Source: Candidatus Thorarchaeota archaeon
Lineage (GTDB): Archaea; Asgardarchaeota; Thorarchaeia; Thorarchaeales; Thorarchaeaceae
Direction of reading: 5' to 3'
Assembly: GCA_021498125.1 (NCBI GenBank)
Contig: JAIZWL010000002.1
Span: 62,001-126,000, forward strand
DNA length: 64,000 nt
The notes under the pieces are model-generated. The model was not told the DNA's origin. It saw only the letters and a list, made by a program, of their open reading frames with translations, and searched no databases. Below are positions 1-64,000 of the stretch, piece after piece. Every line of letters begins with the position of its first letter. Within the stretch, counting starts at the first letter, position 1. Position numbers and translations under genes: made by a program.

Positions 1-1346
<1,346 letters not shown>

Positions 1347-1727
1347 GATCAACCAGATGAATTGATCCGCATGTGTAGCCTGGCAAGGAAAACAGTGACC
1401 TTTCTGTTCACTCAATCAATCATCAGAGATGAAGAGGTGTGAGCGAAATAGGTCATGTAACTACACAGCATAAAGCACACGTTATACACATAACTTGGTG
1501 AAGTACAGGATGACGGGATGGCGGGGAAGCTCACCCCTATTCTGTACACTGTTGAGCCTATCTTAGACCTGAGGGGATTCCGACACGAACATAATGAGGC
1601 GTCGGTCTATCTCACGTCCGCATGAATATTGACGCATCTGGAAACCACAGACCATCCTAGTGCCCAAGAGAGGGCCTCCGGTGTGACACCGTTAGGATGC
1701 GACACAAGACTCTAGCGCGAGCAATGC

Positions 1728-1744
1728 GAATAAAAACCTTTCCA
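1728..1744 (-). promoter_or_regulatory. Candidate BRE/TATA promoter for the rRNA transcript
   Basis: Read on the minus strand this is GGAAAGG followed by TTTTTATTC, a purine-rich BRE in front of an archaeal TATA-like box. It would start transcription near position 1705 and give a leader of about 360 nt before the 16S. Placement is by pattern only. No other TATA-like box of similar quality facing the rRNA was noticed in the 1347-1989 gap. Confidence 0.4.
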
Positions 1745-1820
1745 AGGTGCACAAATATGTACAACTAAACATTTGGGGAGCAATACAACGGAGTGGATCG
1801 GCTGTAGGTGAGGTAAAAAG

Positions 1821-1913
1821 ATGAGTCTACATAAGCCGTGGTTGAATGTATCACGAAAATTGAGGATGCGGAATCAACGAGACGGAAGAAATTGCCAGAG
1901 TAGGAGGCGTTAA
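1821..1913 (+). CDS. Possible 30-residue arginine-rich small protein
   Basis: An ATG frame of 30 codons lies in the gap between the 16S gene and the aminopeptidase gene. GGTGAGG sits about 10 bases before the ATG, a good ribosome binding site. The peptide starts MSLHKPWLNV and ends in QSRRR; it is very basic, which suits RNA binding. I do not recognise it, and it does not match eL39 or eL41 by eye. The rest of the 1347-1989 gap shows only the rRNA leader and promoter. A chance frame is a real alternative. Confidence 0.25.
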   Translation: MSLHKPWLNVSRKLRMRNQRDGRNCQSRRR

Positions 1914-1989
1914 TATGGAGGGAGAGGTATGAGAGCCAGACGGCCACCAACATAATGGAGACCGATGAGTAAGTGTAGAGGCGCATATA

Positions 1990-4605
1990 GTGACAGATTT
2001 CCACAAGTATCTGGAAGACCTGATTCGTGGAGTGGCCCATGAGGCCGAGAGTAAACTAGCTGCTGAACGAGAAGCATTCACGTTTCCAACGGCACGCCCG
2101 CAATGGGCGCCACCAAGACCCTATGATATCGAGCAATTGATCATGGACTGGAAGATGGACCTGAAGGGCGAACATGTGGATGCCTCATCGACATTGTTGC
2201 TGACGGTAATTGCCCCGATACTGAAGCGGGTGGTTTTGCATGCAGCCGATCTGGACATCAAATCGGTGACTGATGGAGATGGCCAGCCCCTGCAATGGGA
2301 GATGGATCCTGACACGACGACAATGACGGTATACTTGGAGAAGGAGGTTGAACAAGGGGAGAGCATCACTCTGAAGTTCGAATACGTGATCGACCATCCT
2401 CGCGGAGGACTACACTTTACGAATCCGTGTCCAGAGTTCCCGGACATCGAAACCAGCGCATGGACCCAGATGCAGGACGACTTTGCACGCTATGTGGTGC
2501 CGATCTATGATAACCCTAGTCACAAGTTCCCAATAGAAACAATAGTGACCGTTCCCAAGGGATATTATGCGATGAGCAACGGGTATCTCAAAGAACGCAC
2601 CGAGAACGCGGATGGGACTGAGACCTTCCACTGGGTACAGAAGGAACCGATTCCGGCATATCTGATAACGGTGGCAGCCTCAGAGTACGTTGAATACAAA
2701 GAGGATCTTGATGGTCTTGAAGTGAGTTATTATGCACACAAGAGATGGGACCGCGAGACCGTATATCGCTCCTTTGGAAAGACCCCCGACATGATACGAT
2801 TCTATGAGTCAAAATTGGGCGTCAAATTCCCGTGGGCCAAGTATGCACAGGTCACGGCTGCGAACTTTATCATTGGCGGGATGGAGAACGTCAGTGCCAC
2901 GACTCAGACCGACGCAACTCTGCATGACGAGAAAGCGCATAAGGACTATCAGTCGGATGGGTTGGTGTCGCATGAGCTCGCCCATATGTGGGGTGGTGAT
3001 CTAACTACCTGTAGAACATGGTCTCATGGATGGTTGAATGAGGGCTGGGCCACACAGATGCAGAATGAGTGGAAGCGCCATGATCTCGGAGATGATGAGT
3101 ACTTCTACGAACAGTACGGTAAACAGACCGCATACTTTGATGAAGACAAGAACAAGTACCGAAGACCAATCGTTCAGAACAAGTGGGAGCGCGGATCGGA
3201 TGTCTTCGATAGGCACCTCTATCCGGGAGCCGCTTGGCGGTACTATATGCTCAAACACCTTGTAGGCGAGGAACGCTGGTGGAAAATACTTGGGGAGTGG
3301 CTTCGACGGAACTCCTTCAAGTCTGTGTACACACATGATCTTGAGGCGCTCTTTACAGAAATGACAGGTGAGGACTACGGCTGGTTCTTTGAACAGTGGC
3401 TCTACAATGCAGGATATCCCGAGTGCACTATCAAATGCTCGTATGACGAGGATTTGGGACATGCTCTTGTGACGATCGAACAGACCCAGAAGAGCGATGA
3501 TGGCATGACTCCGGAAGTGTTTCGGTTTCCATTGACGGTCGAGTTTGTTTCTGAAAATGATGAGCGGTCTCGATATACAGTGCAGGTGTCAGAGCGGGTA
3601 CACAGTTTCTATTACCCTGTCACCAAGAAGCCAAAACAGATCGTCGTTGATCCGGACTATGCAGTACTGATAGACGCGAAGATTGAAAAACCAGAACCCA
3701 TGTGGATAGAACAGCTACTTCATGGCACCAATGTCGTGCAACGGATCAAGGCTGCACTGGCCCTTGGCAAGAAACCGACACATAAGGCAATAGAGGCATT
3801 AGGAGAGGCACTTGTAAAGGATCCATTTTGGGGGGTTCAGGCGGAGATCGCAAAAGTGCTGGGATCCATCAAGACCGAATCCGCACTAGACGAGCTTCTC
3901 AAGGGCATACAAGTGCCAGACTCAAGGGCTCGTACCGCAGTTGCAACAGCTTTAGGACAGTACTACAAGAATGATAGAGCCTTTGACGCACTTGTCAAGA
4001 TGCTGGAAGACAAAGACAGCTACTTTGTTCCATCGGCCGCGGCCGCATCTATAGGGAAGACCCAACACGAAAAGGCCTTTGACATACTTCAACAAAAGAT
4101 AGGGAACGCACCTCCTAGCTGGCACAACCTTATCCTGCAAGGACTTCTCAATGGAATTGTCAATACGGAGAGAGAAGAGGCCATTGACATTGTCAAACAG
4201 TATATGCCACCAGGTACAGACGACTTCGTCAGAAGACTTGTTCCTCCAGCTCTTGCACGGCTTGGAAAACGGTATAGGAGAGAACATCCAGAGATCAAGG
4301 GAGATCTAGCACAGCTACTTCACGACAACTCGTACCGCGTGCAGATTGGCGCGCTTCTCGCCGCAAAGGATTATGAAGACCCCTCATTAATCCCAGATCT
4401 TGAAAAGATTGCAGACACTGCTGTGGAGTCTATGGTGGTACGATATGCCCGAGAGGCAATTCGTGCCTTGAACAAAAAGAAGGACAAGACAGAAATCAAG
4501 GCAGTCCGTAAGAGCATTGAAGAACTCGAACAACAGAACCGAAACCTCGAGGACCGACTTGCCAAGATTGAGGCCATGCTCAAAGACGATAAGACGAAAA
4601 AGTGA
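1990..4605 (+). CDS. M1 family zinc aminopeptidase
   Basis: Removes N-terminal amino acids from peptides in the cytoplasm; no signal peptide is visible. The M1 exopeptidase motif GGMEN is at residues 296-300, and the zinc site HELAH (H328, E329, H332) is followed after 18 residues by E351 in NEGWA, the complete HExxHx18E set. Residues from about 570 to 830 look like helical HEAT-type repeats, and the last 35 form a charged coiled coil. At 871 residues it is within the usual M1 range. The start is GTG at 1990; the next in-frame Met is far inside the domain. It stands alone, divergent from the rRNA gene. Substrate preference cannot be read from the sequence. Confidence 0.93.
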   Translation: MTDFHKYLEDLIRGVAHEAESKLAAEREAFTFPTARPQWAPPRPYDIEQLIMDWKMDLKGEHVDASSTLLLTVIAPILKRVVLHAADLDIKSVTDGDGQPLQWEMDPDTTTMTVYLEKEVEQGESITLKFEYVIDHPRGGLHFTNPCPEFPDIETSAWTQMQDDFARYVVPIYDNPSHKFPIETIVTVPKGYYAMSNGYLKERTENADGTETFHWVQKEPIPAYLITVAASEYVEYKEDLDGLEVSYYAHKRWDRETVYRSFGKTPDMIRFYESKLGVKFPWAKYAQVTAANFIIGGMENVSATTQTDATLHDEKAHKDYQSDGLVSHELAHMWGGDLTTCRTWSHGWLNEGWATQMQNEWKRHDLGDDEYFYEQYGKQTAYFDEDKNKYRRPIVQNKWERGSDVFDRHLYPGAAWRYYMLKHLVGEERWWKILGEWLRRNSFKSVYTHDLEALFTEMTGEDYGWFFEQWLYNAGYPECTIKCSYDEDLGHALVTIEQTQKSDDGMTPEVFRFPLTVEFVSENDERSRYTVQVSERVHSFYYPVTKKPKQIVVDPDYAVLIDAKIEKPEPMWIEQLLHGTNVVQRIKAALALGKKPTHKAIEALGEALVKDPFWGVQAEIAKVLGSIKTESALDELLKGIQVPDSRARTAVATALGQYYKNDRAFDALVKMLEDKDSYFVPSAAAASIGKTQHEKAFDILQQKIGNAPPSWHNLILQGLLNGIVNTEREEAIDIVKQYMPPGTDDFVRRLVPPALARLGKRYRREHPEIKGDLAQLLHDNSYRVQIGALLAAKDYEDPSLIPDLEKIADTAVESMVVRYAREAIRALNKKKDKTEIKAVRKSIEELEQQNRNLEDRLAKIEAMLKDDKTKK

Positions 4606-4622
4606 ACACAAGAAGAGTGATG

Positions 4623-4647
4623 GAAGGGCGGGATTGACCCCGCCTTC
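4623..4647 (+). terminator. GC hairpin after the aminopeptidase gene
   Basis: GGCGGG and CCCGCC form a stem 20 bases past the stop codon with a short ATTGAC loop. No strong T run follows, so it may be a 3' end stabiliser instead of a terminator. Confidence 0.35.
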
Positions 4648-4711
4648 ATCGCAGCAGTTGTTGTCCCCTGCCGCTTGTTGCAGTCGTCGGTCTCTTCCAT
4701 CATAGGTAAAT

Positions 4712-4762
4712 CAATTCCATGGCCAAGCGCGCCCATTATGATTCGAAGAGACCATGGAATTG
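4712..4762. repeat. Perfect 11-bp inverted repeat CAATTCCATGG
   Basis: CAATTCCATGG at 4712-4722 is repeated inverted as CCATGGAATTG at 4752-4762, with 29 bases between. It lies between the aminopeptidase gene and the membrane-protein gene, about 80 bp before the latter. It could be an operator for a dimeric regulator or a transcript hairpin. The intervening bases are not T-rich, so a terminator role is unlikely. Confidence 0.5.
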
Positions 4763-4840
4763 CTACAATGAAAGTATGGTAATGTCAATATAAAGCAAGA
4801 ATGAACGATTGAGATAGATGAATCATACAGTCACAATTAT

Positions 4841-5545
4841 TTGACGAATACATCCCAATATGAATCAAAAGACGATTCATACAATCGTATTATAGCCTCC
4901 CAAGACCTAGATGCGAACAGGCGATACAGCATGCAGGAACCAATGATAGCACTAATCAGATTCGACCTCCTTCTTGAACTAGTGGCGGGTATAATGGCCC
5001 TTGCTATCAGCCACTATTCAAACATGGCATTCAAACTGACAGGCCAGAAAAGACTCTCCGATCTTTCGACAGGGTTTTTGGTCCTATCTACAGCCATGAT
5101 CGGACGAGTGATTGGAGCCATATATTTTGCAGCAGTCGGCGGATCGTTAGACATGCTGGCATTGGTTGCCTTAGTATACGGTATGTTGAAGGTGCTAGCG
5201 TATCTCATATTCCTGGTATCTACACGACCATCTCGTGGTGCTCCCGGAAAGAGCGAAAATTTAGCGCTATTAATGGCCCTTCCAATCCTCATTGATCCAA
5301 AGCTAGACCTCATCGCAATCATTATTCTAATTATGGTAGTGCTTCAGGCGTTGATGAACTATCTCTCAGTTCGCACACGCTATGCGCTCTATGTGCTCGT
5401 GGGATTTATCCTACTACTCCTGAGCCATATTGAGAGTGCCATTGCACAACTTAATTTTCAGGGATACCTGTTCAGTCAGTTTCTACAGTTTCTGGGTCTT
5501 ACGGCGTTTCTGACAATGCTTGTTAAGGCTGGAAAAGAAGAATGA
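4841..5545 (+). CDS. Multi-pass membrane protein paired with a winged-helix protein
   Basis: A 234-residue protein with about six hydrophobic segments, for example near residues 45-65, 80-105, 112-130, 150-180 and 185-205. The N-terminal 35 residues are polar. I do not recognise the family. The longest frame starts at TTG (4841); the ATG at 4931 would drop 30 polar residues and still keep every membrane segment, so the start is uncertain. The stop overlaps the next start by 4 bases (ATGA). The coupling to a small winged-helix protein suggests a membrane component and its cytoplasmic DNA-binding regulator, a common archaeal pairing, but no function can be assigned. Confidence 0.7.
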   Translation: MTNTSQYESKDDSYNRIIASQDLDANRRYSMQEPMIALIRFDLLLELVAGIMALAISHYSNMAFKLTGQKRLSDLSTGFLVLSTAMIGRVIGAIYFAAVGGSLDMLALVALVYGMLKVLAYLIFLVSTRPSRGAPGKSENLALLMALPILIDPKLDLIAIIILIMVVLQALMNYLSVRTRYALYVLVGFILLLLSHIESAIAQLNFQGYLFSQFLQFLGLTAFLTMLVKAGKEE

Positions 5546-5835
5546 AATCCAAGAAATCCTATCGCTCAAAGATGCGCATCCTTGCAGACATGATGCGCGC
5601 CATTCGCGATGAGGGGGAAGAAGGAGCTGGACCAACACGAATTCTCTACAGCGCAAATCTATCACACGACCGCCTCAAGCAGTATCTCGAAGAGCTGATT
5701 GAGAAGCGATTGATAGAAGTACAAACAAACGACAAGAGCAATACAACATACATTCTGACAGAGAAAGGAAGAGAGTTCCTTCGAGAGTTTGTCAAGATCG
5801 AACACTTCTCCGAGGCCTTTGGTATCGAAATATGA
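5542..5835 (+). CDS. Small winged-helix DNA-binding protein
   Basis: 97 residues with a single winged-helix fold. The recognition region is around LSHDRLKQYLEELIEKRLI (about residues 40-58), and the wing strand pair ends in YILTEKGREFL. This is the layout of archaeal PadR/ArnR-like regulators in which the wing is followed by a TEKG turn. It is translationally coupled to the upstream membrane protein by ATGA, so the two probably work together. The regulated gene may be its own operon. A tRNA promoter begins directly after its stop. Confidence 0.8.
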   Translation: MKSKKSYRSKMRILADMMRAIRDEGEEGAGPTRILYSANLSHDRLKQYLEELIEKRLIEVQTNDKSNTTYILTEKGREFLREFVKIEHFSEAFGIEI

Positions 5836-5837
5836 AA

Positions 5838-5848
5838 GGTTATAAGCC
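5838..5848 (+). promoter_or_regulatory. TATA box of tRNA-Ala
   Basis: AAGGTTATAAGCC carries a clear TATA box preceded by purines. It is about 28 bases before the first base of the tRNA, the expected spacing for an archaeal start a few bases upstream of the mature 5' end. Confidence 0.7.
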
Positions 5849-5872
5849 AAATAGAAGTCTGACCTTCGACAT

Positions 5873-5949
5873 GGGCCGGTAGATCAGTCCGGCAGATCGT
5901 CTGGTTCGCATCCAGAAGGCCGCGAGTTCAAATCTCGCCCGGTCCACCA
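5873..5949 (+). tRNA. tRNA-Ala (anticodon CGC)
   Basis: A complete 77-nt cloverleaf with encoded CCA. Acceptor GGGCCGG pairs with CCGGTCC and includes the G3-U70 pair that marks alanine tRNA. The anticodon stem TCTGG/CCAGA closes loop TTCGCAT, giving anticodon CGC. The T arm is GCGAG-TTCAAAT-CTCGC. No intron. Confidence 0.96.
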
Positions 5950-6060
5950 TATCTTATTCTGCCATAAGAGCCGATTTATCTATAGAACATATTAGAGCCG
6001 CATGGCCGAAGTCCTGTGTATGAGAATCAGGACAAAGTGTATGTAGCACATGCATCAAGT

Positions 6061-6162
6061 ATGAAGAGAGTCATAAAGATAGACTTGGCACCAACAGACA
6101 GGATGCAACCAGTCATCGAGGAAACTGCTAAGAGAACATATAGACGTTGGGAACAAACATAG
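6061..6162 (+). pseudogene. 33-codon open fragment resembling a TnpB N-terminus
   Basis: ATG to TAG over 33 codons, beginning MKRVIKIDLAPTDRM. The pattern of a basic beta strand, then L-x-PT, then an amphipathic helix resembles the first 35 residues of IS605-type TnpB proteins. No continuation of TnpB is visible before the methyltransferase gene at 6202. It may be a remnant of a decayed insertion or a chance frame. No flanking repeats or promoter were found. The rest of the 5950-6201 gap shows nothing else. Confidence 0.25.
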
Positions 6163-6201
6163 TATGGCTCAATATAATGAACCGAATCAGAGGCATCAGA
6201 T

Positions 6202-6975
6202 ATGAAAGAGAAGATCATTCAACAGTGGGAAGCAAATGCGGATGCATATACGCGCCTCATTGATGGAAAAGGAACACCACATCAACGGATAATCCTCTTA
6301 CCTAGTATAAGACGACTGATGGGAAACGTTTCAGGAAAAGATTTGCTGGATGCAGGCTGTGGTGAAGGCTACCTTGATAGGCTACTCGCCAAAGAGGGGG
6401 CGAATGTGACAGGTATAGATATCTCAAGTCGATTGATCAATACCTGTATAGAGCGGGCTAAGGAAGAGGGACTTCAAATCCGGTATAAGGTGATGGATGT
6501 CTGTGATCTCATGGAGATTCCACCAGGCTCGTTTGATGTGGTTCTCAGTAACCTTGTGCTCCTAAATGTACCGTGCCTTGATATTGCTCTCAAAGGCTTC
6601 TACAGAGTACTGAGGCCTGACGGTGTAGCGATAGTTTCAGTCGTGCATCCCGCATTCAATTTCTATGGTCCGGGAAAATGGGAACTTGGTGAAAAGGATC
6701 CTGCTACAAGACGCAGAAGGGGAATCCACTTTATAGTGAATCACTATTTTGAGGAGATGCCATATGAGATATACTGGCGGACTCGTGATGGAGAGAAGTT
6801 TCCACAACCAATAACATTCTTCCATAGAACATTTTCCAGTTATTTCAATGCCGCGCTGAATGCAGGATTCATAATCGATGCGATGGAGGAGCCAATACCC
6901 GAAACCGAAGACCCCTTCTTTGAACGAGAGAAAAGGATCCCTGTCTTTTTGTCATTGAAACTGAGGAAACTATAG
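6202..6975 (+). CDS. Class I SAM-dependent methyltransferase
   Basis: 257 residues of the Methyltransf_11/UbiE type. The SAM-binding motif I is LLDAGCGEGYLDRLL near residues 48-62, followed by an acidic residue at the end of strand 2 (GIDIS) and the motif DVVLSNLVLLNV near 110-122. The C-terminal third is longer than the minimal fold and rich in aromatic residues, probably the substrate lid. The substrate is unknown; small-molecule targets are most common in this group. The gene is close to two OsmC genes on the same strand, but they may have their own ribosome binding sites. Confidence 0.85.
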   Translation: MKEKIIQQWEANADAYTRLIDGKGTPHQRIILLPSIRRLMGNVSGKDLLDAGCGEGYLDRLLAKEGANVTGIDISSRLINTCIERAKEEGLQIRYKVMDVCDLMEIPPGSFDVVLSNLVLLNVPCLDIALKGFYRVLRPDGVAIVSVVHPAFNFYGPGKWELGEKDPATRRRRGIHFIVNHYFEEMPYEIYWRTRDGEKFPQPITFFHRTFSSYFNAALNAGFIIDAMEEPIPETEDPFFEREKRIPVFLSLKLRKL

Positions 6976-6998
6976 AAAACATGAGAGAGAAGGTCACA

Positions 6999-7430
6999 AT
7001 GGAGAATGAAACAAAAGAGTTCAATGTTCGAACCAAATGGATCGAGGGGCCGAGGGGGGAGGTGATTGTTGACGGTATGCAATCAATCCAGACAGGAATG
7101 CCTCCCAAGTATCACACACCAGAGCATCTCCTTGTGGCTGCTGTTGCCGTCTGCCTCATGAACTCATTCGTCTACTTCACAAAGAAGATGCACATTAAGT
7201 TCGTTGATTTTGAAGTGGAGGGAAAAGGAGTCCTTGAAAAAGTTGGAAGAAGTTTCGAGATCACAAGAGTCTATCTGAGTGCCAGAGTCACAATTGATGA
7301 TGACCAATTGAGGCAAAAGTTTGAGCGAGCCCTTGAACTGGGAGCAAAGTATTGTTTTGTGGCAAATAGTCTCAAGGCCACTGTTGAACACGAACATGAG
7401 ATCGTGGTGGTGCAAAAAGGCAATCATTGA
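6999..7430 (+). CDS. OsmC/Ohr family protein, first of two copies
   Basis: 143 residues of the OsmC fold, thiol-dependent peroxidases that reduce organic hydroperoxides. The two active-site cysteines are present: C52 in AVAVCLMNSF and C119 in AKYCFVANS. The nucleophile helix follows the motif TPEHLL, normally PEHLLL. The ATG at 6999 is chosen because GAAGGT lies about 10 bases upstream; an earlier ATG at 6981 has no such site. A paralogue follows 58 bp downstream. Whether the true substrate is a peroxide or another thiol-reactive compound is not known. Confidence 0.88.
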   Translation: MENETKEFNVRTKWIEGPRGEVIVDGMQSIQTGMPPKYHTPEHLLVAAVAVCLMNSFVYFTKKMHIKFVDFEVEGKGVLEKVGRSFEITRVYLSARVTIDDDQLRQKFERALELGAKYCFVANSLKATVEHEHEIVVVQKGNH

Positions 7431-7488
7431 TGCCGAGCAAAATAAATAGCCAACACCCAAACTCTTTTTCTAAGTATAGAAACTTGAT

Positions 7489-7941
7489 GTGATGGTGAAA
7501 ATTTTGACTGAAGACTCTCACGACTATGAAGTAAGGATCGACTGGACCCATGACAGGATCGGCGATCTCATCATCGAAGGAAAACCAACAATACAGATTG
7601 CCACACCACCACAGTTCGATGGTGGAGTACCCGGAATCATCTCACCTGAAGACCTCTTTGTAGCATCAGCAGCCACATGCGTTATGACGACTTTCGTCAC
7701 TTTTGCCCAAAAATTGAGGTTCGACTACAAGGCGTTCTCCTGTAAGGGGATTGGCCGAGTAGAACGGGCCGAGAAAGGGTTTCTGTTCACTAAAATCGTG
7801 CTCAAGGCCACTGTTGTAATTGAGTCAGAGGATCTTAGACATAAGGCAGAGCGAGCCCTCGAACTTGCTGGGAAATACTGTCTTGTCTCCAATAGTATGA
7901 AGTGCGAAGTTGAGCACGAGAATACTGTTGTTGTCGAATAA
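7489..7941 (+). CDS. OsmC/Ohr family protein, second copy
   Basis: 150 residues, clearly paralogous to the preceding protein but well diverged. The cysteines are C64 in SAATCVMTTF and C131 in GKYCLVSNS, so it should be redox active. It carries a short insertion (GGVPG) before the SPEDLF motif. The two copies probably arose by local duplication and then specialised. The gene ends just before a hairpin shared with the convergent valS gene. Confidence 0.87.
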   Translation: MMVKILTEDSHDYEVRIDWTHDRIGDLIIEGKPTIQIATPPQFDGGVPGIISPEDLFVASAATCVMTTFVTFAQKLRFDYKAFSCKGIGRVERAEKGFLFTKIVLKATVVIESEDLRHKAERALELAGKYCLVSNSMKCEVEHENTVVVE

Positions 7942-7950
7942 GTACCGGAA

Positions 7951-7971
7951 CGCCTAGGTAAAGCCTAGGCG
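7951..7971. terminator. Hairpin between convergent osmC and valS genes
   Basis: CGCCTAGG, loop TAAAG, CCTAGGCG: a perfect 8-bp stem. It overlaps the valS stop codon and can form in both transcripts, so it probably marks the 3' ends of both convergent units. No strong T run follows on either strand. Confidence 0.5.
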
Positions 7972-10439
7972 TCATCGGTGATCTCAGGAGGTCTCACAAA
8001 GACAGACCCATCTGCCTCTTCAAGAGCCACTTCGACCAGACCACTCTTTTTCTTGGGTGAGCCAAATCGAATCTCTTCAATTCCGTGCATGGCTTGAAGG
8101 TCCTTGGCCCACGGTTGGAGGGCCTTAGGTACATACGCCTCCGGGAGCCCTTGACGCAGCGAGATACCTGCCTCTCGCTTGTATTTCCAGAAAGCACCAT
8201 TCACTTGAAGAAGCAAGTTCGTATGTGCTGTCAAATCGGAGACCCACGATTTATTGACAGAGGGGTATGGCTCTCGATGTATACCATGCTCATTGTATAA
8301 TTCACGGTAGATTTTGTCAGTGATGAATGGAGTGATCGGTGCCAGAGCCCGGAGAATTGTACGTAATGTCTCATGAAGGACAAACCAGCCGGACTTCTGT
8401 TCGGCCTCGCCAAATTTCTCCTCGCTATTGAAACACCGACCCTTGAGCATCTCCAGCACATGATCCGCAAAAAAGCTCCAAGTGAAACTACGAACTGCTT
8501 TTGCAGGGCCATGAAAATCCAACGTCTCACAGTCAGGGAGAATCGTCTCGACCATCTTATTTGTCTCTGCAAGAATCCACTGATCGACCGGGGTCAGGTC
8601 TTTGAAGTCAATATCCTCGGGAATCGGGAACATAGAAACGAACCTAGCGATGTTCCAAAGCTTTGTCATAAATCGGGCAACACCACTAAGCCGTTCTTCT
8701 GAGAAGCGAATATCACTACCGAGTCCCGCCTCGAGAACGCCAAAGAGTCGCATTGCATCAGCACCATACTTCGCAATAATGGGACCGGGAGGCGGGGAAT
8801 TGCCCTTTGATTTAGACATCTTTATGCCATTCTCATCAACTACATGTCCTGATACCCAGACCTCCTTGAAGGCAGGCTTATTGAGAAGCTGATAGATGCG
8901 AAGGAGCGAGTAGTAGAGCCAAGTACGCACAATCTCCTTACCCTGTGGTCGAATGATATTACCAAAGGCCTTGTTGAAGAGATCATCATCACGTAGATAG
9001 CCAGTGATGTATAATGCACTGATTGACGAGTCCATCCAAGTATCGAAGGTTCGATCCTCCCCCCGGAATCCCTCAGAAGCCCCACACTTGGGACACTTGT
9101 TGAAGGGTGGGTCCTCCCGCCAAGGCTGATAATATCGAATCTCATCGTTCTCGGGAACCAATGCCGCGCCACAGGCGTTGCAATACCAAATAGGAAGCTC
9201 CGTGCCGTAGTAGCGACGCCTACTAATCGGCCAGTCTACTGAAACTCGATTGATCCAGTCAAGTAGAATCTGGCGATGGAATGGGGGGAAGAAGGTCGTG
9301 TCTAAGGCAATCTTACGCAACTCTTCAACAAACTCTGTCTGCTTCAGATAGTATTCATCCATCGCAATAAACTCGATAGGAGTATTACTTCTCCAGCAGA
9401 GAGGCACTCGTTGGACAGTTGGTTCCTGCTTGTAGAGGAGGCCATTTGCCTTGAGATCATCGATTATCTTCTTGCGTGCATCACGAACGGGCATTCCCGC
9501 ATAGGGTCCTGCAGCCTCAGTCATAGTACCATCTGGGGAGATGGCCGCTATGGGTTTTAGTGCAAAGTCCCTGAAGGCCATGACATCAGCCATATCACCA
9601 TAGCTGCAGACCATCAGAGCACCAGTTCCAAAGTCCATCTGAGCAGTCGCACTCTCGAGTATAGGCACTTCAAGGTTGAACAGAGGCACCTTTGCTGTTT
9701 TCCCAACATAATCGCTGTATCGTTTATCATCAGGATGAATGAATACAGCACCACATGCACAGAGCAGTTCAGGGCGCGTGGTTGCAATCTCTAAGGGTTT
9801 GAGACCCTCTACCTCAAAATAGAGGTAGTTGAGTGTACTGGGGCGTTCAGTATATTCAACTTCTGCATCTGCAATAGTTGTCCCACACTCATAACACCAA
9901 TTATTTGGCCTGTAGTCGGTATAGATCAGACCACGTTTCCAGAGATCAATAAAGGTTGCTTGAGTGATAGCCCTATATTCCGGACTGTCAGTCTGGTAAC
10001 TACCTTCAGGATCATACGTATTGAACCCTATACCAAAACGCTTGAAGGCATCAACGACCTCTTCTTGATATTTATCAAGCTGCTCTCTACATTTGGCAAC
10101 AAACTCGTCACGAGGCGTTGTATGCATACTCATTCCGAATTCTTTCTCAACCCTGAGTTCGACGGGCAAGCCATTTCGATCAACACCAAGCGGAAAATTC
10201 ACCTCTAGACCCTGCATTCGGCGGTACCGTGCGATGATGTCAATCTGCGTATAGTGCAACATCTGACCGAGATGCACATTGCCTGAGAGATACGGGGGAG
10301 GCGTATCCACACTGTAAATCGTCTTACCGGAATCAGGGTTAAATGCGTGTGTTTTTTCTCTCGACCAAATATCGATGAGTTCCTCTTCAGATGTAGGTTT
10401 CCATCTCTTTGAGGTGAGTGCTGGTTTGAACTTACCCAA
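7965..10439 (-). CDS. valS: Valyl-tRNA synthetase
   Basis: Charges tRNA-Val in the cytoplasm. Class Ia landmarks are the HIGH-type motif HLGQ at 56-59, preceded by PPPYLSGN, and KMSKS near 539-543. The editing domain sits between them. Two cysteine pairs (CYEC near 190; CNAC and CPKC near 435-465) are the zinc-binding insertions common in archaeal ValS, and the DWPISRRRYYG segment is typical of ValS. At 824 residues it lies in the archaeal range. It reads toward the osmC genes and is transcribed alone. Confidence 0.97.
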   Translation of the reverse strand: MGKFKPALTSKRWKPTSEEELIDIWSREKTHAFNPDSGKTIYSVDTPPPYLSGNVHLGQMLHYTQIDIIARYRRMQGLEVNFPLGVDRNGLPVELRVEKEFGMSMHTTPRDEFVAKCREQLDKYQEEVVDAFKRFGIGFNTYDPEGSYQTDSPEYRAITQATFIDLWKRGLIYTDYRPNNWCYECGTTIADAEVEYTERPSTLNYLYFEVEGLKPLEIATTRPELLCACGAVFIHPDDKRYSDYVGKTAKVPLFNLEVPILESATAQMDFGTGALMVCSYGDMADVMAFRDFALKPIAAISPDGTMTEAAGPYAGMPVRDARKKIIDDLKANGLLYKQEPTVQRVPLCWRSNTPIEFIAMDEYYLKQTEFVEELRKIALDTTFFPPFHRQILLDWINRVSVDWPISRRRYYGTELPIWYCNACGAALVPENDEIRYYQPWREDPPFNKCPKCGASEGFRGEDRTFDTWMDSSISALYITGYLRDDDLFNKAFGNIIRPQGKEIVRTWLYYSLLRIYQLLNKPAFKEVWVSGHVVDENGIKMSKSKGNSPPPGPIIAKYGADAMRLFGVLEAGLGSDIRFSEERLSGVARFMTKLWNIARFVSMFPIPEDIDFKDLTPVDQWILAETNKMVETILPDCETLDFHGPAKAVRSFTWSFFADHVLEMLKGRCFNSEEKFGEAEQKSGWFVLHETLRTILRALAPITPFITDKIYRELYNEHGIHREPYPSVNKSWVSDLTAHTNLLLQVNGAFWKYKREAGISLRQGLPEAYVPKALQPWAKDLQAMHGIEEIRFGSPKKKSGLVEVALEEADGSVFVRPPEITDDA

Positions 10440-10576
10440 TGTGATTCAGTCTCCTTTGAGAAAGGCTCTGCTTGCAGGCCTTGACAAAATAATATGCTAA
10501 AAGAGTTTCTGGCTAATACAAGTTGACCATTCGCACAGTCTTAGGAACAAGACAGTATTGATCTTGTGATAAAACT

Positions 10577-10606
10577 GGAGAGGTATAGAACAGCTAGTAC
10601 CTCTCC
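10577..10606 (-). terminator. Hairpin after the secreted-protein gene
   Basis: GGAGAGGTA and TACCTCTCC form a perfect 9-bp stem with a 12-base loop. It begins 12 bases past the stop codon of the minus-strand gene at 10618. A short T-rich stretch (GTTTTATC) follows in that direction. Confidence 0.5.
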
Positions 10607-10617
10607 AATTAATGGTC

Positions 10618-11466
10618 TCATCCAAAGACCTTCTTGCCGATCAGAAGACCCACAATAATCGACACGGGAACGATTATGGCAAGAGCCATTACGGGGACAC
10701 TTGCATCCAGATTGAGTGGGGATGACACACCAACCGATGCAACTCGATTGATTCTATTCATGACAGTATAATCGCTTGAAAAATTAGCACGGTGCAAGAG
10801 GCGATGCATCATAAATTGGTACTGGGATAGTACACCATCCGAGTCATATGAGACGGACAGAGAATACGTAAGAGTCCCATTCAGCTCCTCAGTCACATCC
10901 TCAATATTCACAGCAAAACTGAATGAGAATGCTCCATCAGAGGCGGAATACGTGAAGGTTGATTGATCAACAGTGGGATTGAATTTGGTATCGTTTATGG
11001 CTTGATCCCAGTTGGTGTCATGAGTACTCCAGATGGGATTGACAAAGAGGAACCGCCCTGGATGCGTGAAATGCGGTACAGGAGAAACAACTAAGGAGGT
11101 AGTTTCGGACCGATTGTTTCCATTGGAGTCAAATGTTGTAAGAGTCCAATAGACTTTGTTGTCTTGGAATGCCACACTATCATTATGGTCGGTATAGACA
11201 GGGATTCCTACAAAATTCCAACCCTTGAAATTATAATATATGAGATCATTTCCACCAGTCGATGTTATATTAAAGACGTGTATCTGAAACTCGCCAGTAA
11301 CATCTGAGTTCACAACAGGGCCATTATTTTCCTGATAGACTTGTTCTAGCCAATGAACCGAGAAGCTGTAGGTCTTCCCAGGTACTGCCGCGTGCGTCGT
11401 TATTGGTGCAAGTAACATTATGAACGACAACATCACACATAGAATCATACTACCTCGTTTATTCAT
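10618..11466 (-). CDS. Secreted, C-terminally membrane-anchored protein of unknown function
   Basis: 282 residues from the ATG at 11466. It begins MNKRGSMILCVMLSFIMLL and has an AxA-like site near THAAVPG, a normal Sec signal peptide. The body is rich in beta-forming and Asn/Ser/Thr residues with many N-x-S/T sites, which suits a glycosylated surface protein. The last 30 residues hold one hydrophobic segment and a basic tail (IGKKVFG), so the protein is anchored with its body outside. A frame extending upstream to 11535 would place polar residues before the signal and is rejected. I do not recognise a family. Confidence 0.75.
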   Translation of the reverse strand: MNKRGSMILCVMLSFIMLLAPITTHAAVPGKTYSFSVHWLEQVYQENNGPVVNSDVTGEFQIHVFNITSTGGNDLIYYNFKGWNFVGIPVYTDHNDSVAFQDNKVYWTLTTFDSNGNNRSETTSLVVSPVPHFTHPGRFLFVNPIWSTHDTNWDQAINDTKFNPTVDQSTFTYSASDGAFSFSFAVNIEDVTEELNGTLTYSLSVSYDSDGVLSQYQFMMHRLLHRANFSSDYTVMNRINRVASVGVSSPLNLDASVPVMALAIIVPVSIIVGLLIGKKVFG

Positions 11467-11738
11467 GAGAAACGCCTCTTGCAAGCAGTATATGGCCAAC
11501 AATATAAACTCCACTGGGATGAAAGGCGACCTCAATTGCAGAGATCAAAGCAACTGGCGCCAAACGACAATAGTGAGAGGATTATATCAGTATGGACCAA
11601 AAAAAGAGAACCTGATTCAATGCGAGGAAACAGCATACTGTCAAATTGGTTTCGAAATTTCGAGAGGTTGGTTCATTCACACAAGCTTCATTAAGTGCCT
11701 ACCGTCATAGGGCCCTTGAGAAGCGCAGAGGTAGAATC

Positions 11739-12443
11739 ATGCGAGCAGTCTTGAAACTCGGAGGTTCGCTTCTGTACAGGGATGCGGAAGAGGCAAATCT
11801 CGAGCGAGTACGTGCATATGCCAACGCCCTCATCACTCTGACAGAAGATGGGCATCAGCTCGTTGTTGTAGTTGGAGGCGGAATACCAGCACGAGCATTC
11901 ATATCAGCAGCAAGAACACTTGGTGCTAGTGAGACACAATGTGACTGGTTAGGTATTAAGATTGCACGCTTGAATGCGGAACTCCTCTCTGCGGCTCTTG
12001 GCAATGTGGCCTACCCGATCGTTGCAGAAACACTTGATGATCTTGAGAGAGCATTCATCAGTGGCAAGATCGTGTTGATGGGTGGTCTAACACCGGGACA
12101 GTCCACAAATGCAGTGGCGGCCTTGGCTGCTGAGGTGATTGGCGCAGATCTGCTACTCAACGCCACAAATGTGGATGGTGTCTATGATAGAGATCCGCAA
12201 GAACAAGGAGCAAAGAAACTTGATAAAGTGACCATTGACAAGCTTTCAACGATACTCTCTAGTGGCGGTGTGCGTGCAGGGGAATATCGCCTGTTTGACC
12301 CTGTTGCCATTCGCGTTGTCGCCCGGTCACGAATATCTACAATAATCTTTAACGGCACAAAACCAGAAAACCTGTCACGAATACTCGATGGCGAAAGAAT
12401 TGGTACACTGATCATCCATGATGAGAAGACACAACCAGTGTAG
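11739..12443 (+). CDS. pyrH: UMP kinase, archaeal type
   Basis: Phosphorylates UMP to UDP in pyrimidine nucleotide synthesis. The 234-residue protein shows the amino acid kinase fold: VLKLGGSLL at the start, VVVVGGG near 47-53, and the nucleotide site NATNVDGVYDRDP near 143-155. Archaeal PyrH is close to this length. The ATG at 11739 follows a GAGG-type site and starts directly with the beta strand of the fold; the longer frame upstream has no such support. pyrG and pyrB are elsewhere in this window, so pyrimidine genes are scattered. A winged-helix gene follows 15 bp downstream. Confidence 0.92.
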   Translation: MRAVLKLGGSLLYRDAEEANLERVRAYANALITLTEDGHQLVVVVGGGIPARAFISAARTLGASETQCDWLGIKIARLNAELLSAALGNVAYPIVAETLDDLERAFISGKIVLMGGLTPGQSTNAVAALAAEVIGADLLLNATNVDGVYDRDPQEQGAKKLDKVTIDKLSTILSSGGVRAGEYRLFDPVAIRVVARSRISTIIFNGTKPENLSRILDGERIGTLIIHDEKTQPV

Positions 12444-12458
12444 GAGGTACTGTCGAGA

Positions 12459-12752
12459 ATGAGAAAGTTGCTGGAAATGGTATTCATGTCAAAGGCTCAA
12501 ACACGAGTTGTACAACATTTTCTCGACAGACCGAAAGAATTCTTTAACCTCAGTCGGATCGCTAAAGAAACGGGGCTTGCACACTCAACGATTCACCGTG
12601 TAGTACAGCCTTTAGTCGATATAGGACTCATCAAAGAAATCAAGGTGGGACGCCAGATCCGGCTCTTCATTCTCGAGTCCGAAGACCCCAAGTCAAAGAT
12701 ACTGATGGAATTTTATGATCGCATCAAACCACATCTCGAAGAACTACTGTAA
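12459..12752 (+). CDS. Winged-helix regulator downstream of pyrH
   Basis: 97 residues with one winged-helix domain. The recognition helix is in LAHSTIHRVVQPLVDIGLI and the wing follows at KVGRQIRLFIL. GGAGGT lies just after the pyrH stop and serves this start. The fold is that of MarR/ArsR-like archaeal regulators with a tyrosine- or leucine-rich C-terminal helix for dimerisation. The target is unknown; being in the pyrH operon, pyrimidine genes are one possibility. Confidence 0.8.
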   Translation: MRKLLEMVFMSKAQTRVVQHFLDRPKEFFNLSRIAKETGLAHSTIHRVVQPLVDIGLIKEIKVGRQIRLFILESEDPKSKILMEFYDRIKPHLEELL

Positions 12753-12795
12753 TAACTATAAGGAGAATGATCGCAATAGCACTTCGCCTACGGAA

Positions 12796-12808
12796 ATGGC
12801 TATAAATC
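12796..12808 (+). promoter_or_regulatory. TATA box of tRNA-Leu
   Basis: GGCTATAAATCAC places a strong TATAAAT box about 30 bases before the tRNA 5' end, the usual archaeal spacing. Confidence 0.7.
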
Positions 12809-12832
12809 ACTCGTGATTCATACATAACCAGT

Positions 12833-12945
12833 GCCGAGGTAGCCAAGTGGTCAACGGCGGTGGACTCAAGATCTAATGACCACAACTCTGAGGAGATATC
12901 CACTCTCGTAGGAGTTCGCGAGTTCGAATCTCGTCCTCGGCACCA
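12833..12945 (+). tRNA. tRNA-Leu (anticodon CAA) with a 27-nt intron
   Basis: A type II tRNA with encoded CCA. Acceptor GCCGAGG pairs with CCTCGGC, and the long variable arm CTCGTAGGAGTTCGCGAG-like region marks leucine. The anticodon stem GTGGA/TCCAC closes a loop CTCAAGA with anticodon CAA once the intron at 12871-12897 is removed. The intron is at the canonical position 37/38. Its junctions form a slightly relaxed bulge-helix-bulge: 3' bulge ATA, central CTC/GAG plus one mismatch, 5' bulge AGA. Confidence 0.94.
12871..12897 (+). other. Intron of tRNA-Leu (position 37/38)
   Basis: 27 nt beginning ATCTAATG and ending GAGGAGAT. Removing it restores a 7-base anticodon loop. It is expected to be cut by the archaeal tRNA splicing endonuclease. 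Confidence 0.85.
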
Positions 12946-12967
12946 CTTCTTCTCAGGATGAAATATT

Positions 12968-12998
12968 AAAAAAGAGGGGAGGCGATCATGTCGCCTCC
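12968..12998 (-). terminator. Terminator of a small minus-strand transcript
   Basis: On the minus strand GGAGGCGA, loop CATGA, TCGCCTCC forms a perfect 8-bp stem, followed by CCTC and a run of six T. This is a textbook hairpin plus T-tract and ends the unit that begins at the TATA box at 13222-13233. Confidence 0.65.
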
Positions 12999-13089
12999 AA
13001 GTTCAATATCTCACCAACAGAGAGAGGCTCCGACGAGTGATCGGTGTCGGGCTCTCTTAGTGGAACAGCTTGGGGCTGCATAATGCAGC

Positions 13090-13194
13090 TCACCTCACAG
13101 TATTCAGAAAGGCATATGCAAGTGCCCTTGCAGAAGTCACGTTAGGTTTCGCATCAAGCTGTGCTCCAGTCCGGTTAGTTCGTGTAGAGGTCAT
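13090..13194 (-). CDS. Possible 34-residue small protein in its own transcription unit
   Basis: ATG at 13194, stop TGA at 13090. The peptide begins MTSTRTNRTGAQL and ends FLNTVR; it is polar and slightly basic with a predicted C-terminal helix. A TATA box lies about 34 bases before the ATG, so the mRNA would have a very short leader, and a hairpin terminator closes the unit about 90 bases after the stop. The 3' part also holds a hairpin (GAGAGCCCGAC paired with a later GTCGG...CTCTC), so the product could instead be a structured RNA. No match to SRP or RNase P RNA cores is seen. Confidence 0.35.
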   Translation of the reverse strand: MTSTRTNRTGAQLDAKPNVTSARALAYAFLNTVR

Positions 13195-13221
13195 GGTAGT
13201 TCATGAACTACCACATCGAAA

Positions 13222-13233
13222 TAGTATATAATC
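13222..13233 (-). promoter_or_regulatory. TATA box of the small minus-strand unit
   Basis: GGATTATATACTAT on the minus strand contains TTATATA. The spacing to the ATG at 13194 predicts a start near 13203 and a leader of about 9 bases. Confidence 0.5.
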
Positions 13234-13296
13234 CAGAGCCACAATTGAAGGTCACAATGTGAAGTCACATCATGTGACTATGGCCCGAAGACCATA

Positions 13297-15024
13297 TCAT
13301 TTTTTCAACAGTTTTAGAAGATCATTGATAGACCGCGTATTGATGACATCGGAGGCCGAGGCCCAACCACGACGCGCCTGAAAGACTCCATAGCGCAGAT
13401 TATCAAGATCAAAGGTCTTGTGCGCATCTGTGTTGATGGCAATCTTGAGACCGTGGCTTATTGCCGAACGTACATTTCCTGCATCAAGATCCAGACGCTG
13501 GGGATACGCATTTACTTCCATAGCGACATTGTTCTTGCGAGCGACTTCGAATATAGCCTCAAGATCAATATCATAACCGGGACGCTTCAAAAGAAGTCGT
13601 CCAGTTGGATGACCGAGTATATGTGCATATCTAGACTCAAGCGCCGTGCATATTCGTTCGGTCATAGCTGCCTTATCCATCCGCATATTAGTGTGAACAG
13701 ATACTGTGACAACATCTAGCTGTGCAAGAACGGCATCATCAATATCGAGCTCGCCATTTTGAAGAATATCGACCTCGGCGCCTTTCAGAATTCTAAGCTT
13801 CCACCGACCAGAACTGTTGAGTTCATCGATCTCCTCAATACGCTTGAGAATACGCGCCTCGTCCATTCCATTTGCAACAGTCAGATTTTTTGTATGATCG
13901 GAGATGCAAAGATACTCGAAACCCCGATCCTCAGCGGCCTGTATCATTTCCTCAATCGTATTCGAACCATCTGTCTGATTTGTATGTGAATGCAGATCTC
14001 CACGAATATCGGAGATCTCAACAAGTGAAGGAATAGTATTATTCCGAGCCGCTTCAATCTCTCCATGGTCCTCACGTAGTTCAGGAGGAATATACTCAAG
14101 ACCGAGTGCCTTGTAGATCTCCGCCTCATCGGAGCCTGCGATTCTGGTATCGCCTCTAAAGAGACCATATTCATTGAGTTTGTAGCCACTCTGCTGCGCG
14201 AGAGATCGAAGACGGACATTATGGTCCTTGCTGCCTGTGAAATATTGCAGTCCGGCACCATAGCTCTCTGCGGGCAAAAGTCTCAGATCGATTTGAAGAC
14301 GCGACTGAAGACGAATTGAAATCTTTGTGTCACCTTGGACAATGATATCTGCAATTTCTGGAAATGACGTAAATGCTTCTGCGACCTCATTGGGATGCTC
14401 AGTCTGAACAAGAATGTCAATATCACCAATGGTCTCGCGTCGCCGGCGCAAAGAACCAGCAATTTCAATGCGTATCAAAGTAGACGATCCTTTTAGATAT
14501 TCAACGATACGTTCAGCCACTTCAAATGCATCCGCAAGAAGTGTGCGATGTAGACCACTACGTACTAGAGCAATGCCCTCTGCAATTTGAGCTATAGACT
14601 TCGCACCGAGCCGTGGAAGCCCCTTAAGGAGCCCAGCATTAAGAGCTTGCTCTAGAGATTCAATGTCGGTGATTTTCAAATGATCATACAGAATCTTGAT
14701 CGTCTTAGGACCAACACCGGGAATGGCCTCCAACTCTGAAACGCGGATAGGGATCTTTTTGCGTAACTTTTCAAGTGTGGCAATCGTTCCGGTCTCAAGA
14801 TATTCTTCTATCTTCTTTGCAATGGCCTTACCAATACCAGGAATGGCCTCTAGCTCGCCACGCTGAGCAATAGATTCGATGTCCTCACCAAGTGATTCGA
14901 GAGATCGAGCTGCTCGGGCATAGGCACGCGGCTTGAACTTATCTTTCCCCTCAATCTCAAGAAGTACACCGATTTCATGTAGAGCCTTTGCAATCTCCTG
15001 ATTTTTCACATCTATGCCTCCCAT
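13297..15024 (-). CDS. polX: DNA polymerase X with PHP phosphoesterase domain
   Basis: Gap-filling repair polymerase with a second, phosphoesterase active site. Residues 1-155 carry helix-hairpin-helix units (AIPGIGKAIAKK near 60-71; AIPGVGPKTIK near 100-110). The nucleotidyltransferase motif GSLRRRRETIGDIDIL gives catalytic D201 and D203, with the third Asp near 246 (QIDLRLL). The PHP domain starts at GDLHSHTNQTDGS (H345, H347) and continues through HPTGR to NTDAHK. 575 residues is normal for bacterial and archaeal PolX. The ATG at 15024 overlaps the upstream gene by 13 bases; a GTG at 15009 would avoid the overlap. It appears cotranscribed with the UROD-like gene. Confidence 0.95.
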   Translation of the reverse strand: MGGIDVKNQEIAKALHEIGVLLEIEGKDKFKPRAYARAARSLESLGEDIESIAQRGELEAIPGIGKAIAKKIEEYLETGTIATLEKLRKKIPIRVSELEAIPGVGPKTIKILYDHLKITDIESLEQALNAGLLKGLPRLGAKSIAQIAEGIALVRSGLHRTLLADAFEVAERIVEYLKGSSTLIRIEIAGSLRRRRETIGDIDILVQTEHPNEVAEAFTSFPEIADIIVQGDTKISIRLQSRLQIDLRLLPAESYGAGLQYFTGSKDHNVRLRSLAQQSGYKLNEYGLFRGDTRIAGSDEAEIYKALGLEYIPPELREDHGEIEAARNNTIPSLVEISDIRGDLHSHTNQTDGSNTIEEMIQAAEDRGFEYLCISDHTKNLTVANGMDEARILKRIEEIDELNSSGRWKLRILKGAEVDILQNGELDIDDAVLAQLDVVTVSVHTNMRMDKAAMTERICTALESRYAHILGHPTGRLLLKRPGYDIDLEAIFEVARKNNVAMEVNAYPQRLDLDAGNVRSAISHGLKIAINTDAHKTFDLDNLRYGVFQARRGWASASDVINTRSINDLLKLLKK

Positions 15025-16034
15025 TCGTCAGAATAGGGATCGATGGAACGAATGGTATCGACTACAGCTTGAAGGTTCTCATCTGGTGTATCGACACGAA
15101 TGACACAACCAGGGGCAATGATGACGCCTTTAGGGCCAGCCTCACGTAGGACTGTCTTTATCTCGTCTTCTACATCGTCGGTGCTACCAGTCCTGAGAAC
15201 CGTTCTGTGGTCAAGCCCACCAAGGACCGTCTTTCGAAACAGACGCTTGCCCTCTTTTAGGCTCAGTGCTGCACTCTGATCTTCCCAATTGACCCCACTC
15301 ACACCCGGTTCACGAACAATATGTTTGAACCGGATATGCTCCCCAGAATTATGGGCGTGGAGATGTAAGACTATGTATTTGGCCCTACCTCGTAGACGAG
15401 TGATCATCTTAGCAAGACTTGGAAGAACGAACTGCGTGTAATATTTGTCGCTGATAGCAGATTCTGTAGAATGCTGTGAGGCAATAAAAAGACCATCTGC
15501 ACCTGCATCAAGTGTCGCCTTTGCAAAATCAATCATGACCTTGGTAATCATTTCAAGAACTCGTTCCATTAACTTCGGGTGACTTTCAAAATACTCTGTA
15601 AGTGATGCCTCACATAATTTTTCAGCCACCATAGGGGGATCAAAGATGGTGGCCAGTGTGGGGACTCGGTCTTGCGCATACTTGTGAATTAGTTCAACTG
15701 CCTGAACTTGACGGCCGAACTCCCCGGAATTCACATCGACTGCTTCCAAGACTTCCCAGTCACTTGCCTCTTTCACACGACAACTCTTACACGCTGTTGA
15801 ACCTGATAGAGCACCATCATAGTACACATCACAACCCCAATCGACAACAGGATAGCGGCCATGAAAGGATATCTTTAGCAAATCGTGGTCGTATTTTTTA
15901 TGGAAGGCAATCTCGGCCTCAGCAAGTCCCTGAGGTGTACGATCTTGTTCAGGGTGATGTCGCCAAAGAGAGAAAGGGATTGACTCACCAAGATTACCAA
16001 GAAATGCGTCTCTAACAAGTTCGAACTTTGTCAT
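15012..16034 (-). CDS. Uroporphyrinogen decarboxylase-like protein (HemE/MtaA superfamily)
   Basis: 340 residues of the UROD TIM-barrel superfamily. Visible features are the N-terminal P-F-S-L-W-R-H segment, the DPP element near 130, and a barrel strand ending in LHLHAHNSG near 240. True HemE carries a conserved N-terminal RQAGR motif, which is absent, so heme synthesis is unlikely. Archaeal members of this group are often methyltransferases that act with corrinoid proteins, but the Zn-binding HxC motif of MtaA is not obvious here. The role is therefore open. It is upstream of polX and probably cotranscribed; the pairing has no obvious functional logic. Confidence 0.8.
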   Translation of the reverse strand: MTKFELVRDAFLGNLGESIPFSLWRHHPEQDRTPQGLAEAEIAFHKKYDHDLLKISFHGRYPVVDWGCDVYYDGALSGSTACKSCRVKEASDWEVLEAVDVNSGEFGRQVQAVELIHKYAQDRVPTLATIFDPPMVAEKLCEASLTEYFESHPKLMERVLEMITKVMIDFAKATLDAGADGLFIASQHSTESAISDKYYTQFVLPSLAKMITRLRGRAKYIVLHLHAHNSGEHIRFKHIVREPGVSGVNWEDQSAALSLKEGKRLFRKTVLGGLDHRTVLRTGSTDDVEDEIKTVLREAGPKGVIIAPGCVIRVDTPDENLQAVVDTIRSIDPYSDEWEA

Positions 16035-16129
16035 GGCACAGAAGGAGAGTAATCAAGACATAATAGAGTTGCGTCAGGACCATTTTGGCGTAGAACTGGC
16101 CACGTTCCTGACGCATGGCAAGATACAGA

Positions 16130-17377
16130 TCACTCTATGAGATCCTTTGCAATTCTGCCTAGGCGAGGGTCATTATCCAAGACATCACCAATCTGTTTCT
16201 TACTGACGGCCAATCGGATTTTCTTAGTCCGGCCATACCGGCCCTTAGAGATGATTGTTGTATTTATGAGCCCAAGCATATCCAGCTCGGAGATCAGATC
16301 CGAGACACGTCGTTGGGTCAGTGTATCAAGAGAGAGCGCTCGTGCCACTTCTGTATAGACATTAAAGCACTCCCCAGTAAAGATGTCGCGTTGCCCCTTT
16401 TTGGTCAGAAGAAACACGGCAAATAGTACAGCCTTTGATTGCATAGGGAGTGTCTTTATGGCCTCTGAAACACTATCACGTTCGAGGATTTTCTGGGCCT
16501 CTCGGACATGAGCCTGTGTGACCTTATCGTCACCCTTACGTTCTGCAAGCTCTCCAGCGGTCCTCAAAAGATCAAGAGCACGTCTAGCATCTCCATGTTC
16601 TTGAGCTGCAAGAGCTCCCACTAGGTTGATGACACCTTCATCAGCAATGACTCCATCATTAAAGGCCAACTTGACACGTTGCTCAAGGATACCCTTCAAC
16701 TCTACCGCATTGTACGGAGGGAAGACAACTTCTTCTTCGCCAAGGCTGCTCAAGACTCGTGGGTCAAGCATCTCCTTGAACTTGAGATCATTGCTAATTC
16801 CAATAATAGAAATACGACTCTTGGTGAGTTCGCTGTTCATCCGGGTCAATCCATATAGAATATCATTGCCTTGACTGACATCACGTTTTAGAAGGCTGTC
16901 CACTTCATCAAGCACAACAACAAGTATGTTCTCGGTCTCATCAAGTTTGCCCTTCAACACGGTACGAATCTCATCAGTGGGAAGCCCCGTAAAGGGAACC
17001 TCGGAGCCATCAGGCATTCGCGCGCCAATCTGCTCACATAGACTTCTGAGCACACGATAGTTAGTACCAACTATTCGACAGTTTACAAAAGCACTCAGGG
17101 GCGGCCTGACGCTACTATCCGTAGCCTTCTCAACAAGAGCATTCAATACATATTTGGCAACAACCGTCTTTCCCGTACCAGTCTTACCATAACAGAGAAG
17201 ATTAGAGGGCGGCGCTCCACCCAATGCAGGACCAAGTATAGATGCGATACGACTCATCTGTTCTTGACGATAGGGCAGTTTATCTGGAACAAACGTCGGT
17301 CGCAGTGCACTACGATTGCGAAAGATCGACTGTCCATGAAGGAACTTGTCAAAGAGCTTGTCCAAAGGCTTTTCCAA
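16130..17377 (-). CDS. cdc6: Orc1/Cdc6 replication initiator
   Basis: AAA+ ATPase that marks replication origins and loads MCM. Walker A is GKTGTGKT at 64-71, Walker B is VVVLDEVDSLL with D157 and E158, sensor 1 is IIGISND near 195, and HGDARRALDLLR near 265-276 is sensor 2. The last 90 residues form the winged-helix domain that binds origin DNA. 415 residues is typical. The start is TTG at 17377; an in-frame stop lies two codons upstream and the next Met is at residue 41, past conserved sequence. The gene reads away from a cluster of ORB-like repeats, as archaeal orc1 genes often do. Confidence 0.96.
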   Translation of the reverse strand: MEKPLDKLFDKFLHGQSIFRNRSALRPTFVPDKLPYRQEQMSRIASILGPALGGAPPSNLLCYGKTGTGKTVVAKYVLNALVEKATDSSVRPPLSAFVNCRIVGTNYRVLRSLCEQIGARMPDGSEVPFTGLPTDEIRTVLKGKLDETENILVVVLDEVDSLLKRDVSQGNDILYGLTRMNSELTKSRISIIGISNDLKFKEMLDPRVLSSLGEEEVVFPPYNAVELKGILEQRVKLAFNDGVIADEGVINLVGALAAQEHGDARRALDLLRTAGELAERKGDDKVTQAHVREAQKILERDSVSEAIKTLPMQSKAVLFAVFLLTKKGQRDIFTGECFNVYTEVARALSLDTLTQRRVSDLISELDMLGLINTTIISKGRYGRTKKIRLAVSKKQIGDVLDNDPRLGRIAKDLIE

Positions 17378-17389
17378 CCGCTATATCAA

Positions 17390-17443
17390 CTCCACAGGAA
17401 ATTATGGTGGTTTCCACTGTTTCCTCTGGAACCACTGGAACTT
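17390..17443. other. Candidate replication origin: cluster of ORB-like repeats
   Basis: Four short related elements lie just upstream of orc1/cdc6: CTCCACAGGAAAT (17390-17402), GTTTCCACTG (17410-17419), TTTCCTCTGGAAC (17420-17432) and CCACTGGAACTTG (17432-17444). They occur in both orientations. On the minus strand they read TTCCAGTGG, TTCCAGAGGAAAC and CAGTGGAAACC, which match the core TTCCAGTGGAAAC of archaeal origin recognition boxes. An A/T-rich stretch follows at 17450-17515, suitable for unwinding. The likely TATA box of orc1/cdc6 (CATAATTT near 17400) is inside the cluster, so binding could also control the gene. Confidence 0.6.
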
Positions 17444-17543
17444 GAACCGAAATAAAGGCACGTATTACGAACTTGATTTGTTAAACAACAAGACTATTAT
17501 CAAAAATCCTAGTCCGCAGCATAATCACAAGGATTCTGGTAGC

Positions 17544-18164
17544 ATGAGGCTGCGCGATCTCGAGATAACCCTTGAGCAATTAGAAAAAAGTGCTGAACGA
17601 GACGTTTCCTTGGAAGATTATCCGACCCCGGCGCCAATTGCAGCAGCCATTCTTTTTGCCGCCGAGATGGAACATGGTGACATCTCTGGAAAAGTTGTCT
17701 GTGATCTTGGATGCGGTGATGGGATATTTGCAATCGGTGCTGCGTTAATGGGTGCGAAACGTGTGCTGGGAATTGATATACAATCCAAAGCCTTAAAGGT
17801 CTGCCAGAGAAATTCCAAAATGCTCGGGACAGATAGTGCAACAGACTGGGTCCTTGGGGAGATTGCCTCTCTTCAATTTCGAGAGTCCGTTGATACCGTT
17901 GTTAGCAATCCTCCCTTTGGGGTCAAGAAAAAAGGAGCCGATATGACCTTCCTGAAGAAGGCACTGTCCATAGCTAAAGTGACATATAGTATTCACTTGG
18001 CTGGTGAGAAGAACAGAACGTTCCTAACAAGGAACATCAGTAGACTCGGAGGACAAGTGACCCAGATCGAAATGTTCGAATTCCCGATAAAAAGACAGTT
18101 CGAGTTTCACAGAAAAGCGAGGCACATGATTAAAGTTGACCTATACCGCGTAGAGAGGCGATAA
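17544..18164 (+). CDS. METTL5-like rRNA N6-adenine methyltransferase
   Basis: 206 residues with a SAM-binding fold. The motif I region is VVCDLGCGDGIFAIGA near 50-65, motif II ends in GIDI, and the catalytic NPPFG is near 123-127, the N6-adenine signature. The N-terminal element LEDYPTPAPIAA corresponds to the LEQYPT box of METTL5. Eukaryotic METTL5 methylates one adenosine of 18S rRNA, so a 16S target is expected, but Trm112, its eukaryotic partner, is not in this window. The ATG at 17544 starts 200 bases past the origin-like cluster; a longer frame beginning at 17346 would translate the repeats and is rejected. csl4 follows 2 bases after the stop. Confidence 0.88.
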   Translation: MRLRDLEITLEQLEKSAERDVSLEDYPTPAPIAAAILFAAEMEHGDISGKVVCDLGCGDGIFAIGAALMGAKRVLGIDIQSKALKVCQRNSKMLGTDSATDWVLGEIASLQFRESVDTVVSNPPFGVKKKGADMTFLKKALSIAKVTYSIHLAGEKNRTFLTRNISRLGGQVTQIEMFEFPIKRQFEFHRKARHMIKVDLYRVERR

Positions 18165-18166
18165 AT

Positions 18167-18922
18167 ATGGCGGATGTAAAAAGTGGAGATGTTGTAGTGC
18201 CAGGAGACCAGTTGTGCGTGATTGAAGAGTTCATGCCCAGCTTTGGTACGTATGAAGAAGATGGAATTGTATTTGCAGCCACCTCTGGAGAGGTAGCAGT
18301 GGATTTCAAGAGACGCGAGATTAAAGTGGTAGATGCAGATGGTTCAGTACGTCTTGCACTCCCCATGCGGGGAGACATTATGCTGGGAGAAGTGATCAAT
18401 ACCTATGAACAGAGGGCAGAAATTAGTATAGTCAGACGAAATGGTCGGGATCTTCATAATGCCCTTATTGGAGAGATTCACATCAGCAATGTGACACGCA
18501 GATATGTCAAGTCGATGCATGATGTACTAAAACCCGGAGACATCGTTCGCGCCAAGACTCTAAACACCCACACTATTCCGGTAGAACTTAGTCTGGTGGG
18601 GCCTGATCTTGGAGTCATTTTTGCCAAGTGTGGTAAATGCGGACATCCCCTCACGCTCACAACCCATAACAATATGATCTGTCTACAATGTGAAAACCGA
18701 GAGACCCGAGAAACTGCCAAGGACTATGGTCAGCGATTTGGCCTAGAGGTGAGACCGGATTTAGCACCACGAAGAAGACCATCACGCGGCCCACCCCGTG
18801 AGGACAGATATTATAGAGGCTCAGATCGACGAAGAGGCCCCCCACGAGGACATAATGACAGACGTGATGGTGGAAGAAGCAGATCATACGGGCGCGACTC
18901 ACGAGACAGGAGAAGATACTAA
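18167..18922 (+). CDS. csl4: Exosome subunit Csl4 with an unusual RG/RS-rich tail
   Basis: RNA-binding cap subunit of the archaeal exosome. Residues 1-65 are the N-terminal barrel (VVVPGDQLCVIEEFMP), about 66-145 the S1 domain, and 150-190 a zinc ribbon with CGKCG and CLQC. Residues from about 200 to 251 are unlike normal archaeal Csl4, which ends soon after the ribbon: the tail is low complexity with repeated RRR, RGPPR, RGS and DRRD units and no stop-shifted reading frame. It would be disordered and basic, suited to RNA contacts or arginine methylation. It is 2 bases after the methyltransferase gene and overlaps rpoL by one base (TAATG). Confidence 0.93.
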   Translation: MADVKSGDVVVPGDQLCVIEEFMPSFGTYEEDGIVFAATSGEVAVDFKRREIKVVDADGSVRLALPMRGDIMLGEVINTYEQRAEISIVRRNGRDLHNALIGEIHISNVTRRYVKSMHDVLKPGDIVRAKTLNTHTIPVELSLVGPDLGVIFAKCGKCGHPLTLTTHNNMICLQCENRETRETAKDYGQRFGLEVRPDLAPRRRPSRGPPREDRYYRGSDRRRGPPRGHNDRRDGGRSRSYGRDSRDRRRY

Positions 18923-19215
18923 TGGAACCAAAGATAATTGAGAACACAAGATACGAACTCAAAGTGGAATTTATTGGGGAAGGTCACTCTTTCTGTAATC
19001 TACTCCGTAAGACACTTCTAGAGGAGCCTTCTGTCGACTTTGCAGGGTACAGCATTGATCATCCACTGTTGGCGAATCCAGTATTCACCCTCAGAACAAA
19101 GCGTCGCCAAGCAAATGTGGTCATGAGAGAAGCCATTGAAAAGTTACTTGCACGCGCAGAAGAATTCCGCAAGAAGTTCGTACAGGCTGTTTCGGATTAC
19201 GATATTGAGAGCTAA
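18922..19215 (+). CDS. rpoL: RNA polymerase subunit Rpo11 (L)
   Basis: 97-residue assembly subunit that pairs with Rpo3 in the polymerase alpha-like platform. The family signature is seen in GEGHSFCNLLRKTLLEEPSV (about 23-42), and the DHPL...PVFTLRT segment follows. Length is normal. The ATG overlaps the csl4 stop by one base, so it is translated from the same mRNA. Confidence 0.95.
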   Translation: MEPKIIENTRYELKVEFIGEGHSFCNLLRKTLLEEPSVDFAGYSIDHPLLANPVFTLRTKRRQANVVMREAIEKLLARAEEFRKKFVQAVSDYDIES

Positions 19216-19234
19216 TTCTCAGGCGAGTGCTCAC

Positions 19235-19648
19235 ATGTGGGACAAATTCATCCCTCATGACAATGTTCGGGATATCATGAACGACACCGGGCTAGCACAG
19301 ATTGGAGATGCTCTCGTCAATTTTTGCTATTCACTGGCCAAATCACTTGCCATTGGCAAGCTGTCTGGAGAAAAAGTAAGAGATAACATTCTTGCCAGAG
19401 CAATTAGAGCAACAGATCTCTACCGCCAGATCGGTAAGAGAACTGATGCGGGGGGCGCAGGCGACGCATATGAGGCATTAATGGGATTTCTCTGGCTAAA
19501 AGAGGAAACAACTGTTGAAGAGATCGTACAGATGCTTGTAGAGGAATTGCCCCTTGAAACTTCAACGAGCAGAAAGAAGGAAACCGAGATCGCGGCATAT
19601 GCATTTCAAAGACTCCTCGAAAGGCTATCAGACAGACTTCCACTCTAA
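19235..19648 (+). CDS. RNase III-fold protein, short archaeal form
   Basis: 137 residues with two RNase III-like signatures: IGDALVNFCYS (about 20-30), like the LGDAVL box, and GDAYEALMGFLWL (about 71-83), like the GDxFEALIGA box with the catalytic acidic residues. There is no double-stranded RNA binding domain, so it resembles Mini-III or MrnC. The ATG at 19235 begins 19 bases after rpoL; a longer frame would overlap rpoL and is rejected. Its place after csl4 and rpoL supports a role in RNA maturation. The exact substrate, possibly rRNA, is not known. Confidence 0.65.
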   Translation: MWDKFIPHDNVRDIMNDTGLAQIGDALVNFCYSLAKSLAIGKLSGEKVRDNILARAIRATDLYRQIGKRTDAGGAGDAYEALMGFLWLKEETTVEEIVQMLVEELPLETSTSRKKETEIAAYAFQRLLERLSDRLPL

Positions 19649-19857
19649 AAGAAAAAGATTCACACCTGTAAAACCATATATTAATAATATGAGAAGAAGA
19701 GCGCAGCTCTGTTCTGCATCGTCATAAACATGATTCGTAATTCACGGTATAATCCCCAAAAGATGCCAACTGGTAACAATCCGACGAGAGAACGACCAGT
19801 AGCAATCCTTAATTGATTGTCAGAAATAGCGTAAGTCAATAGTGAGGTAAATGAAAC

Positions 19858-20187
19858 ATGGAGTTCTGCGATAAGTGTGGAGCAATGATGGTTCCTGTAA
19901 CATTAGAAGACGGAAAAAGAGTTCTCAAATGTCGTAGTTGTGGGAACATAAAGGAACTTAGCGGATCTCTCAAGGTATCAAGAGAAATTAGCAAGACTCC
20001 AAGAGACAAGATCATCGTAGTAGAGGACGACTCTGTACCAATGCCAATAACAAAAGCGACGTGCCCAAAATGTGGAAACAATGAAGCATATTATTGGACA
20101 GTACAGACTCGCCGAGGAGATGAGAGTGCCACGGAGTTTTACCGATGCACAAAATGTAAACACACATGGCGTAATTATGGGGGATAA
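19858..20187 (+). CDS. tfs: Transcription elongation factor TFS
   Basis: 109 residues with an N-terminal zinc ribbon (CDKC, CRSC at 4-29) and a C-terminal zinc ribbon (CPKC, CTKC at about 69-99). The acidic hairpin RGDESATEFYRC carries D-E, the residues inserted into the polymerase active site to trigger transcript cleavage, so this is TFS and not plain Rpb9. The 209-bp gap in front is A/T-rich; a TATATTAATAAT stretch at 19677-19689 may hold a promoter. Confidence 0.95.
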   Translation: MEFCDKCGAMMVPVTLEDGKRVLKCRSCGNIKELSGSLKVSREISKTPRDKIIVVEDDSVPMPITKATCPKCGNNEAYYWTVQTRRGDESATEFYRCTKCKHTWRNYGG

Positions 20188-20265
20188 CAGCGGCCCGACA
20201 ATATTATAGAAGCTTAAAGCATTAGGCAGAAGAATAAATATAGTAGTAGCACGAGGACGAGCAAT

Positions 20266-20634
20266 GTGAGCGAAAAAAAATTCAGACCAAAAGCTTCAGC
20301 CCCCCTGAGGACTATAAGATCCCTGACGTCTGACATTGATGGCCCGGTACGAATTCTTGGCTTAGTGATTGAGTCAATGCCGGGAAGCGCCATAATCCAA
20401 GACCTATACGATGACATAGAGAAGGCTGCAACGATCAGAGTTCTAGTCGAAGGCGAACTAGTGCCAGAACACAAGTACATCTTGATTGGGGAAATCACTG
20501 AGAAGAAAGACTCTAATGGAGTAACCCTCATATTGAATGCGAACATTGCTCATGATGTCAATAATTTGGATGTTCGCCGTTTCAAGAACACTCTTGATCT
20601 TGAAAGACAGGTTCATTCGTACCTCATCAGATAA
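20266..20634 (+). CDS. Single OB-fold protein in the tfs-pcn cluster
   Basis: 122 residues with the strand order of an OB fold: VRILGLVIES, AIIQDLYDD, TIRVLVEGEL, KYILIGEITEKK and TLILNANIAHDV, ending in a helix (LERQVHSYLI). Small OB proteins of this layout include RPA14-like and Stn1-like single-stranded DNA binders, but I cannot name an orthologue. The start is GTG at 20266, after a CGAGGACGAG site. pcn starts 12 bases past its stop behind AAGGAGG, so the two are cotranscribed. Context points to replication or transcription. Confidence 0.7.
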   Translation: MSEKKFRPKASAPLRTIRSLTSDIDGPVRILGLVIESMPGSAIIQDLYDDIEKAATIRVLVEGELVPEHKYILIGEITEKKDSNGVTLILNANIAHDVNNLDVRRFKNTLDLERQVHSYLIR

Positions 20635-20646
20635 GGAGGAGCAAAG

Positions 20647-21399
20647 ATGTTTCATGCAACACTCGACAGCACCAAGACGTGGAAAAAGATAGTAGATGCT
20701 CTGGCGACCCTTCTTACGGAAGTCAATTTCGTAATCACAGATAATGGGTTGGCCCTTTGTCAACTCGACTCTTCTAAGGCCGCTATGATTGACCTTAATC
20801 TGCCAGCAGGGGTATTCCAAGAATTCAATTGTAGTGTCACACACAAAGTCTGTCTTGGTGTGGATGAGCTGGTTAAGATTAGCAAACGCATGGCTGCGGA
20901 CGATAGACTTGAATTCAGCATCGATGAAAAGGGCCAAAAATTCGTAATCCGAATGATAGGCCAAGCAGATAGAAAATTCAGCCTAATGCTGCTGACACCA
21001 CCAGACGAGGATCGAAAGAGCAAGTCGATGCCATATGACATAAGAGCAGAGATCTATGCGGATGCGTTCAAACAGGCAGTAAAAGACATCGAGGTTGTTT
21101 CCGGTCACATCAGAATCATCGCAAAGGACAACACACTCTCGTTTACAGGTGGAGGAGATATCGGAGAAGCCAATGTCACCCTTAAGATTGGTGAGGAATC
21201 ACCTCTATACGACCTTGAGATAAAGAAGGACTCCTCTGCGATGTATGCATTGAGCTATCTTAGTGACATCATCAAGGCAATCTCTAGTGATACAATGACC
21301 CTCCAGTATGCCACTGACAAACCACTTCAGATAGAGTTCGGAGTGGCTGAAGGCGGAACAATCAAGTTCATTCTTGCACCACGTATCGAGAGAAGGTGA
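20647..21399 (+). CDS. pcn: DNA sliding clamp PCNA
   Basis: Ring-forming clamp that tethers polymerases, ligase and FEN1. 250 residues with two clamp domains. Family marks include LCQLDSSKAAMIDLNLP (about 37-53), the interdomain connector near 118-130, and the C-terminal LAPRIERR, the usual LAPKIE end. An excellent AAGGAGG site precedes the ATG. Only one PCNA gene is in the window; homotrimer formation is expected. priS and gins51 follow. Confidence 0.97.
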   Translation: MFHATLDSTKTWKKIVDALATLLTEVNFVITDNGLALCQLDSSKAAMIDLNLPAGVFQEFNCSVTHKVCLGVDELVKISKRMAADDRLEFSIDEKGQKFVIRMIGQADRKFSLMLLTPPDEDRKSKSMPYDIRAEIYADAFKQAVKDIEVVSGHIRIIAKDNTLSFTGGGDIGEANVTLKIGEESPLYDLEIKKDSSAMYALSYLSDIIKAISSDTMTLQYATDKPLQIEFGVAEGGTIKFILAPRIERR

Positions 21400-21496
21400 A
21401 CTCATCTTCGCATTCAGAGTTATGGCGTAGCCACATCATCAGGTATGTTGTACCAAGAAGACAATCATGCCTGTGTTCATCGGAGATGAGAGTACA

Positions 21497-22879
21497 ATGT
21501 CTGTAAGGAATCGAGAGAAAAGGCAGAGATTTCTGCGATTGACGTTCCAAGAGTATTATCGTCACCATGCAGACATGATAGATACCCCACAAAGATTACA
21601 TATGAGAGAGTTCGCATTTGAAACATGGGAGTATACATGGCGCTGTGTTCAACGTACGGATACAGACGAAACAGGCAGACCAATTCGCAAAGGCTGTGGA
21701 AACAAGGGCACATCACTTCTTCGCCCATCGACGTGCCCCAAATGCGGAGCAACTGGAGTGACTGCCACTAATTGGTCACGCCACCTAGGATTTCGCACGA
21801 GTGATGCACTAAAGAAGGAACTTGCAACAAGAGCACCTCATAGTGTGTACCATTCGGCTGCATTCTACAAGATCCCCGTAGCAAGAAGTATGTATGAGAA
21901 GCAGTGGCAGGGTGCTGAGCTTGTCTTTGATATTGATGCCGATCATCTGGATGCTCATTGCACAAAGGAACATGATGGGTGGGTCTGCGCGAACCCAGAG
22001 TGCCGAGAAACGGGATGGGGCGAACCACCAGAAAAAGGATGCCCCAATTGCGGAGGGCAGGAATTTCTCCGCCGAAAATGGATCTGTGATCGGTGCCTCG
22101 ACGATGCAAGACGCAACACGCTAAAGGTTTACGACGACTTCTTGATTGATGATCTTGGGATTGACCCAAAGGATCTCCAGCTGAATTATAGTGGTCATAG
22201 AGGATATCATATTCGCGTAAGGGACCCGCGGGTATTCGAGATTCATGCAGCCGGACGTGTTGAGATCGTCCATGCAATCACAGGGGTAGGTCTGGACGGG
22301 ACTCGCGCAATTAATGCAATCATGGGTGTTCCCACAATCCCCCCTAGGACGGTACCTGGATGGGGCGGACGAATTGCAGATGCACTAATTGAATTCTTGA
22401 GGAATATTGACGAGTATAAAGAGAAAGACCGTTGGGTGAAAGCCCTTAGAACTTCTCGTGAGGCCCTGATACAAGGACTCTTGCTAAATCCGCCCAGATT
22501 GGAAAAAATCACGGGAATAGGTACAAAGACGTGGCAGGAAATTGTAACAATAGCAGTCATGAGATATGGTGGAAAGATCGATGTTCCTGTCACTCACGAT
22601 GTCCATCGAGTGATACGACTGATAGGAAGCCTACATGGAAAGACCGGTTTCACGGTCACACCATTGACCAGAGATTCGATTGAAGGATTTGATCCGTTTC
22701 GAGATGCGCTAGCCTTTGACGATGACCCTCTAAAGATTCGAGTTCTAGGTGGATTACTTGAGGTCCCACGTTTCAGAATTGGGGATGAATTATATGGGCC
22801 ATTTGGAGATGAAATAGTAGAACTTCCTACAAACGCCGCAATGTTTCTCTTATGCAAGGGAGTGGCTGTACTTGAGTAA
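21497..22879 (+). CDS. priS: DNA primase catalytic subunit PriS with C-terminal GINS-B-like domain
   Basis: Makes RNA/DNA primers together with PriL, which is not in this window. The catalytic pair is in VFDIDADH (D145, D147), and SGHRGYHIRV near 233-242 is the nucleotide-binding SGxRGxH motif. Two cysteine clusters are visible: CPKCG with an upstream C-G-C near 50-80, and CANPEC, CPNC, CDRC near 165-205. The last 45 residues (VPRFRIGDELYGPFGDEIVEL...) repeat the pattern of the Gins51 B domain encoded next door; such a tail has been noted for archaeal PriS. The ATG at 21497 has GGAGATG upstream; an ATG at 21467 is the alternative. Confidence 0.93.
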   Translation: MSVRNREKRQRFLRLTFQEYYRHHADMIDTPQRLHMREFAFETWEYTWRCVQRTDTDETGRPIRKGCGNKGTSLLRPSTCPKCGATGVTATNWSRHLGFRTSDALKKELATRAPHSVYHSAAFYKIPVARSMYEKQWQGAELVFDIDADHLDAHCTKEHDGWVCANPECRETGWGEPPEKGCPNCGGQEFLRRKWICDRCLDDARRNTLKVYDDFLIDDLGIDPKDLQLNYSGHRGYHIRVRDPRVFEIHAAGRVEIVHAITGVGLDGTRAINAIMGVPTIPPRTVPGWGGRIADALIEFLRNIDEYKEKDRWVKALRTSREALIQGLLLNPPRLEKITGIGTKTWQEIVTIAVMRYGGKIDVPVTHDVHRVIRLIGSLHGKTGFTVTPLTRDSIEGFDPFRDALAFDDDPLKIRVLGGLLEVPRFRIGDELYGPFGDEIVELPTNAAMFLLCKGVAVLE

Positions 22880-23489
22880 TAAAAAATATGAGAATATCCG
22901 AAGTGTTTGGGAGGAAGAAACCCAATCGACTACGCTGCAAGACCTTGATGATTTGACTCTAGGGCAGATGGGAGAATACCTTGCGGAAATACGATTGGCA
23001 CTTACAGAGGTACCTGCAGAGAATGTGATTCAGGCGGAATTATACACGCGTGAGATAGAAAACATCGAGTATATGCTAAAAGATCTCTTACTTTTTCGAA
23101 GAGAAAAAATACTTAGAGCTGCCTTCGAGGGAAGTGAACCAAAAGGGACAATGACTCTTGCTGAAGAGGAATTCTATAATCGCATTACACGGGGAATTCA
23201 GGGGCATTCGGAATTTATCGATGCAATACTTACAGGAAGACCACTTACCATTCACGATGAGCCAACCAGTTCAAGCGAAGACCTACCCGAAGAAGAAGAG
23301 GAAATGGAGTATATTGCAGTGCGTTTTACTCGGCCAATAGATACACCCTTCATGGGACTAGACGAACAAACATACGGGCCGTTTAAAAAAGAAGATATTG
23401 CTACAATTCCGGTAGTCAATGCACAGGCATGGCTCAGAGACGGAACGGTCATCAGAGTGATAATTGAGAAATCAGAGGACCGTGAATAA
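22872..23489 (+). CDS. gins51: GINS complex subunit Gins51
   Basis: Part of the CMG-type replicative helicase. 205 residues in the A-then-B order of Gins51: a helical A domain to about residue 120, an acidic linker (SSSEDLPEEEEE near 137-148), and a B domain with VRFTRPIDTPFMGLDEQTYGPFKKED. The start is TTG at 22872, overlapping priS by 8 bases. No Gins23 gene is seen, so the complex may be a Gins51 homotetramer. Confidence 0.9.
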   Translation: MSNKKYENIRSVWEEETQSTTLQDLDDLTLGQMGEYLAEIRLALTEVPAENVIQAELYTREIENIEYMLKDLLLFRREKILRAAFEGSEPKGTMTLAEEEFYNRITRGIQGHSEFIDAILTGRPLTIHDEPTSSSEDLPEEEEEMEYIAVRFTRPIDTPFMGLDEQTYGPFKKEDIATIPVVNAQAWLRDGTVIRVIIEKSEDRE

Positions 23490-23775
23490 ATTGGATCAAG
23501 AAGAAATCAGTCAACGACTTGAAGATATCATTGAAAAAATTAAGATCCAGCAGGAGCAGGCCGACAAAAGATGTGAAAAGATGGAGGTCTCTCTCACCGG
23601 GACCTTACGATTATTGTCTGACAACACTTCAATGATACATAGTCTTCAAGGAAACCCTGATGCATTGAAAGGTTATTTACTTCGTGAGACCAGTAATCTA
23701 CGAAACTCAACCTTTGCAGATTGGACCAGTATACTTGCACTTCTTCAGACATTACTGAACGACTTGCGAAAGTAA
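23482..23775 (+). CDS. Small coiled-coil protein after gins51
   Basis: About 97 residues from the GTG at 23482, or 94 from the TTG at 23491; AGAGGA lies just upstream. The first half is a heptad-rich helix (QEEISQRLEDIIEKIKIQQEQ), the second half two shorter helices. No motif is recognised. Overlap with the gins51 stop suggests translational coupling and possibly a replisome partner. Confidence 0.65.
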   Translation: MNKLDQEEISQRLEDIIEKIKIQQEQADKRCEKMEVSLTGTLRLLSDNTSMIHSLQGNPDALKGYLLRETSNLRNSTFADWTSILALLQTLLNDLRK

Positions 23776-23803
23776 TAAGAGCGCGGCCATCCGTGTTGTA
23801 GTC

Positions 23804-23995
23804 ATGCAGCCTAAAACGCAGTACATCATCATTGGTACGTGGATTCTTGTCATTTGCTTCGCACTGGCTGGGGCATTTACGTATCCACTAAATCAATGGA
23901 ACATTCTACAGATAGCATTGTGGGAAATCGTTACCATAGGTTGGCTGTCAATGCTTATGTTGCTAATATACAAAAAGAGCCTTCCGGGGCAATAA
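23804..23995 (+). CDS. Small two-span membrane protein
   Basis: 63 residues with two hydrophobic helices (about 8-27 and 37-57) and a basic end KKSLPGQ. It lies 28 bp after the coiled-coil gene and before the hdr promoter, so it is probably the last gene of the replication cluster. No family is recognised. Confidence 0.55.
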   Translation: MQPKTQYIIIGTWILVICFALAGAFTYPLNQWNILQIALWEIVTIGWLSMLMLLIYKKSLPGQ

Positions 23996-24039
23996 AATCA
24001 TGTAGAATTTGAGAGTTTAACACATATCTCTAAATGCTG

Positions 24040-24052
24040 AAACTTTTAATAC
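24040..24052 (+). promoter_or_regulatory. TATA box of the hdr operon
   Basis: GAAACTTTTAATACACC gives a BRE-like GAAA and TATA-like TTTTAATA. It predicts a start near 24075, inside any longer hdrC reading frame, which supports the later ATG at 24100. Confidence 0.5.
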
Positions 24053-24099
24053 ACCTATCTACTCGAAAGCCACCTATCGCCCGACAACAACTGAGGCTA

Positions 24100-24651
24100 A
24101 TGGTGGAACTCATGGCTGAAACTAAAGACAAAATCGATCCCCCAGTCACATTGGTCGAACCCATCGATATGTCTAGACTGGATTCCAGTTTCCGTAAAGA
24201 GATTCAGAGTATGCCTGACGGAAATGAGTTAAACGCATGCTTTGCCTGCTCCACATGCACGGCAGCATGCCCAATTGCAAATCAATGGACATACAAGCCG
24301 CATCAGCTCATTCGCATGATACTCTTAGGAATGCGGGAAGAGGTCCTCTCATCCAAGGAAATCTGGGAATGTTTGACTTGTTTTCAGTGCCAAGAGCGCT
24401 GTCCGCAGAATGTCAGAGTCACAGACATCTTATTCGATTGCAAAAACCTTGCAGCTGAAGAAGGAAAAGTCCCAGATAGTATCAAGGGCCTTGCTAAAGA
24501 GCTCATTGAGAAGGGCCAGCTGTATGTGATCACTGCGGACTGGGAGAGAGAAGATCTTGATTTAGAACCAGAAGTGCCCGGCATGTCCACAGATGAGTTC
24601 AGGGAGATTCTCAAGGCGACACGAACAGGCAAAATTGTAGGTGGTGAGTAG
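24100..24651 (+). CDS. hdrC: Heterodisulfide reductase subunit C
   Basis: Iron-sulfur electron carrier between HdrA and HdrB. Two [4Fe-4S] motifs are complete: CFACSTCTAACP and CLTCFQCQERCP. 183 residues from the ATG at 24100, which follows TGAGG; an ATG at 24112 is also possible. A frame open from 24034 would include the promoter and is rejected. hdrB follows 2 bases after the stop. Confidence 0.94.
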   Translation: MVELMAETKDKIDPPVTLVEPIDMSRLDSSFRKEIQSMPDGNELNACFACSTCTAACPIANQWTYKPHQLIRMILLGMREEVLSSKEIWECLTCFQCQERCPQNVRVTDILFDCKNLAAEEGKVPDSIKGLAKELIEKGQLYVITADWEREDLDLEPEVPGMSTDEFREILKATRTGKIVGGE

Positions 24652-24653
24652 AA

Positions 24654-25520
24654 ATGCCAACATACAATCTCTACATGGGATGCAGTGTCCCAGCAAATTA
24701 CCCGAATTACGAGGCTGCAACGCTTAAGGTTGCAGAGGCACTTGGCATGGAACTGATATACATGGATGGTGTTGGATGCTGCGGCAGTCCCAATCTGAGA
24801 GCCATCGATTATTTTGGGTGGCTAGTAGTAAATGCACGAACCTTGGCGATTGCTGAAAAGAATGGGCATGACATAGTCACACCCTGTAACGGATGTTTTG
24901 GATCGCTCAAGGATGTCTTGTATCATCTCAAACACGATAAAGAAGACATGAAAAAGGTCAACGACGAACTAAAGAAATACGGTCTTGAACTCAAGGGCAA
25001 TGTTAGAGTACGTCATGTTGTCGAGGCGATGTATACAGACATAGGCATTGAAGCAATCAAGGCCAAAGTGACACGACCACTTGATGGTGTCAAAATCGCA
25101 GTACATTATGGATGCCATATTCTGAGGCCTAAAGATGTGACGGAGATAAATCCTGAGAACCTTGATGATCTGCTTCGAGCGACGGGAGCAACAGTTGTAG
25201 AATATCCCCTCTGGAAACAATGTTGTGGCGCAACAGTACTTCCTGTAAACGAAGAACTGGCGATAAGATTAGCCCATGACAAACTCAAATCAATGAAAGA
25301 AGCAGGTGCTGAATTCGCCATGGTCATTTGCCCCGCTTGCGGCAATCAGTTGGATCTCCAACAGTTTGGAATCAAAGACACATATGGTGTCGAGTTCAAT
25401 CTCCCGGTCTTATTCTATCCACAAATACTCGCACTGGCAATGGGTATGAGCGAGGACGAAGTGGGTCTTGAAATGAACAGAGTTCCTGCTGACCCGATCC
25501 TTAGTCATTTTGTAGAGTAA
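24654..25520 (+). CDS. hdrB: Heterodisulfide reductase subunit B
   Basis: Catalytic subunit for disulfide reduction with two CCG domains. The first has GCSV, GCCGSPN and CNGC; the second has GCHI, QCCGATV and CPAC, so both noncubane cluster ligand sets are intact. 288 residues is normal. It is tightly linked to hdrC and hdrA. The physiological disulfide is unknown: no genes for coenzyme M or B synthesis are visible here. Confidence 0.95.
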   Translation: MPTYNLYMGCSVPANYPNYEAATLKVAEALGMELIYMDGVGCCGSPNLRAIDYFGWLVVNARTLAIAEKNGHDIVTPCNGCFGSLKDVLYHLKHDKEDMKKVNDELKKYGLELKGNVRVRHVVEAMYTDIGIEAIKAKVTRPLDGVKIAVHYGCHILRPKDVTEINPENLDDLLRATGATVVEYPLWKQCCGATVLPVNEELAIRLAHDKLKSMKEAGAEFAMVICPACGNQLDLQQFGIKDTYGVEFNLPVLFYPQILALAMGMSEDEVGLEMNRVPADPILSHFVE

Positions 25521-25533
25521 AGAGGTGAAATGA

Positions 25534-26787
25534 ATGGTGACTCACCCGGTCCTTGTAATCGGAGCAGGCGTTGCAGGACTGACTGCTGCTGTCGAACTGG
25601 CTGACTCAGGAGTTCAGACTGTTCTTATTGAGCGCAACTCGACGGTGGGAGGTAATGCTCTCGACTTGTACAAGGCATTTCCTACCGATGATTGCTTCTA
25701 TTGCTTTGAGGGCAATCGATGGCGACCCGGTATCAGAAAGTGTTTCTACAGGAGTGCACTGCTGGACCAACCTAATCTGACCCTAAAGATCAACACGACT
25801 CTCAAGGAGGTCACTGGTGAGCCGGGCAAGTTCAAGGTGGTACTCTCAATAGGCCCCAGATATGTGGACCCGGTAAAATGCATCATGTGCGGAATTTGTA
25901 TGGAACACTCAAAGGCGTTTTCGTTGATATCGCCACAATGCCAACCGCAGGCGGTGGTCTATAATCCAGACAAGGCCGATGAGGGAGTAGCACGGGCTGT
26001 AGAAGAGTGCCCCACGAAAGCTATCGACATTGAAGCCCAACCCTCAGAAGAAACAATCAATGTTTCCGACATCATAGTTGCCACAGGATATCACGAGATG
26101 CAACCCGTAAATGTAGACGAGTATGGATATGGCCGAATTCCAAATGTCATCACCCAATTAGAACTCGCGCGAATGCTTGACCCGAATGGTATCACGGGAG
26201 GCGTTCTCACAAGACCATCTGATGGAGAACGTGTCAAGAGTGTACTAATGATTCAGTGCGTTGGAAGCAGGGATGAGAAGTATTATCCATATTGTTCCAA
26301 GATCTGCTGCATCTTTGCACTTAAACATGCAAACATCATCGCACTGGAACGAGAGAACGTTAGTGTCAACATTGTCTATATGGATATTAGAACGTATGAC
26401 CGATACGAGAGATACTATCGCGAGGCAAGAGAGGCGGGTGTCAATTTCATTCGGGGGCGCGTTCAAAGGGTAAAGCCCAGTGAGAACGGAGGTATAGAGG
26501 CCATTGTGTATGACTCATTACTGAACCGATATCTGAAATTTGATACTGATCTATTTGTTCTCTCTTCCGCATTGGAAGCACCAAAGGGGAGTGAAGAGAT
26601 AATCAAAGCATTGGGACTGAGAGAGTCTAATGGGTTTGTCGCACCTGCTGATCTCGAAACGGAAGAGAACGTTGTTGTAGGAGATCATGTGTATGCATGT
26701 GGAACGGCCTTGGGTCCAGCAGAAGTACCAGAGAGTGTCACACAAGCTCGTGCGGTGGTTTCAAAGATTCTTCAGAGCAGGATGTGA
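25534..26787 (+). CDS. hdrA: HdrA-like flavoprotein, short paralogue
   Basis: 417 residues. The FAD-binding site is VLVIGAGVAGLTAAVEL at the very N-terminus, followed by an inserted ferredoxin-like segment (KCIMCGIC, ECPTKAI near 110-170), and the HdrA C-terminal part with CVGSRD and CSKICC. It lacks the N-terminal cluster domain of full HdrA. Together with the next gene it makes two HdrA-type subunits, which could form a heterodimer. The ferredoxin motif is CxxCxxC with the fourth ligand in a separate CP motif, slightly unusual. Confidence 0.88.
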   Translation: MVTHPVLVIGAGVAGLTAAVELADSGVQTVLIERNSTVGGNALDLYKAFPTDDCFYCFEGNRWRPGIRKCFYRSALLDQPNLTLKINTTLKEVTGEPGKFKVVLSIGPRYVDPVKCIMCGICMEHSKAFSLISPQCQPQAVVYNPDKADEGVARAVEECPTKAIDIEAQPSEETINVSDIIVATGYHEMQPVNVDEYGYGRIPNVITQLELARMLDPNGITGGVLTRPSDGERVKSVLMIQCVGSRDEKYYPYCSKICCIFALKHANIIALERENVSVNIVYMDIRTYDRYERYYREAREAGVNFIRGRVQRVKPSENGGIEAIVYDSLLNRYLKFDTDLFVLSSALEAPKGSEEIIKALGLRESNGFVAPADLETEENVVVGDHVYACGTALGPAEVPESVTQARAVVSKILQSRM

Positions 26788-26792
26788 TTGTC

Positions 26793-28958
26793 ATGACTGA
26801 AAAGACAGCTGTAATTCTATGCACCTGCGGAAAGACATTACATCTCGATTACGAACTCCTGCAGACAGAATTGGAGAAGATGAATGTAGCCGCATCGGTC
26901 ACCATCTGTGACACTTTATGCCAAGAGCCAGGACTGGACAGACTCAGGGAAACCATGCAGTCCGCCAATGGAAGAGTTGTAATTGCTGCATGTTCAAGCC
27001 AGAAGATCCACCCAAGGATCCTCAATTATCTCACCAGCAATAACATGGATACCTCAATGATACACTATGTCAATATTCGGGAGCATTGCGCATGGGTCCA
27101 TGAAAATCAAGATGAGGCAACAGAAAAAGCATTATCTATGATCCGCGGCATGACCGCCCTGTCAAGTCGAGCTCAACCACTCAAGATAGAATCAAAGACG
27201 ATAAAAAATCACGTCACAGTAATCGGAGGAGGGATTGCAGGAATCGAGGCTGCCCTGAATTTAGCAGGGCTTGGATATGAGGTCACCCTCATCGAACTAA
27301 CCGATCACCTTGGAGGGCATATTCTCCATCTCCCGGTAATTGCACCGACTGAAAAGTCAGGAAAAGAACTTCTCAGTGGAAAACTGGCAGCCCTTGAGAA
27401 GGAGAAGAAGATCTCGGTCATGCTCAATACGCGCGTCAAATTCGTAGAGGGAGAGATGGGCGCGTTCAAGGTGCACTATGAGCAAGAGAATCAAGAAGAA
27501 GAGGAGATTCTCGATACATCAGGTATTATTTTGGCCATGGGATTCAAAGAGTTCAAACCTACTATGATGGAAGAATATCAGTATGGAAAGAATCCTGATG
27601 TCATTACACAATTCGAGCTATCAAAGATGCTTACTGAAGACAGGTTAGTCCGACCCTCTGATGGAGGACCAATCAAGGAAGTAGTAATGATCCAATGTGT
27701 CGGAAGTCGTTCTGAGGAATTCAAGAGGGATTGTAGCAAGCTTTGCTGTACTTTTGCAATCGATAACGCACTCGAGCTTGTCAAATACAACCCAGACATT
27801 CGAGTACGTATAATCTACATGGACATACGAGTTCCGTTTGAACACGAGATGATCTACAAAGAATCACGTGAGAAAGGCGTTGATTACATACGTGGCCGGG
27901 TAAGTATGGTCTGGAAAGAGGGAGATAAGACACGAGTTAGATTCTATGACTCTCTCTTGAACCAGTATTTTGAGACCTCTCCCGATCTCGTAGTACTATC
28001 GGCAGCAGTGCTACCACCCGATGGAGTATATGAACTCTCTGAGAGCCTTGGGTTTGCAGTGGAATATGATGGGCATGTCAAAGAATTGTATGGAAAACTA
28101 AGACGAAATGAAACAAGACGAAGAGGGGTAATAGCTGTAGGTGCCGTGACACGCCCACAGTTCGTTCATGAGTCGATAATCGAAGCGCAGGCGGGAGCAC
28201 TTGCAATACATAGTGAACTACAGGGCGGGAAGATCGAAACACTGGCGCGTGGCGCAGTCCTCAACACGGATGATTGTGTTGGGTGTAGCCTCTGTGCTCA
28301 ACAATGCCCACGTGGAGTACCTCTTATGATAGAGCAGACTGAGATTGAAAATGAAACTGGCACTGAAAAGTTTCTCTTCAAGGCGTCAATTGATACCCTC
28401 AACTGTCATGCATGTGGGGTGTGCCAGAGCCTTTGCCCATCAGGAGCGACACAGCTGAACTTTCTAACAAACGAGCAACTCTGGGCTCAGATTGCTGCCA
28501 CGCTCGAAGGTGCGGGTCCAGATCAACCAATAACACTCTGCTTCCATTGTGAAGAGTGTGCGGTCTCCACGATAGATATTGTCGGTACACGGAGAATGAG
28601 CTATCCAAGCAGTACTCGCCTGATACCTGTACCATGTGCTGGCCGAATCAGTATCATCGATATTCTGAAGGCATTTGAACACGGGGCAAGCACGGTCATG
28701 ATTGCTGCATGTGAAACAGACAGGTGCCATATGGGGGGGACTGGAAACGAAATCGCGCAGGTACAAGTTGATGTGGCAAGGGAGATTCTCAATGCAATTG
28801 GATGGAAAGGAGAAAGAGTAGACATGTTCCGAATGTTCAGTGCTGAACCAGAACGATTCACACATGCAGTCGAGGAGATGGTTAAACGAGCACACGAGTT
28901 CGGACCAACACCCGTGCATACTGGAACAGCAGGCAAATGGATGGAGGTGACCGAATGA
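26793..28958 (+). CDS. hdrA: HdrA fused to MvhD
   Basis: 721 residues from the ATG at 26793. The N-terminal domain starts with ILCTCGKTL; the flavin site is HVTVIGGGIAGIEAALNL near 140; the HdrA core continues with CVGSRS and CSKLCC; two ferredoxin motifs follow (CVGCSLCAQQCP, CHACGVCQSLCP near 490-550). The last 130 residues are MvhD, with CFHCEEC and CETDRCHMGG, which holds a [2Fe-2S] cluster and links HdrA to a hydrogenase or dehydrogenase. Fusions of HdrA and MvhD are known. No hydrogenase genes are in this window. The stop overlaps the next start as ATGA. Confidence 0.93.
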   Translation: MTEKTAVILCTCGKTLHLDYELLQTELEKMNVAASVTICDTLCQEPGLDRLRETMQSANGRVVIAACSSQKIHPRILNYLTSNNMDTSMIHYVNIREHCAWVHENQDEATEKALSMIRGMTALSSRAQPLKIESKTIKNHVTVIGGGIAGIEAALNLAGLGYEVTLIELTDHLGGHILHLPVIAPTEKSGKELLSGKLAALEKEKKISVMLNTRVKFVEGEMGAFKVHYEQENQEEEEILDTSGIILAMGFKEFKPTMMEEYQYGKNPDVITQFELSKMLTEDRLVRPSDGGPIKEVVMIQCVGSRSEEFKRDCSKLCCTFAIDNALELVKYNPDIRVRIIYMDIRVPFEHEMIYKESREKGVDYIRGRVSMVWKEGDKTRVRFYDSLLNQYFETSPDLVVLSAAVLPPDGVYELSESLGFAVEYDGHVKELYGKLRRNETRRRGVIAVGAVTRPQFVHESIIEAQAGALAIHSELQGGKIETLARGAVLNTDDCVGCSLCAQQCPRGVPLMIEQTEIENETGTEKFLFKASIDTLNCHACGVCQSLCPSGATQLNFLTNEQLWAQIAATLEGAGPDQPITLCFHCEECAVSTIDIVGTRRMSYPSSTRLIPVPCAGRISIIDILKAFEHGASTVMIAACETDRCHMGGTGNEIAQVQVDVAREILNAIGWKGERVDMFRMFSAEPERFTHAVEEMVKRAHEFGPTPVHTGTAGKWMEVTE

Positions 28959-31222
28959 ACGAAACAGTCCAAGAGAGACAGATTCCTCCAAAACGTCAGC
29001 GAATGCTGGATATGATAATGGTCCTTGGTGGACTCAAAGAAGAGGCGGCTGTGCCGCTTAGTCGTGTCAACGAAGAGATCAACACATTAAAGACCGAACT
29101 TGCTTCATTGACAGATGAGATACTTGAATTCCCTGAGAGGTATCTCGAAGAGTTCCGCATAGCCGCTGAAAAAGTAAAACTTCAGGAACAGATTGAAGAC
29201 ACTTCGGTCTTAACTGAGGCGTTATCAAACCTCGAAGATGCCATTACTAAAAGTAACTCTGAAACCCTAATAGGCCTTCGAGAGTTGCTCAAGTCGGCAA
29301 TGGTCGAGGCAGAGAGAGAAGAGGCAGCAGGCCAGCCAGCAGAGATTCCGGACACTGAAACGGTCATCACACCACTTCCGCAGATAATCAAAAACATAGA
29401 CGAAGTGATTACGACATTTGAACGAGAAAAGACTGAACAAGCAGAGGCGGCCGCAGAAGAGCTGACCACCCTTGCAGATGCTTTCAATAGCCTTGCAGAA
29501 CAGGCGCAAAAAGACCCCGAGGCGGCTTTGGAGGCACTTCAAAAGATCGGCACCAAGACCAGGTATGGTCCTTTTGTAAGAGCAGCAGGTCAACTAAAGA
29601 GAGCCTTACGTGACAAAAGAGTGTCCCCGGAACGATTCAAGGTCCTTGTCACCACCAATATGCTTGTCGAATTACGAAGAGGCATCATTCTATTTGCCTT
29701 GAGGAATATGGGATCAAAGACCACGATTCAGCTTGCAGAACTGCTCAAGACCACCCCTGATAAGATCCAACAGGCATTGATTACAATGTTTGACCGTAAC
29801 GAGATCGAGGTTGTAGGGATAGAAGAGGACTCGCCAGTTATTGCGAGAGTTCACAGTGCAATCCCTGAAACCACGCTAACAGTCAAACGGGTCATTCAAC
29901 AATTGAGAGGCGTCCTAAAATCGGTAGAGGGCAAGTCTGCTGAGATTCTATCCAATGCAATAAGAAATCTCTCAGACATTCTTGAGCGACTACAATTGCT
30001 TGGCGAGTATGACACAGTCAAAATCGCTGACGACACAAAGAGCCTGAGAGAGATTGCAGACAAGAGTACCGAAGCAATACTCAGCACACAGATATCTGGA
30101 AATACAGAAGAACTTCGCCTACTCATTTCAGCAGGACTTGAAGCATTTGCCCGATTTAGACTAAAGATAACCCTCGAGAAGGGACCAAATTTGGTCTCGG
30201 GGATGAACGTCTATGGTGAACAACTTGATCCCAAGGTCTACAGGCAAATCATGGACTCGTACCTTGAGAATGAATTAGAACGGGGTGCCATTCTACTCTT
30301 AATTCGGGATCATGGTGCCATGACAACAGAAGACCTTGCAAAGAAGACGGGAATCTCTCCAGACAGAGTCTTACAACACGTACTGAGGATGAAACGTGAT
30401 GAACTTCTCACGATTGCAGGGGAGAAACATGGCTATGTCCTCTATGATGTCCCAAGAACCCCCAATGAGGCAGAGGTTGCGATTCTGACCATAACTGGCT
30501 TGGCCAATGACCTCGTTGAGGCTCAAGCAGAACTACAGGATCTCATCAAAGGCTTACAACCCAAAGACATTGGGCGTCTCGTAAACACACTAGAGGTCTT
30601 TTCAAAGGCAAGAGACAAAATGGCCAAGATCACTGTTGGAGATGCGATTGTGGGAGTAGAGGTCTTAACGAAAGTTGAAGACAAAATTAAGACTGCATTA
30701 TCTAAAGCGTACAAGACACGAGCAAGGATTCCCAGCACCCGTCCAAAGGTGACAATTGAGGATCTCATGGAGGTCGATGTGCCCTCGGTCATGGAAGAAT
30801 ATAGAGATATGATGGGGTATGCTCCACTGCTCGGGTTTGGAACTGTTAAATGGGATGGTTCTAAATGCCTCGGATGCAAGTCATGCGAACTTGCGTGCCC
30901 AGAAGATGCAATCTTTCTAAAGCCAGTCATCGATGTCCCAAGTTTCTTCGAATTCGGTGATGAGAGCCTTGCGAAGCTCCCAGTAAATAAAGCTCTATTC
31001 TATAGAACGATTAAATCGCTCGCTACTAGAAAACCGAAGGTGCAAATCACTCTCGAGAAAGAGGCGCCAGGATTTGGGAGCATCGAAGTTGACCTATGGC
31101 TCTGTGTCGCCTGTCGTACCTGTGTCAGACGATGCCCAGCACCAGACGAAGGAGCACTTGAGTTAGACCTCAAGTGGAGCCTCCCCGAGGTGGTCAAACA
31201 CATCACAGCAGAAATGCAGTGA
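28955..31222 (+). CDS. Winged-helix/coiled-coil protein with a two-cluster ferredoxin tail
   Basis: 755 residues encoded in the hdr operon, with no family I can name. Residues 20-200 are mostly coiled coil. A winged helix lies at about 241-300 (RRGIILFALRNMG...) and a second at about 442-500 (ERGAILLLIRDHG...). The two share the same preceding helix pattern, so they are an internal duplication. The last 120 residues hold two [4Fe-4S] motifs, C638-x2-C641-x2-C644-x3-C648 and C717-x2-C720-x2-C723-x3-C727. The ATGA overlap with hdrA-mvhD makes it part of the complex or its regulation. It may be a structural electron-transfer scaffold or a redox-sensing DNA-binding protein. Confidence 0.88.
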   Translation: MNETVQERQIPPKRQRMLDMIMVLGGLKEEAAVPLSRVNEEINTLKTELASLTDEILEFPERYLEEFRIAAEKVKLQEQIEDTSVLTEALSNLEDAITKSNSETLIGLRELLKSAMVEAEREEAAGQPAEIPDTETVITPLPQIIKNIDEVITTFEREKTEQAEAAAEELTTLADAFNSLAEQAQKDPEAALEALQKIGTKTRYGPFVRAAGQLKRALRDKRVSPERFKVLVTTNMLVELRRGIILFALRNMGSKTTIQLAELLKTTPDKIQQALITMFDRNEIEVVGIEEDSPVIARVHSAIPETTLTVKRVIQQLRGVLKSVEGKSAEILSNAIRNLSDILERLQLLGEYDTVKIADDTKSLREIADKSTEAILSTQISGNTEELRLLISAGLEAFARFRLKITLEKGPNLVSGMNVYGEQLDPKVYRQIMDSYLENELERGAILLLIRDHGAMTTEDLAKKTGISPDRVLQHVLRMKRDELLTIAGEKHGYVLYDVPRTPNEAEVAILTITGLANDLVEAQAELQDLIKGLQPKDIGRLVNTLEVFSKARDKMAKITVGDAIVGVEVLTKVEDKIKTALSKAYKTRARIPSTRPKVTIEDLMEVDVPSVMEEYRDMMGYAPLLGFGTVKWDGSKCLGCKSCELACPEDAIFLKPVIDVPSFFEFGDESLAKLPVNKALFYRTIKSLATRKPKVQITLEKEAPGFGSIEVDLWLCVACRTCVRRCPAPDEGALELDLKWSLPEVVKHITAEMQ

Positions 31223-31303
31223 GAGTATACTTCGCGCCACTTCAAAAGGCACATATAGTTCAGCAGCTGATGTTGATAGTATTGTGAACTTTGAGGTGGT
31301 GCC

Positions 31304-32512
31304 ATGATAGATTTCACGCTTACAGATGAGCAAAGAGAACTCCAGTCCAAGGCCAGACAGTTTGCGCAGCAGTATATGATCCCATATGCACATTATTACG
31401 ATAAGACTGGAGAGTTCCCCAGACCAATTATCAAGAAGGCATGGGAAGAGGGTTTCATGAATCTCTCCATCCCCAAGGAATTCGGTGGGGCAGGTCTCGG
31501 TGTTCTTGAACAGTGCATAGTGGTCGAGGAGATGGCCGCAGGTTGCGCAGGAATGACGACCAGCATCTATGTCAATAGTCTTGGTGCTGAACCTATACTA
31601 GTCGGAGGAAATAAAGAGCAGAAGGAGAAATATCTCCGTCCACTGACTGAAGACTTGAAATTCATCTCCTTCGCCTGCTCAGAACCAGGTATGGGAAGTG
31701 ATGTTGCCGGAATCAAGACACGTGTCAAAAAAGAGGGGAGCCATTATGTCATCAACGGAAGTAAGTTCTGGATCACCAATGCACCTTATGCAGACTATTT
31801 CACCGTGATCGCATCGCTGGACCCGGATAAGCGACACAAGAGCCTATGTGCCTTCATAGTCGACGCTGACACACCGGGTCTCAAGACGGGGCGCCCTGTA
31901 GAAAAGATGGGCCATCGCGCGTCTACAACCACCTCAGTCATGTTCCGAGATGTGAAGGTCCCAGAGGAAAACCTACTGGGATCTGAAGGGGAGGGATTCA
32001 AGATTGCAATGGCAACTTTTGCACTGACACGGCCGGCAATAGCTGCCTTTGCGACTGGTCTAGCACGCTCAGCAATGGAGTACGCCCGTGAGTACGTCAA
32101 CAAACGAGAGGCATTTACACAGAAACTTAGAGAGTTTGAGGCCATTCAGTTCAAACTCGCAGAGATGTATATGCGAATTGAGGCTTCGCGATTATTGTAT
32201 CTAAAGGCCGCATGGGAGGCCGATCGAACTGGAAACTCTACAGTCCCTGCAAGCGTTGCTAAGGCATACGCAACCGATGCGGCCATGTGGATCGCAAGCG
32301 AAGCAGTGCAGATTCATGGAGGATATGGCTACATCGACCAACTCCCCTTAGAGAAGATCTTTCGAGATGCCAAGCTATATCAGATCTATGAGGGGACAAG
32401 TGAGATTCAACGCCTGATTCTGGGGCGACATGTGCTCAGTACATACGAACCAGCCATGAAGACCATTCCAAGATGGTATAATAACAAGCCACCAGATTTT
32501 GATTGGCAATAG
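31304..32512 (+). CDS. Acyl-CoA dehydrogenase
   Basis: FAD enzyme for the first oxidation step of acyl-CoA. 402 residues with all family marks: [14 protein letters not shown] and [12 protein letters not shown] around the flavin, and [12 protein letters not shown] near the C-terminus, where the Glu of YEGT is the catalytic base in medium- and short-chain enzymes. A TATA-like ACATATAG at 31251-31258 and a GAGGTGG site before the ATG show separate transcription, 81 bp after the hdr operon. No etfAB genes are nearby, so electrons may go to the Hdr proteins. Chain length cannot be read. Confidence 0.94.
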
Positions 32513-32640
32513 GTGACGTAAGTAGAGTGCGAAGACAGATAACAAATCATTTGGGAGAGCCGAGTGAACGTTTTTCCCAATAATATCAACACAATAAGTA
32601 GATATTCCAGATTAGGTGTAATACTTCTTTGAGTGATCTA

Positions 32641-33657
32641 ATGAAGTTCATCAGAGGCTTTCGAATTCTTCTCACAAAGACATGGTACAATTTTAGTTTT
32701 ATTTTGTCGCTCGCTGCAACGACTATTATTGCAGCATGGATAATTACGGTCGGAACACTGACTCCAGACATCCATGATCCGCTTCAAGGCGCAGCAATCT
32801 CATTGGTCAGCTCCTTCCAGTATTTCGTCATCGCCCTAATCCTATTCTCATTGACTAGCAAGGGGCGAAATATGTTCTTCGAACGCCAGAACCATCTACG
32901 AAACCAAGTGCTGCTGTCTATTCTCTTCATATTCATCTTTATGGTCATTGGCGGTGCAGCCATGTTTCCGGGCGCGATCATCGGAGCCGCCTTAACATTT
33001 GTAGATGCACTCATTACTGCCTACTTTACCGTACTCTTAGGTTGGAACGTCGCGGATATTGTACATAAAAAAGTCAAAAGTAGACCGAAGTTAAACTGGA
33101 CTCTCTTTGTCTTCTTTGTCATTGTTGGCATAGTCATCTTTGGGGGCGCATACATGTATCTAGGACTTGCCACGTTACCATTTGAGCAGCAGATAATTCT
33201 CCTAATCTTCCCACTCGGTTTTGTCATTCTACCAATTATGACCGTCGTGTATAGAGATAGAACAGCGGGGCCAAGCCAGACAGGAATCATGACCATCGTA
33301 CTACTAGGCATTGGAATATACTACACTTTCCGCCTCATCAGTATCGGTACGCCTCAGTTAACTCTCGCGGACATTGTAGTGCAGTTAGTGATTATGATCT
33401 ATGGACTCTCCACTACGGTTGCAAATGTGGAAGAGAAGATTCAATCGTCACCAATTACTTCAATCACGCTCATTTTAGCTGTAATTCTCAGCAGAGTAGG
33501 AACCAACATCAACATGCTCCTTGCAGCCTCGGTTGGTCTAGGAAACATTGTCAAGATTGGCGTGACCAGCTTTACCATTCTTAACATAGTATTGCTCGGG
33601 ACTATAGTTCCCGTATACTGGTTGTATAAACGAAAATCTTCCGAAACAGCAGTATAG
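32641..33657 (+). CDS. Multi-pass membrane protein of unknown function
   Basis: 338 residues with about nine hydrophobic segments from residue 20 to 325 and short polar loops. There are no obvious transport motifs or metal ligands. The ATG at 32641 is preferred over the TTG at 32629; both give the same first helix. It ends with a basic tail (LYKRKSSETAV). Neighbours do not indicate a role. Confidence 0.7.
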   Translation: MKFIRGFRILLTKTWYNFSFILSLAATTIIAAWIITVGTLTPDIHDPLQGAAISLVSSFQYFVIALILFSLTSKGRNMFFERQNHLRNQVLLSILFIFIFMVIGGAAMFPGAIIGAALTFVDALITAYFTVLLGWNVADIVHKKVKSRPKLNWTLFVFFVIVGIVIFGGAYMYLGLATLPFEQQIILLIFPLGFVILPIMTVVYRDRTAGPSQTGIMTIVLLGIGIYYTFRLISIGTPQLTLADIVVQLVIMIYGLSTTVANVEEKIQSSPITSITLILAVILSRVGTNINMLLAASVGLGNIVKIGVTSFTILNIVLLGTIVPVYWLYKRKSSETAV

Positions 33658-33734
33658 AGAAAAAGATGGCACTATCCAAGTGGTAACTATCGTATTTATA
33701 TAGTAAACTATGGTTAATTTTCTTGTGAATGACA

Positions 33735-34955
33735 ATGGCTCAAGATAAGAAGGAAGCATTGAAAGTAATCATTGAGAAACTGCATGCGGGCGCCGATCCG
33801 GAAGAGATCAAACAAGAATTCCGCGAAACAATCGGGGACGCATCTGCAACGGACATCTCTGTTGCCGAGGAAGAGCTCATCAAAGAGGGAATGCCTCGTG
33901 AACGAATTCAAAAGCTCTGTGATGTCCATTTGGCAGTATTTCGTGAATCGATTGAGGCCAAGGGAGACATTGCCCCCAAGGGGCATCCAGTCTATATTTT
34001 GATGCATGAACACCAAGCCCAACTCGATTATGCTGAGGAATTGTCGAGTATCGCCAGAACAATCTTGGCGGAAAAACGAGACCCTACCTCAGATGAACGT
34101 ACCAGACTAGCGGAACTCGTTGATAGTTTCAGAGAGGCTGAGAGTCACTATCTTCGTGAGGAGAATGTGTTATTCCCATATCTTGAGGCACATGGAGTGC
34201 GTGAACCACCCGCGATAATGTGGATGGAACATGATCAAATACGCACAATCAAAAAACGACTCTCTGAAACCGTAGAGAATAGTGGCGAGATAGACCTCAA
34301 CGGTCTTGTCAGCGCATCTCTCGCACTTCACGAGATATTATCGGAACACTTCTACAAGGAGAACAACATTCTATTCCCGACAGCAATGAACCTCGTCACA
34401 GAGGATGAATGGAAAACCATTAGAAAGGAGTTCGATGAGATAGGTTATTGTTGCTTCACACCAGAACTTCCCAAATCTGAAAAGCAAGATGATTCTGCAC
34501 GGACGGAAATCTCAGGTGGCGAGATAAGACTGGAATCGGGTACTATGAGCTTAGACGTTCTGGAGGCAATTCTGAATACACTCCCAGTGGACATCACATT
34601 CGTGGATGCGGATGATCGCGTGGCATACTTTAGTCTCTCTAGCGAGCGCATCTTTGTCAGATCAAAAGCCGTGATTGGGCGTGAAGTCCAATACTGCCAT
34701 CCTAAACGAAGCCTCGATAAGGTCAATCAAATCCTCGACGACTTCAAGAACAACAGACGCGATGCAGCAGAGTTTTGGATTAACCTCAATGGTAGGCTCA
34801 TCTATATCCGATATTTTGCCGTTCGGAGCAAAGAGGGACAATATCTCGGAACGTTGGAAGTGACTCAAGATATCACCGATATCAAACAGTTACAAGGGGA
34901 GAAGCGCCTGCTTGACGAAAAGCCACCAGTGATTATGCCCACAATCCAAGAATAG
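33735..34955 (+). CDS. DUF438 / hemerythrin / PAS sensor protein
   Basis: 406 residues in the known DUF438 architecture: an N-terminal helical DUF438 domain (about 1-80), a hemerythrin-like four-helix domain with HEHQAQLDYAEEL, HYLREENVLFP, EHDQIR and HEILSEHFYKENNILFP (about 90-225), and a PAS domain from about 275 to 385. The hemerythrin part should bind a diiron site and O2 or NO; the PAS part may hold a cofactor. No output domain is present. The start ATG at 33735 is one of two close candidates. Confidence 0.9.
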   Translation: MAQDKKEALKVIIEKLHAGADPEEIKQEFRETIGDASATDISVAEEELIKEGMPRERIQKLCDVHLAVFRESIEAKGDIAPKGHPVYILMHEHQAQLDYAEELSSIARTILAEKRDPTSDERTRLAELVDSFREAESHYLREENVLFPYLEAHGVREPPAIMWMEHDQIRTIKKRLSETVENSGEIDLNGLVSASLALHEILSEHFYKENNILFPTAMNLVTEDEWKTIRKEFDEIGYCCFTPELPKSEKQDDSARTEISGGEIRLESGTMSLDVLEAILNTLPVDITFVDADDRVAYFSLSSERIFVRSKAVIGREVQYCHPKRSLDKVNQILDDFKNNRRDAAEFWINLNGRLIYIRYFAVRSKEGQYLGTLEVTQDITDIKQLQGEKRLLDEKPPVIMPTIQE

Positions 34956-34956
34956 A

Positions 34957-34990
34957 AGGGGAAACAGTTCCCCTCACTTCCTTTTTCTTA
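34957..34990 (+). terminator. Terminator after the DUF438 gene
   Basis: GGGGAA, loop ACAG, TTCCCC, then TCACTTCCTTTTTCTT. A short GC stem followed by a pyrimidine/T tract directly after the stop codon. Confidence 0.6.
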
Positions 34991-35004
34991 AAATAAGAGA
35001 CAAA

Positions 35005-35367
35005 TTAGAGATTATTTAGCTCTCGCAGGGCCCGCAACAGCAGTACTAAAAGATTGCTTAGTTTTGTCAAGACTTCCAAGTCATTTTCATGTGATAGTGC
35101 ATCGTTCAGGGCGGTGATTTTTTCTAGAAGCGTCTGGCGCAGTTCCGGAAGAGAGGTATGACCTTGCGACCGGGGCGCAGCCTGTTCGTCGGAATACACT
35201 AATTTCCTATCGCAGGTCGCACAATAGATCTCGTCCCCTATTTTCAATAAGGGAGAGCCACATTGTGGACAGGCTTGTGCAAGCATAGTTGCGCCACGCC
35301 GAAGCAAGTCTGCCATTCTCTTTATTGACTCGTCATTTTCACCCATACCATTCACCAGATCTGTCAT
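35005..35367 (-). CDS. ZNRD2/SSSCA1-family zinc ribbon protein (UPF0148 type)
   Basis: 120 residues from the ATG at 35367. The segment MADLLRRGATMLAQACPQCG (about 18-37) followed by PLLKIGDEIYCATCDR matches the autoantigen p27 family, with zinc ligands C33, C36, C49 and C52. The C-terminal 50 residues are helical and leucine-rich. In eukaryotes ZNRD2 is a small zinc-ribbon protein of poorly defined role; archaeal forms are uncharacterised. A frame open to 35427 is less likely. Confidence 0.85.
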   Translation of the reverse strand: MTDLVNGMGENDESIKRMADLLRRGATMLAQACPQCGSPLLKIGDEIYCATCDRKLVYSDEQAAPRSQGHTSLPELRQTLLEKITALNDALSHENDLEVLTKLSNLLVLLLRALRELNNL

Positions 35368-35544
35368 TATTAATAATTGAGCCACCAGTCTTTCTATAAG
35401 CGTACCATATGAAAAGTTTCTGCACACATAACCATGACTTCAAGAATTGTTAGTGCCAAAATGTCTATATGTCTAGGCCAAGTCACCAGATAGTGTTGTT
35501 CGCACATCATTCAGTGCGCCAAGACCATTTAGAGGTGAGTCCAT

Positions 35545-35808
35545 ATGGACGCCGAAACACAGAGAAGCATTGATCATTCGAAGCACCTTCTCAAGGAGAT
35601 TTCTGAGAACACATCGGTCCCGCGCAACATTCGACGCGCAGCCAATGAAGCGATTGCCATTCTTGAGAACGAGTCTGAGTCCCCAGCTGTACGGGCACAG
35701 AACGTAATTGCAATACTGGACGAGCCCAGTCAAGATCCTAACTGCCCTAACTTTGCTAGGACACGTATTTGGCATGTGTCTAGTCTTCTTGAACCCATCC
35801 GCGACTAG
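35545..35808 (+). CDS. UPF0147 family protein
   Basis: 87 residues, all helical, with the conserved central NTSVPRNIRRAANEAI and the C-terminal DPNCPNFARTRIWHVSS pattern of UPF0147. This is a widespread archaeal family without an assigned role. GAGGTGAG precedes the ATG. It reads the same way as the FAU-1 gene, 82 bp upstream of it. Confidence 0.88.
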   Translation: MDAETQRSIDHSKHLLKEISENTSVPRNIRRAANEAIAILENESESPAVRAQNVIAILDEPSQDPNCPNFARTRIWHVSSLLEPIRD

Positions 35809-35890
35809 TTCGACAGGTCACTAGTCGGCGGACATCTGTCGACCCGTCCACGAGACGGGATTGGCGGCTCATTCAAGGCCGTGTGTGTCC

Positions 35891-37375
35891 ATGATAAAAG
35901 CGAGGATAAGAGGAATTTACTCACAATCTCTAACCAATATATTGCTTCAAAACAACTTTGAGGTCGTGCAACCAACTCCGGAAGTAGCAAGAAGATTTGG
36001 TCTTCCCTATAGAGGGGGAATTCCAGACATCGACATCTGGGATCGAAGCGATCTCCAAGGGATAGTAGCAATAGCATACGAGTCGGTCCTGACACGATTG
36101 ACGGAAGTACTTCGGAGAAGGCTTGGTGGAATTATCGTACGCAAGCCACGGGTGGCAAAGAGCTCAATTTACAAGGGGCGGGTCATGGGGCAAGATGAAC
36201 GAACAGGCCATACAAGAATTGACCTAGGTGGGGTCTCAGGAATCCTGCCGGATAGAAGCCTCAGAAGTGGAGAAGAGATCATAGTTCAAGTGAGAGCTCA
36301 TGATTATGGGCGAAAATCACCCGTTCTCTCAACCAACATAACAATTCCAGGACGGTCGGTAGTACTTCTTCCGGAGCCAGTCGTCAGATTAAGCACAAAA
36401 ATCAAGAATCCCGACCGGCGAAAAGACCTGATCACCCTCGGGCGAAGAATTAGGGAGTATACGGATAATTGGGGAATTTTATGGAGGACCGCAGCAGAGG
36501 GCTTGACCGATGATGAACTCAGAACTGAAGTGGACGACCTCTTAGATACCTCACAACAGATATTCACCAAGTTCGAAAAGATGCCCGAGCCCGGGCTCCT
36601 ATTTGAGGGAACCAGTAATGCGGATATCGAATTTCCGTCCGAGGTAAAAGAAACACTGGACAAGACCCGCGCGAAGATAGAACCCACAATAAAGAAGCAT
36701 CATTTCTACAAAAGCGCCGGGTATGCATCTCTTGTGGACTTTGCAGAGATGATCATCGAGGACAAACCGGATCAACTATCATATATCACATCCAAATTGG
36801 AAAAGACCATCCTCAGAGATATGCCACGTCAAGACGATCCAATTAACATCGAACATGTAAAACTTGACGGCAGAAACATAATCCTTGTCCGTGGACGAGT
36901 TATAGATGTCGCACCCAATATGATCGTCATTCGAAGGCAGTTCAGGTACACTGACAGAAAGCTCAAACTCACCCAAGAATACCCGGAAAAAGTACAGGTG
37001 CCAAGGGGCGAAGGGGACTATGCAATAACCAAGGCAATTGCGGGTTCATCAACTCTGGTCACGGACTATTATTCGCGTACTGGGCAGCTGAAAGGAACCT
37101 ATGTCAACATCAATACGGGTGTGGAGATATATCCCAGTATTGGCAATGCACCCAGTAGAGTGAGATATGTGGATCTTGAGATTGATATCATTAGCCTGCC
37201 AAAGAGAGGCGATGTGAGAATAATAGATCAACACCTTCTCAAACGTGCTGTACAACGGGGCTTTATCACAGAGGAAATGGCAAATATGGCCCAAAAGCAG
37301 GCCGAGACTATCTATGAACGATTAATGGAAGGGGTTGATGCAATCACTGCATCTAATGGTACAGGCCGACGATAG
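35891..37375 (+). CDS. FAU-1-type RNA-binding protein / ribonuclease (RNase E/G-like with DUF402)
   Basis: 494 residues from the ATG at 35891. The N-terminal third resembles the S1 and upstream regions of RNase E/G (YKGRVMGQDERTGHTRIDLGG near 93-113). The middle is helical. The C-terminal part is a DUF402 domain with RYTDRKLKLTQEYPEK and the acidic YVDLEIDI strand. The archaeal protein FAU-1 binds AU-rich RNA and has been linked to 5S rRNA processing; that role is transferred by architecture. An in-frame extension to 35861 is not needed. Confidence 0.88.
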   Translation: MIKARIRGIYSQSLTNILLQNNFEVVQPTPEVARRFGLPYRGGIPDIDIWDRSDLQGIVAIAYESVLTRLTEVLRRRLGGIIVRKPRVAKSSIYKGRVMGQDERTGHTRIDLGGVSGILPDRSLRSGEEIIVQVRAHDYGRKSPVLSTNITIPGRSVVLLPEPVVRLSTKIKNPDRRKDLITLGRRIREYTDNWGILWRTAAEGLTDDELRTEVDDLLDTSQQIFTKFEKMPEPGLLFEGTSNADIEFPSEVKETLDKTRAKIEPTIKKHHFYKSAGYASLVDFAEMIIEDKPDQLSYITSKLEKTILRDMPRQDDPINIEHVKLDGRNIILVRGRVIDVAPNMIVIRRQFRYTDRKLKLTQEYPEKVQVPRGEGDYAITKAIAGSSTLVTDYYSRTGQLKGTYVNINTGVEIYPSIGNAPSRVRYVDLEIDIISLPKRGDVRIIDQHLLKRAVQRGFITEEMANMAQKQAETIYERLMEGVDAITASNGTGRR

Positions 37376-37432
37376 CCATAGACCAACAGAATAGAGTAAA
37401 TCGTTTCAAAGCATAGGTGAAGAGCAACATGA

Positions 37433-37675
37433 CTACTCGATGGTTTCCATTGTACGAATCACCAGATCGATAGATGATAGAAGATCTTCAACCGTCGCCA
37501 TCAAACTCTGAACACCTCGGGATGTAGCAATGTCAAAATAGATAGTAGGACCATCAATACGACTTGTGATGGTGAGTCCTCTTGGGAGCCCCGAATTTTC
37601 TGGGGATACGGACTTTAGGATTTGAATGGCCATATCATGAGAGGCAAACTGGAGGTGGAGAGTTACTGACATCAT
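37433..37675 (-). CDS. pcc1: KEOPS complex subunit Pcc1
   Basis: 80 residues of the Pcc1/CTAG1 fold: a beta strand with charged ends, the loop SPENSGLPRGLTITSRIDG, a second strand pair, and a helix SLMATVEDLLSSIDLVIRT. Pcc1 dimerises the KEOPS complex and binds tRNA for t6A synthesis. It overlaps the upstream RecJ-like gene by 4 bases. kae1 and bud32 are 2 kb away on the same strand; Cgi121 is not in the window. Confidence 0.85.
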   Translation of the reverse strand: MMSVTLHLQFASHDMAIQILKSVSPENSGLPRGLTITSRIDGPTIYFDIATSRGVQSLMATVEDLLSSIDLVIRTMETIE

Positions 37676-38994
37676 GTTGAGGCATTCCCCTCAATGTTTT
37701 CAAGTGTCGCAAAAATTGTCTGCCAGTCTGTCGTAGAATCTAATACAACAGAGGAGTAAGAGGTTGAGAGAGGACTAAGACCTGATGCCTCAAACGAAGA
37801 GAGAATCGTTGAGAGACTGGCATCTGTAGAACGCCAAGAGATAGACAAAGCGGAATCACTCTGAAGGCCAAGAAATCGTGACTGGACAAGACCACGTTCC
37901 AATAAGATGCGGCTCACCTCAGTCAGAACTGCACCATCACCTTTTGAGAGAACCATATGTGTGGCCGATCCCGTGACTTGAAAGGCATTCTCATTAACAG
38001 AGGGAAGGACTTCATGAAGCGCCATTATTACTTTGTTAGTAGTATCCATACACGAGTCGAGTAATGATTTCAGGGAACGTGCTCGATCACCCATCCATAC
38101 CGCTAGTTCAAGCCCAAGTTCTCTTCGGGACCAAGCTATAGAAGCAAGAACACGGATGTTGGACATCCATCTCATAGGACTGTCTTCATTCTCTGACAAG
38201 TTTTCGACATTAGTGCCGATTATCTGGGCTGCAAGTGCGGGATCTATCCGCTCGATGATGGCCGATGTGATTCGTTGGCGTTCGGCCTTTTTCAGAAGGA
38301 TGAGTGGGCGTGTCCGCCTGACAGGGGTGATCTCGGCCTGTTCAAGGAGTTGATCACATTCGTTAGAGTCCCCACTGATCCCTTCCATATAGGGATAGAT
38401 GCTGACCGACAGACACTCTCGTGCAGGCATGAAGTTTGCCCCGTATAGCAAGTATTCAGGGCGTCGTGAGAGATTACACGAGGCCAAGGCGGTGTCTATA
38501 ATAGAAGAAGAGAGAGGATCCGTAGTAGTCTGATTCGGTGCTATCAAAAGCCCGATGGCGGCGAGCCGTATATCAGAGGTAGTAAGTGCATATTTTTCGG
38601 CAACAAGAGCGAGTACTGTTGGAACAATAGATTGTGAGACCCCAATTGTGATGGCGTCATCGATAGCGTGAGAAGGAGCCAAAAATATTGCATCCGCAAG
38701 AGAAGCAGATTCCTTTTCTGGCGTGCTAAGGGAAACACCAATGAAAATGGGCAGATACCCGGCATATTTCGACAGCATGGATGAAACTGTTGAGGTATCA
38801 ATGATTGGCTCGATAAAGGTGATGTGAACAATACCACCTGAACGAATGATCGCTCTACCCAGAACTGCCGTAGCAAATATGGCCTCTGAAGTGGGAGAGG
38901 ACATCAGCAATACTCTGGAGTCAGATGTAATTGGTACATCGGCTGTTTCTTTTCGAAGTGCGTTGAGTTCGGGAATCTCAGGTGCTTCTGCCAT
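37672..38994 (-). CDS. RecJ/Cdc45-like DHH-family protein with degenerate catalytic motifs
   Basis: 440 residues in the position, between rps15 and pcc1, where archaea often keep a RecJ/GAN gene. The fold pattern fits a DHH phosphoesterase: an N-terminal strand RVLLMSSPTSEAIFATAVLGRA aligns with the motif that normally reads DxDG, and FLAPSHAIDD aligns with the DHH site. The catalytic Asp and His residues are largely missing at both places. The C-terminal 120 residues (FQVTGSATHMVLSKGDGAVL...) look like DHHA1. If correct, this is an inactive relative, as Cdc45 is in eukaryotes, and would be a structural part of the CMG helicase with Gins51. The assignment rests on context and weak similarity. 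Confidence 0.5.
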   Translation of the reverse strand: MAEAPEIPELNALRKETADVPITSDSRVLLMSSPTSEAIFATAVLGRAIIRSGGIVHITFIEPIIDTSTVSSMLSKYAGYLPIFIGVSLSTPEKESASLADAIFLAPSHAIDDAITIGVSQSIVPTVLALVAEKYALTTSDIRLAAIGLLIAPNQTTTDPLSSSIIDTALASCNLSRRPEYLLYGANFMPARECLSVSIYPYMEGISGDSNECDQLLEQAEITPVRRTRPLILLKKAERQRITSAIIERIDPALAAQIIGTNVENLSENEDSPMRWMSNIRVLASIAWSRRELGLELAVWMGDRARSLKSLLDSCMDTTNKVIMALHEVLPSVNENAFQVTGSATHMVLSKGDGAVLTEVSRILLERGLVQSRFLGLQSDSALSISWRSTDASLSTILSSFEASGLSPLSTSYSSVVLDSTTDWQTIFATLENIEGNAST

Positions 38995-39033
38995 CGTAAA
39001 CAGATAGAGCTAAAGGGTTATTGGAGATAAAGA

Positions 39034-39489
39034 TTATCTCAGCAGGACGGCAGCCTGATCCGGAGAGTATTTCCAGTCACTTGGAAGAACTCCTTCACGG
39101 CGATAGTATTTGGAGAGCCTGTGAATCTTACTCTCAATCAACTGGAGAGATCTCTTTGAAACGAAATCTTTCTTGTGCTCTTCCATATGTCGTCGGATAG
39201 TGACTGCTTTGGCAATAAGATTGCGAAGATCTTCAGGAACTCGGCGTTCAAGCTTGTTTTCCTGAAGAATGGTGAGAATAGACTTGCCAGTAATGACCTT
39301 GACAAGTGGAATGCCATATTGATCACGAAGGATTAGGCCAATCATGGATGGAGTGTTGCCAGTCTTGGCTAGCTCAATCACCTTATTCTCGACCCATTCA
39401 GCATCTCGGTCCAACCACTCAGGGACACGTAAAGCCGAAGGTCTCTTGCTTCCGGACTGACCTTTGCGTCTCGTGTGCATTCTTGCCAT
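39034..39489 (-). CDS. rps15: Ribosomal protein uS15
   Basis: Small-subunit protein that binds the central domain of 16S rRNA. 151 residues with the archaeal N-terminal extension (MARMHTRRKGQSGSKRP) and the conserved C-terminal KRSLQLIESKIHRLSKYYRR. A TATA-like TTTATATCC lies about 65 bases upstream on the minus strand. It heads a unit with the RecJ-like gene and pcc1. Confidence 0.96.
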   Translation of the reverse strand: MARMHTRRKGQSGSKRPSALRVPEWLDRDAEWVENKVIELAKTGNTPSMIGLILRDQYGIPLVKVITGKSILTILQENKLERRVPEDLRNLIAKAVTIRRHMEEHKKDFVSKRSLQLIESKIHRLSKYYRREGVLPSDWKYSPDQAAVLLR

Positions 39490-39593
39490 TGGGTCTTCCT
39501 CTGTTTGAACTATGTGCTCTTGAACCGAGTCTTCCCCTCCGCCAGAGGCTGTGGATATAAACGTTGCCGTGTGGCGATATCATAAAGGGACTG

Positions 39594-40223
39594 CTAATGA
39601 TACCGACCACGTTCTCGTATTGCATCCATACGGGAGAGAACATCATTAGCCTCAGCACCCATAGTCGCCGAATAGCCTTCTAGGACTGCCTCCAACATCA
39701 GTTCCTGCCGCTCCCAATGAGTTGTCTCAAGTGCTCGCTGCACCAGATGAAGATCAACGCCCATCATCTCAACGGTGGCATTCCATTCTGCAAGACCAAA
39801 ATCAACCAGCCATAACTTCCCGCGTGTATCCACTATAACATTGCTGGTTGTTGGATCCCCATGAACAACATGGACCTTATGGAGAAGGCCGATCATCTTC
39901 CCAAAACCAATACAGAGATCTCTCAGAGAGGACGGCTCTGCATTCTGAGCTATCTCCTTCAGTTGCCGCCCTTCAATGAAATCCATGATTATCGCATTAT
40001 TACTCCTGTCAACTGAATAGACAGCAGGAGTGGGAATACCCAGACCACGGGCATAGGTGAGCATCTTACACTCTCGGGCTGTACGTTGTTTGCGAAGCAG
40101 TGCATCAATATCTGCAAGAAGATAGGGCTTAGGGACTCGTGACTTGATGATGACAGGACGGCCCCACATTGTTGTACGGAGGATCTGAGACTCCGCGCCT
40201 AACGCCCACAATTCAGTTTTCAT
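39594..40223 (-). CDS. bud32: KEOPS kinase/ATPase Bud32
   Basis: Small atypical kinase that regulates Kae1. 209 residues with K27 in the nucleotide site (PVIIKSR), the catalytic loop HGDPTTSN at 121-128, and DFG at 141-143. The ATG at 40223 overlaps the kae1 stop as TAATG, so the two are translationally coupled; in other archaea they are often fused. Confidence 0.95.
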   Translation of the reverse strand: MKTELWALGAESQILRTTMWGRPVIIKSRVPKPYLLADIDALLRKQRTARECKMLTYARGLGIPTPAVYSVDRSNNAIIMDFIEGRQLKEIAQNAEPSSLRDLCIGFGKMIGLLHKVHVVHGDPTTSNVIVDTRGKLWLVDFGLAEWNATVEMMGVDLHLVQRALETTHWERQELMLEAVLEGYSATMGAEANDVLSRMDAIRERGRYH

Positions 40224-41215
40224 TAATGTGACCTCCATATGATGTCCTGGGCGTCAGTCCGCCATTTTGGGAGGATGTGGGACTCAGGTATATTCAGCTT
40301 GTCCCCCGCCTGATATTGTAACAGTCCAGTCCACGCAATCATTGCACCTTGATCTCCAGCCAGTGGAGGCGAGACCCTGTGGAATGTTGCTCCATGACGT
40401 GCAGCCACGCCTTCTAAAATCTCAGTCAACCTATTATTTCGAGCTACCCCACCAGTGAGAAGCAACTCGTGCTTTTTTGTATGAGCAATGGCGCGTTCAG
40501 CAATCTCCGCAAGCATTCCAAAGGCGGTCTCCTGAATACTGAAACAGAGGTCGTTCAGCGGAACACCCTCATCAAAAAGCCTCTTGGCCGCAGTGAGCAT
40601 TCCAGAGTAACTGAGGTCCATTCCCTTCACAGAATACGGCAGTGGATGGTATTTTGTGCCCTCCTTAGCTTGGCGCTCTACAATAGGACCAGCAGGGAAT
40701 CGCATCCCGACTGCACGACCAAATGTATCCAGCATATTACCTATTGCGATATCAAGAGTTTCACCAAAAGTGCGAAAACGACCGCCGGCATAGGCAATGA
40801 TCTGAGTATTTCCACCAGACACATAGACCGTTACAGGATCGATGAAACCTGACTCTAAGCACCCAATCTCCACGTGTGCAACACAATGATTTACTCCAAC
40901 TATAGGTACCGATAGCGCCAGTGAAATTGCACGTGCCATGGTGGCCGTCACACGAAGACAGGGACCAAGCCCAGGGCCACGAGAGAATGCAACAACATCA
41001 ATCGCATCGGGAGAGATATCCGCGGCCTCAATTGCTCGAGCGATTAGATCGGGGCCCAATTCAGCATGATGGCGACTGGCTTCACGGGGGTGGATTCCGC
41101 CCTCTTTAGGAGAGAGCATATCCCATTCATTAGCCAAGACCTCACCATCGCTGGTCACGATTCCGGCGCCAAATGAGTGAGCGGTACCCTCTAGGCCCAG
41201 AGCGATAAGTGTCAT
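40223..41215 (-). CDS. kae1: tRNA N6-threonylcarbamoyladenosine synthase Kae1
   Basis: Transfers threonylcarbamoyl to A37 of tRNAs that read ANN codons. 330 residues of the ASKHA fold with metal ligands H110 and H114 in NHCVAHVEIG, nucleotide loop YVSGGNTQI near 128-136, and the GGVARNNRL motif near 253. A TATA-like AGTATATTG lies at about 41249-41257 in front of the ATG. Confidence 0.97.
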   Translation of the reverse strand: MTLIALGLEGTAHSFGAGIVTSDGEVLANEWDMLSPKEGGIHPREASRHHAELGPDLIARAIEAADISPDAIDVVAFSRGPGLGPCLRVTATMARAISLALSVPIVGVNHCVAHVEIGCLESGFIDPVTVYVSGGNTQIIAYAGGRFRTFGETLDIAIGNMLDTFGRAVGMRFPAGPIVERQAKEGTKYHPLPYSVKGMDLSYSGMLTAAKRLFDEGVPLNDLCFSIQETAFGMLAEIAERAIAHTKKHELLLTGGVARNNRLTEILEGVAARHGATFHRVSPPLAGDQGAMIAWTGLLQYQAGDKLNIPESHILPKWRTDAQDIIWRSH

Positions 41216-41316
41216 CTCAATTACTCCAGAACTTGTACAACAAGTAACAATATACTCTCCACTTAATATTGACTAATGGACTGCTGTTACACAGTATTGG
41301 TAGCTCTTAACAAAGG

Positions 41317-41330
41317 GTTTATAATTTCGC
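41317..41330 (+). promoter_or_regulatory. TATA box of the Sm-like gene
   Basis: AAGGGTTTATAATTTCG gives a strong TTTATAAT box about 40 bases before the ATG, predicting a leader of about 15 bases with the CGAGG site. Confidence 0.6.
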
Positions 41331-41360
41331 ACTCAGGCTTGCACGCGAGGAAATCCAAGA

Positions 41361-41591
41361 ATGCCCGACGAGAGGATGCCCATCAAAGCCCTTGAAGCAG
41401 CTATTAATGACGAAGTGACCATCAAGCTAAAGGATCAGCGTGTATTCCGAGGCAAGCTTACAAGATGCGACATCTACATGAATTTGACACTTGCCGATGC
41501 TGAAGAGCTTGAGAATGATGAGATAAGGGCAAAATACGGTTCAATTCTCATTAGAGGAAATAATATCCTTTGGATCCAGATACCTGAATAA
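41361..41591 (+). CDS. Sm-like (LSm) RNA-binding protein
   Basis: 76 residues containing a complete Sm fold: motif 1 VTIKLKDQRVFRGKLTRCDIYMNLTL and motif 2 ILIRGNNILWIQI. Archaeal Sm proteins form seven-membered rings that bind U-rich RNA. It is divergent from kae1 and stands alone. Confidence 0.96.
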   Translation: MPDERMPIKALEAAINDEVTIKLKDQRVFRGKLTRCDIYMNLTLADAEELENDEIRAKYGSILIRGNNILWIQIPE

Positions 41592-41604
41592 TAATATTCA
41601 GGCT

Positions 41605-43638
41605 CTAAAAATCATCAAGCGACCTACGCCTGTAGGACTCGACCAGTTCAACGAGTTCCTCTTCACCCTGCTGGCGGGCAAGTTCTCGTGCCACTCGCAT
41701 GAATCCCTGGAATTGTTGTTCGAACCGTTTTCGACTAATGAACGCAAATTCGTCAATTCGTTGGAGATCTACAACGTCGGCTTTGATGACAGGTATTGTT
41801 GCTCGTACCAGTTCATTTTCTGCCAGATGAGAGAGAGAACTGTTGACAATCACTGCACGAATTCTACGTTCTATCAACATTCCTGCTGTCTGAGGGCCGC
41901 CCCCACTGGCATCTTCAAAGAGAACTATGTCTCCAGCTCGTAGACCAATGGTGCGAATATAGTCTTCAATACTCTCACGTGTGAAATGGGGGATCACTTT
42001 GACTGCAATCATATCTCCACGCATCTCACGACGCCTTACACCACGTAGTAGTTTAATACGCTCACTAAGACGTTTCACCTGTTTCTGAAGCCGATGAACC
42101 TCTCGCTTCATAGTCTTGAGTTCGGATTCTTTCCGGCTGACCTCGCGGTCACGTTTGACTCGCCAATAGTTTTCACGGTTTATTATCTCAAGACTGTATG
42201 TTAGCTCGCTCTCCCGGAATTTGTGATACTCGATCAGGCGGGCCAGATCATCGACACGCTCACTTAGATCTTCGATTTTCGTTTCAGCATGGGATAAACG
42301 GGCCCGAAGTGCATCAAATCGTTCCTGAGTGAGGGGTTCCTCCAGAAACTCAGGTTCGGGCACTTCAACCACATCGGATTCGACATGGACTAATTGAGCA
42401 ATAGCCTCACTAAGAGACATCCCCTTCAAGACAAGCGCTTTTACATGATTCCGATCCACTTGAATCTGCTCGTCCCGAATTTTACGATCAATTTGTTGGA
42501 GTTTGGGAAGAACATCCCGATAGGCATAGACGGCCGCTGTAAGTGCATCACGCTCGTGGGCATTTGAAATCCGGGATGACTCTGAAAAAACACGTGCAAT
42601 CTCTTGCTTTTCCGAGACAGGAATAGGTTTGTTTGGAACAAAGAGGTTCGCACTGAGAGTTGACGCGAGCTTCTTGACAAAGTGCGGCACAGGTGTAGTA
42701 TCGGTAGCCACAATCACAGGCACACCATGTTCGTAGACTAGCCGGATGATATCTGCACGTGTCAAGCCCTTGCGGCTCTTTAAGAGACGAATAGTTCCAG
42801 CGAATGTGAGAAGACATACTGCCGCGGTGGTACCGGGATCGATGCCCATTATGAAATACCTTGGACGAAGATTGGGAGTGATGGGAGTCGGTTCTAGAGG
42901 TAAAAATTCTGCACGTTTTCGAACGGGGGTCACAAGCACATTGAAGTCGCCACCACGTTTGCTTTCTACAAGACCTTTGATTACAGGAAGCGGCGCATAC
43001 GCGATTATGCGTGAACTGGAATAGCCAAAGTCTGATGTTCGGACATCAATATCATAGTCGATCTCCGCCTCTTTCAGTACCGATTCGATGTGGCGGGTCA
43101 TTTGTTGTATCTCAGAGTGAAGTTTTCGACGATAGCGATTAGCACTCTGCCCACCACGCCCCATCTTTCGACCACGTGTCACTTTAATCTCGGTCTGTTC
43201 ACCGAAACATTCCAGAAAATAGCCCACACCTTTTGATGCAAGAATTGCCGAGAGGCGTGCAGCCTCCAAGGGGGTCGGTTTCCCGTGTAATGGAAAGTGA
43301 AATTTTCGTGCCAGTGATTTAATGGAGACCTGTTTTGGTGGCACCCCTGTGACTTGCACTAATTTGGTCTCAAAAGGAAAGCGATTCATTAATGCGAAGA
43401 TTGACTTGGTGTCCGGAACAATCTCAAAAATATTATCGGTTGCAATGTAGATTGGCTTTATTTCCTGTACTAACCGAATCAGATCTCTTCTGGAGATTTC
43501 TTCATGTTCTGAAACAACGATACCGTCACAGACAACAGCACACGCGAATTTGGGGCGAGTTCTAGAACGTGGACTATATGATGGGAGAATATCAAAACCA
43601 ATGATGAACTCGTGGTCGGCGACCATGAGGCTCAGCAC
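41605..43638 (-). CDS. DUF460 protein with RNase H-like domain and coiled coil
   Basis: 677 residues, or 673 from the second Met. The central domain has an RNase H/RuvC-like first strand FIMGIDPGTTAAVCLL (about 264-279) and a later acidic helix NAHERDALTAAVYAY (about 363-377), the archaeal DUF460 signature. A long coiled coil covers about 445-530, and the C-terminal 130 residues include DIVLFEDASGGGPQTAG. The N-terminal domain begins FIIGFDILP, a second diverged RNase H-like strand. Nuclease activity is plausible from D267 and the distal acidic pair but unproven. Confidence 0.85.
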   Translation of the reverse strand: MLSLMVADHEFIIGFDILPSYSPRSRTRPKFACAVVCDGIVVSEHEEISRRDLIRLVQEIKPIYIATDNIFEIVPDTKSIFALMNRFPFETKLVQVTGVPPKQVSIKSLARKFHFPLHGKPTPLEAARLSAILASKGVGYFLECFGEQTEIKVTRGRKMGRGGQSANRYRRKLHSEIQQMTRHIESVLKEAEIDYDIDVRTSDFGYSSSRIIAYAPLPVIKGLVESKRGGDFNVLVTPVRKRAEFLPLEPTPITPNLRPRYFIMGIDPGTTAAVCLLTFAGTIRLLKSRKGLTRADIIRLVYEHGVPVIVATDTTPVPHFVKKLASTLSANLFVPNKPIPVSEKQEIARVFSESSRISNAHERDALTAAVYAYRDVLPKLQQIDRKIRDEQIQVDRNHVKALVLKGMSLSEAIAQLVHVESDVVEVPEPEFLEEPLTQERFDALRARLSHAETKIEDLSERVDDLARLIEYHKFRESELTYSLEIINRENYWRVKRDREVSRKESELKTMKREVHRLQKQVKRLSERIKLLRGVRRREMRGDMIAVKVIPHFTRESIEDYIRTIGLRAGDIVLFEDASGGGPQTAGMLIERRIRAVIVNSSLSHLAENELVRATIPVIKADVVDLQRIDEFAFISRKRFEQQFQGFMRVARELARQQGEEELVELVESYRRRSLDDF

Positions 43639-43671
43639 TCATGTGCTCAATAGGTGTTTTGCCTATAAGCA

Positions 43672-44064
43672 TTGACATCACGCAAAAAGCGACCGTTGCC
43701 GAAAATTTATGTGGAGATACTCTCGCAAACAACAAGTATAATAAACTCTTACTTTAGCAACTTGCGACGCGAGGTGTTACAGCTGTCAGAAACATTACAT
43801 ATCAAAAATGATGACGACATTGAACGCATAGGGAGTGCCCTCTCCTCAGGAACACGCCTTAAAATTCTTAGACTTCTTCTCGATGGAGAGAAAGATGTGA
43901 CACGAGTAGCACGGCATCTTGGGGGGACTGAAGCCAATGCCAGCGCTCAGATCAAAATACTTTCCGAGGCGGGACTCTTGGACTGCCGTTATGAACCAGG
44001 ACAACATGGCCTGAAGAAGATTTCGCGAACCAAGATTAAAAGAGTCATAATAGATTTTGAATAA
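43672..44064 (+). CDS. ArsR-like winged-helix regulator
   Basis: 130 residues. The winged helix is at about 55-125, with SALSSGTRLKILRLLLDGEKD and the recognition helix in TEANASAQIKILSEAGLL. The first 45 residues form a helix that may dimerise. The start is TTG at 43672, directly after the divergent DUF460 gene start; no better ATG exists upstream of the fold. The target is unknown. Confidence 0.8.
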   Translation: MTSRKKRPLPKIYVEILSQTTSIINSYFSNLRREVLQLSETLHIKNDDDIERIGSALSSGTRLKILRLLLDGEKDVTRVARHLGGTEANASAQIKILSEAGLLDCRYEPGQHGLKKISRTKIKRVIIDFE

Positions 44065-44097
44065 TTTTTTTGGTGGATTCACACTGACATCGGATTG

Positions 44098-44700
44098 CTA
44101 CTCGCCCCGAGCGACATCCACTGTCAGATGTGCTCTCCATCTCTGTATTCTTTTTAGGATATTATCTCGTTCTTCAGGGCGGATGCCTTTCATCCCACGC
44201 TTTTGCAAAAACCGGAGCACGATGTTCATGTCACGCTCTACACGCTCGTTAGGGCGCTCTTTGGATATGAGCCGCGCCTTCACCATTTCAAGATGAGCTG
44301 CAAGCTCTTCAGCGAGCACATCACTAGATTGGGCCTTATCGGCAAACGCAGCAAGAGTTGTGTCAACTAGAGTGGAGAAATCATCGGTTCGTGTGGTGGG
44401 GGGAGGAGAAACATAATCAGGAGTGGGAGGGCGAGGTGATGAGGCTTCGGTAACTGAATCAAAAGAGCTGGATGTAGAGGAGGGAGGAGTGGCCATGCTG
44501 GAGGCGGGATGCGAGTCTTTACTGCTCACCTCTGTAAATATTGGGCCAGAAGAGGCTGACTCGCCTGAGGTGACCGACTCCGTATCGTCAGACATGTCGA
44601 GTAGACGGCGCAATTCCCTGAACTGATCAAATAGTTCGACAAGGCTACTTTGCATATGATCTATCAGTCGTTTAATTTCCTCACTTTTTCGATGGGGCAT
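44098..44700 (-). CDS. Two helical domains joined by a Ser/Thr/Pro-rich linker
   Basis: 200 residues. Residues 1-38 are an amphipathic helix (IKRLIDHMQSSLVELFDQF), about 38-105 is low-complexity Ser/Thr/Pro/Glu, and 107-200 is helical with ERVERDMNIVLRFLQKRG. No family is recognised. It lies 72 bp after the herA stop on the same strand, so it could be cotranscribed with herA and act with the HerA-NurA machine. The linker length suits a flexible tether. Confidence 0.65.
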   Translation of the reverse strand: MPHRKSEEIKRLIDHMQSSLVELFDQFRELRRLLDMSDDTESVTSGESASSGPIFTEVSSKDSHPASSMATPPSSTSSSFDSVTEASSPRPPTPDYVSPPPTTRTDDFSTLVDTTLAAFADKAQSSDVLAEELAAHLEMVKARLISKERPNERVERDMNIVLRFLQKRGMKGIRPEERDNILKRIQRWRAHLTVDVARGE

Positions 44701-44772
44701 TTTAACAGGTCTCCACTCCCATAAGAGTAAATAATATGGGACTATTTTAACTTTTGATTCTTATTGCGAGAG

Positions 44773-46275
44773 CTATCTATCGGCACGCCTAAGAGCTTCG
44801 GTCAGATCAGAACCATGTCCTGAGGGCTCGAATTTTCTTTGCCGGATTTTGACAAACGCGGGGACAGACACAACTTCACCAACAAATAGTGCCTCTCCAA
44901 CCTCTAATGTGGTTATCGCGTCTAACGCAGCTCTATCAATACCTTCGCTACTTCGTCCAATATGATCCAAGTCATACGGATTTGTCGTGCGCAAAATGGC
45001 CTGATTACTACACTGACTAAGAACTGTTGTAGACAAACGAACTGGGCGCTGAGAGATAAGACAGAGGAGAGCATGAAACTTACGTCCCTCACGCGCTATT
45101 GTCTCAATTCGTGGTTTCGGTAGAGCGAGCTCTTGGCGACTCTCAGGACAGAACTGATGCGCTTCTTCCAATACAAGAAGGAATGGGGGGATAGACCCCC
45201 GACGCCGGAGATACAAGAGCTCATTTGCCAAGTAGGACACTACAATCTGTTTCTTCTTCAATGAGATGAAATCACTCAGATCAATTAGAGACAACTTGCC
45301 AGGCCGGACTATATCATGAACGTTCGGTGCTGCCTCTTTCCCAAAGAGACCAGTATCCTCGAGACTGACTAGCCAGCTCACCAATGCATCACGTGTGTTC
45401 TTGTTGATATTTTCGTCATCACGAACAAGATCCATCAGATCGCCAAGGGAGTAACCCTGCTTACGTGCAGCACGGGCCTGCGAGATAATACGTCGAAGGT
45501 CACGCAACTGTACCGAACTCATATCAGAGAGAAACGCGCCAATAGCCTCTGCTGTAAGAGATTGAACAGGGATCTGGAAATGAGCTCCACGAATACGTTC
45601 CACATCCACATCGTGAGGCAGTCCAAGATCCTTGCCAGTAATGTCTTCTAGATAACTGTACTCTCCATGAACATCAATTACAATGACCGCGATTCGGCCC
45701 TGCTCTTTTGTTCGAGAGAGGAGCTCTTCCAACATGACTGATACAAAGTAAGACTTGCCTGCCCCACTCATAGCTAGGATCGCTAGATGTTTGGAAAGGA
45801 GCCTGCTAATATTAGGACGGAATTCAAGCTCATGATGCCCAAGAGTACCAAGACGCAGACCATCTTTCATATCCATCTTCAGAAAATTGGCCAGAGTGTC
45901 TGAATCTACACGTCGCACAACCGCTCCCGGCGACACTGCAAAATACGGACGACGTGTATGACCATCGACCCAGAAGCCAACAACCCGTGCATGAGCAATA
46001 GTATATTGCCAGCGATCCGTTGGGAAAATTGTACGAAGAGGTTCCCCACGTGATTGGTACTCGCGAACTGCTTCGGCATGTTGATAATAGCGATTGACAC
46101 GAATCATATCTTGGACACGAGCAATGACCAAGCCGCCAGATGTGGCAACACCAACGAATTGCCCTCGTCGTGCAATTACTTCAGTCGAATCCCCCTCTAC
46201 AACAAAATCAAACTGCATTACGCTTGGTGTCTTATCATCACAGACAACAGTTCCCAATCGGTCGTACTCAGTCAT
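44773..46275 (-). CDS. herA: DNA translocase HerA
   Basis: Hexameric ATPase that drives DNA end resection with NurA. 500 residues: the N-terminal HAS barrel, Walker A MSGAGKS at 169-175, Walker B VIVIDVHGEY (D201, E205), and the C-terminal RecA-like part with QRPVRLSTTVLSQCSN near 410. A strong GGAGGAGGT lies upstream of the ATG. nurA is 2 kb away on the same strand instead of adjacent, and mre11/rad50 are not in this window. Confidence 0.95.
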   Translation of the reverse strand: MTEYDRLGTVVCDDKTPSVMQFDFVVEGDSTEVIARRGQFVGVATSGGLVIARVQDMIRVNRYYQHAEAVREYQSRGEPLRTIFPTDRWQYTIAHARVVGFWVDGHTRRPYFAVSPGAVVRRVDSDTLANFLKMDMKDGLRLGTLGHHELEFRPNISRLLSKHLAILAMSGAGKSYFVSVMLEELLSRTKEQGRIAVIVIDVHGEYSYLEDITGKDLGLPHDVDVERIRGAHFQIPVQSLTAEAIGAFLSDMSSVQLRDLRRIISQARAARKQGYSLGDLMDLVRDDENINKNTRDALVSWLVSLEDTGLFGKEAAPNVHDIVRPGKLSLIDLSDFISLKKKQIVVSYLANELLYLRRRGSIPPFLLVLEEAHQFCPESRQELALPKPRIETIAREGRKFHALLCLISQRPVRLSTTVLSQCSNQAILRTTNPYDLDHIGRSSEGIDRAALDAITTLEVGEALFVGEVVSVPAFVKIRQRKFEPSGHGSDLTEALRRADR

Positions 46276-46470
46276 TTGACTACAATACCTCCTCCGTAAT
46301 TTGTCGAGTTTTACTTTTCAAGATGTGTATAGACAGACCAGAATCCGGGGGCATCACCAGAACACTGTCGGAAATGAACACAAGTGAATAAGACCATTTC
46401 CCATTAGATGATCTTCATCTCTCTATTAGTAAATGTCAGTATTTACACGCCTATAGAATCAAGTAATGAA

Positions 46471-46545
46471 TCAATGGACAAGACCAGAGATAATGACTGC
46501 GAATGCACCTACAATAATGAGATACTGTAAGGCCACAAGAAACAT
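46471..46545 (-). CDS. Possible 24-residue membrane micropeptide
   Basis: ATG to TGA over 24 codons encoding a single hydrophobic helix, MFLVALQYLIIVGAFAVII... ending in GLVH. CGGTGGTGG lies about 13 bases before the ATG. No family is recognised. The rest of the 46276-46626 gap shows only the herA ribosome binding site; a chance hydrophobic frame cannot be excluded. Confidence 0.25.
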   Translation of the reverse strand: MFLVALQYLIIVGAFAVIISGLVH

Positions 46546-46626
46546 ACATAATACCACCACCGAGAGAATCTTGTGTGGTCTACGTGTTTCTACGCTGGCA
46601 ATAATCTTCCAAGTGGAGGAATCCGA

Positions 46627-48096
46627 GTGAATATAGTGATCTTGTACCCAAAGATGGGAATTGCAGGAGATATGACTGCAGCCTCACTCTTTGATCTACT
46701 CCGCAAGAGAGAAGAGGGCGCCGAAGCGTTGATTGACGATCTCCTCGCCCCGTTCAAAAGCCACGGGAATGTGAAAATTGAATCACAAGAGAAAGGGTGC
46801 AGGCTAATAACGAGTTTTCAAGAACCGACCATTACCTACTCTGAAGCGCGAGCCCTTCAAGATAAGTTCATTCAATCTATGAAACTAAGCCCCTCCTATG
46901 CAGAGATCAGCAGGAATACACTAGAGATCTTAATTGAGGCCGAATCGTTTGTGCATAGACAGGAATTCATGGATGCCCCTACAAAGTGGGATCCAGACAA
47001 ATTCACACTCCCGACTATGAATACATCTACTGCGTCTCAACCAACTATAGAACATGTACAAGACAAGCCAACTAGAATAACACCTAAAGAAACAGAAGAG
47101 AACAGCAGGGAGATCAGATTAACCTCAATAGGGGTCGCACATACCCCTTATGTAAATCGAGATGCCCCGAACCAACCAATCGTACGGCTTCAGTCAGAGG
47201 ATGAGAAAGAAGATATCCATTCCACACAATTCACTATTGAACTTCAGCCACAGTTCACATCAGCCTTGGAAGATTTGGCCCAATTCAAATACATATACGT
47301 GGTATCGTATTTGGATCAGACAGGGGCCGAGACTACTTCGCAAGTAATTCCACCGTGGGATCAGACCAAGACTGAAAGGGGGCTGTTTGCCACCCGGAGC
47401 CCAAATCGACCCAATCCGATTGGGATTTCCGTGGTTCGTTTGCTACAGGTCAAGCAGAACGTCCTCTATGTAGATAGTCTGGATCTATTCGATGGCACAC
47501 CAATACTTGACATCAAACCATACATTTACTCTATTGATTCAAGAGCTGCAAATAACGGGTGGATCACAGACTCGGACCATCTATTATTACATCGTCTTGG
47601 AATCGTTCATTCACACTCACAGTCTGGGACTGCAACAACAGAAGGACATCTTCACGAGGCCTCAGATATCATAATCGACTCGGTCATACCCTTGAAGATT
47701 CTTGAACTTCTGAAGATTCCTGTTAAAGACACATTCTTAGCAGCACCGCTCTCACTTGGAGGCGGCAAGATAACATTCTCTCATGGAACGTTGAGAGTTC
47801 CAGTTCCTGCGGTGAAATATATCATTGAACGCTATCAAATCCCTTCAAAACAGGGGCCTGTGGAACTTGAACTGGCCACCCCAACGGGAGTAGCATTACT
47901 AGCCGCATTGGATATAGCAAAACGACAGCTTCCGGATTCGGTCATGGAACAGATTTTACAGGTCACAGACGCATCTGTCGTGCTAAGAGGAAAAGGATTT
48001 GGAACAAAAACGATTCCTGATCACGAGAATGCCCTATTCAGCTATCTTGTTCATAACGCCGAGGGATACTTAGTTGAAGAACATATAGCGTCATAG
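46627..48096 (+). CDS. larC: LarC nickel-insertion protein with an internal TrmO domain
   Basis: 489 residues from a GTG at 46627. Residues 1-110 are the LarC N-terminus (IVILYPKMGIAGDMTAASLF). Residues about 163-306 are a complete TrmO/TsaA domain, with TSIGVAHTPY and ATRSPNRPNPIGIS. LarC then resumes with the metal motif H341-L-H343-E, PLSLGGGKITFSHG and TPTGVALLAAL near 418-428, and stops at the end of the LarC1 region. The CTP-using LarC2 domain is missing. LarC inserts nickel into the lactate racemase pincer cofactor; TrmO methylates t6A37 of tRNA. Nothing explains why they are joined. It sits between herA and nurA on the opposite strand. Confidence 0.85.
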   Translation: MNIVILYPKMGIAGDMTAASLFDLLRKREEGAEALIDDLLAPFKSHGNVKIESQEKGCRLITSFQEPTITYSEARALQDKFIQSMKLSPSYAEISRNTLEILIEAESFVHRQEFMDAPTKWDPDKFTLPTMNTSTASQPTIEHVQDKPTRITPKETEENSREIRLTSIGVAHTPYVNRDAPNQPIVRLQSEDEKEDIHSTQFTIELQPQFTSALEDLAQFKYIYVVSYLDQTGAETTSQVIPPWDQTKTERGLFATRSPNRPNPIGISVVRLLQVKQNVLYVDSLDLFDGTPILDIKPYIYSIDSRAANNGWITDSDHLLLHRLGIVHSHSQSGTATTEGHLHEASDIIIDSVIPLKILELLKIPVKDTFLAAPLSLGGGKITFSHGTLRVPVPAVKYIIERYQIPSKQGPVELELATPTGVALLAALDIAKRQLPDSVMEQILQVTDASVVLRGKGFGTKTIPDHENALFSYLVHNAEGYLVEEHIAS

Positions 48097-48205
48097 ATGT
48101 TTCCAGATACCAATACTACTGTTTGCGTCCCCTGCTATGATTCATTGTGACTTCTAAGATCCCACCAACGACCGATGAAGAAGATTAGACTTGTTCGCCA
48201 TCCAT

Positions 48206-49390
48206 CTACAGACCGCCAAATGGGTTTCGAGATCGTCGTTTTTCAAGAGAGGTGTAAGTCAGTCCCGAGATCGCCATTAGTCGATCAACCACAAATTGGG
48301 TCTCATTATTGCTGATACGTGCCCGCGCATCAGCCTCCAGAATAGGCGTCGGGATTCCATACTCAGGGTGGTGCGAAGAGAGCGGGAGTATTGTTGCAAG
48401 TGCACGATCAACAATCTCAATGCTACGTGGATCGTCTTTTGCAAGAACCTCCACTCGTAGTGGCAAGTCCTCTCGTGCAGTCTTGATGTATGTCACCCAG
48501 ATAGAAGAGGCCCATCCCGCAATATCATCAATTGAGTTTGATGCCTGAGTCAGTTCAGAAGAGTACCTAAAAGCAAAGGTCCGTTCGCCCTCTTCAAGAA
48601 ATGTGTCTAGGAGGTCACAGTCACGAGACATCTTTAACAACCAGCGATAGTCAATCCCTTGCATCATCTCAAAGGTCGATGGATCACGCAAAAGATGTGG
48701 GAGAATATCCCCCAGTGTGTTAACGACACGAGTGGATCGGCTATCTTTAATTATTCCAGCCAGAACTGTCCTCTGACGTGTAGCTTGCTGATAGAGCTGC
48801 GTGTAGAGTGCAATGACCTCTTTGAACTTCTCATGTGCAAGTGATCCAACAGCAGGTCTATCACGAGGATGGTAAAACAGACTGCCATCTACTAGGATAA
48901 GATCCACATGAAATTCTGTGAGAACGGAAATGGTGATTTTCAGCTCTGTAGCTACTCGTTCAAGTGACGCCAGCTGGTCAAGTTCCTGTGTGGAGAGCAC
49001 CAGCGAGATAAATTTGGGGTCCGGAGGAGGGAAAGGGTCTGGATAGAAATCAACTCGCGGGCCTTCTTTTGGCCCAAAATGAAATATAACAGCCACGCCA
49101 CGGGTCAAAAGGAGATCCATGGATCGAAATCGTCGGCGCACAAGTCCGCCATCAATTCCAGCAATTCGAAGACCTGAGAGAGCAACAGGTTCGATCTTTT
49201 TGACAAACTCAGGGCCCGCTGTATCGGCGGCCACAGCAGGGAATCGCCCAAGGTCAATCTTAGATTTAATTTGTTGCATGACCTGACCAAATTTAGATCG
49301 GGTCTGCTCAATTCGCTCGATCTCGTTTACCAGACGTAACAACATTCGATCAAGATCACGATTCACGGGATTTCCCCTTCTTGTATTCAA
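48206..49390 (-). CDS. nurA: NurA nuclease
   Basis: 5'-3' nuclease partner of HerA. 394 residues with the NurA marks RIAGIDGG (D80 as first metal ligand), VDLILVDGSLFY near 162-173, and the C-terminal GIPTPILEADARARIS. It overlaps the upstream pyrG gene by 35 bases if the first ATG is used; an ATG at residue 16 would remove the overlap. Separation from herA by the larC gene is unusual. Confidence 0.9.
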   Translation of the reverse strand: MNTRRGNPVNRDLDRMLLRLVNEIERIEQTRSKFGQVMQQIKSKIDLGRFPAVAADTAGPEFVKKIEPVALSGLRIAGIDGGLVRRRFRSMDLLLTRGVAVIFHFGPKEGPRVDFYPDPFPPPDPKFISLVLSTQELDQLASLERVATELKITISVLTEFHVDLILVDGSLFYHPRDRPAVGSLAHEKFKEVIALYTQLYQQATRQRTVLAGIIKDSRSTRVVNTLGDILPHLLRDPSTFEMMQGIDYRWLLKMSRDCDLLDTFLEEGERTFAFRYSSELTQASNSIDDIAGWASSIWVTYIKTAREDLPLRVEVLAKDDPRSIEIVDRALATILPLSSHHPEYGIPTPILEADARARISNNETQFVVDRLMAISGLTYTSLEKRRSRNPFGGL

Positions 49391-51053
49391 GAGCGGCCCT
49401 TATTAGTCCCAAGTATAATGGATGGGGACTCGCAGGGCGCGATTTGAATTCGGGGTGGAACTGTACACCTATCCAGAATGGGTGATTTGTCAGTTCTATA
49501 GCATTAATAATATGACCAGTGGGATCAACAGCAGATATGATCATTCCTTTACTCTGCATTTTCTTAATATAGCGCTCAATGAGATGATATCTATGACGAA
49601 ATCGTTCACGTACTTCAGTTGCCCCATAAAGGCCGTGTAATTTCGTGCCCTTGATGATTTTGACCTCATGTCCACCCAAGCGCATAGTACCACCCTTGTC
49701 CTTGGTCCGACGTTGTTCCGGCATTAGATCAACAACAGGATAGAGACTGTCAGGATCCACTTCAGTAGTATGAGCACCATCCCAGCCCATTTCTTTTCGG
49801 GCAAAGGCGACAGCACCAAGTTGAGCACCATAACAAATTCCTAGAAACGGGATGCTATTCTCACACGCTACTGCTGCCGCACTGATCATTCCCTCGACAC
49901 CACGAGCACCAAATCCCGGCGTGAGAAGCACCCCATCCACTCCAAGTAGATCCTCCGTCAAACAGGCCTCATCATCCCGGCTCTCTGTTTCAATCCATCG
50001 GATCTCAACCTTTGCATCACAGGCTGCTGCTGCATGTGCAAGTGCTTCATTGATGCTCTTATAGGAGTCACTGAGTAGAGTGTATTTCCCAGGCATGGCA
50101 ATAGTCACAGTCCCCGAATGCGTCTGGAATCTCTCGACCATTTGGCGCCAATCATCAGCGTTAGAGGGACGTACTTCGAGTCCAAAATGGGCAATAAGCG
50201 TATCACCAAGACCTTGGTCTTCAAATGAGAGAGGTAGCTGATAGATAACGGGAATATCCGGATTTGAGATGACCCGTGTTTCAGGTACATTACAAAATAG
50301 AGCGATCTTTGCTCTTGCCGACTCGGAGAGAGGGGATTCGGCACGACACACAATAACATCAGGTTGAAGTCCAAGCCCTTGAAGCGTTCTCACACTGTGC
50401 TGAGTGGGTTTTGTCTTGAACTCCCCTACGGATTTCATATAGGGCACAAGAGTCACATGGACAAAGGCGACATGATCGCGGCCGACCTCCCTAGCAAGTT
50501 GACGCACAGCCTCCAGAAAAGGCATGGCCTCAATATCACCCACAGTCCCACCAATCTCCACAAGGAGAACATCAGGAACTGGCTCTTTACGAACGTTTTC
50601 CCAGAGCCGTTTCTTGATCTGATCAGTCACATGAGGAATTATCTGAACAGTACGCCCAAGAAAACTTCCGCGCCGTTCACCTAGAATAACAGAGGTATAG
50701 ATCTGTCCGGATGTGATGTTTTGAGAGGGGTGAACAGTCATGCCTGTAAACCGTTCATACGTCCCAAAATCAAGGTCAATCTCAGAGATCTTGAATTCAA
50801 AATCCTCAATCGGGCGGAAGGTCCATGTCTCTTCTGTGACAAAGACTTCACCATGCTCGATAGGATTGAGGGTTCCGGGGTCAATATTGAGGTATGGATC
50901 TATTTTCACAATCCGTATAGAATATCCACGAAATTGAAAGAGCTTGGCAATTGATGCTGTTGTGGCACCTTTACCGATACCTGACAACACACCACCTGTT
51001 ACAAAGACGAATCTCGTCCCGTTATCTTTGGACTTCACCAGTACCTGCCTCAA
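49356..51053 (-). CDS. pyrG: CTP synthase
   Basis: Converts UTP to CTP with glutamine. 565 residues. The synthetase domain opens with FVFVTGGVLSGIGKG and contains IDPYLNIDPGT; the glutaminase domain has the nucleophile Cys in GICYGAQLG and the HPE of FHPEFKSRP. The usual GICLGMQ reads GICYGAQ, a minor change. The gene heads a unit with nurA. Confidence 0.97.
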   Translation of the reverse strand: MRQVLVKSKDNGTRFVFVTGGVLSGIGKGATTASIAKLFQFRGYSIRIVKIDPYLNIDPGTLNPIEHGEVFVTEETWTFRPIEDFEFKISEIDLDFGTYERFTGMTVHPSQNITSGQIYTSVILGERRGSFLGRTVQIIPHVTDQIKKRLWENVRKEPVPDVLLVEIGGTVGDIEAMPFLEAVRQLAREVGRDHVAFVHVTLVPYMKSVGEFKTKPTQHSVRTLQGLGLQPDVIVCRAESPLSESARAKIALFCNVPETRVISNPDIPVIYQLPLSFEDQGLGDTLIAHFGLEVRPSNADDWRQMVERFQTHSGTVTIAMPGKYTLLSDSYKSINEALAHAAAACDAKVEIRWIETESRDDEACLTEDLLGVDGVLLTPGFGARGVEGMISAAAVACENSIPFLGICYGAQLGAVAFARKEMGWDGAHTTEVDPDSLYPVVDLMPEQRRTKDKGGTMRLGGHEVKIIKGTKLHGLYGATEVRERFRHRYHLIERYIKKMQSKGMIISAVDPTGHIINAIELTNHPFWIGVQFHPEFKSRPASPHPLYLGLIRAALEYKKGKSRES

Positions 51054-51190
51054 CCTAGAAATGAATATGAAAAGGTTCGGTTCAATATAATAGGGCGGCT
51101 ACATATCTCCGTTTAAGTCATTCGTTCAAGACGAATCTACATTTTAGAGAGCAGAAGTGAAAACAGAAAAATAGCTGTCCGCAGCACAAA

Positions 51191-51223
51191 TAAATAAAAA
51201 TAAAGAGAGGAAAGATTCCTCTC
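51191..51223 (-). terminator. Terminator of the caspase-like gene
   Basis: GAGAGGAA, loop TCT, TTCCTCTC on the minus strand, followed by TTTATTTTTATTTATTTG. A strong stem with an A/T-rich tail about 19 bases past the stop. Confidence 0.65.
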
Positions 51224-51241
51224 AAATTAACTAGGACCAGT

Positions 51242-52396
51242 TTAAGTCCACGAGCTTATTGCTTGAAATATAGACTTGCAGGGAGTTCCATCGGAATCCT
51301 TGTAATCGGTGATTCCGATTATTGCTACGTTTACAAGTGCAACTCCAACACTCGCAGAAATTTTCACGGCTAGTGAAGAACCTCCGGTAGCAAAGGCAAG
51401 TGCAATTTCAGCAAGTACAAGTGCAGTGAAAATCGCCCATTCTTTCGCATTCATTTTGTGTGTCGCAATATACCATGCATCTTTCACTGAACTAACTAAT
51501 GTTTTTGCCAAACTCATGAAACCACCAAAAACAGCGGTTATTATTTTGCCAGCAGCAGAGGCACCTTTCTTTACCAATTCTTTTATCACGGTGGTAAACA
51601 TTTTGCCGAGCGTTTTTCCAGATGCTTCAACAACTTTTGATTCCGATGCACCGCGCGCAAAGAATTTTCCAGCATAATGAAATGCAACAGTACCAATGAC
51701 TGCGAAAATGACGCTCACTATGAGAGTCCTATAGAAATTCTCCTTTTCAGCTGCACTGAAATAAGAGGTCGAACCGCCACTGCCGCCACTGCCGCCACCA
51801 CCGCTGCCGGGATCAAGATAGGTGGCAAGTGGAAGATAGGGAGATTCACCGTCTATTTTCGAACTGAGAAGAGCAAGAGCCTTTTCAAAAGTCTTATCAA
51901 AATTGGCACCAGTTCTCTGGTCAGCATTAATATAAATGGATACTATCAGAGCCCCGATCTCAGCATCAATTGCAGATGCAAAACCTTTGACATTACGCCT
52001 ATGATCACTGAGCATGCTTGCCGAGTTACAAGAGAGAATATAGTAATTCTTGGCTGCATTTGTCTTGGTTTCGTGATCAATCATCTTTGCAGGGATGAGC
52101 GAGTGATGATATTGTATCCCCTGTTCAGACCCGTGACCAACGAACACCATAGACTTGTAGGCTCTATGTTTCAACAGTGTATAGTCTAGACTGCCATAAG
52201 ATACAACAATCGGATTATCAAGCTCAGTAACTAGTGTCTTAGTTGCCGCTTGTTCCTCCAATGAATTGCCAAATGTCACAATGACGGTATTACTAATTGG
52301 TAACGTCAAAGGTTGTGCATACATTGGCAAAACCATAACTATACATACAACTGCAATCAATAGCTGTGTCCCTTTTTTAACCAAAATTCTCCTCAC
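51242..52396 (-). CDS. Secreted caspase/CHAT-like protein with Gly-rich linker and membrane domain
   Basis: 384 residues. A signal peptide is at 1-28 (MRRILVKKGTQLLIAVVCIV). Residues 35-185 look like a clan CD cysteine peptidase: the His motif MVFVGHGSEQG (H88) and the Cys motif NYYILSCNSA (C123), each after a hydrophobic strand, as in caspases, CHAT and gingipains. A glycine/serine linker follows at 197-209 (GSGGGGSGGSGGS). The rest has hydrophobic segments at about 224-242, 321-340 and 345-362 with an alanine/glycine-rich region at 270-300. The layout suggests a surface protease tied to a membrane module. The target is unknown. Confidence 0.75.
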   Translation of the reverse strand: MRRILVKKGTQLLIAVVCIVMVLPMYAQPLTLPISNTVIVTFGNSLEEQAATKTLVTELDNPIVVSYGSLDYTLLKHRAYKSMVFVGHGSEQGIQYHHSLIPAKMIDHETKTNAAKNYYILSCNSASMLSDHRRNVKGFASAIDAEIGALIVSIYINADQRTGANFDKTFEKALALLSSKIDGESPYLPLATYLDPGSGGGGSGGSGGSTSYFSAAEKENFYRTLIVSVIFAVIGTVAFHYAGKFFARGASESKVVEASGKTLGKMFTTVIKELVKKGASAAGKIITAVFGGFMSLAKTLVSSVKDAWYIATHKMNAKEWAIFTALVLAEIALAFATGGSSLAVKISASVGVALVNVAIIGITDYKDSDGTPCKSIFQAISSWT

Positions 52397-52423
52397 CTAA
52401 CGTTATAAGTCGGATAAAAGGTG

Positions 52424-52436
52424 AGTTCAATATATA
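52424..52436 (-). promoter_or_regulatory. TATA box of the caspase-like gene
   Basis: GAATATATATTGAAC on the minus strand is a strong TATA box, about 33 bases before the ATG. MITE A begins only about 15 bases upstream of it. Confidence 0.6.
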
Positions 52437-52451
52437 TTCTTCGACAAAAAT

Positions 52452-52583
52452 GGAGCTGTGTGAAAAGTCCATATCCATGAACGAATCTGATCAAACTGGG
52501 CCTAAGTAGTATTGAATCCGAATTTGCCCCGTGATCCAATTTAACCTGACACATACACACTCATCGACTTTTCACACAGAGCC
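52452..52583. mobile_element. MITE copy A, 132 bp
   Basis: A non-coding element with 18-bp terminal inverted repeats: left end GGAGCTGTGTGAAAAGTC, right end the inverse of GGCTCTGTGTGAAAAGTC (two mismatches). It is bounded by a perfect 9-bp direct repeat GACAAAAAT at 52443-52451 and 52584-52592, the target duplication. It lies directly upstream of the caspase-like gene promoter. The 246-bp gap on its right, before the acs gene, shows only the acs terminator and A/T-rich DNA. Confidence 0.9.
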
Positions 52584-52781
52584 GACAAAAATACGCGAGA
52601 GTTAATACTTCAGAAAATATCTATGCGCGCCCGACTTGCGGCTAAGAACACTGAAAGAAAACGTGAAAATGAAATGGAAACTATCCTGTTTATGAACATC
52701 GAGAGATACTATCACTAAATCATTAGTGTGAAGTATATAATAATAATTCGGACCCGAAAAATACCAGAGCGCTATAAACAA

Positions 52782-52819
52782 CAAAAAAAGAGAGAGAAGA
52801 GGAAAGATGACTTTCCTCT
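52782..52819 (-). terminator. Terminator of acs
   Basis: AGAGGAAAG, loop TCAT, CTTTCCTCT on the minus strand, followed by TCTCTCTTTTTTTG, starting about 10 bases after the stop. Confidence 0.7.
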
Positions 52820-52829
52820 ATGAGTGAGT

Positions 52830-54818
52830 CTACTCACGCTCTGCAACCAGTTTATCAACGACACTTGGATCTGCCAGTGTTGTGGTGTCACCGATATCGT
52901 CAATCTGACCGGCTGCGATTCTCTTGAGAATACGTCTCATAATCTTGCCAGAACGTGTCTTGGGCAATGCATCGGCAAACTGGATCTTGGCAGGAGTAGC
53001 AATTGGGCCGATCTCCTTCCTTACATGTTGCCGAAGTTCTTGCTTCAATTCATCAGACTTCTGCACACCCGCCTTTAGAGTGACGAACACGTAGATGTCC
53101 TCACCCTTGATATCATGGGGGAATCCAACAACAGCTGCTTCTGCAACTGATGGATGTGCAACGAGTGCGCTCTCAATCTCGGCAGTACCAAGTCGATGAC
53201 CAGACACCTTCAGAACGTCGTCAATTCGGCCCATCACGAAGAAGTATCCATCATCGTTGAAACGAGCACCATCTCCGGTCATGTACATCGGTTTACCAGT
53301 TTCGGGGTCCTTGTACTGTACCCAGTATGTGTTGATGAACCTGTCATGATCACCATATACGGTTCTCATAAGACCAGGCCAGGGTCGCTTGATGCAGAGA
53401 TATCCACCCTCATTTGCACTCACTGGCTGGCCAGCCTCATCCACAATGATAGCGTCAACTCCAAAGTATGGGAAGGTTGCACTCCCGGGAATCAGAGCCT
53501 CCGATCCGGGCAAAGGCGTAATAATTACACCGCCAGTTTCGGTCTGCCAGTACGTGTCAACTATGGGGCACTTGCTCTTACCAATGGTTTCGTAGTACCA
53601 GATCCATGCCTCGGGGTTGATTGGTTCTCCAACAGTACCGAGGAGGTTAAGGGACGAGAGATCATGCTTCTTAACAGGGTCATCACCGTACTTCATTAGA
53701 GCACGGATGGCTGTAGGAGCGGTATAGAACTGAGTGACCTTGTACTTCTCAACAATCTGCCAGAACCGGTCAACATCGGGATAAGTCGGGATTCCCTCAA
53801 ACATGAGCGTAGTTGCGCCTGCTGAGAGCGGCCCGTACACAATATAGGAGTGACCTGTGATCCAGCCGATATCTGCTGTGCACCAGTATACGTCACCAGG
53901 ATGATAATCAAAGATGTAGAGGAAGGTGTGAGTCGTATAGACCATATAGCCACCCAGAGTATGGAGAACTCCCTTTGGCTTACCAGTGGAACCTGATGTG
54001 TAGAGAATAAACAGAGGATCCTCTGCATTCATCCACTCGGTCTCACACTTGGCATCGACCTTGGCGTATTCGTCATGGTACCAGACATCACGCCCATCGA
54101 CCCAGTTGATGTCCACACCAGTTCTCTTGACAACGAGTACCTTCTTGACAGAGGGTGATCCTTCAAGGGCCTTGTCAGCGTTATCCTTGAGTGGGAAGAC
54201 CTTGCCATTTCGGAAGGAGCCATCTGCTGTGATCAGAACCTTTGCCTCACAATCGTGAATGCGTTCTCGGAGGGAGTCGGAACTGAAACCACCAAAGACA
54301 ATGCTGTGAACAGCACCAATTCGTGTACATGCTAACATGGTGATTGCAAGTTCAGGAACCATTGGAAGATAGATGGCAACGCGATCGCCCTTGTTGATAC
54401 CCAGGTTCTTGAGAATGTTAGCTGCTTTATTGACCTCATCTCTCAACTGTTCAAAGGTATAGGTGATTGCATCATCTTCAGGCTCGCCCTGCCAAATGAG
54501 GGCAACATCCTTGCCACGTCCAGCCTCGACGTGTTTGTCAAGGCAATTCCATGCCATATTTGTGACGCCATCTTCGAAGAATGTGAATCGTGCCTTCTCA
54601 GGATCTTTCCAGTCGAACCCCTTTGTAGGCTCTTTTTTCCAGTAGCAGTATTTCTTTGCAATTTCAAGCCAGAACTTGTCAGGATTCTCCACCGATTCCT
54701 TCCAGAGTTTCATTCGCTCTTCATGGCTCTTGACATAAGCCTTGTCAACAAAACTCTTAGGAGGCGGGAACCTGCGCTCTTCGCTTGAGGTTACCGTGAT
54801 TTTCTTTTCATCGCTCAA
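52830..54818 (-). CDS. acs: Acetyl-CoA synthetase (AMP-forming)
   Basis: Activates acetate to acetyl-CoA. 662 residues, the normal length. Motifs: [18 protein letters not shown] (the P-loop-like adenylate motif), [10 protein letters not shown], and the C-terminal [15 protein letters not shown] with the conserved catalytic and acetylatable Lys. The start is the TTG at 54818, behind GGTGA; the frame stays open upstream to 55088 but that part overlaps the next gene region and does not resemble Acs. A TTTATTA box about 27 bases upstream supports this start. The acetate transporter gene is next on the same strand. Confidence 0.95.
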
Positions 54819-54999
54819 CTTTTGGTCACCCGGAACCAAATAATAAACTGTGTTCCGCACCTCTATTAGTGAATTATAAACGTTGTCCAAATCGTTCGGC
54901 TTTTGTCGTGATTTCGTTCCAAATAATGAATGAGTCGAGCATTTAGAGTATCCACATTGAGAACAATCGAAGAAAAGGGAGTCTACAGAACAATATATC

Positions 55000-55037
55000 C
55001 CAAAACACAAAGAGAAGAGGGGCCTCATTCGAGGCCC
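55000..55037 (-). terminator. Terminator of the acetate transporter gene
   Basis: GGGCCTC, loop GAAT, GAGGCCC on the minus strand, then CCTCTTCTCTTTGTGTTTTG. A GC stem with a pyrimidine-rich tail 20 bases after the stop. Confidence 0.55.
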
Positions 55038-55056
55038 ACTCGAATACAAATGAAAC

Positions 55057-55641
55057 CTATTGCTCGACAGGGAAGACGGGCCAACCATTTACCTCAGCCA
55101 ATGCGAGATAAAATGCGCTGCCGCCACACACGATCCCTTCAAGACCTGCAATAACACCAACTACACCAGCGGCTGCGGTCAGACCAACGTATGTCAGGGA
55201 GTCAGCTGCTGCTAACAGGAAAAAGAGGACAGCCAGAGAGAGGAACACAAACTGAAGGACTCTATTTGCCTTTAGTGTTCCAAAGAACATCAAAAATGTA
55301 AAGATGCCCCAACATACCAAGTATGCTGCCATTGAGGCCTTGTCAACGACAGGAGCCCATGGTGAAGCAAATAACGGAAAGACATTGAGGAACACAAATG
55401 AGAACCAGAAAAGGCCATAGGACAGAAATGCCACAAGTCCGAAAGTATTGCCTTTCTTGTATTCCATTATTCCTGCAATAATCTGTGCTATGCCACCATA
55501 GAATATGCCCATTGCAAAGATCATTCCAATACCAGTAGCTGGGATAATACCTGCGGTTTTCAGGTTCAACAGTACCGTTGTCATCCCGAAACCGATCAGC
55601 CCAAGAGGACCGGGATTTGCCAGTTCGTTTTCGCTCATCAT
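55057..55641 (-). CDS. satP: Acetate uptake transporter (GPR1/FUN34/YaaH family)
   Basis: 194 residues with six membrane helices. The family signature [19 protein letters not shown] opens the first helix (usually NPAPLGL), and FWFSF lies in the middle. Members carry acetate or succinate with protons. Being next to acs it probably imports acetate for activation. Its upstream region was invaded by MITE B. Confidence 0.92.
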
Positions 55642-55742
55642 CGAACACCTTCCAATTGGAAGTGGTTTCTGGGGATGGGCATATGCATCCCTTATATCGG
55701 TTCCCGTTTTTTCTTACTTTTATTAAAACTGGTCTCCACGTC

Positions 55743-55874
55743 GGCTCTGTGTGAAAAGTCGGTAATAGAGTGCGTATGAAACGAATGAACACTAGGTTAT
55801 GTCCGGATCCAAGAGCCTTCAGGAACCATTCTGACTTGAATGATTTTATGTCTGTGGACTTTTCACACAGCTCC
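55743..55874. mobile_element. MITE copy B, 132 bp
   Basis: Same length and same 18-bp ends as copy A but in the opposite orientation: left GGCTCTGTGTGAAAAGTC, right the inverse of GGAGCTGTGTGAAAAGTC. It is bounded by a perfect 9-bp direct repeat CTCCACGTC at 55734-55742 and 55875-55883. Inner sequence is only loosely similar to copy A. It lies between the satP promoter region and the tRNA-Ile promoter. Confidence 0.9.
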
Positions 55875-55885
55875 CTCCACGTCAC

Positions 55886-55898
55886 AACATTTTTATCC
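55886..55898 (+). promoter_or_regulatory. TATA box of tRNA-Ile
   Basis: ACAACATTTTTATCC gives a TTTTTAT box about 32 bases before the tRNA. The right target duplication of MITE B ends only 3 bases upstream. Confidence 0.55.
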
Positions 55899-55926
55899 AT
55901 AACCTCTTCCCACGAAGACCAAGCAA

Positions 55927-56004
55927 GGGCCCGTGGCCTAGGCTGGTTATGGCGTCTCTCTGATAAGGAGAAGACCGCCGGTTCAAATCCGGCCGGGCCC
56001 ACCA
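55927..56004 (+). tRNA. tRNA-Ile (anticodon GAT)
   Basis: 78 nt with encoded CCA. Acceptor GGGCCCG/CGGGCCC, anticodon stem TCTCT/GGAGA with loop CTGATAA (anticodon GAT), T arm GCCGG-TTCAAAT-CCGGC. No intron. This tRNA reads ATH codons and is a target of the t6A enzymes encoded in this window. Confidence 0.95.
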
Positions 56005-56036
56005 CTACTTTTCTCTCGATGCATTGCCGATTCCGC

Positions 56037-56957
56037 TTATCCAAGCGCTTCTGGAACAACTTGAGAGATGAGATCAAGGGACTCACGAGCTTGCTGTGAA
56101 GTCAGTTCAAAGATGAGCGGGCCAGAGAAATCATTACGAACAAGCTCCATAAGAAAATCACGAGTTGGCAGCTCTCCGGTACCAAGAGGAATGTGGTCGC
56201 GATGAACGACATGCCCATCATGGTCGTCAAATCCGCCATCATGAAGATGGATTTCTATTATTCGATCACGGTGCTGATGATAGAATTCCAGTACAGATTC
56301 GGTCCCAGAATAATGCGCCAGGAGATGGCCAGTATCAAAACAGATGCTAGTATCATGTTCATCAACAATCTCGCGAGTAAATTCAAAGGGGAACTCTATG
56401 TTTTCCAACGCCAACAATCGAGGAGAGATCTCGCTCTTTGCAATAATCTCTTCCACACTACGTGAGGCGTTGGAGGCCATCAAAGTACATACGAGATCTA
56501 CAATTCCTGGGGAGGCATCTAATTGTGAAAATTCTGTGGCAAGAGATCCCGTAGCATGAAGCACATAGGACTCCGGTTCCAGTGGCTCTACAACTCTAAT
56601 GGTCTCGACCACCGTATTGACACTGGCTGTACGAATATGCTCATTAATGCTAGCAGGCTCCACAGACCATAAGGGGAGGTGGACGGTAAAGGAAACATCC
56701 GACTCGTCTTTAATTGCAAGCAGTCTCTTGATGACATCCGTATTCAACGAATCAGGAATGACGTAATTAGCATCTCCAGTTATCTCAATGACACTAATGT
56801 GCTCCATCTGAACTGCCTCGGCAACAAAAGAAGAGATATCAAAACGAAACAGATCAAGAACACCGTCAGAAAGCAGCCTGTCAGCAACTGCTCTTAACTC
56901 TAGAGGGACGATTCCAAAGCGAAGCACTGACTTCAACCTCGAATATGCATATAGCAA
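56037..56957 (-). CDS. Xylose isomerase-like TIM-barrel protein
   Basis: 306 residues of the AP endonuclease 2 / sugar isomerase superfamily. Metal ligands are suggested by ALENIEFPF (Glu), CFDTGHLL (Asp, His), IEIHLHDG (His) and LIFELT (Glu), each at the end of a barrel strand. The group includes sugar isomerases, endonuclease IV and the cobamide-remodelling enzyme CbiR; the sequence does not decide among them. It is converging with tRNA-Ile. Confidence 0.8.
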   Translation of the reverse strand: MLYAYSRLKSVLRFGIVPLELRAVADRLLSDGVLDLFRFDISSFVAEAVQMEHISVIEITGDANYVIPDSLNTDVIKRLLAIKDESDVSFTVHLPLWSVEPASINEHIRTASVNTVVETIRVVEPLEPESYVLHATGSLATEFSQLDASPGIVDLVCTLMASNASRSVEEIIAKSEISPRLLALENIEFPFEFTREIVDEHDTSICFDTGHLLAHYSGTESVLEFYHQHRDRIIEIHLHDGGFDDHDGHVVHRDHIPLGTGELPTRDFLMELVRNDFSGPLIFELTSQQARESLDLISQVVPEALG

Positions 56958-56993
56958 TAACGTCCCTTTAGAGTTGGCGCTCCAATGGAGAAT

Positions 56994-57482
56994 CTATCTA
57001 GGAGAGGGGAGCTTGGTGAGTTCATGTTGCTCAATCACAGGATCGACTTCAAGAACTTCGACCTTTAGCATCTTGTCACCTTGGCGAATACTCTGAACGA
57101 TATCAAAGCCCTCTACGACACGACCAAAGACCGTATGACGACCATCAAGATGCTTACAGTTTGCCTCGTTAAGAACGATGAAAAATTGGCTGCCACCAGT
57201 ATCACGGCCAGCATGGGCCATTGAGAGAGTTCCATTCACGTGTTTTTGACGAGAACCACTGGTCTCGCAGGGGATTGCATAGCCGGGACCACCAGTCCCA
57301 TTTCCCACCGGATCGCCACCTTGCACAACAAAATCTGGTACAACACGATGGAATTTCAGGCCGTTGTAAAAACCACTACGTGCCAGTTCAATGAAATTCT
57401 TTACAGTATTGATTGCGTCATCGGACCAGAGTTCGAGCATGATTGTGCCCTTCTCGGTCTCCATCTTGATCTTATTGACCAT
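56994..57482 (-). CDS. Cyclophilin-type peptidyl-prolyl isomerase
   Basis: 162 residues from the ATG at 57482. Active-site marks are [23 protein letters not shown] and [12 protein letters not shown]. It accelerates proline isomerisation in the cytoplasm; no signal is present. A longer frame to 57533 adds residues before the first strand and is rejected. Confidence 0.94.
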
Positions 57483-57619
57483 ACTAGGTACCTCAAATCT
57501 TTGAATAGTGGAATAAACACCACTGATAGACAATCATCGTAGTTGATACTTAGCAATTGTGGCAGCGGAATAGAATCCGTCGTGACTATTACCTTATTAA
57601 AGACTGACCAAAGTTAGCA

Positions 57620-58828
57620 ATGACGATGACCATCTTAAAGACGTATACAGAAGGACTAGTCACATTTCATAGTGCTGATGTTGATCATTACACAGCAGAG
57701 AAGGGGCAACCAACCACAAGCATGCCAGTATTCTACAATCCAAGAATGCGCCTGAATCGTGACTTGTCGGTCATCTTTACATCCGCATATCTCAAGACGC
57801 ATCAGGTTGATCTCATTTGTGAACCTCTTGCAGGGTCGGGAATCAGGACCTTAAGATATCTTAAGGAATGCCCAGGTGAATTCGAGGCGGTCATGTTTGA
57901 TGCCAATCCATTGGCCATTGAGATCGCAAAAAAGAATGTTCAGATGAATGAACTTGAAGATAGAGTCCGAATAATCAGAGGCGACGCACGGCAGCTCCTG
58001 CTTGACGAGTCACGTGAGAAACGCTTTGATCTTGTTGATGTTGACCCCTTTGGAACACCAGCCCCCTTTCTTAATGCAGCAGTTCAGGCCATGCAACCGC
58101 ATCAAGGATTGCTCGCACTTACTGCAACGGATATGCCAGCACTCTGTGGCGTGTATCCACATGTGGCTCAAAGAAAATATGGAGGCCGGTCAATACGAGC
58201 ACCATTCGCTCATGAGATTGCTGTCAGATTACTTATTGGACTGGCATTCACTGTGGCGGGAATGAATGATTGCTCTATAGAACCATTAGTAAGTTTGAGC
58301 ACAGATCACTATGTGAGGGTGTGGCTGGACTTGAGACCCAGTCGATCTACTGCAAATGCCCAGTCTGACATGATGGGGTTCATCAGATATTGTCCCTCTT
58401 GCATGAATACAGACATGGTTGCGCTATCGAAGATTGGAGAGGTTCAACCGCTCAAACACATTGGTAATTGTTCAGGAAAAGTAAAAATGGCGGGCCCACT
58501 GTGGATAGGGCCACTTTTCAACAGCACTACTCTATCTTCAGCAAGGGAGATAGAGGCAAAAGGAGAACAGTTCAGCAAGCGTGCTGGAAAAATATTAGAA
58601 CTAATGAGAAAAGAACAGGAACTGACCGAGTTCACGTATGTGGATCTGCATATGTTATGTGATGCCTATGGACTCTCACCCCCGAGGCGGCAAGACATTA
58701 TGGACAAACTAGAGGAGACAGGTCACAGGGTCACTCGCACACACTTCAGACCAACAGCAATACGTACTGATGCAGAGGTGGAGGATGTATTGAATGCAAT
58801 AAAGGCTGTATTAGGAGATGATCAATAG
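57620..58828 (+). CDS. trm1: tRNA (guanine26-N2)-dimethyltransferase Trm1
   Basis: Makes m2,2G26 in tRNA. 402 residues. SAM site EPLAGSGIRTLRYL near 72-85, catalytic region DVDPFGTPAPFLNAA near 137-151, and a zinc-like CPSCMN near 257. Several ATG codons at the start (57620, 57626) are equally possible. ftsJ begins at the next base after its stop. Confidence 0.95.
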   Translation: MTMTILKTYTEGLVTFHSADVDHYTAEKGQPTTSMPVFYNPRMRLNRDLSVIFTSAYLKTHQVDLICEPLAGSGIRTLRYLKECPGEFEAVMFDANPLAIEIAKKNVQMNELEDRVRIIRGDARQLLLDESREKRFDLVDVDPFGTPAPFLNAAVQAMQPHQGLLALTATDMPALCGVYPHVAQRKYGGRSIRAPFAHEIAVRLLIGLAFTVAGMNDCSIEPLVSLSTDHYVRVWLDLRPSRSTANAQSDMMGFIRYCPSCMNTDMVALSKIGEVQPLKHIGNCSGKVKMAGPLWIGPLFNSTTLSSAREIEAKGEQFSKRAGKILELMRKEQELTEFTYVDLHMLCDAYGLSPPRRQDIMDKLEETGHRVTRTHFRPTAIRTDAEVEDVLNAIKAVLGDDQ

Positions 58829-59425
58829 ATGGGACGACCAAAGGGAGATAGAAAAAAGGAACATTACTATAGAGAGGCAAAAAAGCACGGATACCGCGCC
58901 AGATCCGCCTACAAACTAAAACAGATTATTAAAAAGCAGAATTTACTGGCCGGAGTAGACAAGGTAGTTGAGCTCTGTTCGAGTCCAGGGGGGTGGACTC
59001 AAGTCTTAAGACAGTTCGATAGAAGTCTCGAGATAGTTGCCGTGGATCTCAATTCGATGCCACCTGTTGAGAATGTAAAATTCGTTCAGGGGGATATTAC
59101 TAAGCAAGAAACAATCGATGAGATCATCCAGCTGATAGGAGGAAGTGCAGACCTCGTCTTATCCGATTGCGCACCAAATGTCACGGGCCAATGGGAGATT
59201 GATGTGGCAAGACAGCTTGCTCTTGCCGAGTGCACCATAAACCTGGGCTGCAAGATTCTAGGAGCCAAAGGTAAGGTGTTGGCCAAGGTCTTTCAGGGAC
59301 CAGGGTTTCAAGAGTTCATGCAGATGGTACGAAACCTATTCTCTAGTGTACGACTCATTAAACCCGATGCGTCCCGGCGCACCAGTGCCGAAATCTACTT
59401 GCTTGCGGAGAATCCAAGACGATAA
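58829..59425 (+). CDS. rlmE: 2'-O-methyltransferase FtsJ/RlmE
   Basis: Methylates ribose in 23S rRNA (U2552 in E. coli) or tRNA. 198 residues with the K-D-K-E tetrad: K in YRARSAYKL, D in LSDCAPNVTG, K in KVLAKVFQG, E in SAEIYLLA. SAM motif is VVELCSSPGGWTQVL near 46-60. Adjacent to trm1, so RNA methylation genes are grouped. Confidence 0.94.
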   Translation: MGRPKGDRKKEHYYREAKKHGYRARSAYKLKQIIKKQNLLAGVDKVVELCSSPGGWTQVLRQFDRSLEIVAVDLNSMPPVENVKFVQGDITKQETIDEIIQLIGGSADLVLSDCAPNVTGQWEIDVARQLALAECTINLGCKILGAKGKVLAKVFQGPGFQEFMQMVRNLFSSVRLIKPDASRRTSAEIYLLAENPRR

Positions 59426-59434
59426 GCATCTCGA

Positions 59435-59782
59435 TTATGAGGAATCAAAACTGAGAAGCCATTCTTCTAGACGACTACAGGAGATCGGCGAATCGGGCTG
59501 ACGGGCTCCACATTTGCTGATCTTCGGGCAATGGAAACAAGGGCATCCATTCAGGTCACCTAGGCTTTGAGGCTCTGCATCGCTTATCATCTGCTCGTTA
59601 ATGAAGTATCTTGTCTTTTCCAGTTCTTGCTTGGCCATTATTTGTCCCTCTGACATCAATTGTTCAATGGTTGTCGTCACTATCTCTGCGTCTATTTCAA
59701 GACCAGCGGTCAACTCTTCAAGAAGTAGCCCTTTTTGCCCTGCCTCACGAAGAGCTTTCAGGATTTGGTTGGCTACATTCAT
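59435..59782 (-). CDS. Transcription factor TFE-beta (RPC34/hRPC39-like)
   Basis: Partner of TFE-alpha in transcription initiation. 115 residues from the ATG at 59782. Residues 1-65 form a winged helix (VANQILKALREAGQKGLL...), and the C-terminal part holds the iron-sulfur motif with cysteines C82, C85, C91 and C102, ending SPISCSRLEEWL, the same ending as human RPC39. C80 is an additional nearby Cys. A frame to 59896 adds hydrophobic residues and is rejected. Confidence 0.88.
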   Translation of the reverse strand: MNVANQILKALREAGQKGLLLEELTAGLEIDAEIVTTTIEQLMSEGQIMAKQELEKTRYFINEQMISDAEPQSLGDLNGCPCFHCPKISKCGARQPDSPISCSRLEEWLLSFDSS

Positions 59783-59934
59783 TTCAACGACCTTGATGAG
59801 AGACACACGACAAGACAGAACGAATTGCGCGGCCCCATATTTAATATTCGGAAGATACATGCACATTATGGTAATAAAAGGTACTATTGTGTACATTACT
59901 GGACAATATTCAGCATATAAAATAATGAACGTAT

Positions 59935-60261
59935 CTACCTCTTCCTCTTTCGCGCCTTTTGGGGTTTCTCGGGGCGACTACTAACATAGAGAACAGCCCC
60001 AGCCGTGATAGGTTCAGAAACTGTAGTTTTTGGATGCGCCCTATCATGCGTATCACCCATTCGTTTGAAGGGGCGAATTGCAACATAGGGTTCTTTCACA
60101 GGACCAAATACATCCACAATTTTCCCAATCTTTTCCGCATTACTGGTAAGCACTATACCTCCAATAGGAGGGGTCTTGCTTGTGCGCACAATAAGTGATC
60201 CACGGGTTGTAATATGCAATAAAGTGCCTAGACGCCTCAATGGTTGCTTACCTCCGGCCAC
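59935..60261 (-). CDS. gar1: H/ACA RNP protein Gar1
   Basis: 108 residues; part of the RNA-guided pseudouridylation complex with Cbf5, Nop10 and L7Ae. The six-strand barrel shows LLHITTRGSLIVRTSK and KIGKIVDVFGPVKEPYVAIRP, the Gar1 core. The tail is basic (RPEKPQKARKRKR). It overlaps srp19 by 14 bases. Confidence 0.94.
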   Translation of the reverse strand: MAGGKQPLRRLGTLLHITTRGSLIVRTSKTPPIGGIVLTSNAEKIGKIVDVFGPVKEPYVAIRPFKRMGDTHDRAHPKTTVSEPITAGAVLYVSSRPEKPQKARKRKR

Positions 60262-60613
60262 CTTTCCCCTTTCGTTTCTTACCCTTCTTTTTCTCGGCGG
60301 CGATACGTGCAGCCTCCCGTTGAGCTACAATTCGCCGCACACTCTTTGCGAGCATAAGTAGCAGTCGCTTTTTCTTGTGATGATCAGGGTTACCAAGGAG
60401 CAGATAGCCAGAACTGCGAGTCCAATCACGAGGGTATCTCTTATCCGGTTCGACAATAGCCTCAAACCCAATAGAATCGGCTGCCTGTTTAAGGATGTCA
60501 ATCGTCACTCCAGGCGCCGCCAAATTTACAGGGATTCTACGGCCCTGTGAACGCGACAGGCCAGAGTCAAGATAGGCTGGCCAAACTATGACCTTGTCTT
60601 TGTGAGGCTTCAT
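60248..60613 (-). CDS. srp19: Signal recognition particle subunit SRP19
   Basis: 121 residues. SRP19 marks are VIVWPAYLDSGLSRSQGRRIP (shown as start VIVWPAY), DILKQAADSIGFEA and KRYPRDW. It helps SRP54 bind 7S RNA. The C-terminus is strongly basic (KKKGKKRKGKGGRR). Transcribed with gar1. Confidence 0.95.
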   Translation of the reverse strand: MKPHKDKVIVWPAYLDSGLSRSQGRRIPVNLAAPGVTIDILKQAADSIGFEAIVEPDKRYPRDWTRSSGYLLLGNPDHHKKKRLLLMLAKSVRRIVAQREAARIAAEKKKGKKRKGKGGRR

Positions 60614-60619
60614 AGTAAC

Positions 60620-60682
60620 TCATTCCTCGTGATTGAGAGCGTTGACCAGTTCAATATGGCTAATTCTTTTTACCTTTGCCAT
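60620..60682 (-). CDS. Possible 20-residue leader peptide in front of srp19
   Basis: ATG at 60682, TGA at 60620: MAKVKRISHIELVNALNHEE. A TATA box (CTTATAG, 60711-60717 on the minus strand) lies about 32 bases upstream, so transcription would begin about 6 bases before this ATG. The frame is the same as srp19, separated by TGA and two codons. It may be a small protein, a leader that controls srp19, or a spurious start. Confidence 0.35.
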   Translation of the reverse strand: MAKVKRISHIELVNALNHEE

Positions 60683-60758
60683 CTGGAGAAGACAAAAGAT
60701 TAGAGAATCTCTATAAGAGAGAGGGGATGGCAACATTTCAAGAGGAGAACGATGTAAT

Positions 60759-61262
60759 TTGCCAAGAAAGAGTAAGGATGTGTACTTCCTAGAGATAGCT
60801 GATCTTGTGTCATCCCGTAGCACATGCCTAAGGAATCAGGTGGGAGCCCTTCTCGTGAAAGACTCGCAGATCCTCTCAACGGGGTACAATGGCGCTCCTA
60901 AGGGGTTACCCCATTGTAGTGAAGTAGGATGTTTAAGAGACCAACTTGGAATAAAGTCAGGGGAACGCCACGAACTCTGCAGAGGACTACATGCAGAACA
61001 AAATGCGATCATTCAGGCCGCGTATCATGGGGTCAGTATCAAAGGGGCCAAGCTTTACTGCACGACAAGACCCTGTAGTATTTGCACCAAGATGCTAATC
61101 AATGCAGGAATCAAGGAGATCATCTATATCGAAGAATATAACGATCCTCTTGCAGCAGAGATTGCAGAACAGGCGGGTCTGAAGTTCAAAAAGGTGGATA
61201 TTCCGAGACGCTACGGGCGAAATGGAACGGAACAGCAAGATACCAGTGTGACAAAAGATTAA
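60759..61262 (+). CDS. dCMP deaminase
   Basis: Makes dUMP for thymidylate synthesis. 167 residues with zinc ligands in LHAEQNAI (His, catalytic Glu) and TTRPCSIC (two Cys). A central insert [23 protein letters not shown] is typical of ComEB-like deaminases. The start is a TTG at 60759 with GAGGAG upstream. pyrB follows 47 bp downstream. Confidence 0.92.
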
Positions 61263-61309
61263 AACAGACCACGGCCTCGCAAAGACAAAACCGAAGAGTG
61301 TGTTTCTGG

Positions 61310-62224
61310 ATGGGTGCCCTTCATAACCTAATTAGTATTCAAGACTTGGCCCGAGATGAGATTGATCTAATACTTCGACGGGCTGCTGAGATGGAAGAGA
61401 TTGCAGTCACTAGAAGCAAACTACTCGATGGCAGAATAATGGCCTACTTGTTCTTTGAACCCTCAACTAGAACTAGACTGTCATTTGAGAGTGCCATGCT
61501 TCGACTTGGTGGGAATGTGCTTGGCTTTGCGGATGTGGTGGTTTCAAGTGCTGGAGGTAAAGGCGAAACCCTTGCGGACACAATTCGAACCGTAGAGCGG
61601 TATGCGGATGTGATTGTGATCAGGCATCCACTTGACGGGTCTGCACGAGTCGCAGCTGAGTTCTCGAAGTGCCCAGTCATCAATGCGGGCAGCGGAGCAG
61701 AAGAACATCCTACTCAGGCACTCCTTGATCTATATTCTATCCAAAAAATGAAGGGGTCCATCGATGGGCTCAACATATCACTCTGTGGGGATCTAAAATA
61801 CGGTCGAACAGTCCACTCACTGGCAATGGCGCTCACAGAATATGATGTCAAAATAACTCTGGCCGCACCTGAACAGTTACAGATGAAACCTTCAATTATA
61901 CAAGTGATGGAGCGAGCGGGGCTCTCAGTCACGGAAGTTGAGAGCATAGAAGAGGCCATTGAAGAGGCCGACGTAGTATACATGACTAGAATACAAAAAG
62001 AGCGGTTTCCGGACATTCGCGAGTATGATGCAGTAAAGGGGCGGTTCAGACTTAAACGAGAAGATGTAGAAAAGATGCCCGATGATGCGATTATTTTGCA
62101 TCCATTACCAAGAGTGGACGAGCTTGATCCCGAGATTGATTCCTTGCCTCAGGCACGATACTTCGATCAGGTGGAGGCAGGAGTGGTCACTAGAATGGCC
62201 ATTCTTGATTTGATCCTCAACTAG
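61310..62224 (+). CDS. pyrB: Aspartate carbamoyltransferase catalytic subunit
   Basis: Second step of pyrimidine synthesis. 304 residues. Carbamoyl phosphate site STRTRLSFESA, HPTQALLDLYSI and HPLPRVDELDPEID are all intact. The ATG at 61310 gives the family length; a GTG at 61298 is possible. pyrI, the regulatory chain, does not follow. The stop overlaps the convergent regulator gene by 8 bases. Confidence 0.95.
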   Translation: MGALHNLISIQDLARDEIDLILRRAAEMEEIAVTRSKLLDGRIMAYLFFEPSTRTRLSFESAMLRLGGNVLGFADVVVSSAGGKGETLADTIRTVERYADVIVIRHPLDGSARVAAEFSKCPVINAGSGAEEHPTQALLDLYSIQKMKGSIDGLNISLCGDLKYGRTVHSLAMALTEYDVKITLAAPEQLQMKPSIIQVMERAGLSVTEVESIEEAIEEADVVYMTRIQKERFPDIREYDAVKGRFRLKREDVEKMPDDAIILHPLPRVDELDPEIDSLPQARYFDQVEAGVVTRMAILDLILN

Positions 62225-62954
62225 TCCGGTCTAACTCGCGTAGACGGCGTACAAGAACATCAGTCGAGTCCAGTTTAATCAGACCAAGAGGAATCCGCAT
62301 CTGCACTGAGAGGTCTATAGCAAGACGATCCACATGGTCAGTCCCATGAAGAATAATGAGAGGCGGTTTGAATTCTTGGGATCTGATGGCGATCATAGGA
62401 GCGCGACCAGTACTGACCCTTGTGAACAGCAGGCAACGTTCAGTGGTGGCCCCAAAAATCTTGAGAAACCCGTCGCTACTCAATTCTTTCACGGCGCGTT
62501 CGATATCAACAAGGGAATAGCCATAGATCTCTCGATCTAAATGGTCTTGCCCAGATAACACCTCACAGCCCAATTTTACACAGAAGTCGCGGGCGGTCAT
62601 GGGTGATATGAAGTCACTCATAGCAAGCACAATATTCGTGTCTACAAGACTCACATCCATTAAACGTACATAGGCTGAGATGACCTGCCCCCCATTTTGC
62701 TCGTCAATATCCAAGAGCGATAATACAAAACGACGAATTGTATTAGTACCGGGTGATTTTCGTCGGCCAGATTCATAATCACTTATGACACTGGGACTAA
62801 TACCAAGATGGTCTGCAAGTGCAATCTGAGGAATTCGAAAACGCTCCCGCCAGATCCGCATGGTCTGTCCTGGATGATCGGAGAGAGCAATTTCCCCGGC
62901 AATTCTTCTGGCAAAACGTTCACGGACGGTTGTCTGCAGCGACATCACAATCAC
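62217..62954 (-). CDS. XRE-type HTH transcriptional regulator (COG1709-like)
   Basis: 245 residues. The HTH is at about 32-70 (MRIWRERFRIPQIALADHLG, then SPSVISDYESGRRKSPG). The C-terminal 130 residues (DREIYGYSLVDIERAVKELS... and LIILHGTDHVDRLAIDLS) match the archaeal regulator group with a sensory domain; the ligand is unknown. The end overlaps pyrB convergently, so pyrB control is possible but unproven. Confidence 0.82.
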   Translation of the reverse strand: MIVMSLQTTVRERFARRIAGEIALSDHPGQTMRIWRERFRIPQIALADHLGISPSVISDYESGRRKSPGTNTIRRFVLSLLDIDEQNGGQVISAYVRLMDVSLVDTNIVLAMSDFISPMTARDFCVKLGCEVLSGQDHLDREIYGYSLVDIERAVKELSSDGFLKIFGATTERCLLFTRVSTGRAPMIAIRSQEFKPPLIILHGTDHVDRLAIDLSVQMRIPLGLIKLDSTDVLVRRLRELDRTS

Positions 62955-63088
62955 GAGCTGTATACTGGCTTGTATCTGTCGGCCAGCATCGGTCGGTTAA
63001 TTCTTGTTTCAAATCATCAGAAAATAACAATTTCGGCTATTGCCGAAGTCGAGAGCGAAAAGAAAATGGATGGTGGGCCGGACGAGAT

Positions 63089-63118
63089 TAGTTCAACAAC
63101 GGGGAAACCCCACTGCTA
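63089..63118 (-). other. Intron 2 of tRNA-Pro, in the T loop (58/59)
   Basis: 30 nt beginning TAGCAGTGGGG and ending GAACTA. Junction: 5' bulge GAT, central 4-bp helix GTTC/GAAC, 3' bulge TAA. Cutting GA|T and TA|A restores the loop TTCGAAT. The inside folds into a 10-bp hairpin (with G-U pairs) and loop TTT. Confidence 0.88.
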
Positions 63119-63139
63119 TCGAACTCGCGACCTCTTGGA

Positions 63140-63168
63140 TGCTTGCTCTGGGACCACAGTCACAGAGT
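63140..63168 (-). other. Intron 1 of tRNA-Pro (37/38)
   Basis: 29 nt beginning ACTCTG and ending CAAGCA. Junction: outer helix CTTGG/CCAAG, 3' bulge CAT, central TTTG/CAAG, 5' bulge GGA, inner CTCTG/CAGAG. Cuts GG|A and CA|T restore the anticodon loop. Confidence 0.9.
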
Positions 63169-63268
63169 CCCAAACCAAGCGTCATACCAAGCTAGACCAC
63201 CGACCCATGAGTGATGATAGTTCCAACTGAAGACGATATAAGAATAGCGGAGTGAATATGAAATTTTG

Positions 63269-64000
63269 CTAAGATGATATGATGGTAAGTTGATGTTCCA
63301 TGCCATCATCCGGATAGGTGATGGTGACTGTGCCGTCTTCAGTAATAGATCCATCAATAACACGACCGTCAAATAGCACTCTAGAAGAGGCCTCGACTCC
63401 AAACACGTGGATGATGAGAGATCGTGGTGGGGGTTTCCAAGTACCGTTCCGAGCCCCTATGCCCAATGTAAAAGTGCCATCTTGCGAGTCAACAACAAAA
63501 TGAACAGTTGATGACGGCCCACTATCAGAGATACCATCATCCTCATACAAGATAAAATCGGAATGGCCATGCGCATAGATCCATAGAACTAGATTCCCCA
63601 AATCATCTCCCGTATGCTGTACCACACGACCTGTTGGAATAATGGCGCCGCCTCTGATGAAAATCGGAATTTGATCAATGGCTGCATTCACGGTGATAGT
63701 CGTTGGGCCATGTATGATTGCATGATCTTGAAACGAGTACCAAGTCCCCTGAGGGAGATACACCTCACGCGAGATTGCACCTTCTTCAAGGACAGGAGCG
63801 ACCATAATGAAGGGGCCAACCATAAACTGAGTGTCCAGCGAGTAGATCTTGGGATCATCTGCAAACTCCATGGCCAATGGTCGCATAATGGGACGACCAG
63901 TCTGGCTAGAATCCCAAGCGAGAGAATAGAAGTAACGCAACAGTTTGTAGCGTAGATTTATTGCGTCACGGATTATCGACTCGTACTCGTTTCCAAACAG
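63269..64000 (-). CDS. Glycoside hydrolase family 31 (alpha-glucosidase-like), C-terminal part
   Basis: The frame continues off the right edge, so only about 243 C-terminal residues are visible. RPIMRPLAMEFADD, FMVGPFIMVAPVLEEGA and VYLPQGTWYSF are typical of GH31 after the catalytic barrel, followed by beta domains with IPIFIRGGAIIP and LYEDDG. The catalytic Asp residues are outside the window. GH31 enzymes cleave alpha-glucosides or xylosides; the substrate cannot be told from this part. Confidence 0.9.
   Translation of the reverse strand: MFGNEYESIIRDAINLRYKLLRYFYSLAWDSSQTGRPIMRPLAMEFADDPKIYSLDTQFMVGPFIMVAPVLEEGAISREVYLPQGTWYSFQDHAIIHGPTTITVNAAIDQIPIFIRGGAIIPTGRVVQHTGDDLGNLVLWIYAHGHSDFILYEDDGISDSGPSSTVHFVVDSQDGTFTLGIGARNGTWKPPPRSLIIHVFGVEASSRVLFDGRVIDGSITEDGTVTITYPDDGMEHQLTIISS

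Follow-up and report, generated by a model that had tools for sequence, protein, structure and literature searches.

The window, by which we mean the whole 64,000-nucleotide (nt) stretch of Candidatus Thorarchaeota DNA analyzed here, contains an open reading frame (ORF) that begins with GTG at 46627 and runs to a stop codon at 48096, as the first-pass annotation had it. It lies between the genes for the HerA helicase and the NurA nuclease (Table 1), and its product combines two enzyme families. The Pfam profile Ni_insertion (PF01969) matched the protein (4e-28) in two stretches, profile positions 4 to 110 before the TrmO domain and 108 to 234 after it; TrmO_N (PF01980) matched residues 198 to 304 (3.4e-33). 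Scored against NCBIfam, the protein gave 124.3 bits for TrmO (TIGR00104; residues 162 to 307; cut-off, 93.25) and 77.1 bits, again in two stretches, for LarC1 (TIGR00299; cut-off, 90). The last LarC1 stretch before the insert is AESFVHR (residues 105 to 111), and the first one after it is GHLHEASD (residues 340 to 347). Because LarC1 restarts at G340-H341-L342-H343-E344, the TrmO domain is an insertion, not a tail, just before HxH as first described; it sits in the LarC1 loop that links the AE..VH helix to the HxHE motif. Also in agreement with the first description, the CTP-binding LarC2 part (profile positions 235 to 375) had no match anywhere in the chain.

TABLE 1 The fusion gene, its parts and flanks, and related genes in other genomes
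Feature	Position	Strand	Remarks
larC1::trmO nested fusion gene	46627..48096	+	489 aa; orthologue in G003, second family member in G086
Shine-Dalgarno-like GGAGG	46615..46619	+	7 nt 5' of the fusion's GTG; read directly; kept in G003
LarC1 N-terminal part, residues 1-113, with GIAGDM and AE..VH	46627..46965	+	PF01969 profile 4-110; invariant residues; pLDDT mostly >90
Linker, residues 114-160, variable, low-confidence	46966..47106	+	52% identity to G003, 10% to G086; pLDDT mostly <50
TrmO-family AdoMet methyltransferase domain and C-terminal tail, residues 161-330	47107..47616	+	PF01980, TIGR00104, Foldseek
LarC1 C-terminal part, residues 340-474, with HLHE..D...D, GxG, HG, PxPA, ELxTPTG, GxGxG	47644..48048	+	PF01969 profile 108-234; invariant residues
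herA (HerA helicase)	44773..46275	-	PF01935; one flank of the insertion site
nurA (NurA nuclease)	48206..49390	-	PF09376; other flank of the insertion site
Free-standing LarC2 (~190 aa), then larB	G086:C189:5779-7173 (L157); G107:C538:3948-5301 (L156)		
Short LarC1 genes	G084:C13:40151-40921; G085:C134:632-1420		

Among the family genomes examined, nurA and herA are separated by the opposite-strand fusion gene only in the window and in G003, a genome of the same genus. In the other 11 (2 of them congeneric) the two genes are adjacent, about 10 to 36 bp apart, on one strand. The fusion gene was gained at nurA-herA in the ancestor of the window species and G003. The GC content at third codon positions (GC3) of each copy is like that of its own neighboring genes (0.43 versus 0.41 to 0.42, and 0.52 versus 0.50 to 0.52), so the fusion is not very recent.

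The window's genome also encodes a full-length LarC (C1:491942-493222; 318 bits), LarB (C1:688253; 232 bits), LarE (C1:750541; 265 bits), three LarA homologues, and two stand-alone TrmOs. With all of these present, the fusion is an extra copy. The separate canonical LarC and the two stand-alone TrmOs rule out that it is the cell's sole LarC or TrmO; the first-pass annotation had held that such genes would speak against the fusion, and they do so for its uniqueness, not for its reality. The other lar genes that it proposed to look for were thus found, except for a separate larC2: no free LarC2 turned up in this 98%-complete genome, where a very divergent one could escape the searches.

Conservation and predicted structure of the two moieties

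All positions invariant in 41 canonical LarC1 rows are kept in the window, G003, and G086 copies, the last being a fusion from another family that is described below. The motifs GxxGDM, AE..VH, HxHE..D...D, GxG, HG, PxPA, ELxTPTG, and GxGxG are present in the fusions, and the kept residues include E106, H110, H343, E344, D347, D351, G378, G380, H386, P392, P394, E415, T418-P-T-G421, and G459, among others. These universally conserved residues rule out a degenerate LarC1, and the first-pass suggestion of a re-purposed LarC, if taken in that sense, is not supported, given these residues and given G086, which encodes LarC2 on its own next to larB. On the TrmO side, the AdoMet ligands of Escherichia coli TrmO are Q25, R92, D125, and K136 (Kimura et al. 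2014, PMC4132733). Their equivalents in the window protein are Q183, R257, D286, and K297, and all four are found in G086 as well.

The ratios of nonsynonymous to synonymous substitutions (dN/dS) between the window and G003 were 0.11 for the N-terminal LarC1 part, 0.07 for TrmO, and 0.14 for the C-terminal LarC1 part, values that are approximate because dS is near saturation. Rough as they are, they point to purifying selection on every part. From the conserved residues, we predict that the LarC1 moiety works and that the methyltransferase binds AdoMet.

The alignment given to AlphaFold (A6) placed TrmO rows within the insert and left a gap there in LarC1 rows. The model of the fusion protein had a mean pLDDT of 77.8 and a pTM of 0.63. 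Block means for LarC1 were mostly 82 to 97 on both sides of the insert, those for TrmO were lower and mixed, and residues 117 to 160 and 305 to 337 formed low-confidence linkers. Foldseek matched the insert to the AF0241/TrmO structure with bound AdoMet (PDB 2nv4; E value, 8.7e-12; TM score by target, 0.73), and the four AdoMet ligands of AF0241 are all found in the fusion's TrmO domain. Against the PDB copy used (to April 2026) Foldseek returned only TrmO matches and none for LarC1, whereas a sequence search does reach the full-length LarC structure 12bi.

Recurrence, lineage, and origin

Among 59 related genomes, G003 had the entire architecture, with 71% identity over 488 aa. The gene was not found in G001 or G002, which belong to the same genus, and a scan of the contigs of close relatives gave no further fusion. 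When 228 genomes of the phylum were searched with a profile built from the LarC1 parts, a third fusion came to light in G086 (441 aa; ∼39% identity), with TrmO in the same loop. This protein clears both equivalog cut-offs of NCBIfam (LarC1, 103.9 versus 90; TrmO, 112.9 versus 93.25). The search for the same fusion elsewhere, which the first-pass annotation had recommended, thus added two genomes to the window's own, and the fusion is present in 3 of 228 genomes of the phylum. A plasmid search gave TrmO and LarC matches but no fusion over 80% of the query, and the literature library searched gave no paper pairing LarC with TrmO.

An artefact of assembly or gene calling that fused two genes would fit the draft state of the assemblies and the lack of the gene in G001 and G002. 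However, G003 has the identical full-length layout and a conserved upstream region, the G086 copy lies at a different genomic place, and codon-level selection spans the junctions. Misassembly, which the first-pass annotation had named as a possible refutation, and chance are ruled out by the same architecture in these independent genomes, and we give an artefact virtually no weight.

In a tree of LarC1 sequences, those of the fusions fall in a divergent clade (support, 100/100). Some members of this clade are full LarCs with LarC2 in the chain (G209, G214, and G215, with an adjoining larE in G209 and G214); others are short proteins with LarC1 only and no TrmO (G108, G084, and G085). G086 and G107 have a free LarC2 gene directly before larB (96.6 and 91.1, respectively, versus an NCBIfam cut-off of 50). 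Besides its TrmO-containing fusion, G086 gave no LarC1 match; it also encodes LarE and a LarA-like gene. The separate LarC2 genes beside larB show that LarC was split in this lineage, and because of the LarC1-only proteins, the loss or separation of LarC2 is a trait of the lineage rather than a consequence of the insertion. G084 and G085 had no LarB above the cut-off and no LarC2, and assembly gaps are possible, as most of the related genomes are fragmented; their short LarC1 may have another role, or LarB and LarC2 may be missing via such gaps. The loop that receives TrmO in the fusions is long and variable in LarC1s without TrmO, and it is His-rich in G108. In that genome (L037:4321-5947) a gene for a class I SAM methyltransferase follows the short LarC1 by 10 bp on the same strand.

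The host's own TrmOs are not supported as the source of the inserted domain, which groups, away from both of them, with a subfamily of stand-alone Asgard TrmOs (support, 93/94). Most members of this subfamily end in ..GYEHLLLHIKGIPHDY, the tail that re-enters LarC1 in the fusions. The TrmO tree unites the three fusions weakly (84/60), and the LarC1 tree does not unite them (AU test, P = 0.058). The window and G086 share the junction ANNGW..DS.HL..H..GI.H.H...GHLHEA.D, and identity is 62% across the tail junction versus 37 to 40% elsewhere. Because of this common junction, a single insertion, followed by losses or transfer, is likely.

The stand-alone TrmOs closest to the fusions have no lar genes within 1.5 kb; by ORF reading, the neighbors in the subfamily include a class I methyltransferase, a 4Fe-4S ferredoxin, a DsrE-like protein, and an Mrp-like ATPase, the first three adjoining several of the TrmOs at L161, L163, L164, and L166 to L172. 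This set has an N-terminal region of ∼90 aa, predicted to be helical (LLSYWINHNNQH..DIEKW), that has no Pfam match. Beside a subfamily TrmO, another and more divergent TrmO-like protein is encoded at L124:5399-5887 and at L164:2447-2935; it has a CxxC..CxxC N terminus, and its RPN motif is altered (ERLSR).

Possible functions of the fusion

The first-pass annotation was right that no known reason couples LarC and TrmO in one chain. Our preferred reading, to which we assign a probability of about 0.42, is that the protein is a LarC1 half-enzyme that works with LarC2 in trans and holds a TrmO methyltransferase aimed at a target in the nickel-pincer-nucleotide (NPN) pathway, not at t6A37. In this reading the LarC1 half of the NPN nickel insertase is intact, and a complete TrmO-family β-barrel methyltransferase occupies one flexible surface loop, where each domain could fold independently. 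LarC2 would come from the separate gene beside larB in G086 and, in the window's genome, could come only from the full-length LarC. LarC loads P2TMN with nickel: the nucleotide's phosphate receives a cytidylyl group from CTP, and hydrolysis breaks this bond once nickel has been inserted (PMC11796402). The methyltransferase would most likely modify something that LarC1 holds or helps to make: NPN itself, P2TMN as its precursor, or a partner of the LarA type.

We rank an NPN-pathway target ahead of tRNA because the DPRxxY domain, on which m6t6A formation depends in E. coli, is missing from archaeal TrmOs and because m6t6A was undetected in archaeal tRNA; the same study proposes another target for this family, which is widespread, at times in many copies, in archaea (PMC4132733). 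The t6A37 methylation put forward in the first-pass annotation was an assumption from the family name, and these data count against it. The preferred reading is favored by the key residues retained in both moieties, by selection acting on every part, by the recurrence of the fusion, by the LarC1-only proteins of the lineage, and by the free LarC2 of G086 and G107. Against it, the full-length LarC of the window's genome makes an additional LarC1 dispensable for NPN, and that genome has no free LarC2; G084 and G085 retain a short LarC1 with no LarB or LarC2 detected; no lar gene is in an operon with the fusion in the window or in G086; and the stand-alone TrmOs of the subfamily are not beside lar genes. 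The more specific proposal that the fusion is a bifunctional cofactor enzyme that binds and methylates NPN or its precursor, giving a methylated NPN cofactor, we regard as improbable; it would reveal a true substrate class of the archaeal TrmO family.

Some of these observations suit other explanations. The trmO sequence may have landed in a variable LarC1 loop and been tolerated there, both activities remaining and being functionally unlinked. The length and variability of that loop in LarC1s without TrmO, the disordered and fast-evolving linkers, and the rarity of the fusion are as expected if so, but purifying selection has preserved the whole gene in two species although the window's genome has stand-alone copies of both activities, and a distant family carries it with the junction conserved; we consider such an unlinked insertion doubtful. 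We hold it unlikely that the fusion is an RNA (tRNA) methyltransferase in which LarC1, reused for structure or for substrate binding, takes no part in inserting nickel. Its TrmO equivalog score is far above the cut-off, the canonical LarC leaves the fused LarC1 free for other use, and the short LarC1s of G084 and G085, like the lack of a free LarC2 in the window's genome, fit this use. However, retention of all universal LarC1 residues is unexpected for a mere scaffold, the genome carries two other TrmOs, and m6t6A is not known in archaea (PMC4132733). The fused TrmO domains are also acidic (net charge, −8, −4, and −7; stand-alone median, −1; range, −8 to 9), which argues weakly against RNA binding.

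A selected and recurrent TrmO inside a nickel-cofactor enzyme points to a concrete substrate hypothesis for archaeal TrmO proteins. A means of testing it exists in the Duet system by which E. coli can be made to synthesize NPN (PMC11796402). In G086 the fusion is accompanied by a split LarC, with LarC1 and LarC2 as separate genes.

Comparison with known systems

The fusion shares its universally conserved LarC1 residues with the NPN nickel insertase LarC (TIGR00299 plus NF052512; PF01969; Lactiplantibacillus plantarum and Moorella thermoacetica; PDB 12bi to 12bl). It differs from LarC in having no LarC2 in the chain, in the methyltransferase in the AE..VH/HxHE loop, and in belonging to a divergent LarC1 clade. 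Free LarC2 proteins (MK0293, PDB 3c19; those of the Asgard genomes G086 and G107) show that LarC can be split, which gives a LarC1-only chain a possible partner in trans; unlike in genomes with a free LarC2, LarC2 in the window's genome is found only inside the full-length LarC. With TrmO/YaeB, the class VIII AdoMet methyltransferases (TIGR00104, PF01980), the fusion shares the β-barrel domain and the motifs RSPxRPNPIG and DIKPY but not the DPRxxY C-terminal domain, which is absent from its sequence. The Asgard subfamily to which its TrmO belongs has the tail ANNGW...HLLLH..GI.H, and the host's own TrmOs are outside this subfamily. The fusion further differs from TrmO/YaeB in that its TrmO is nested in another enzyme.
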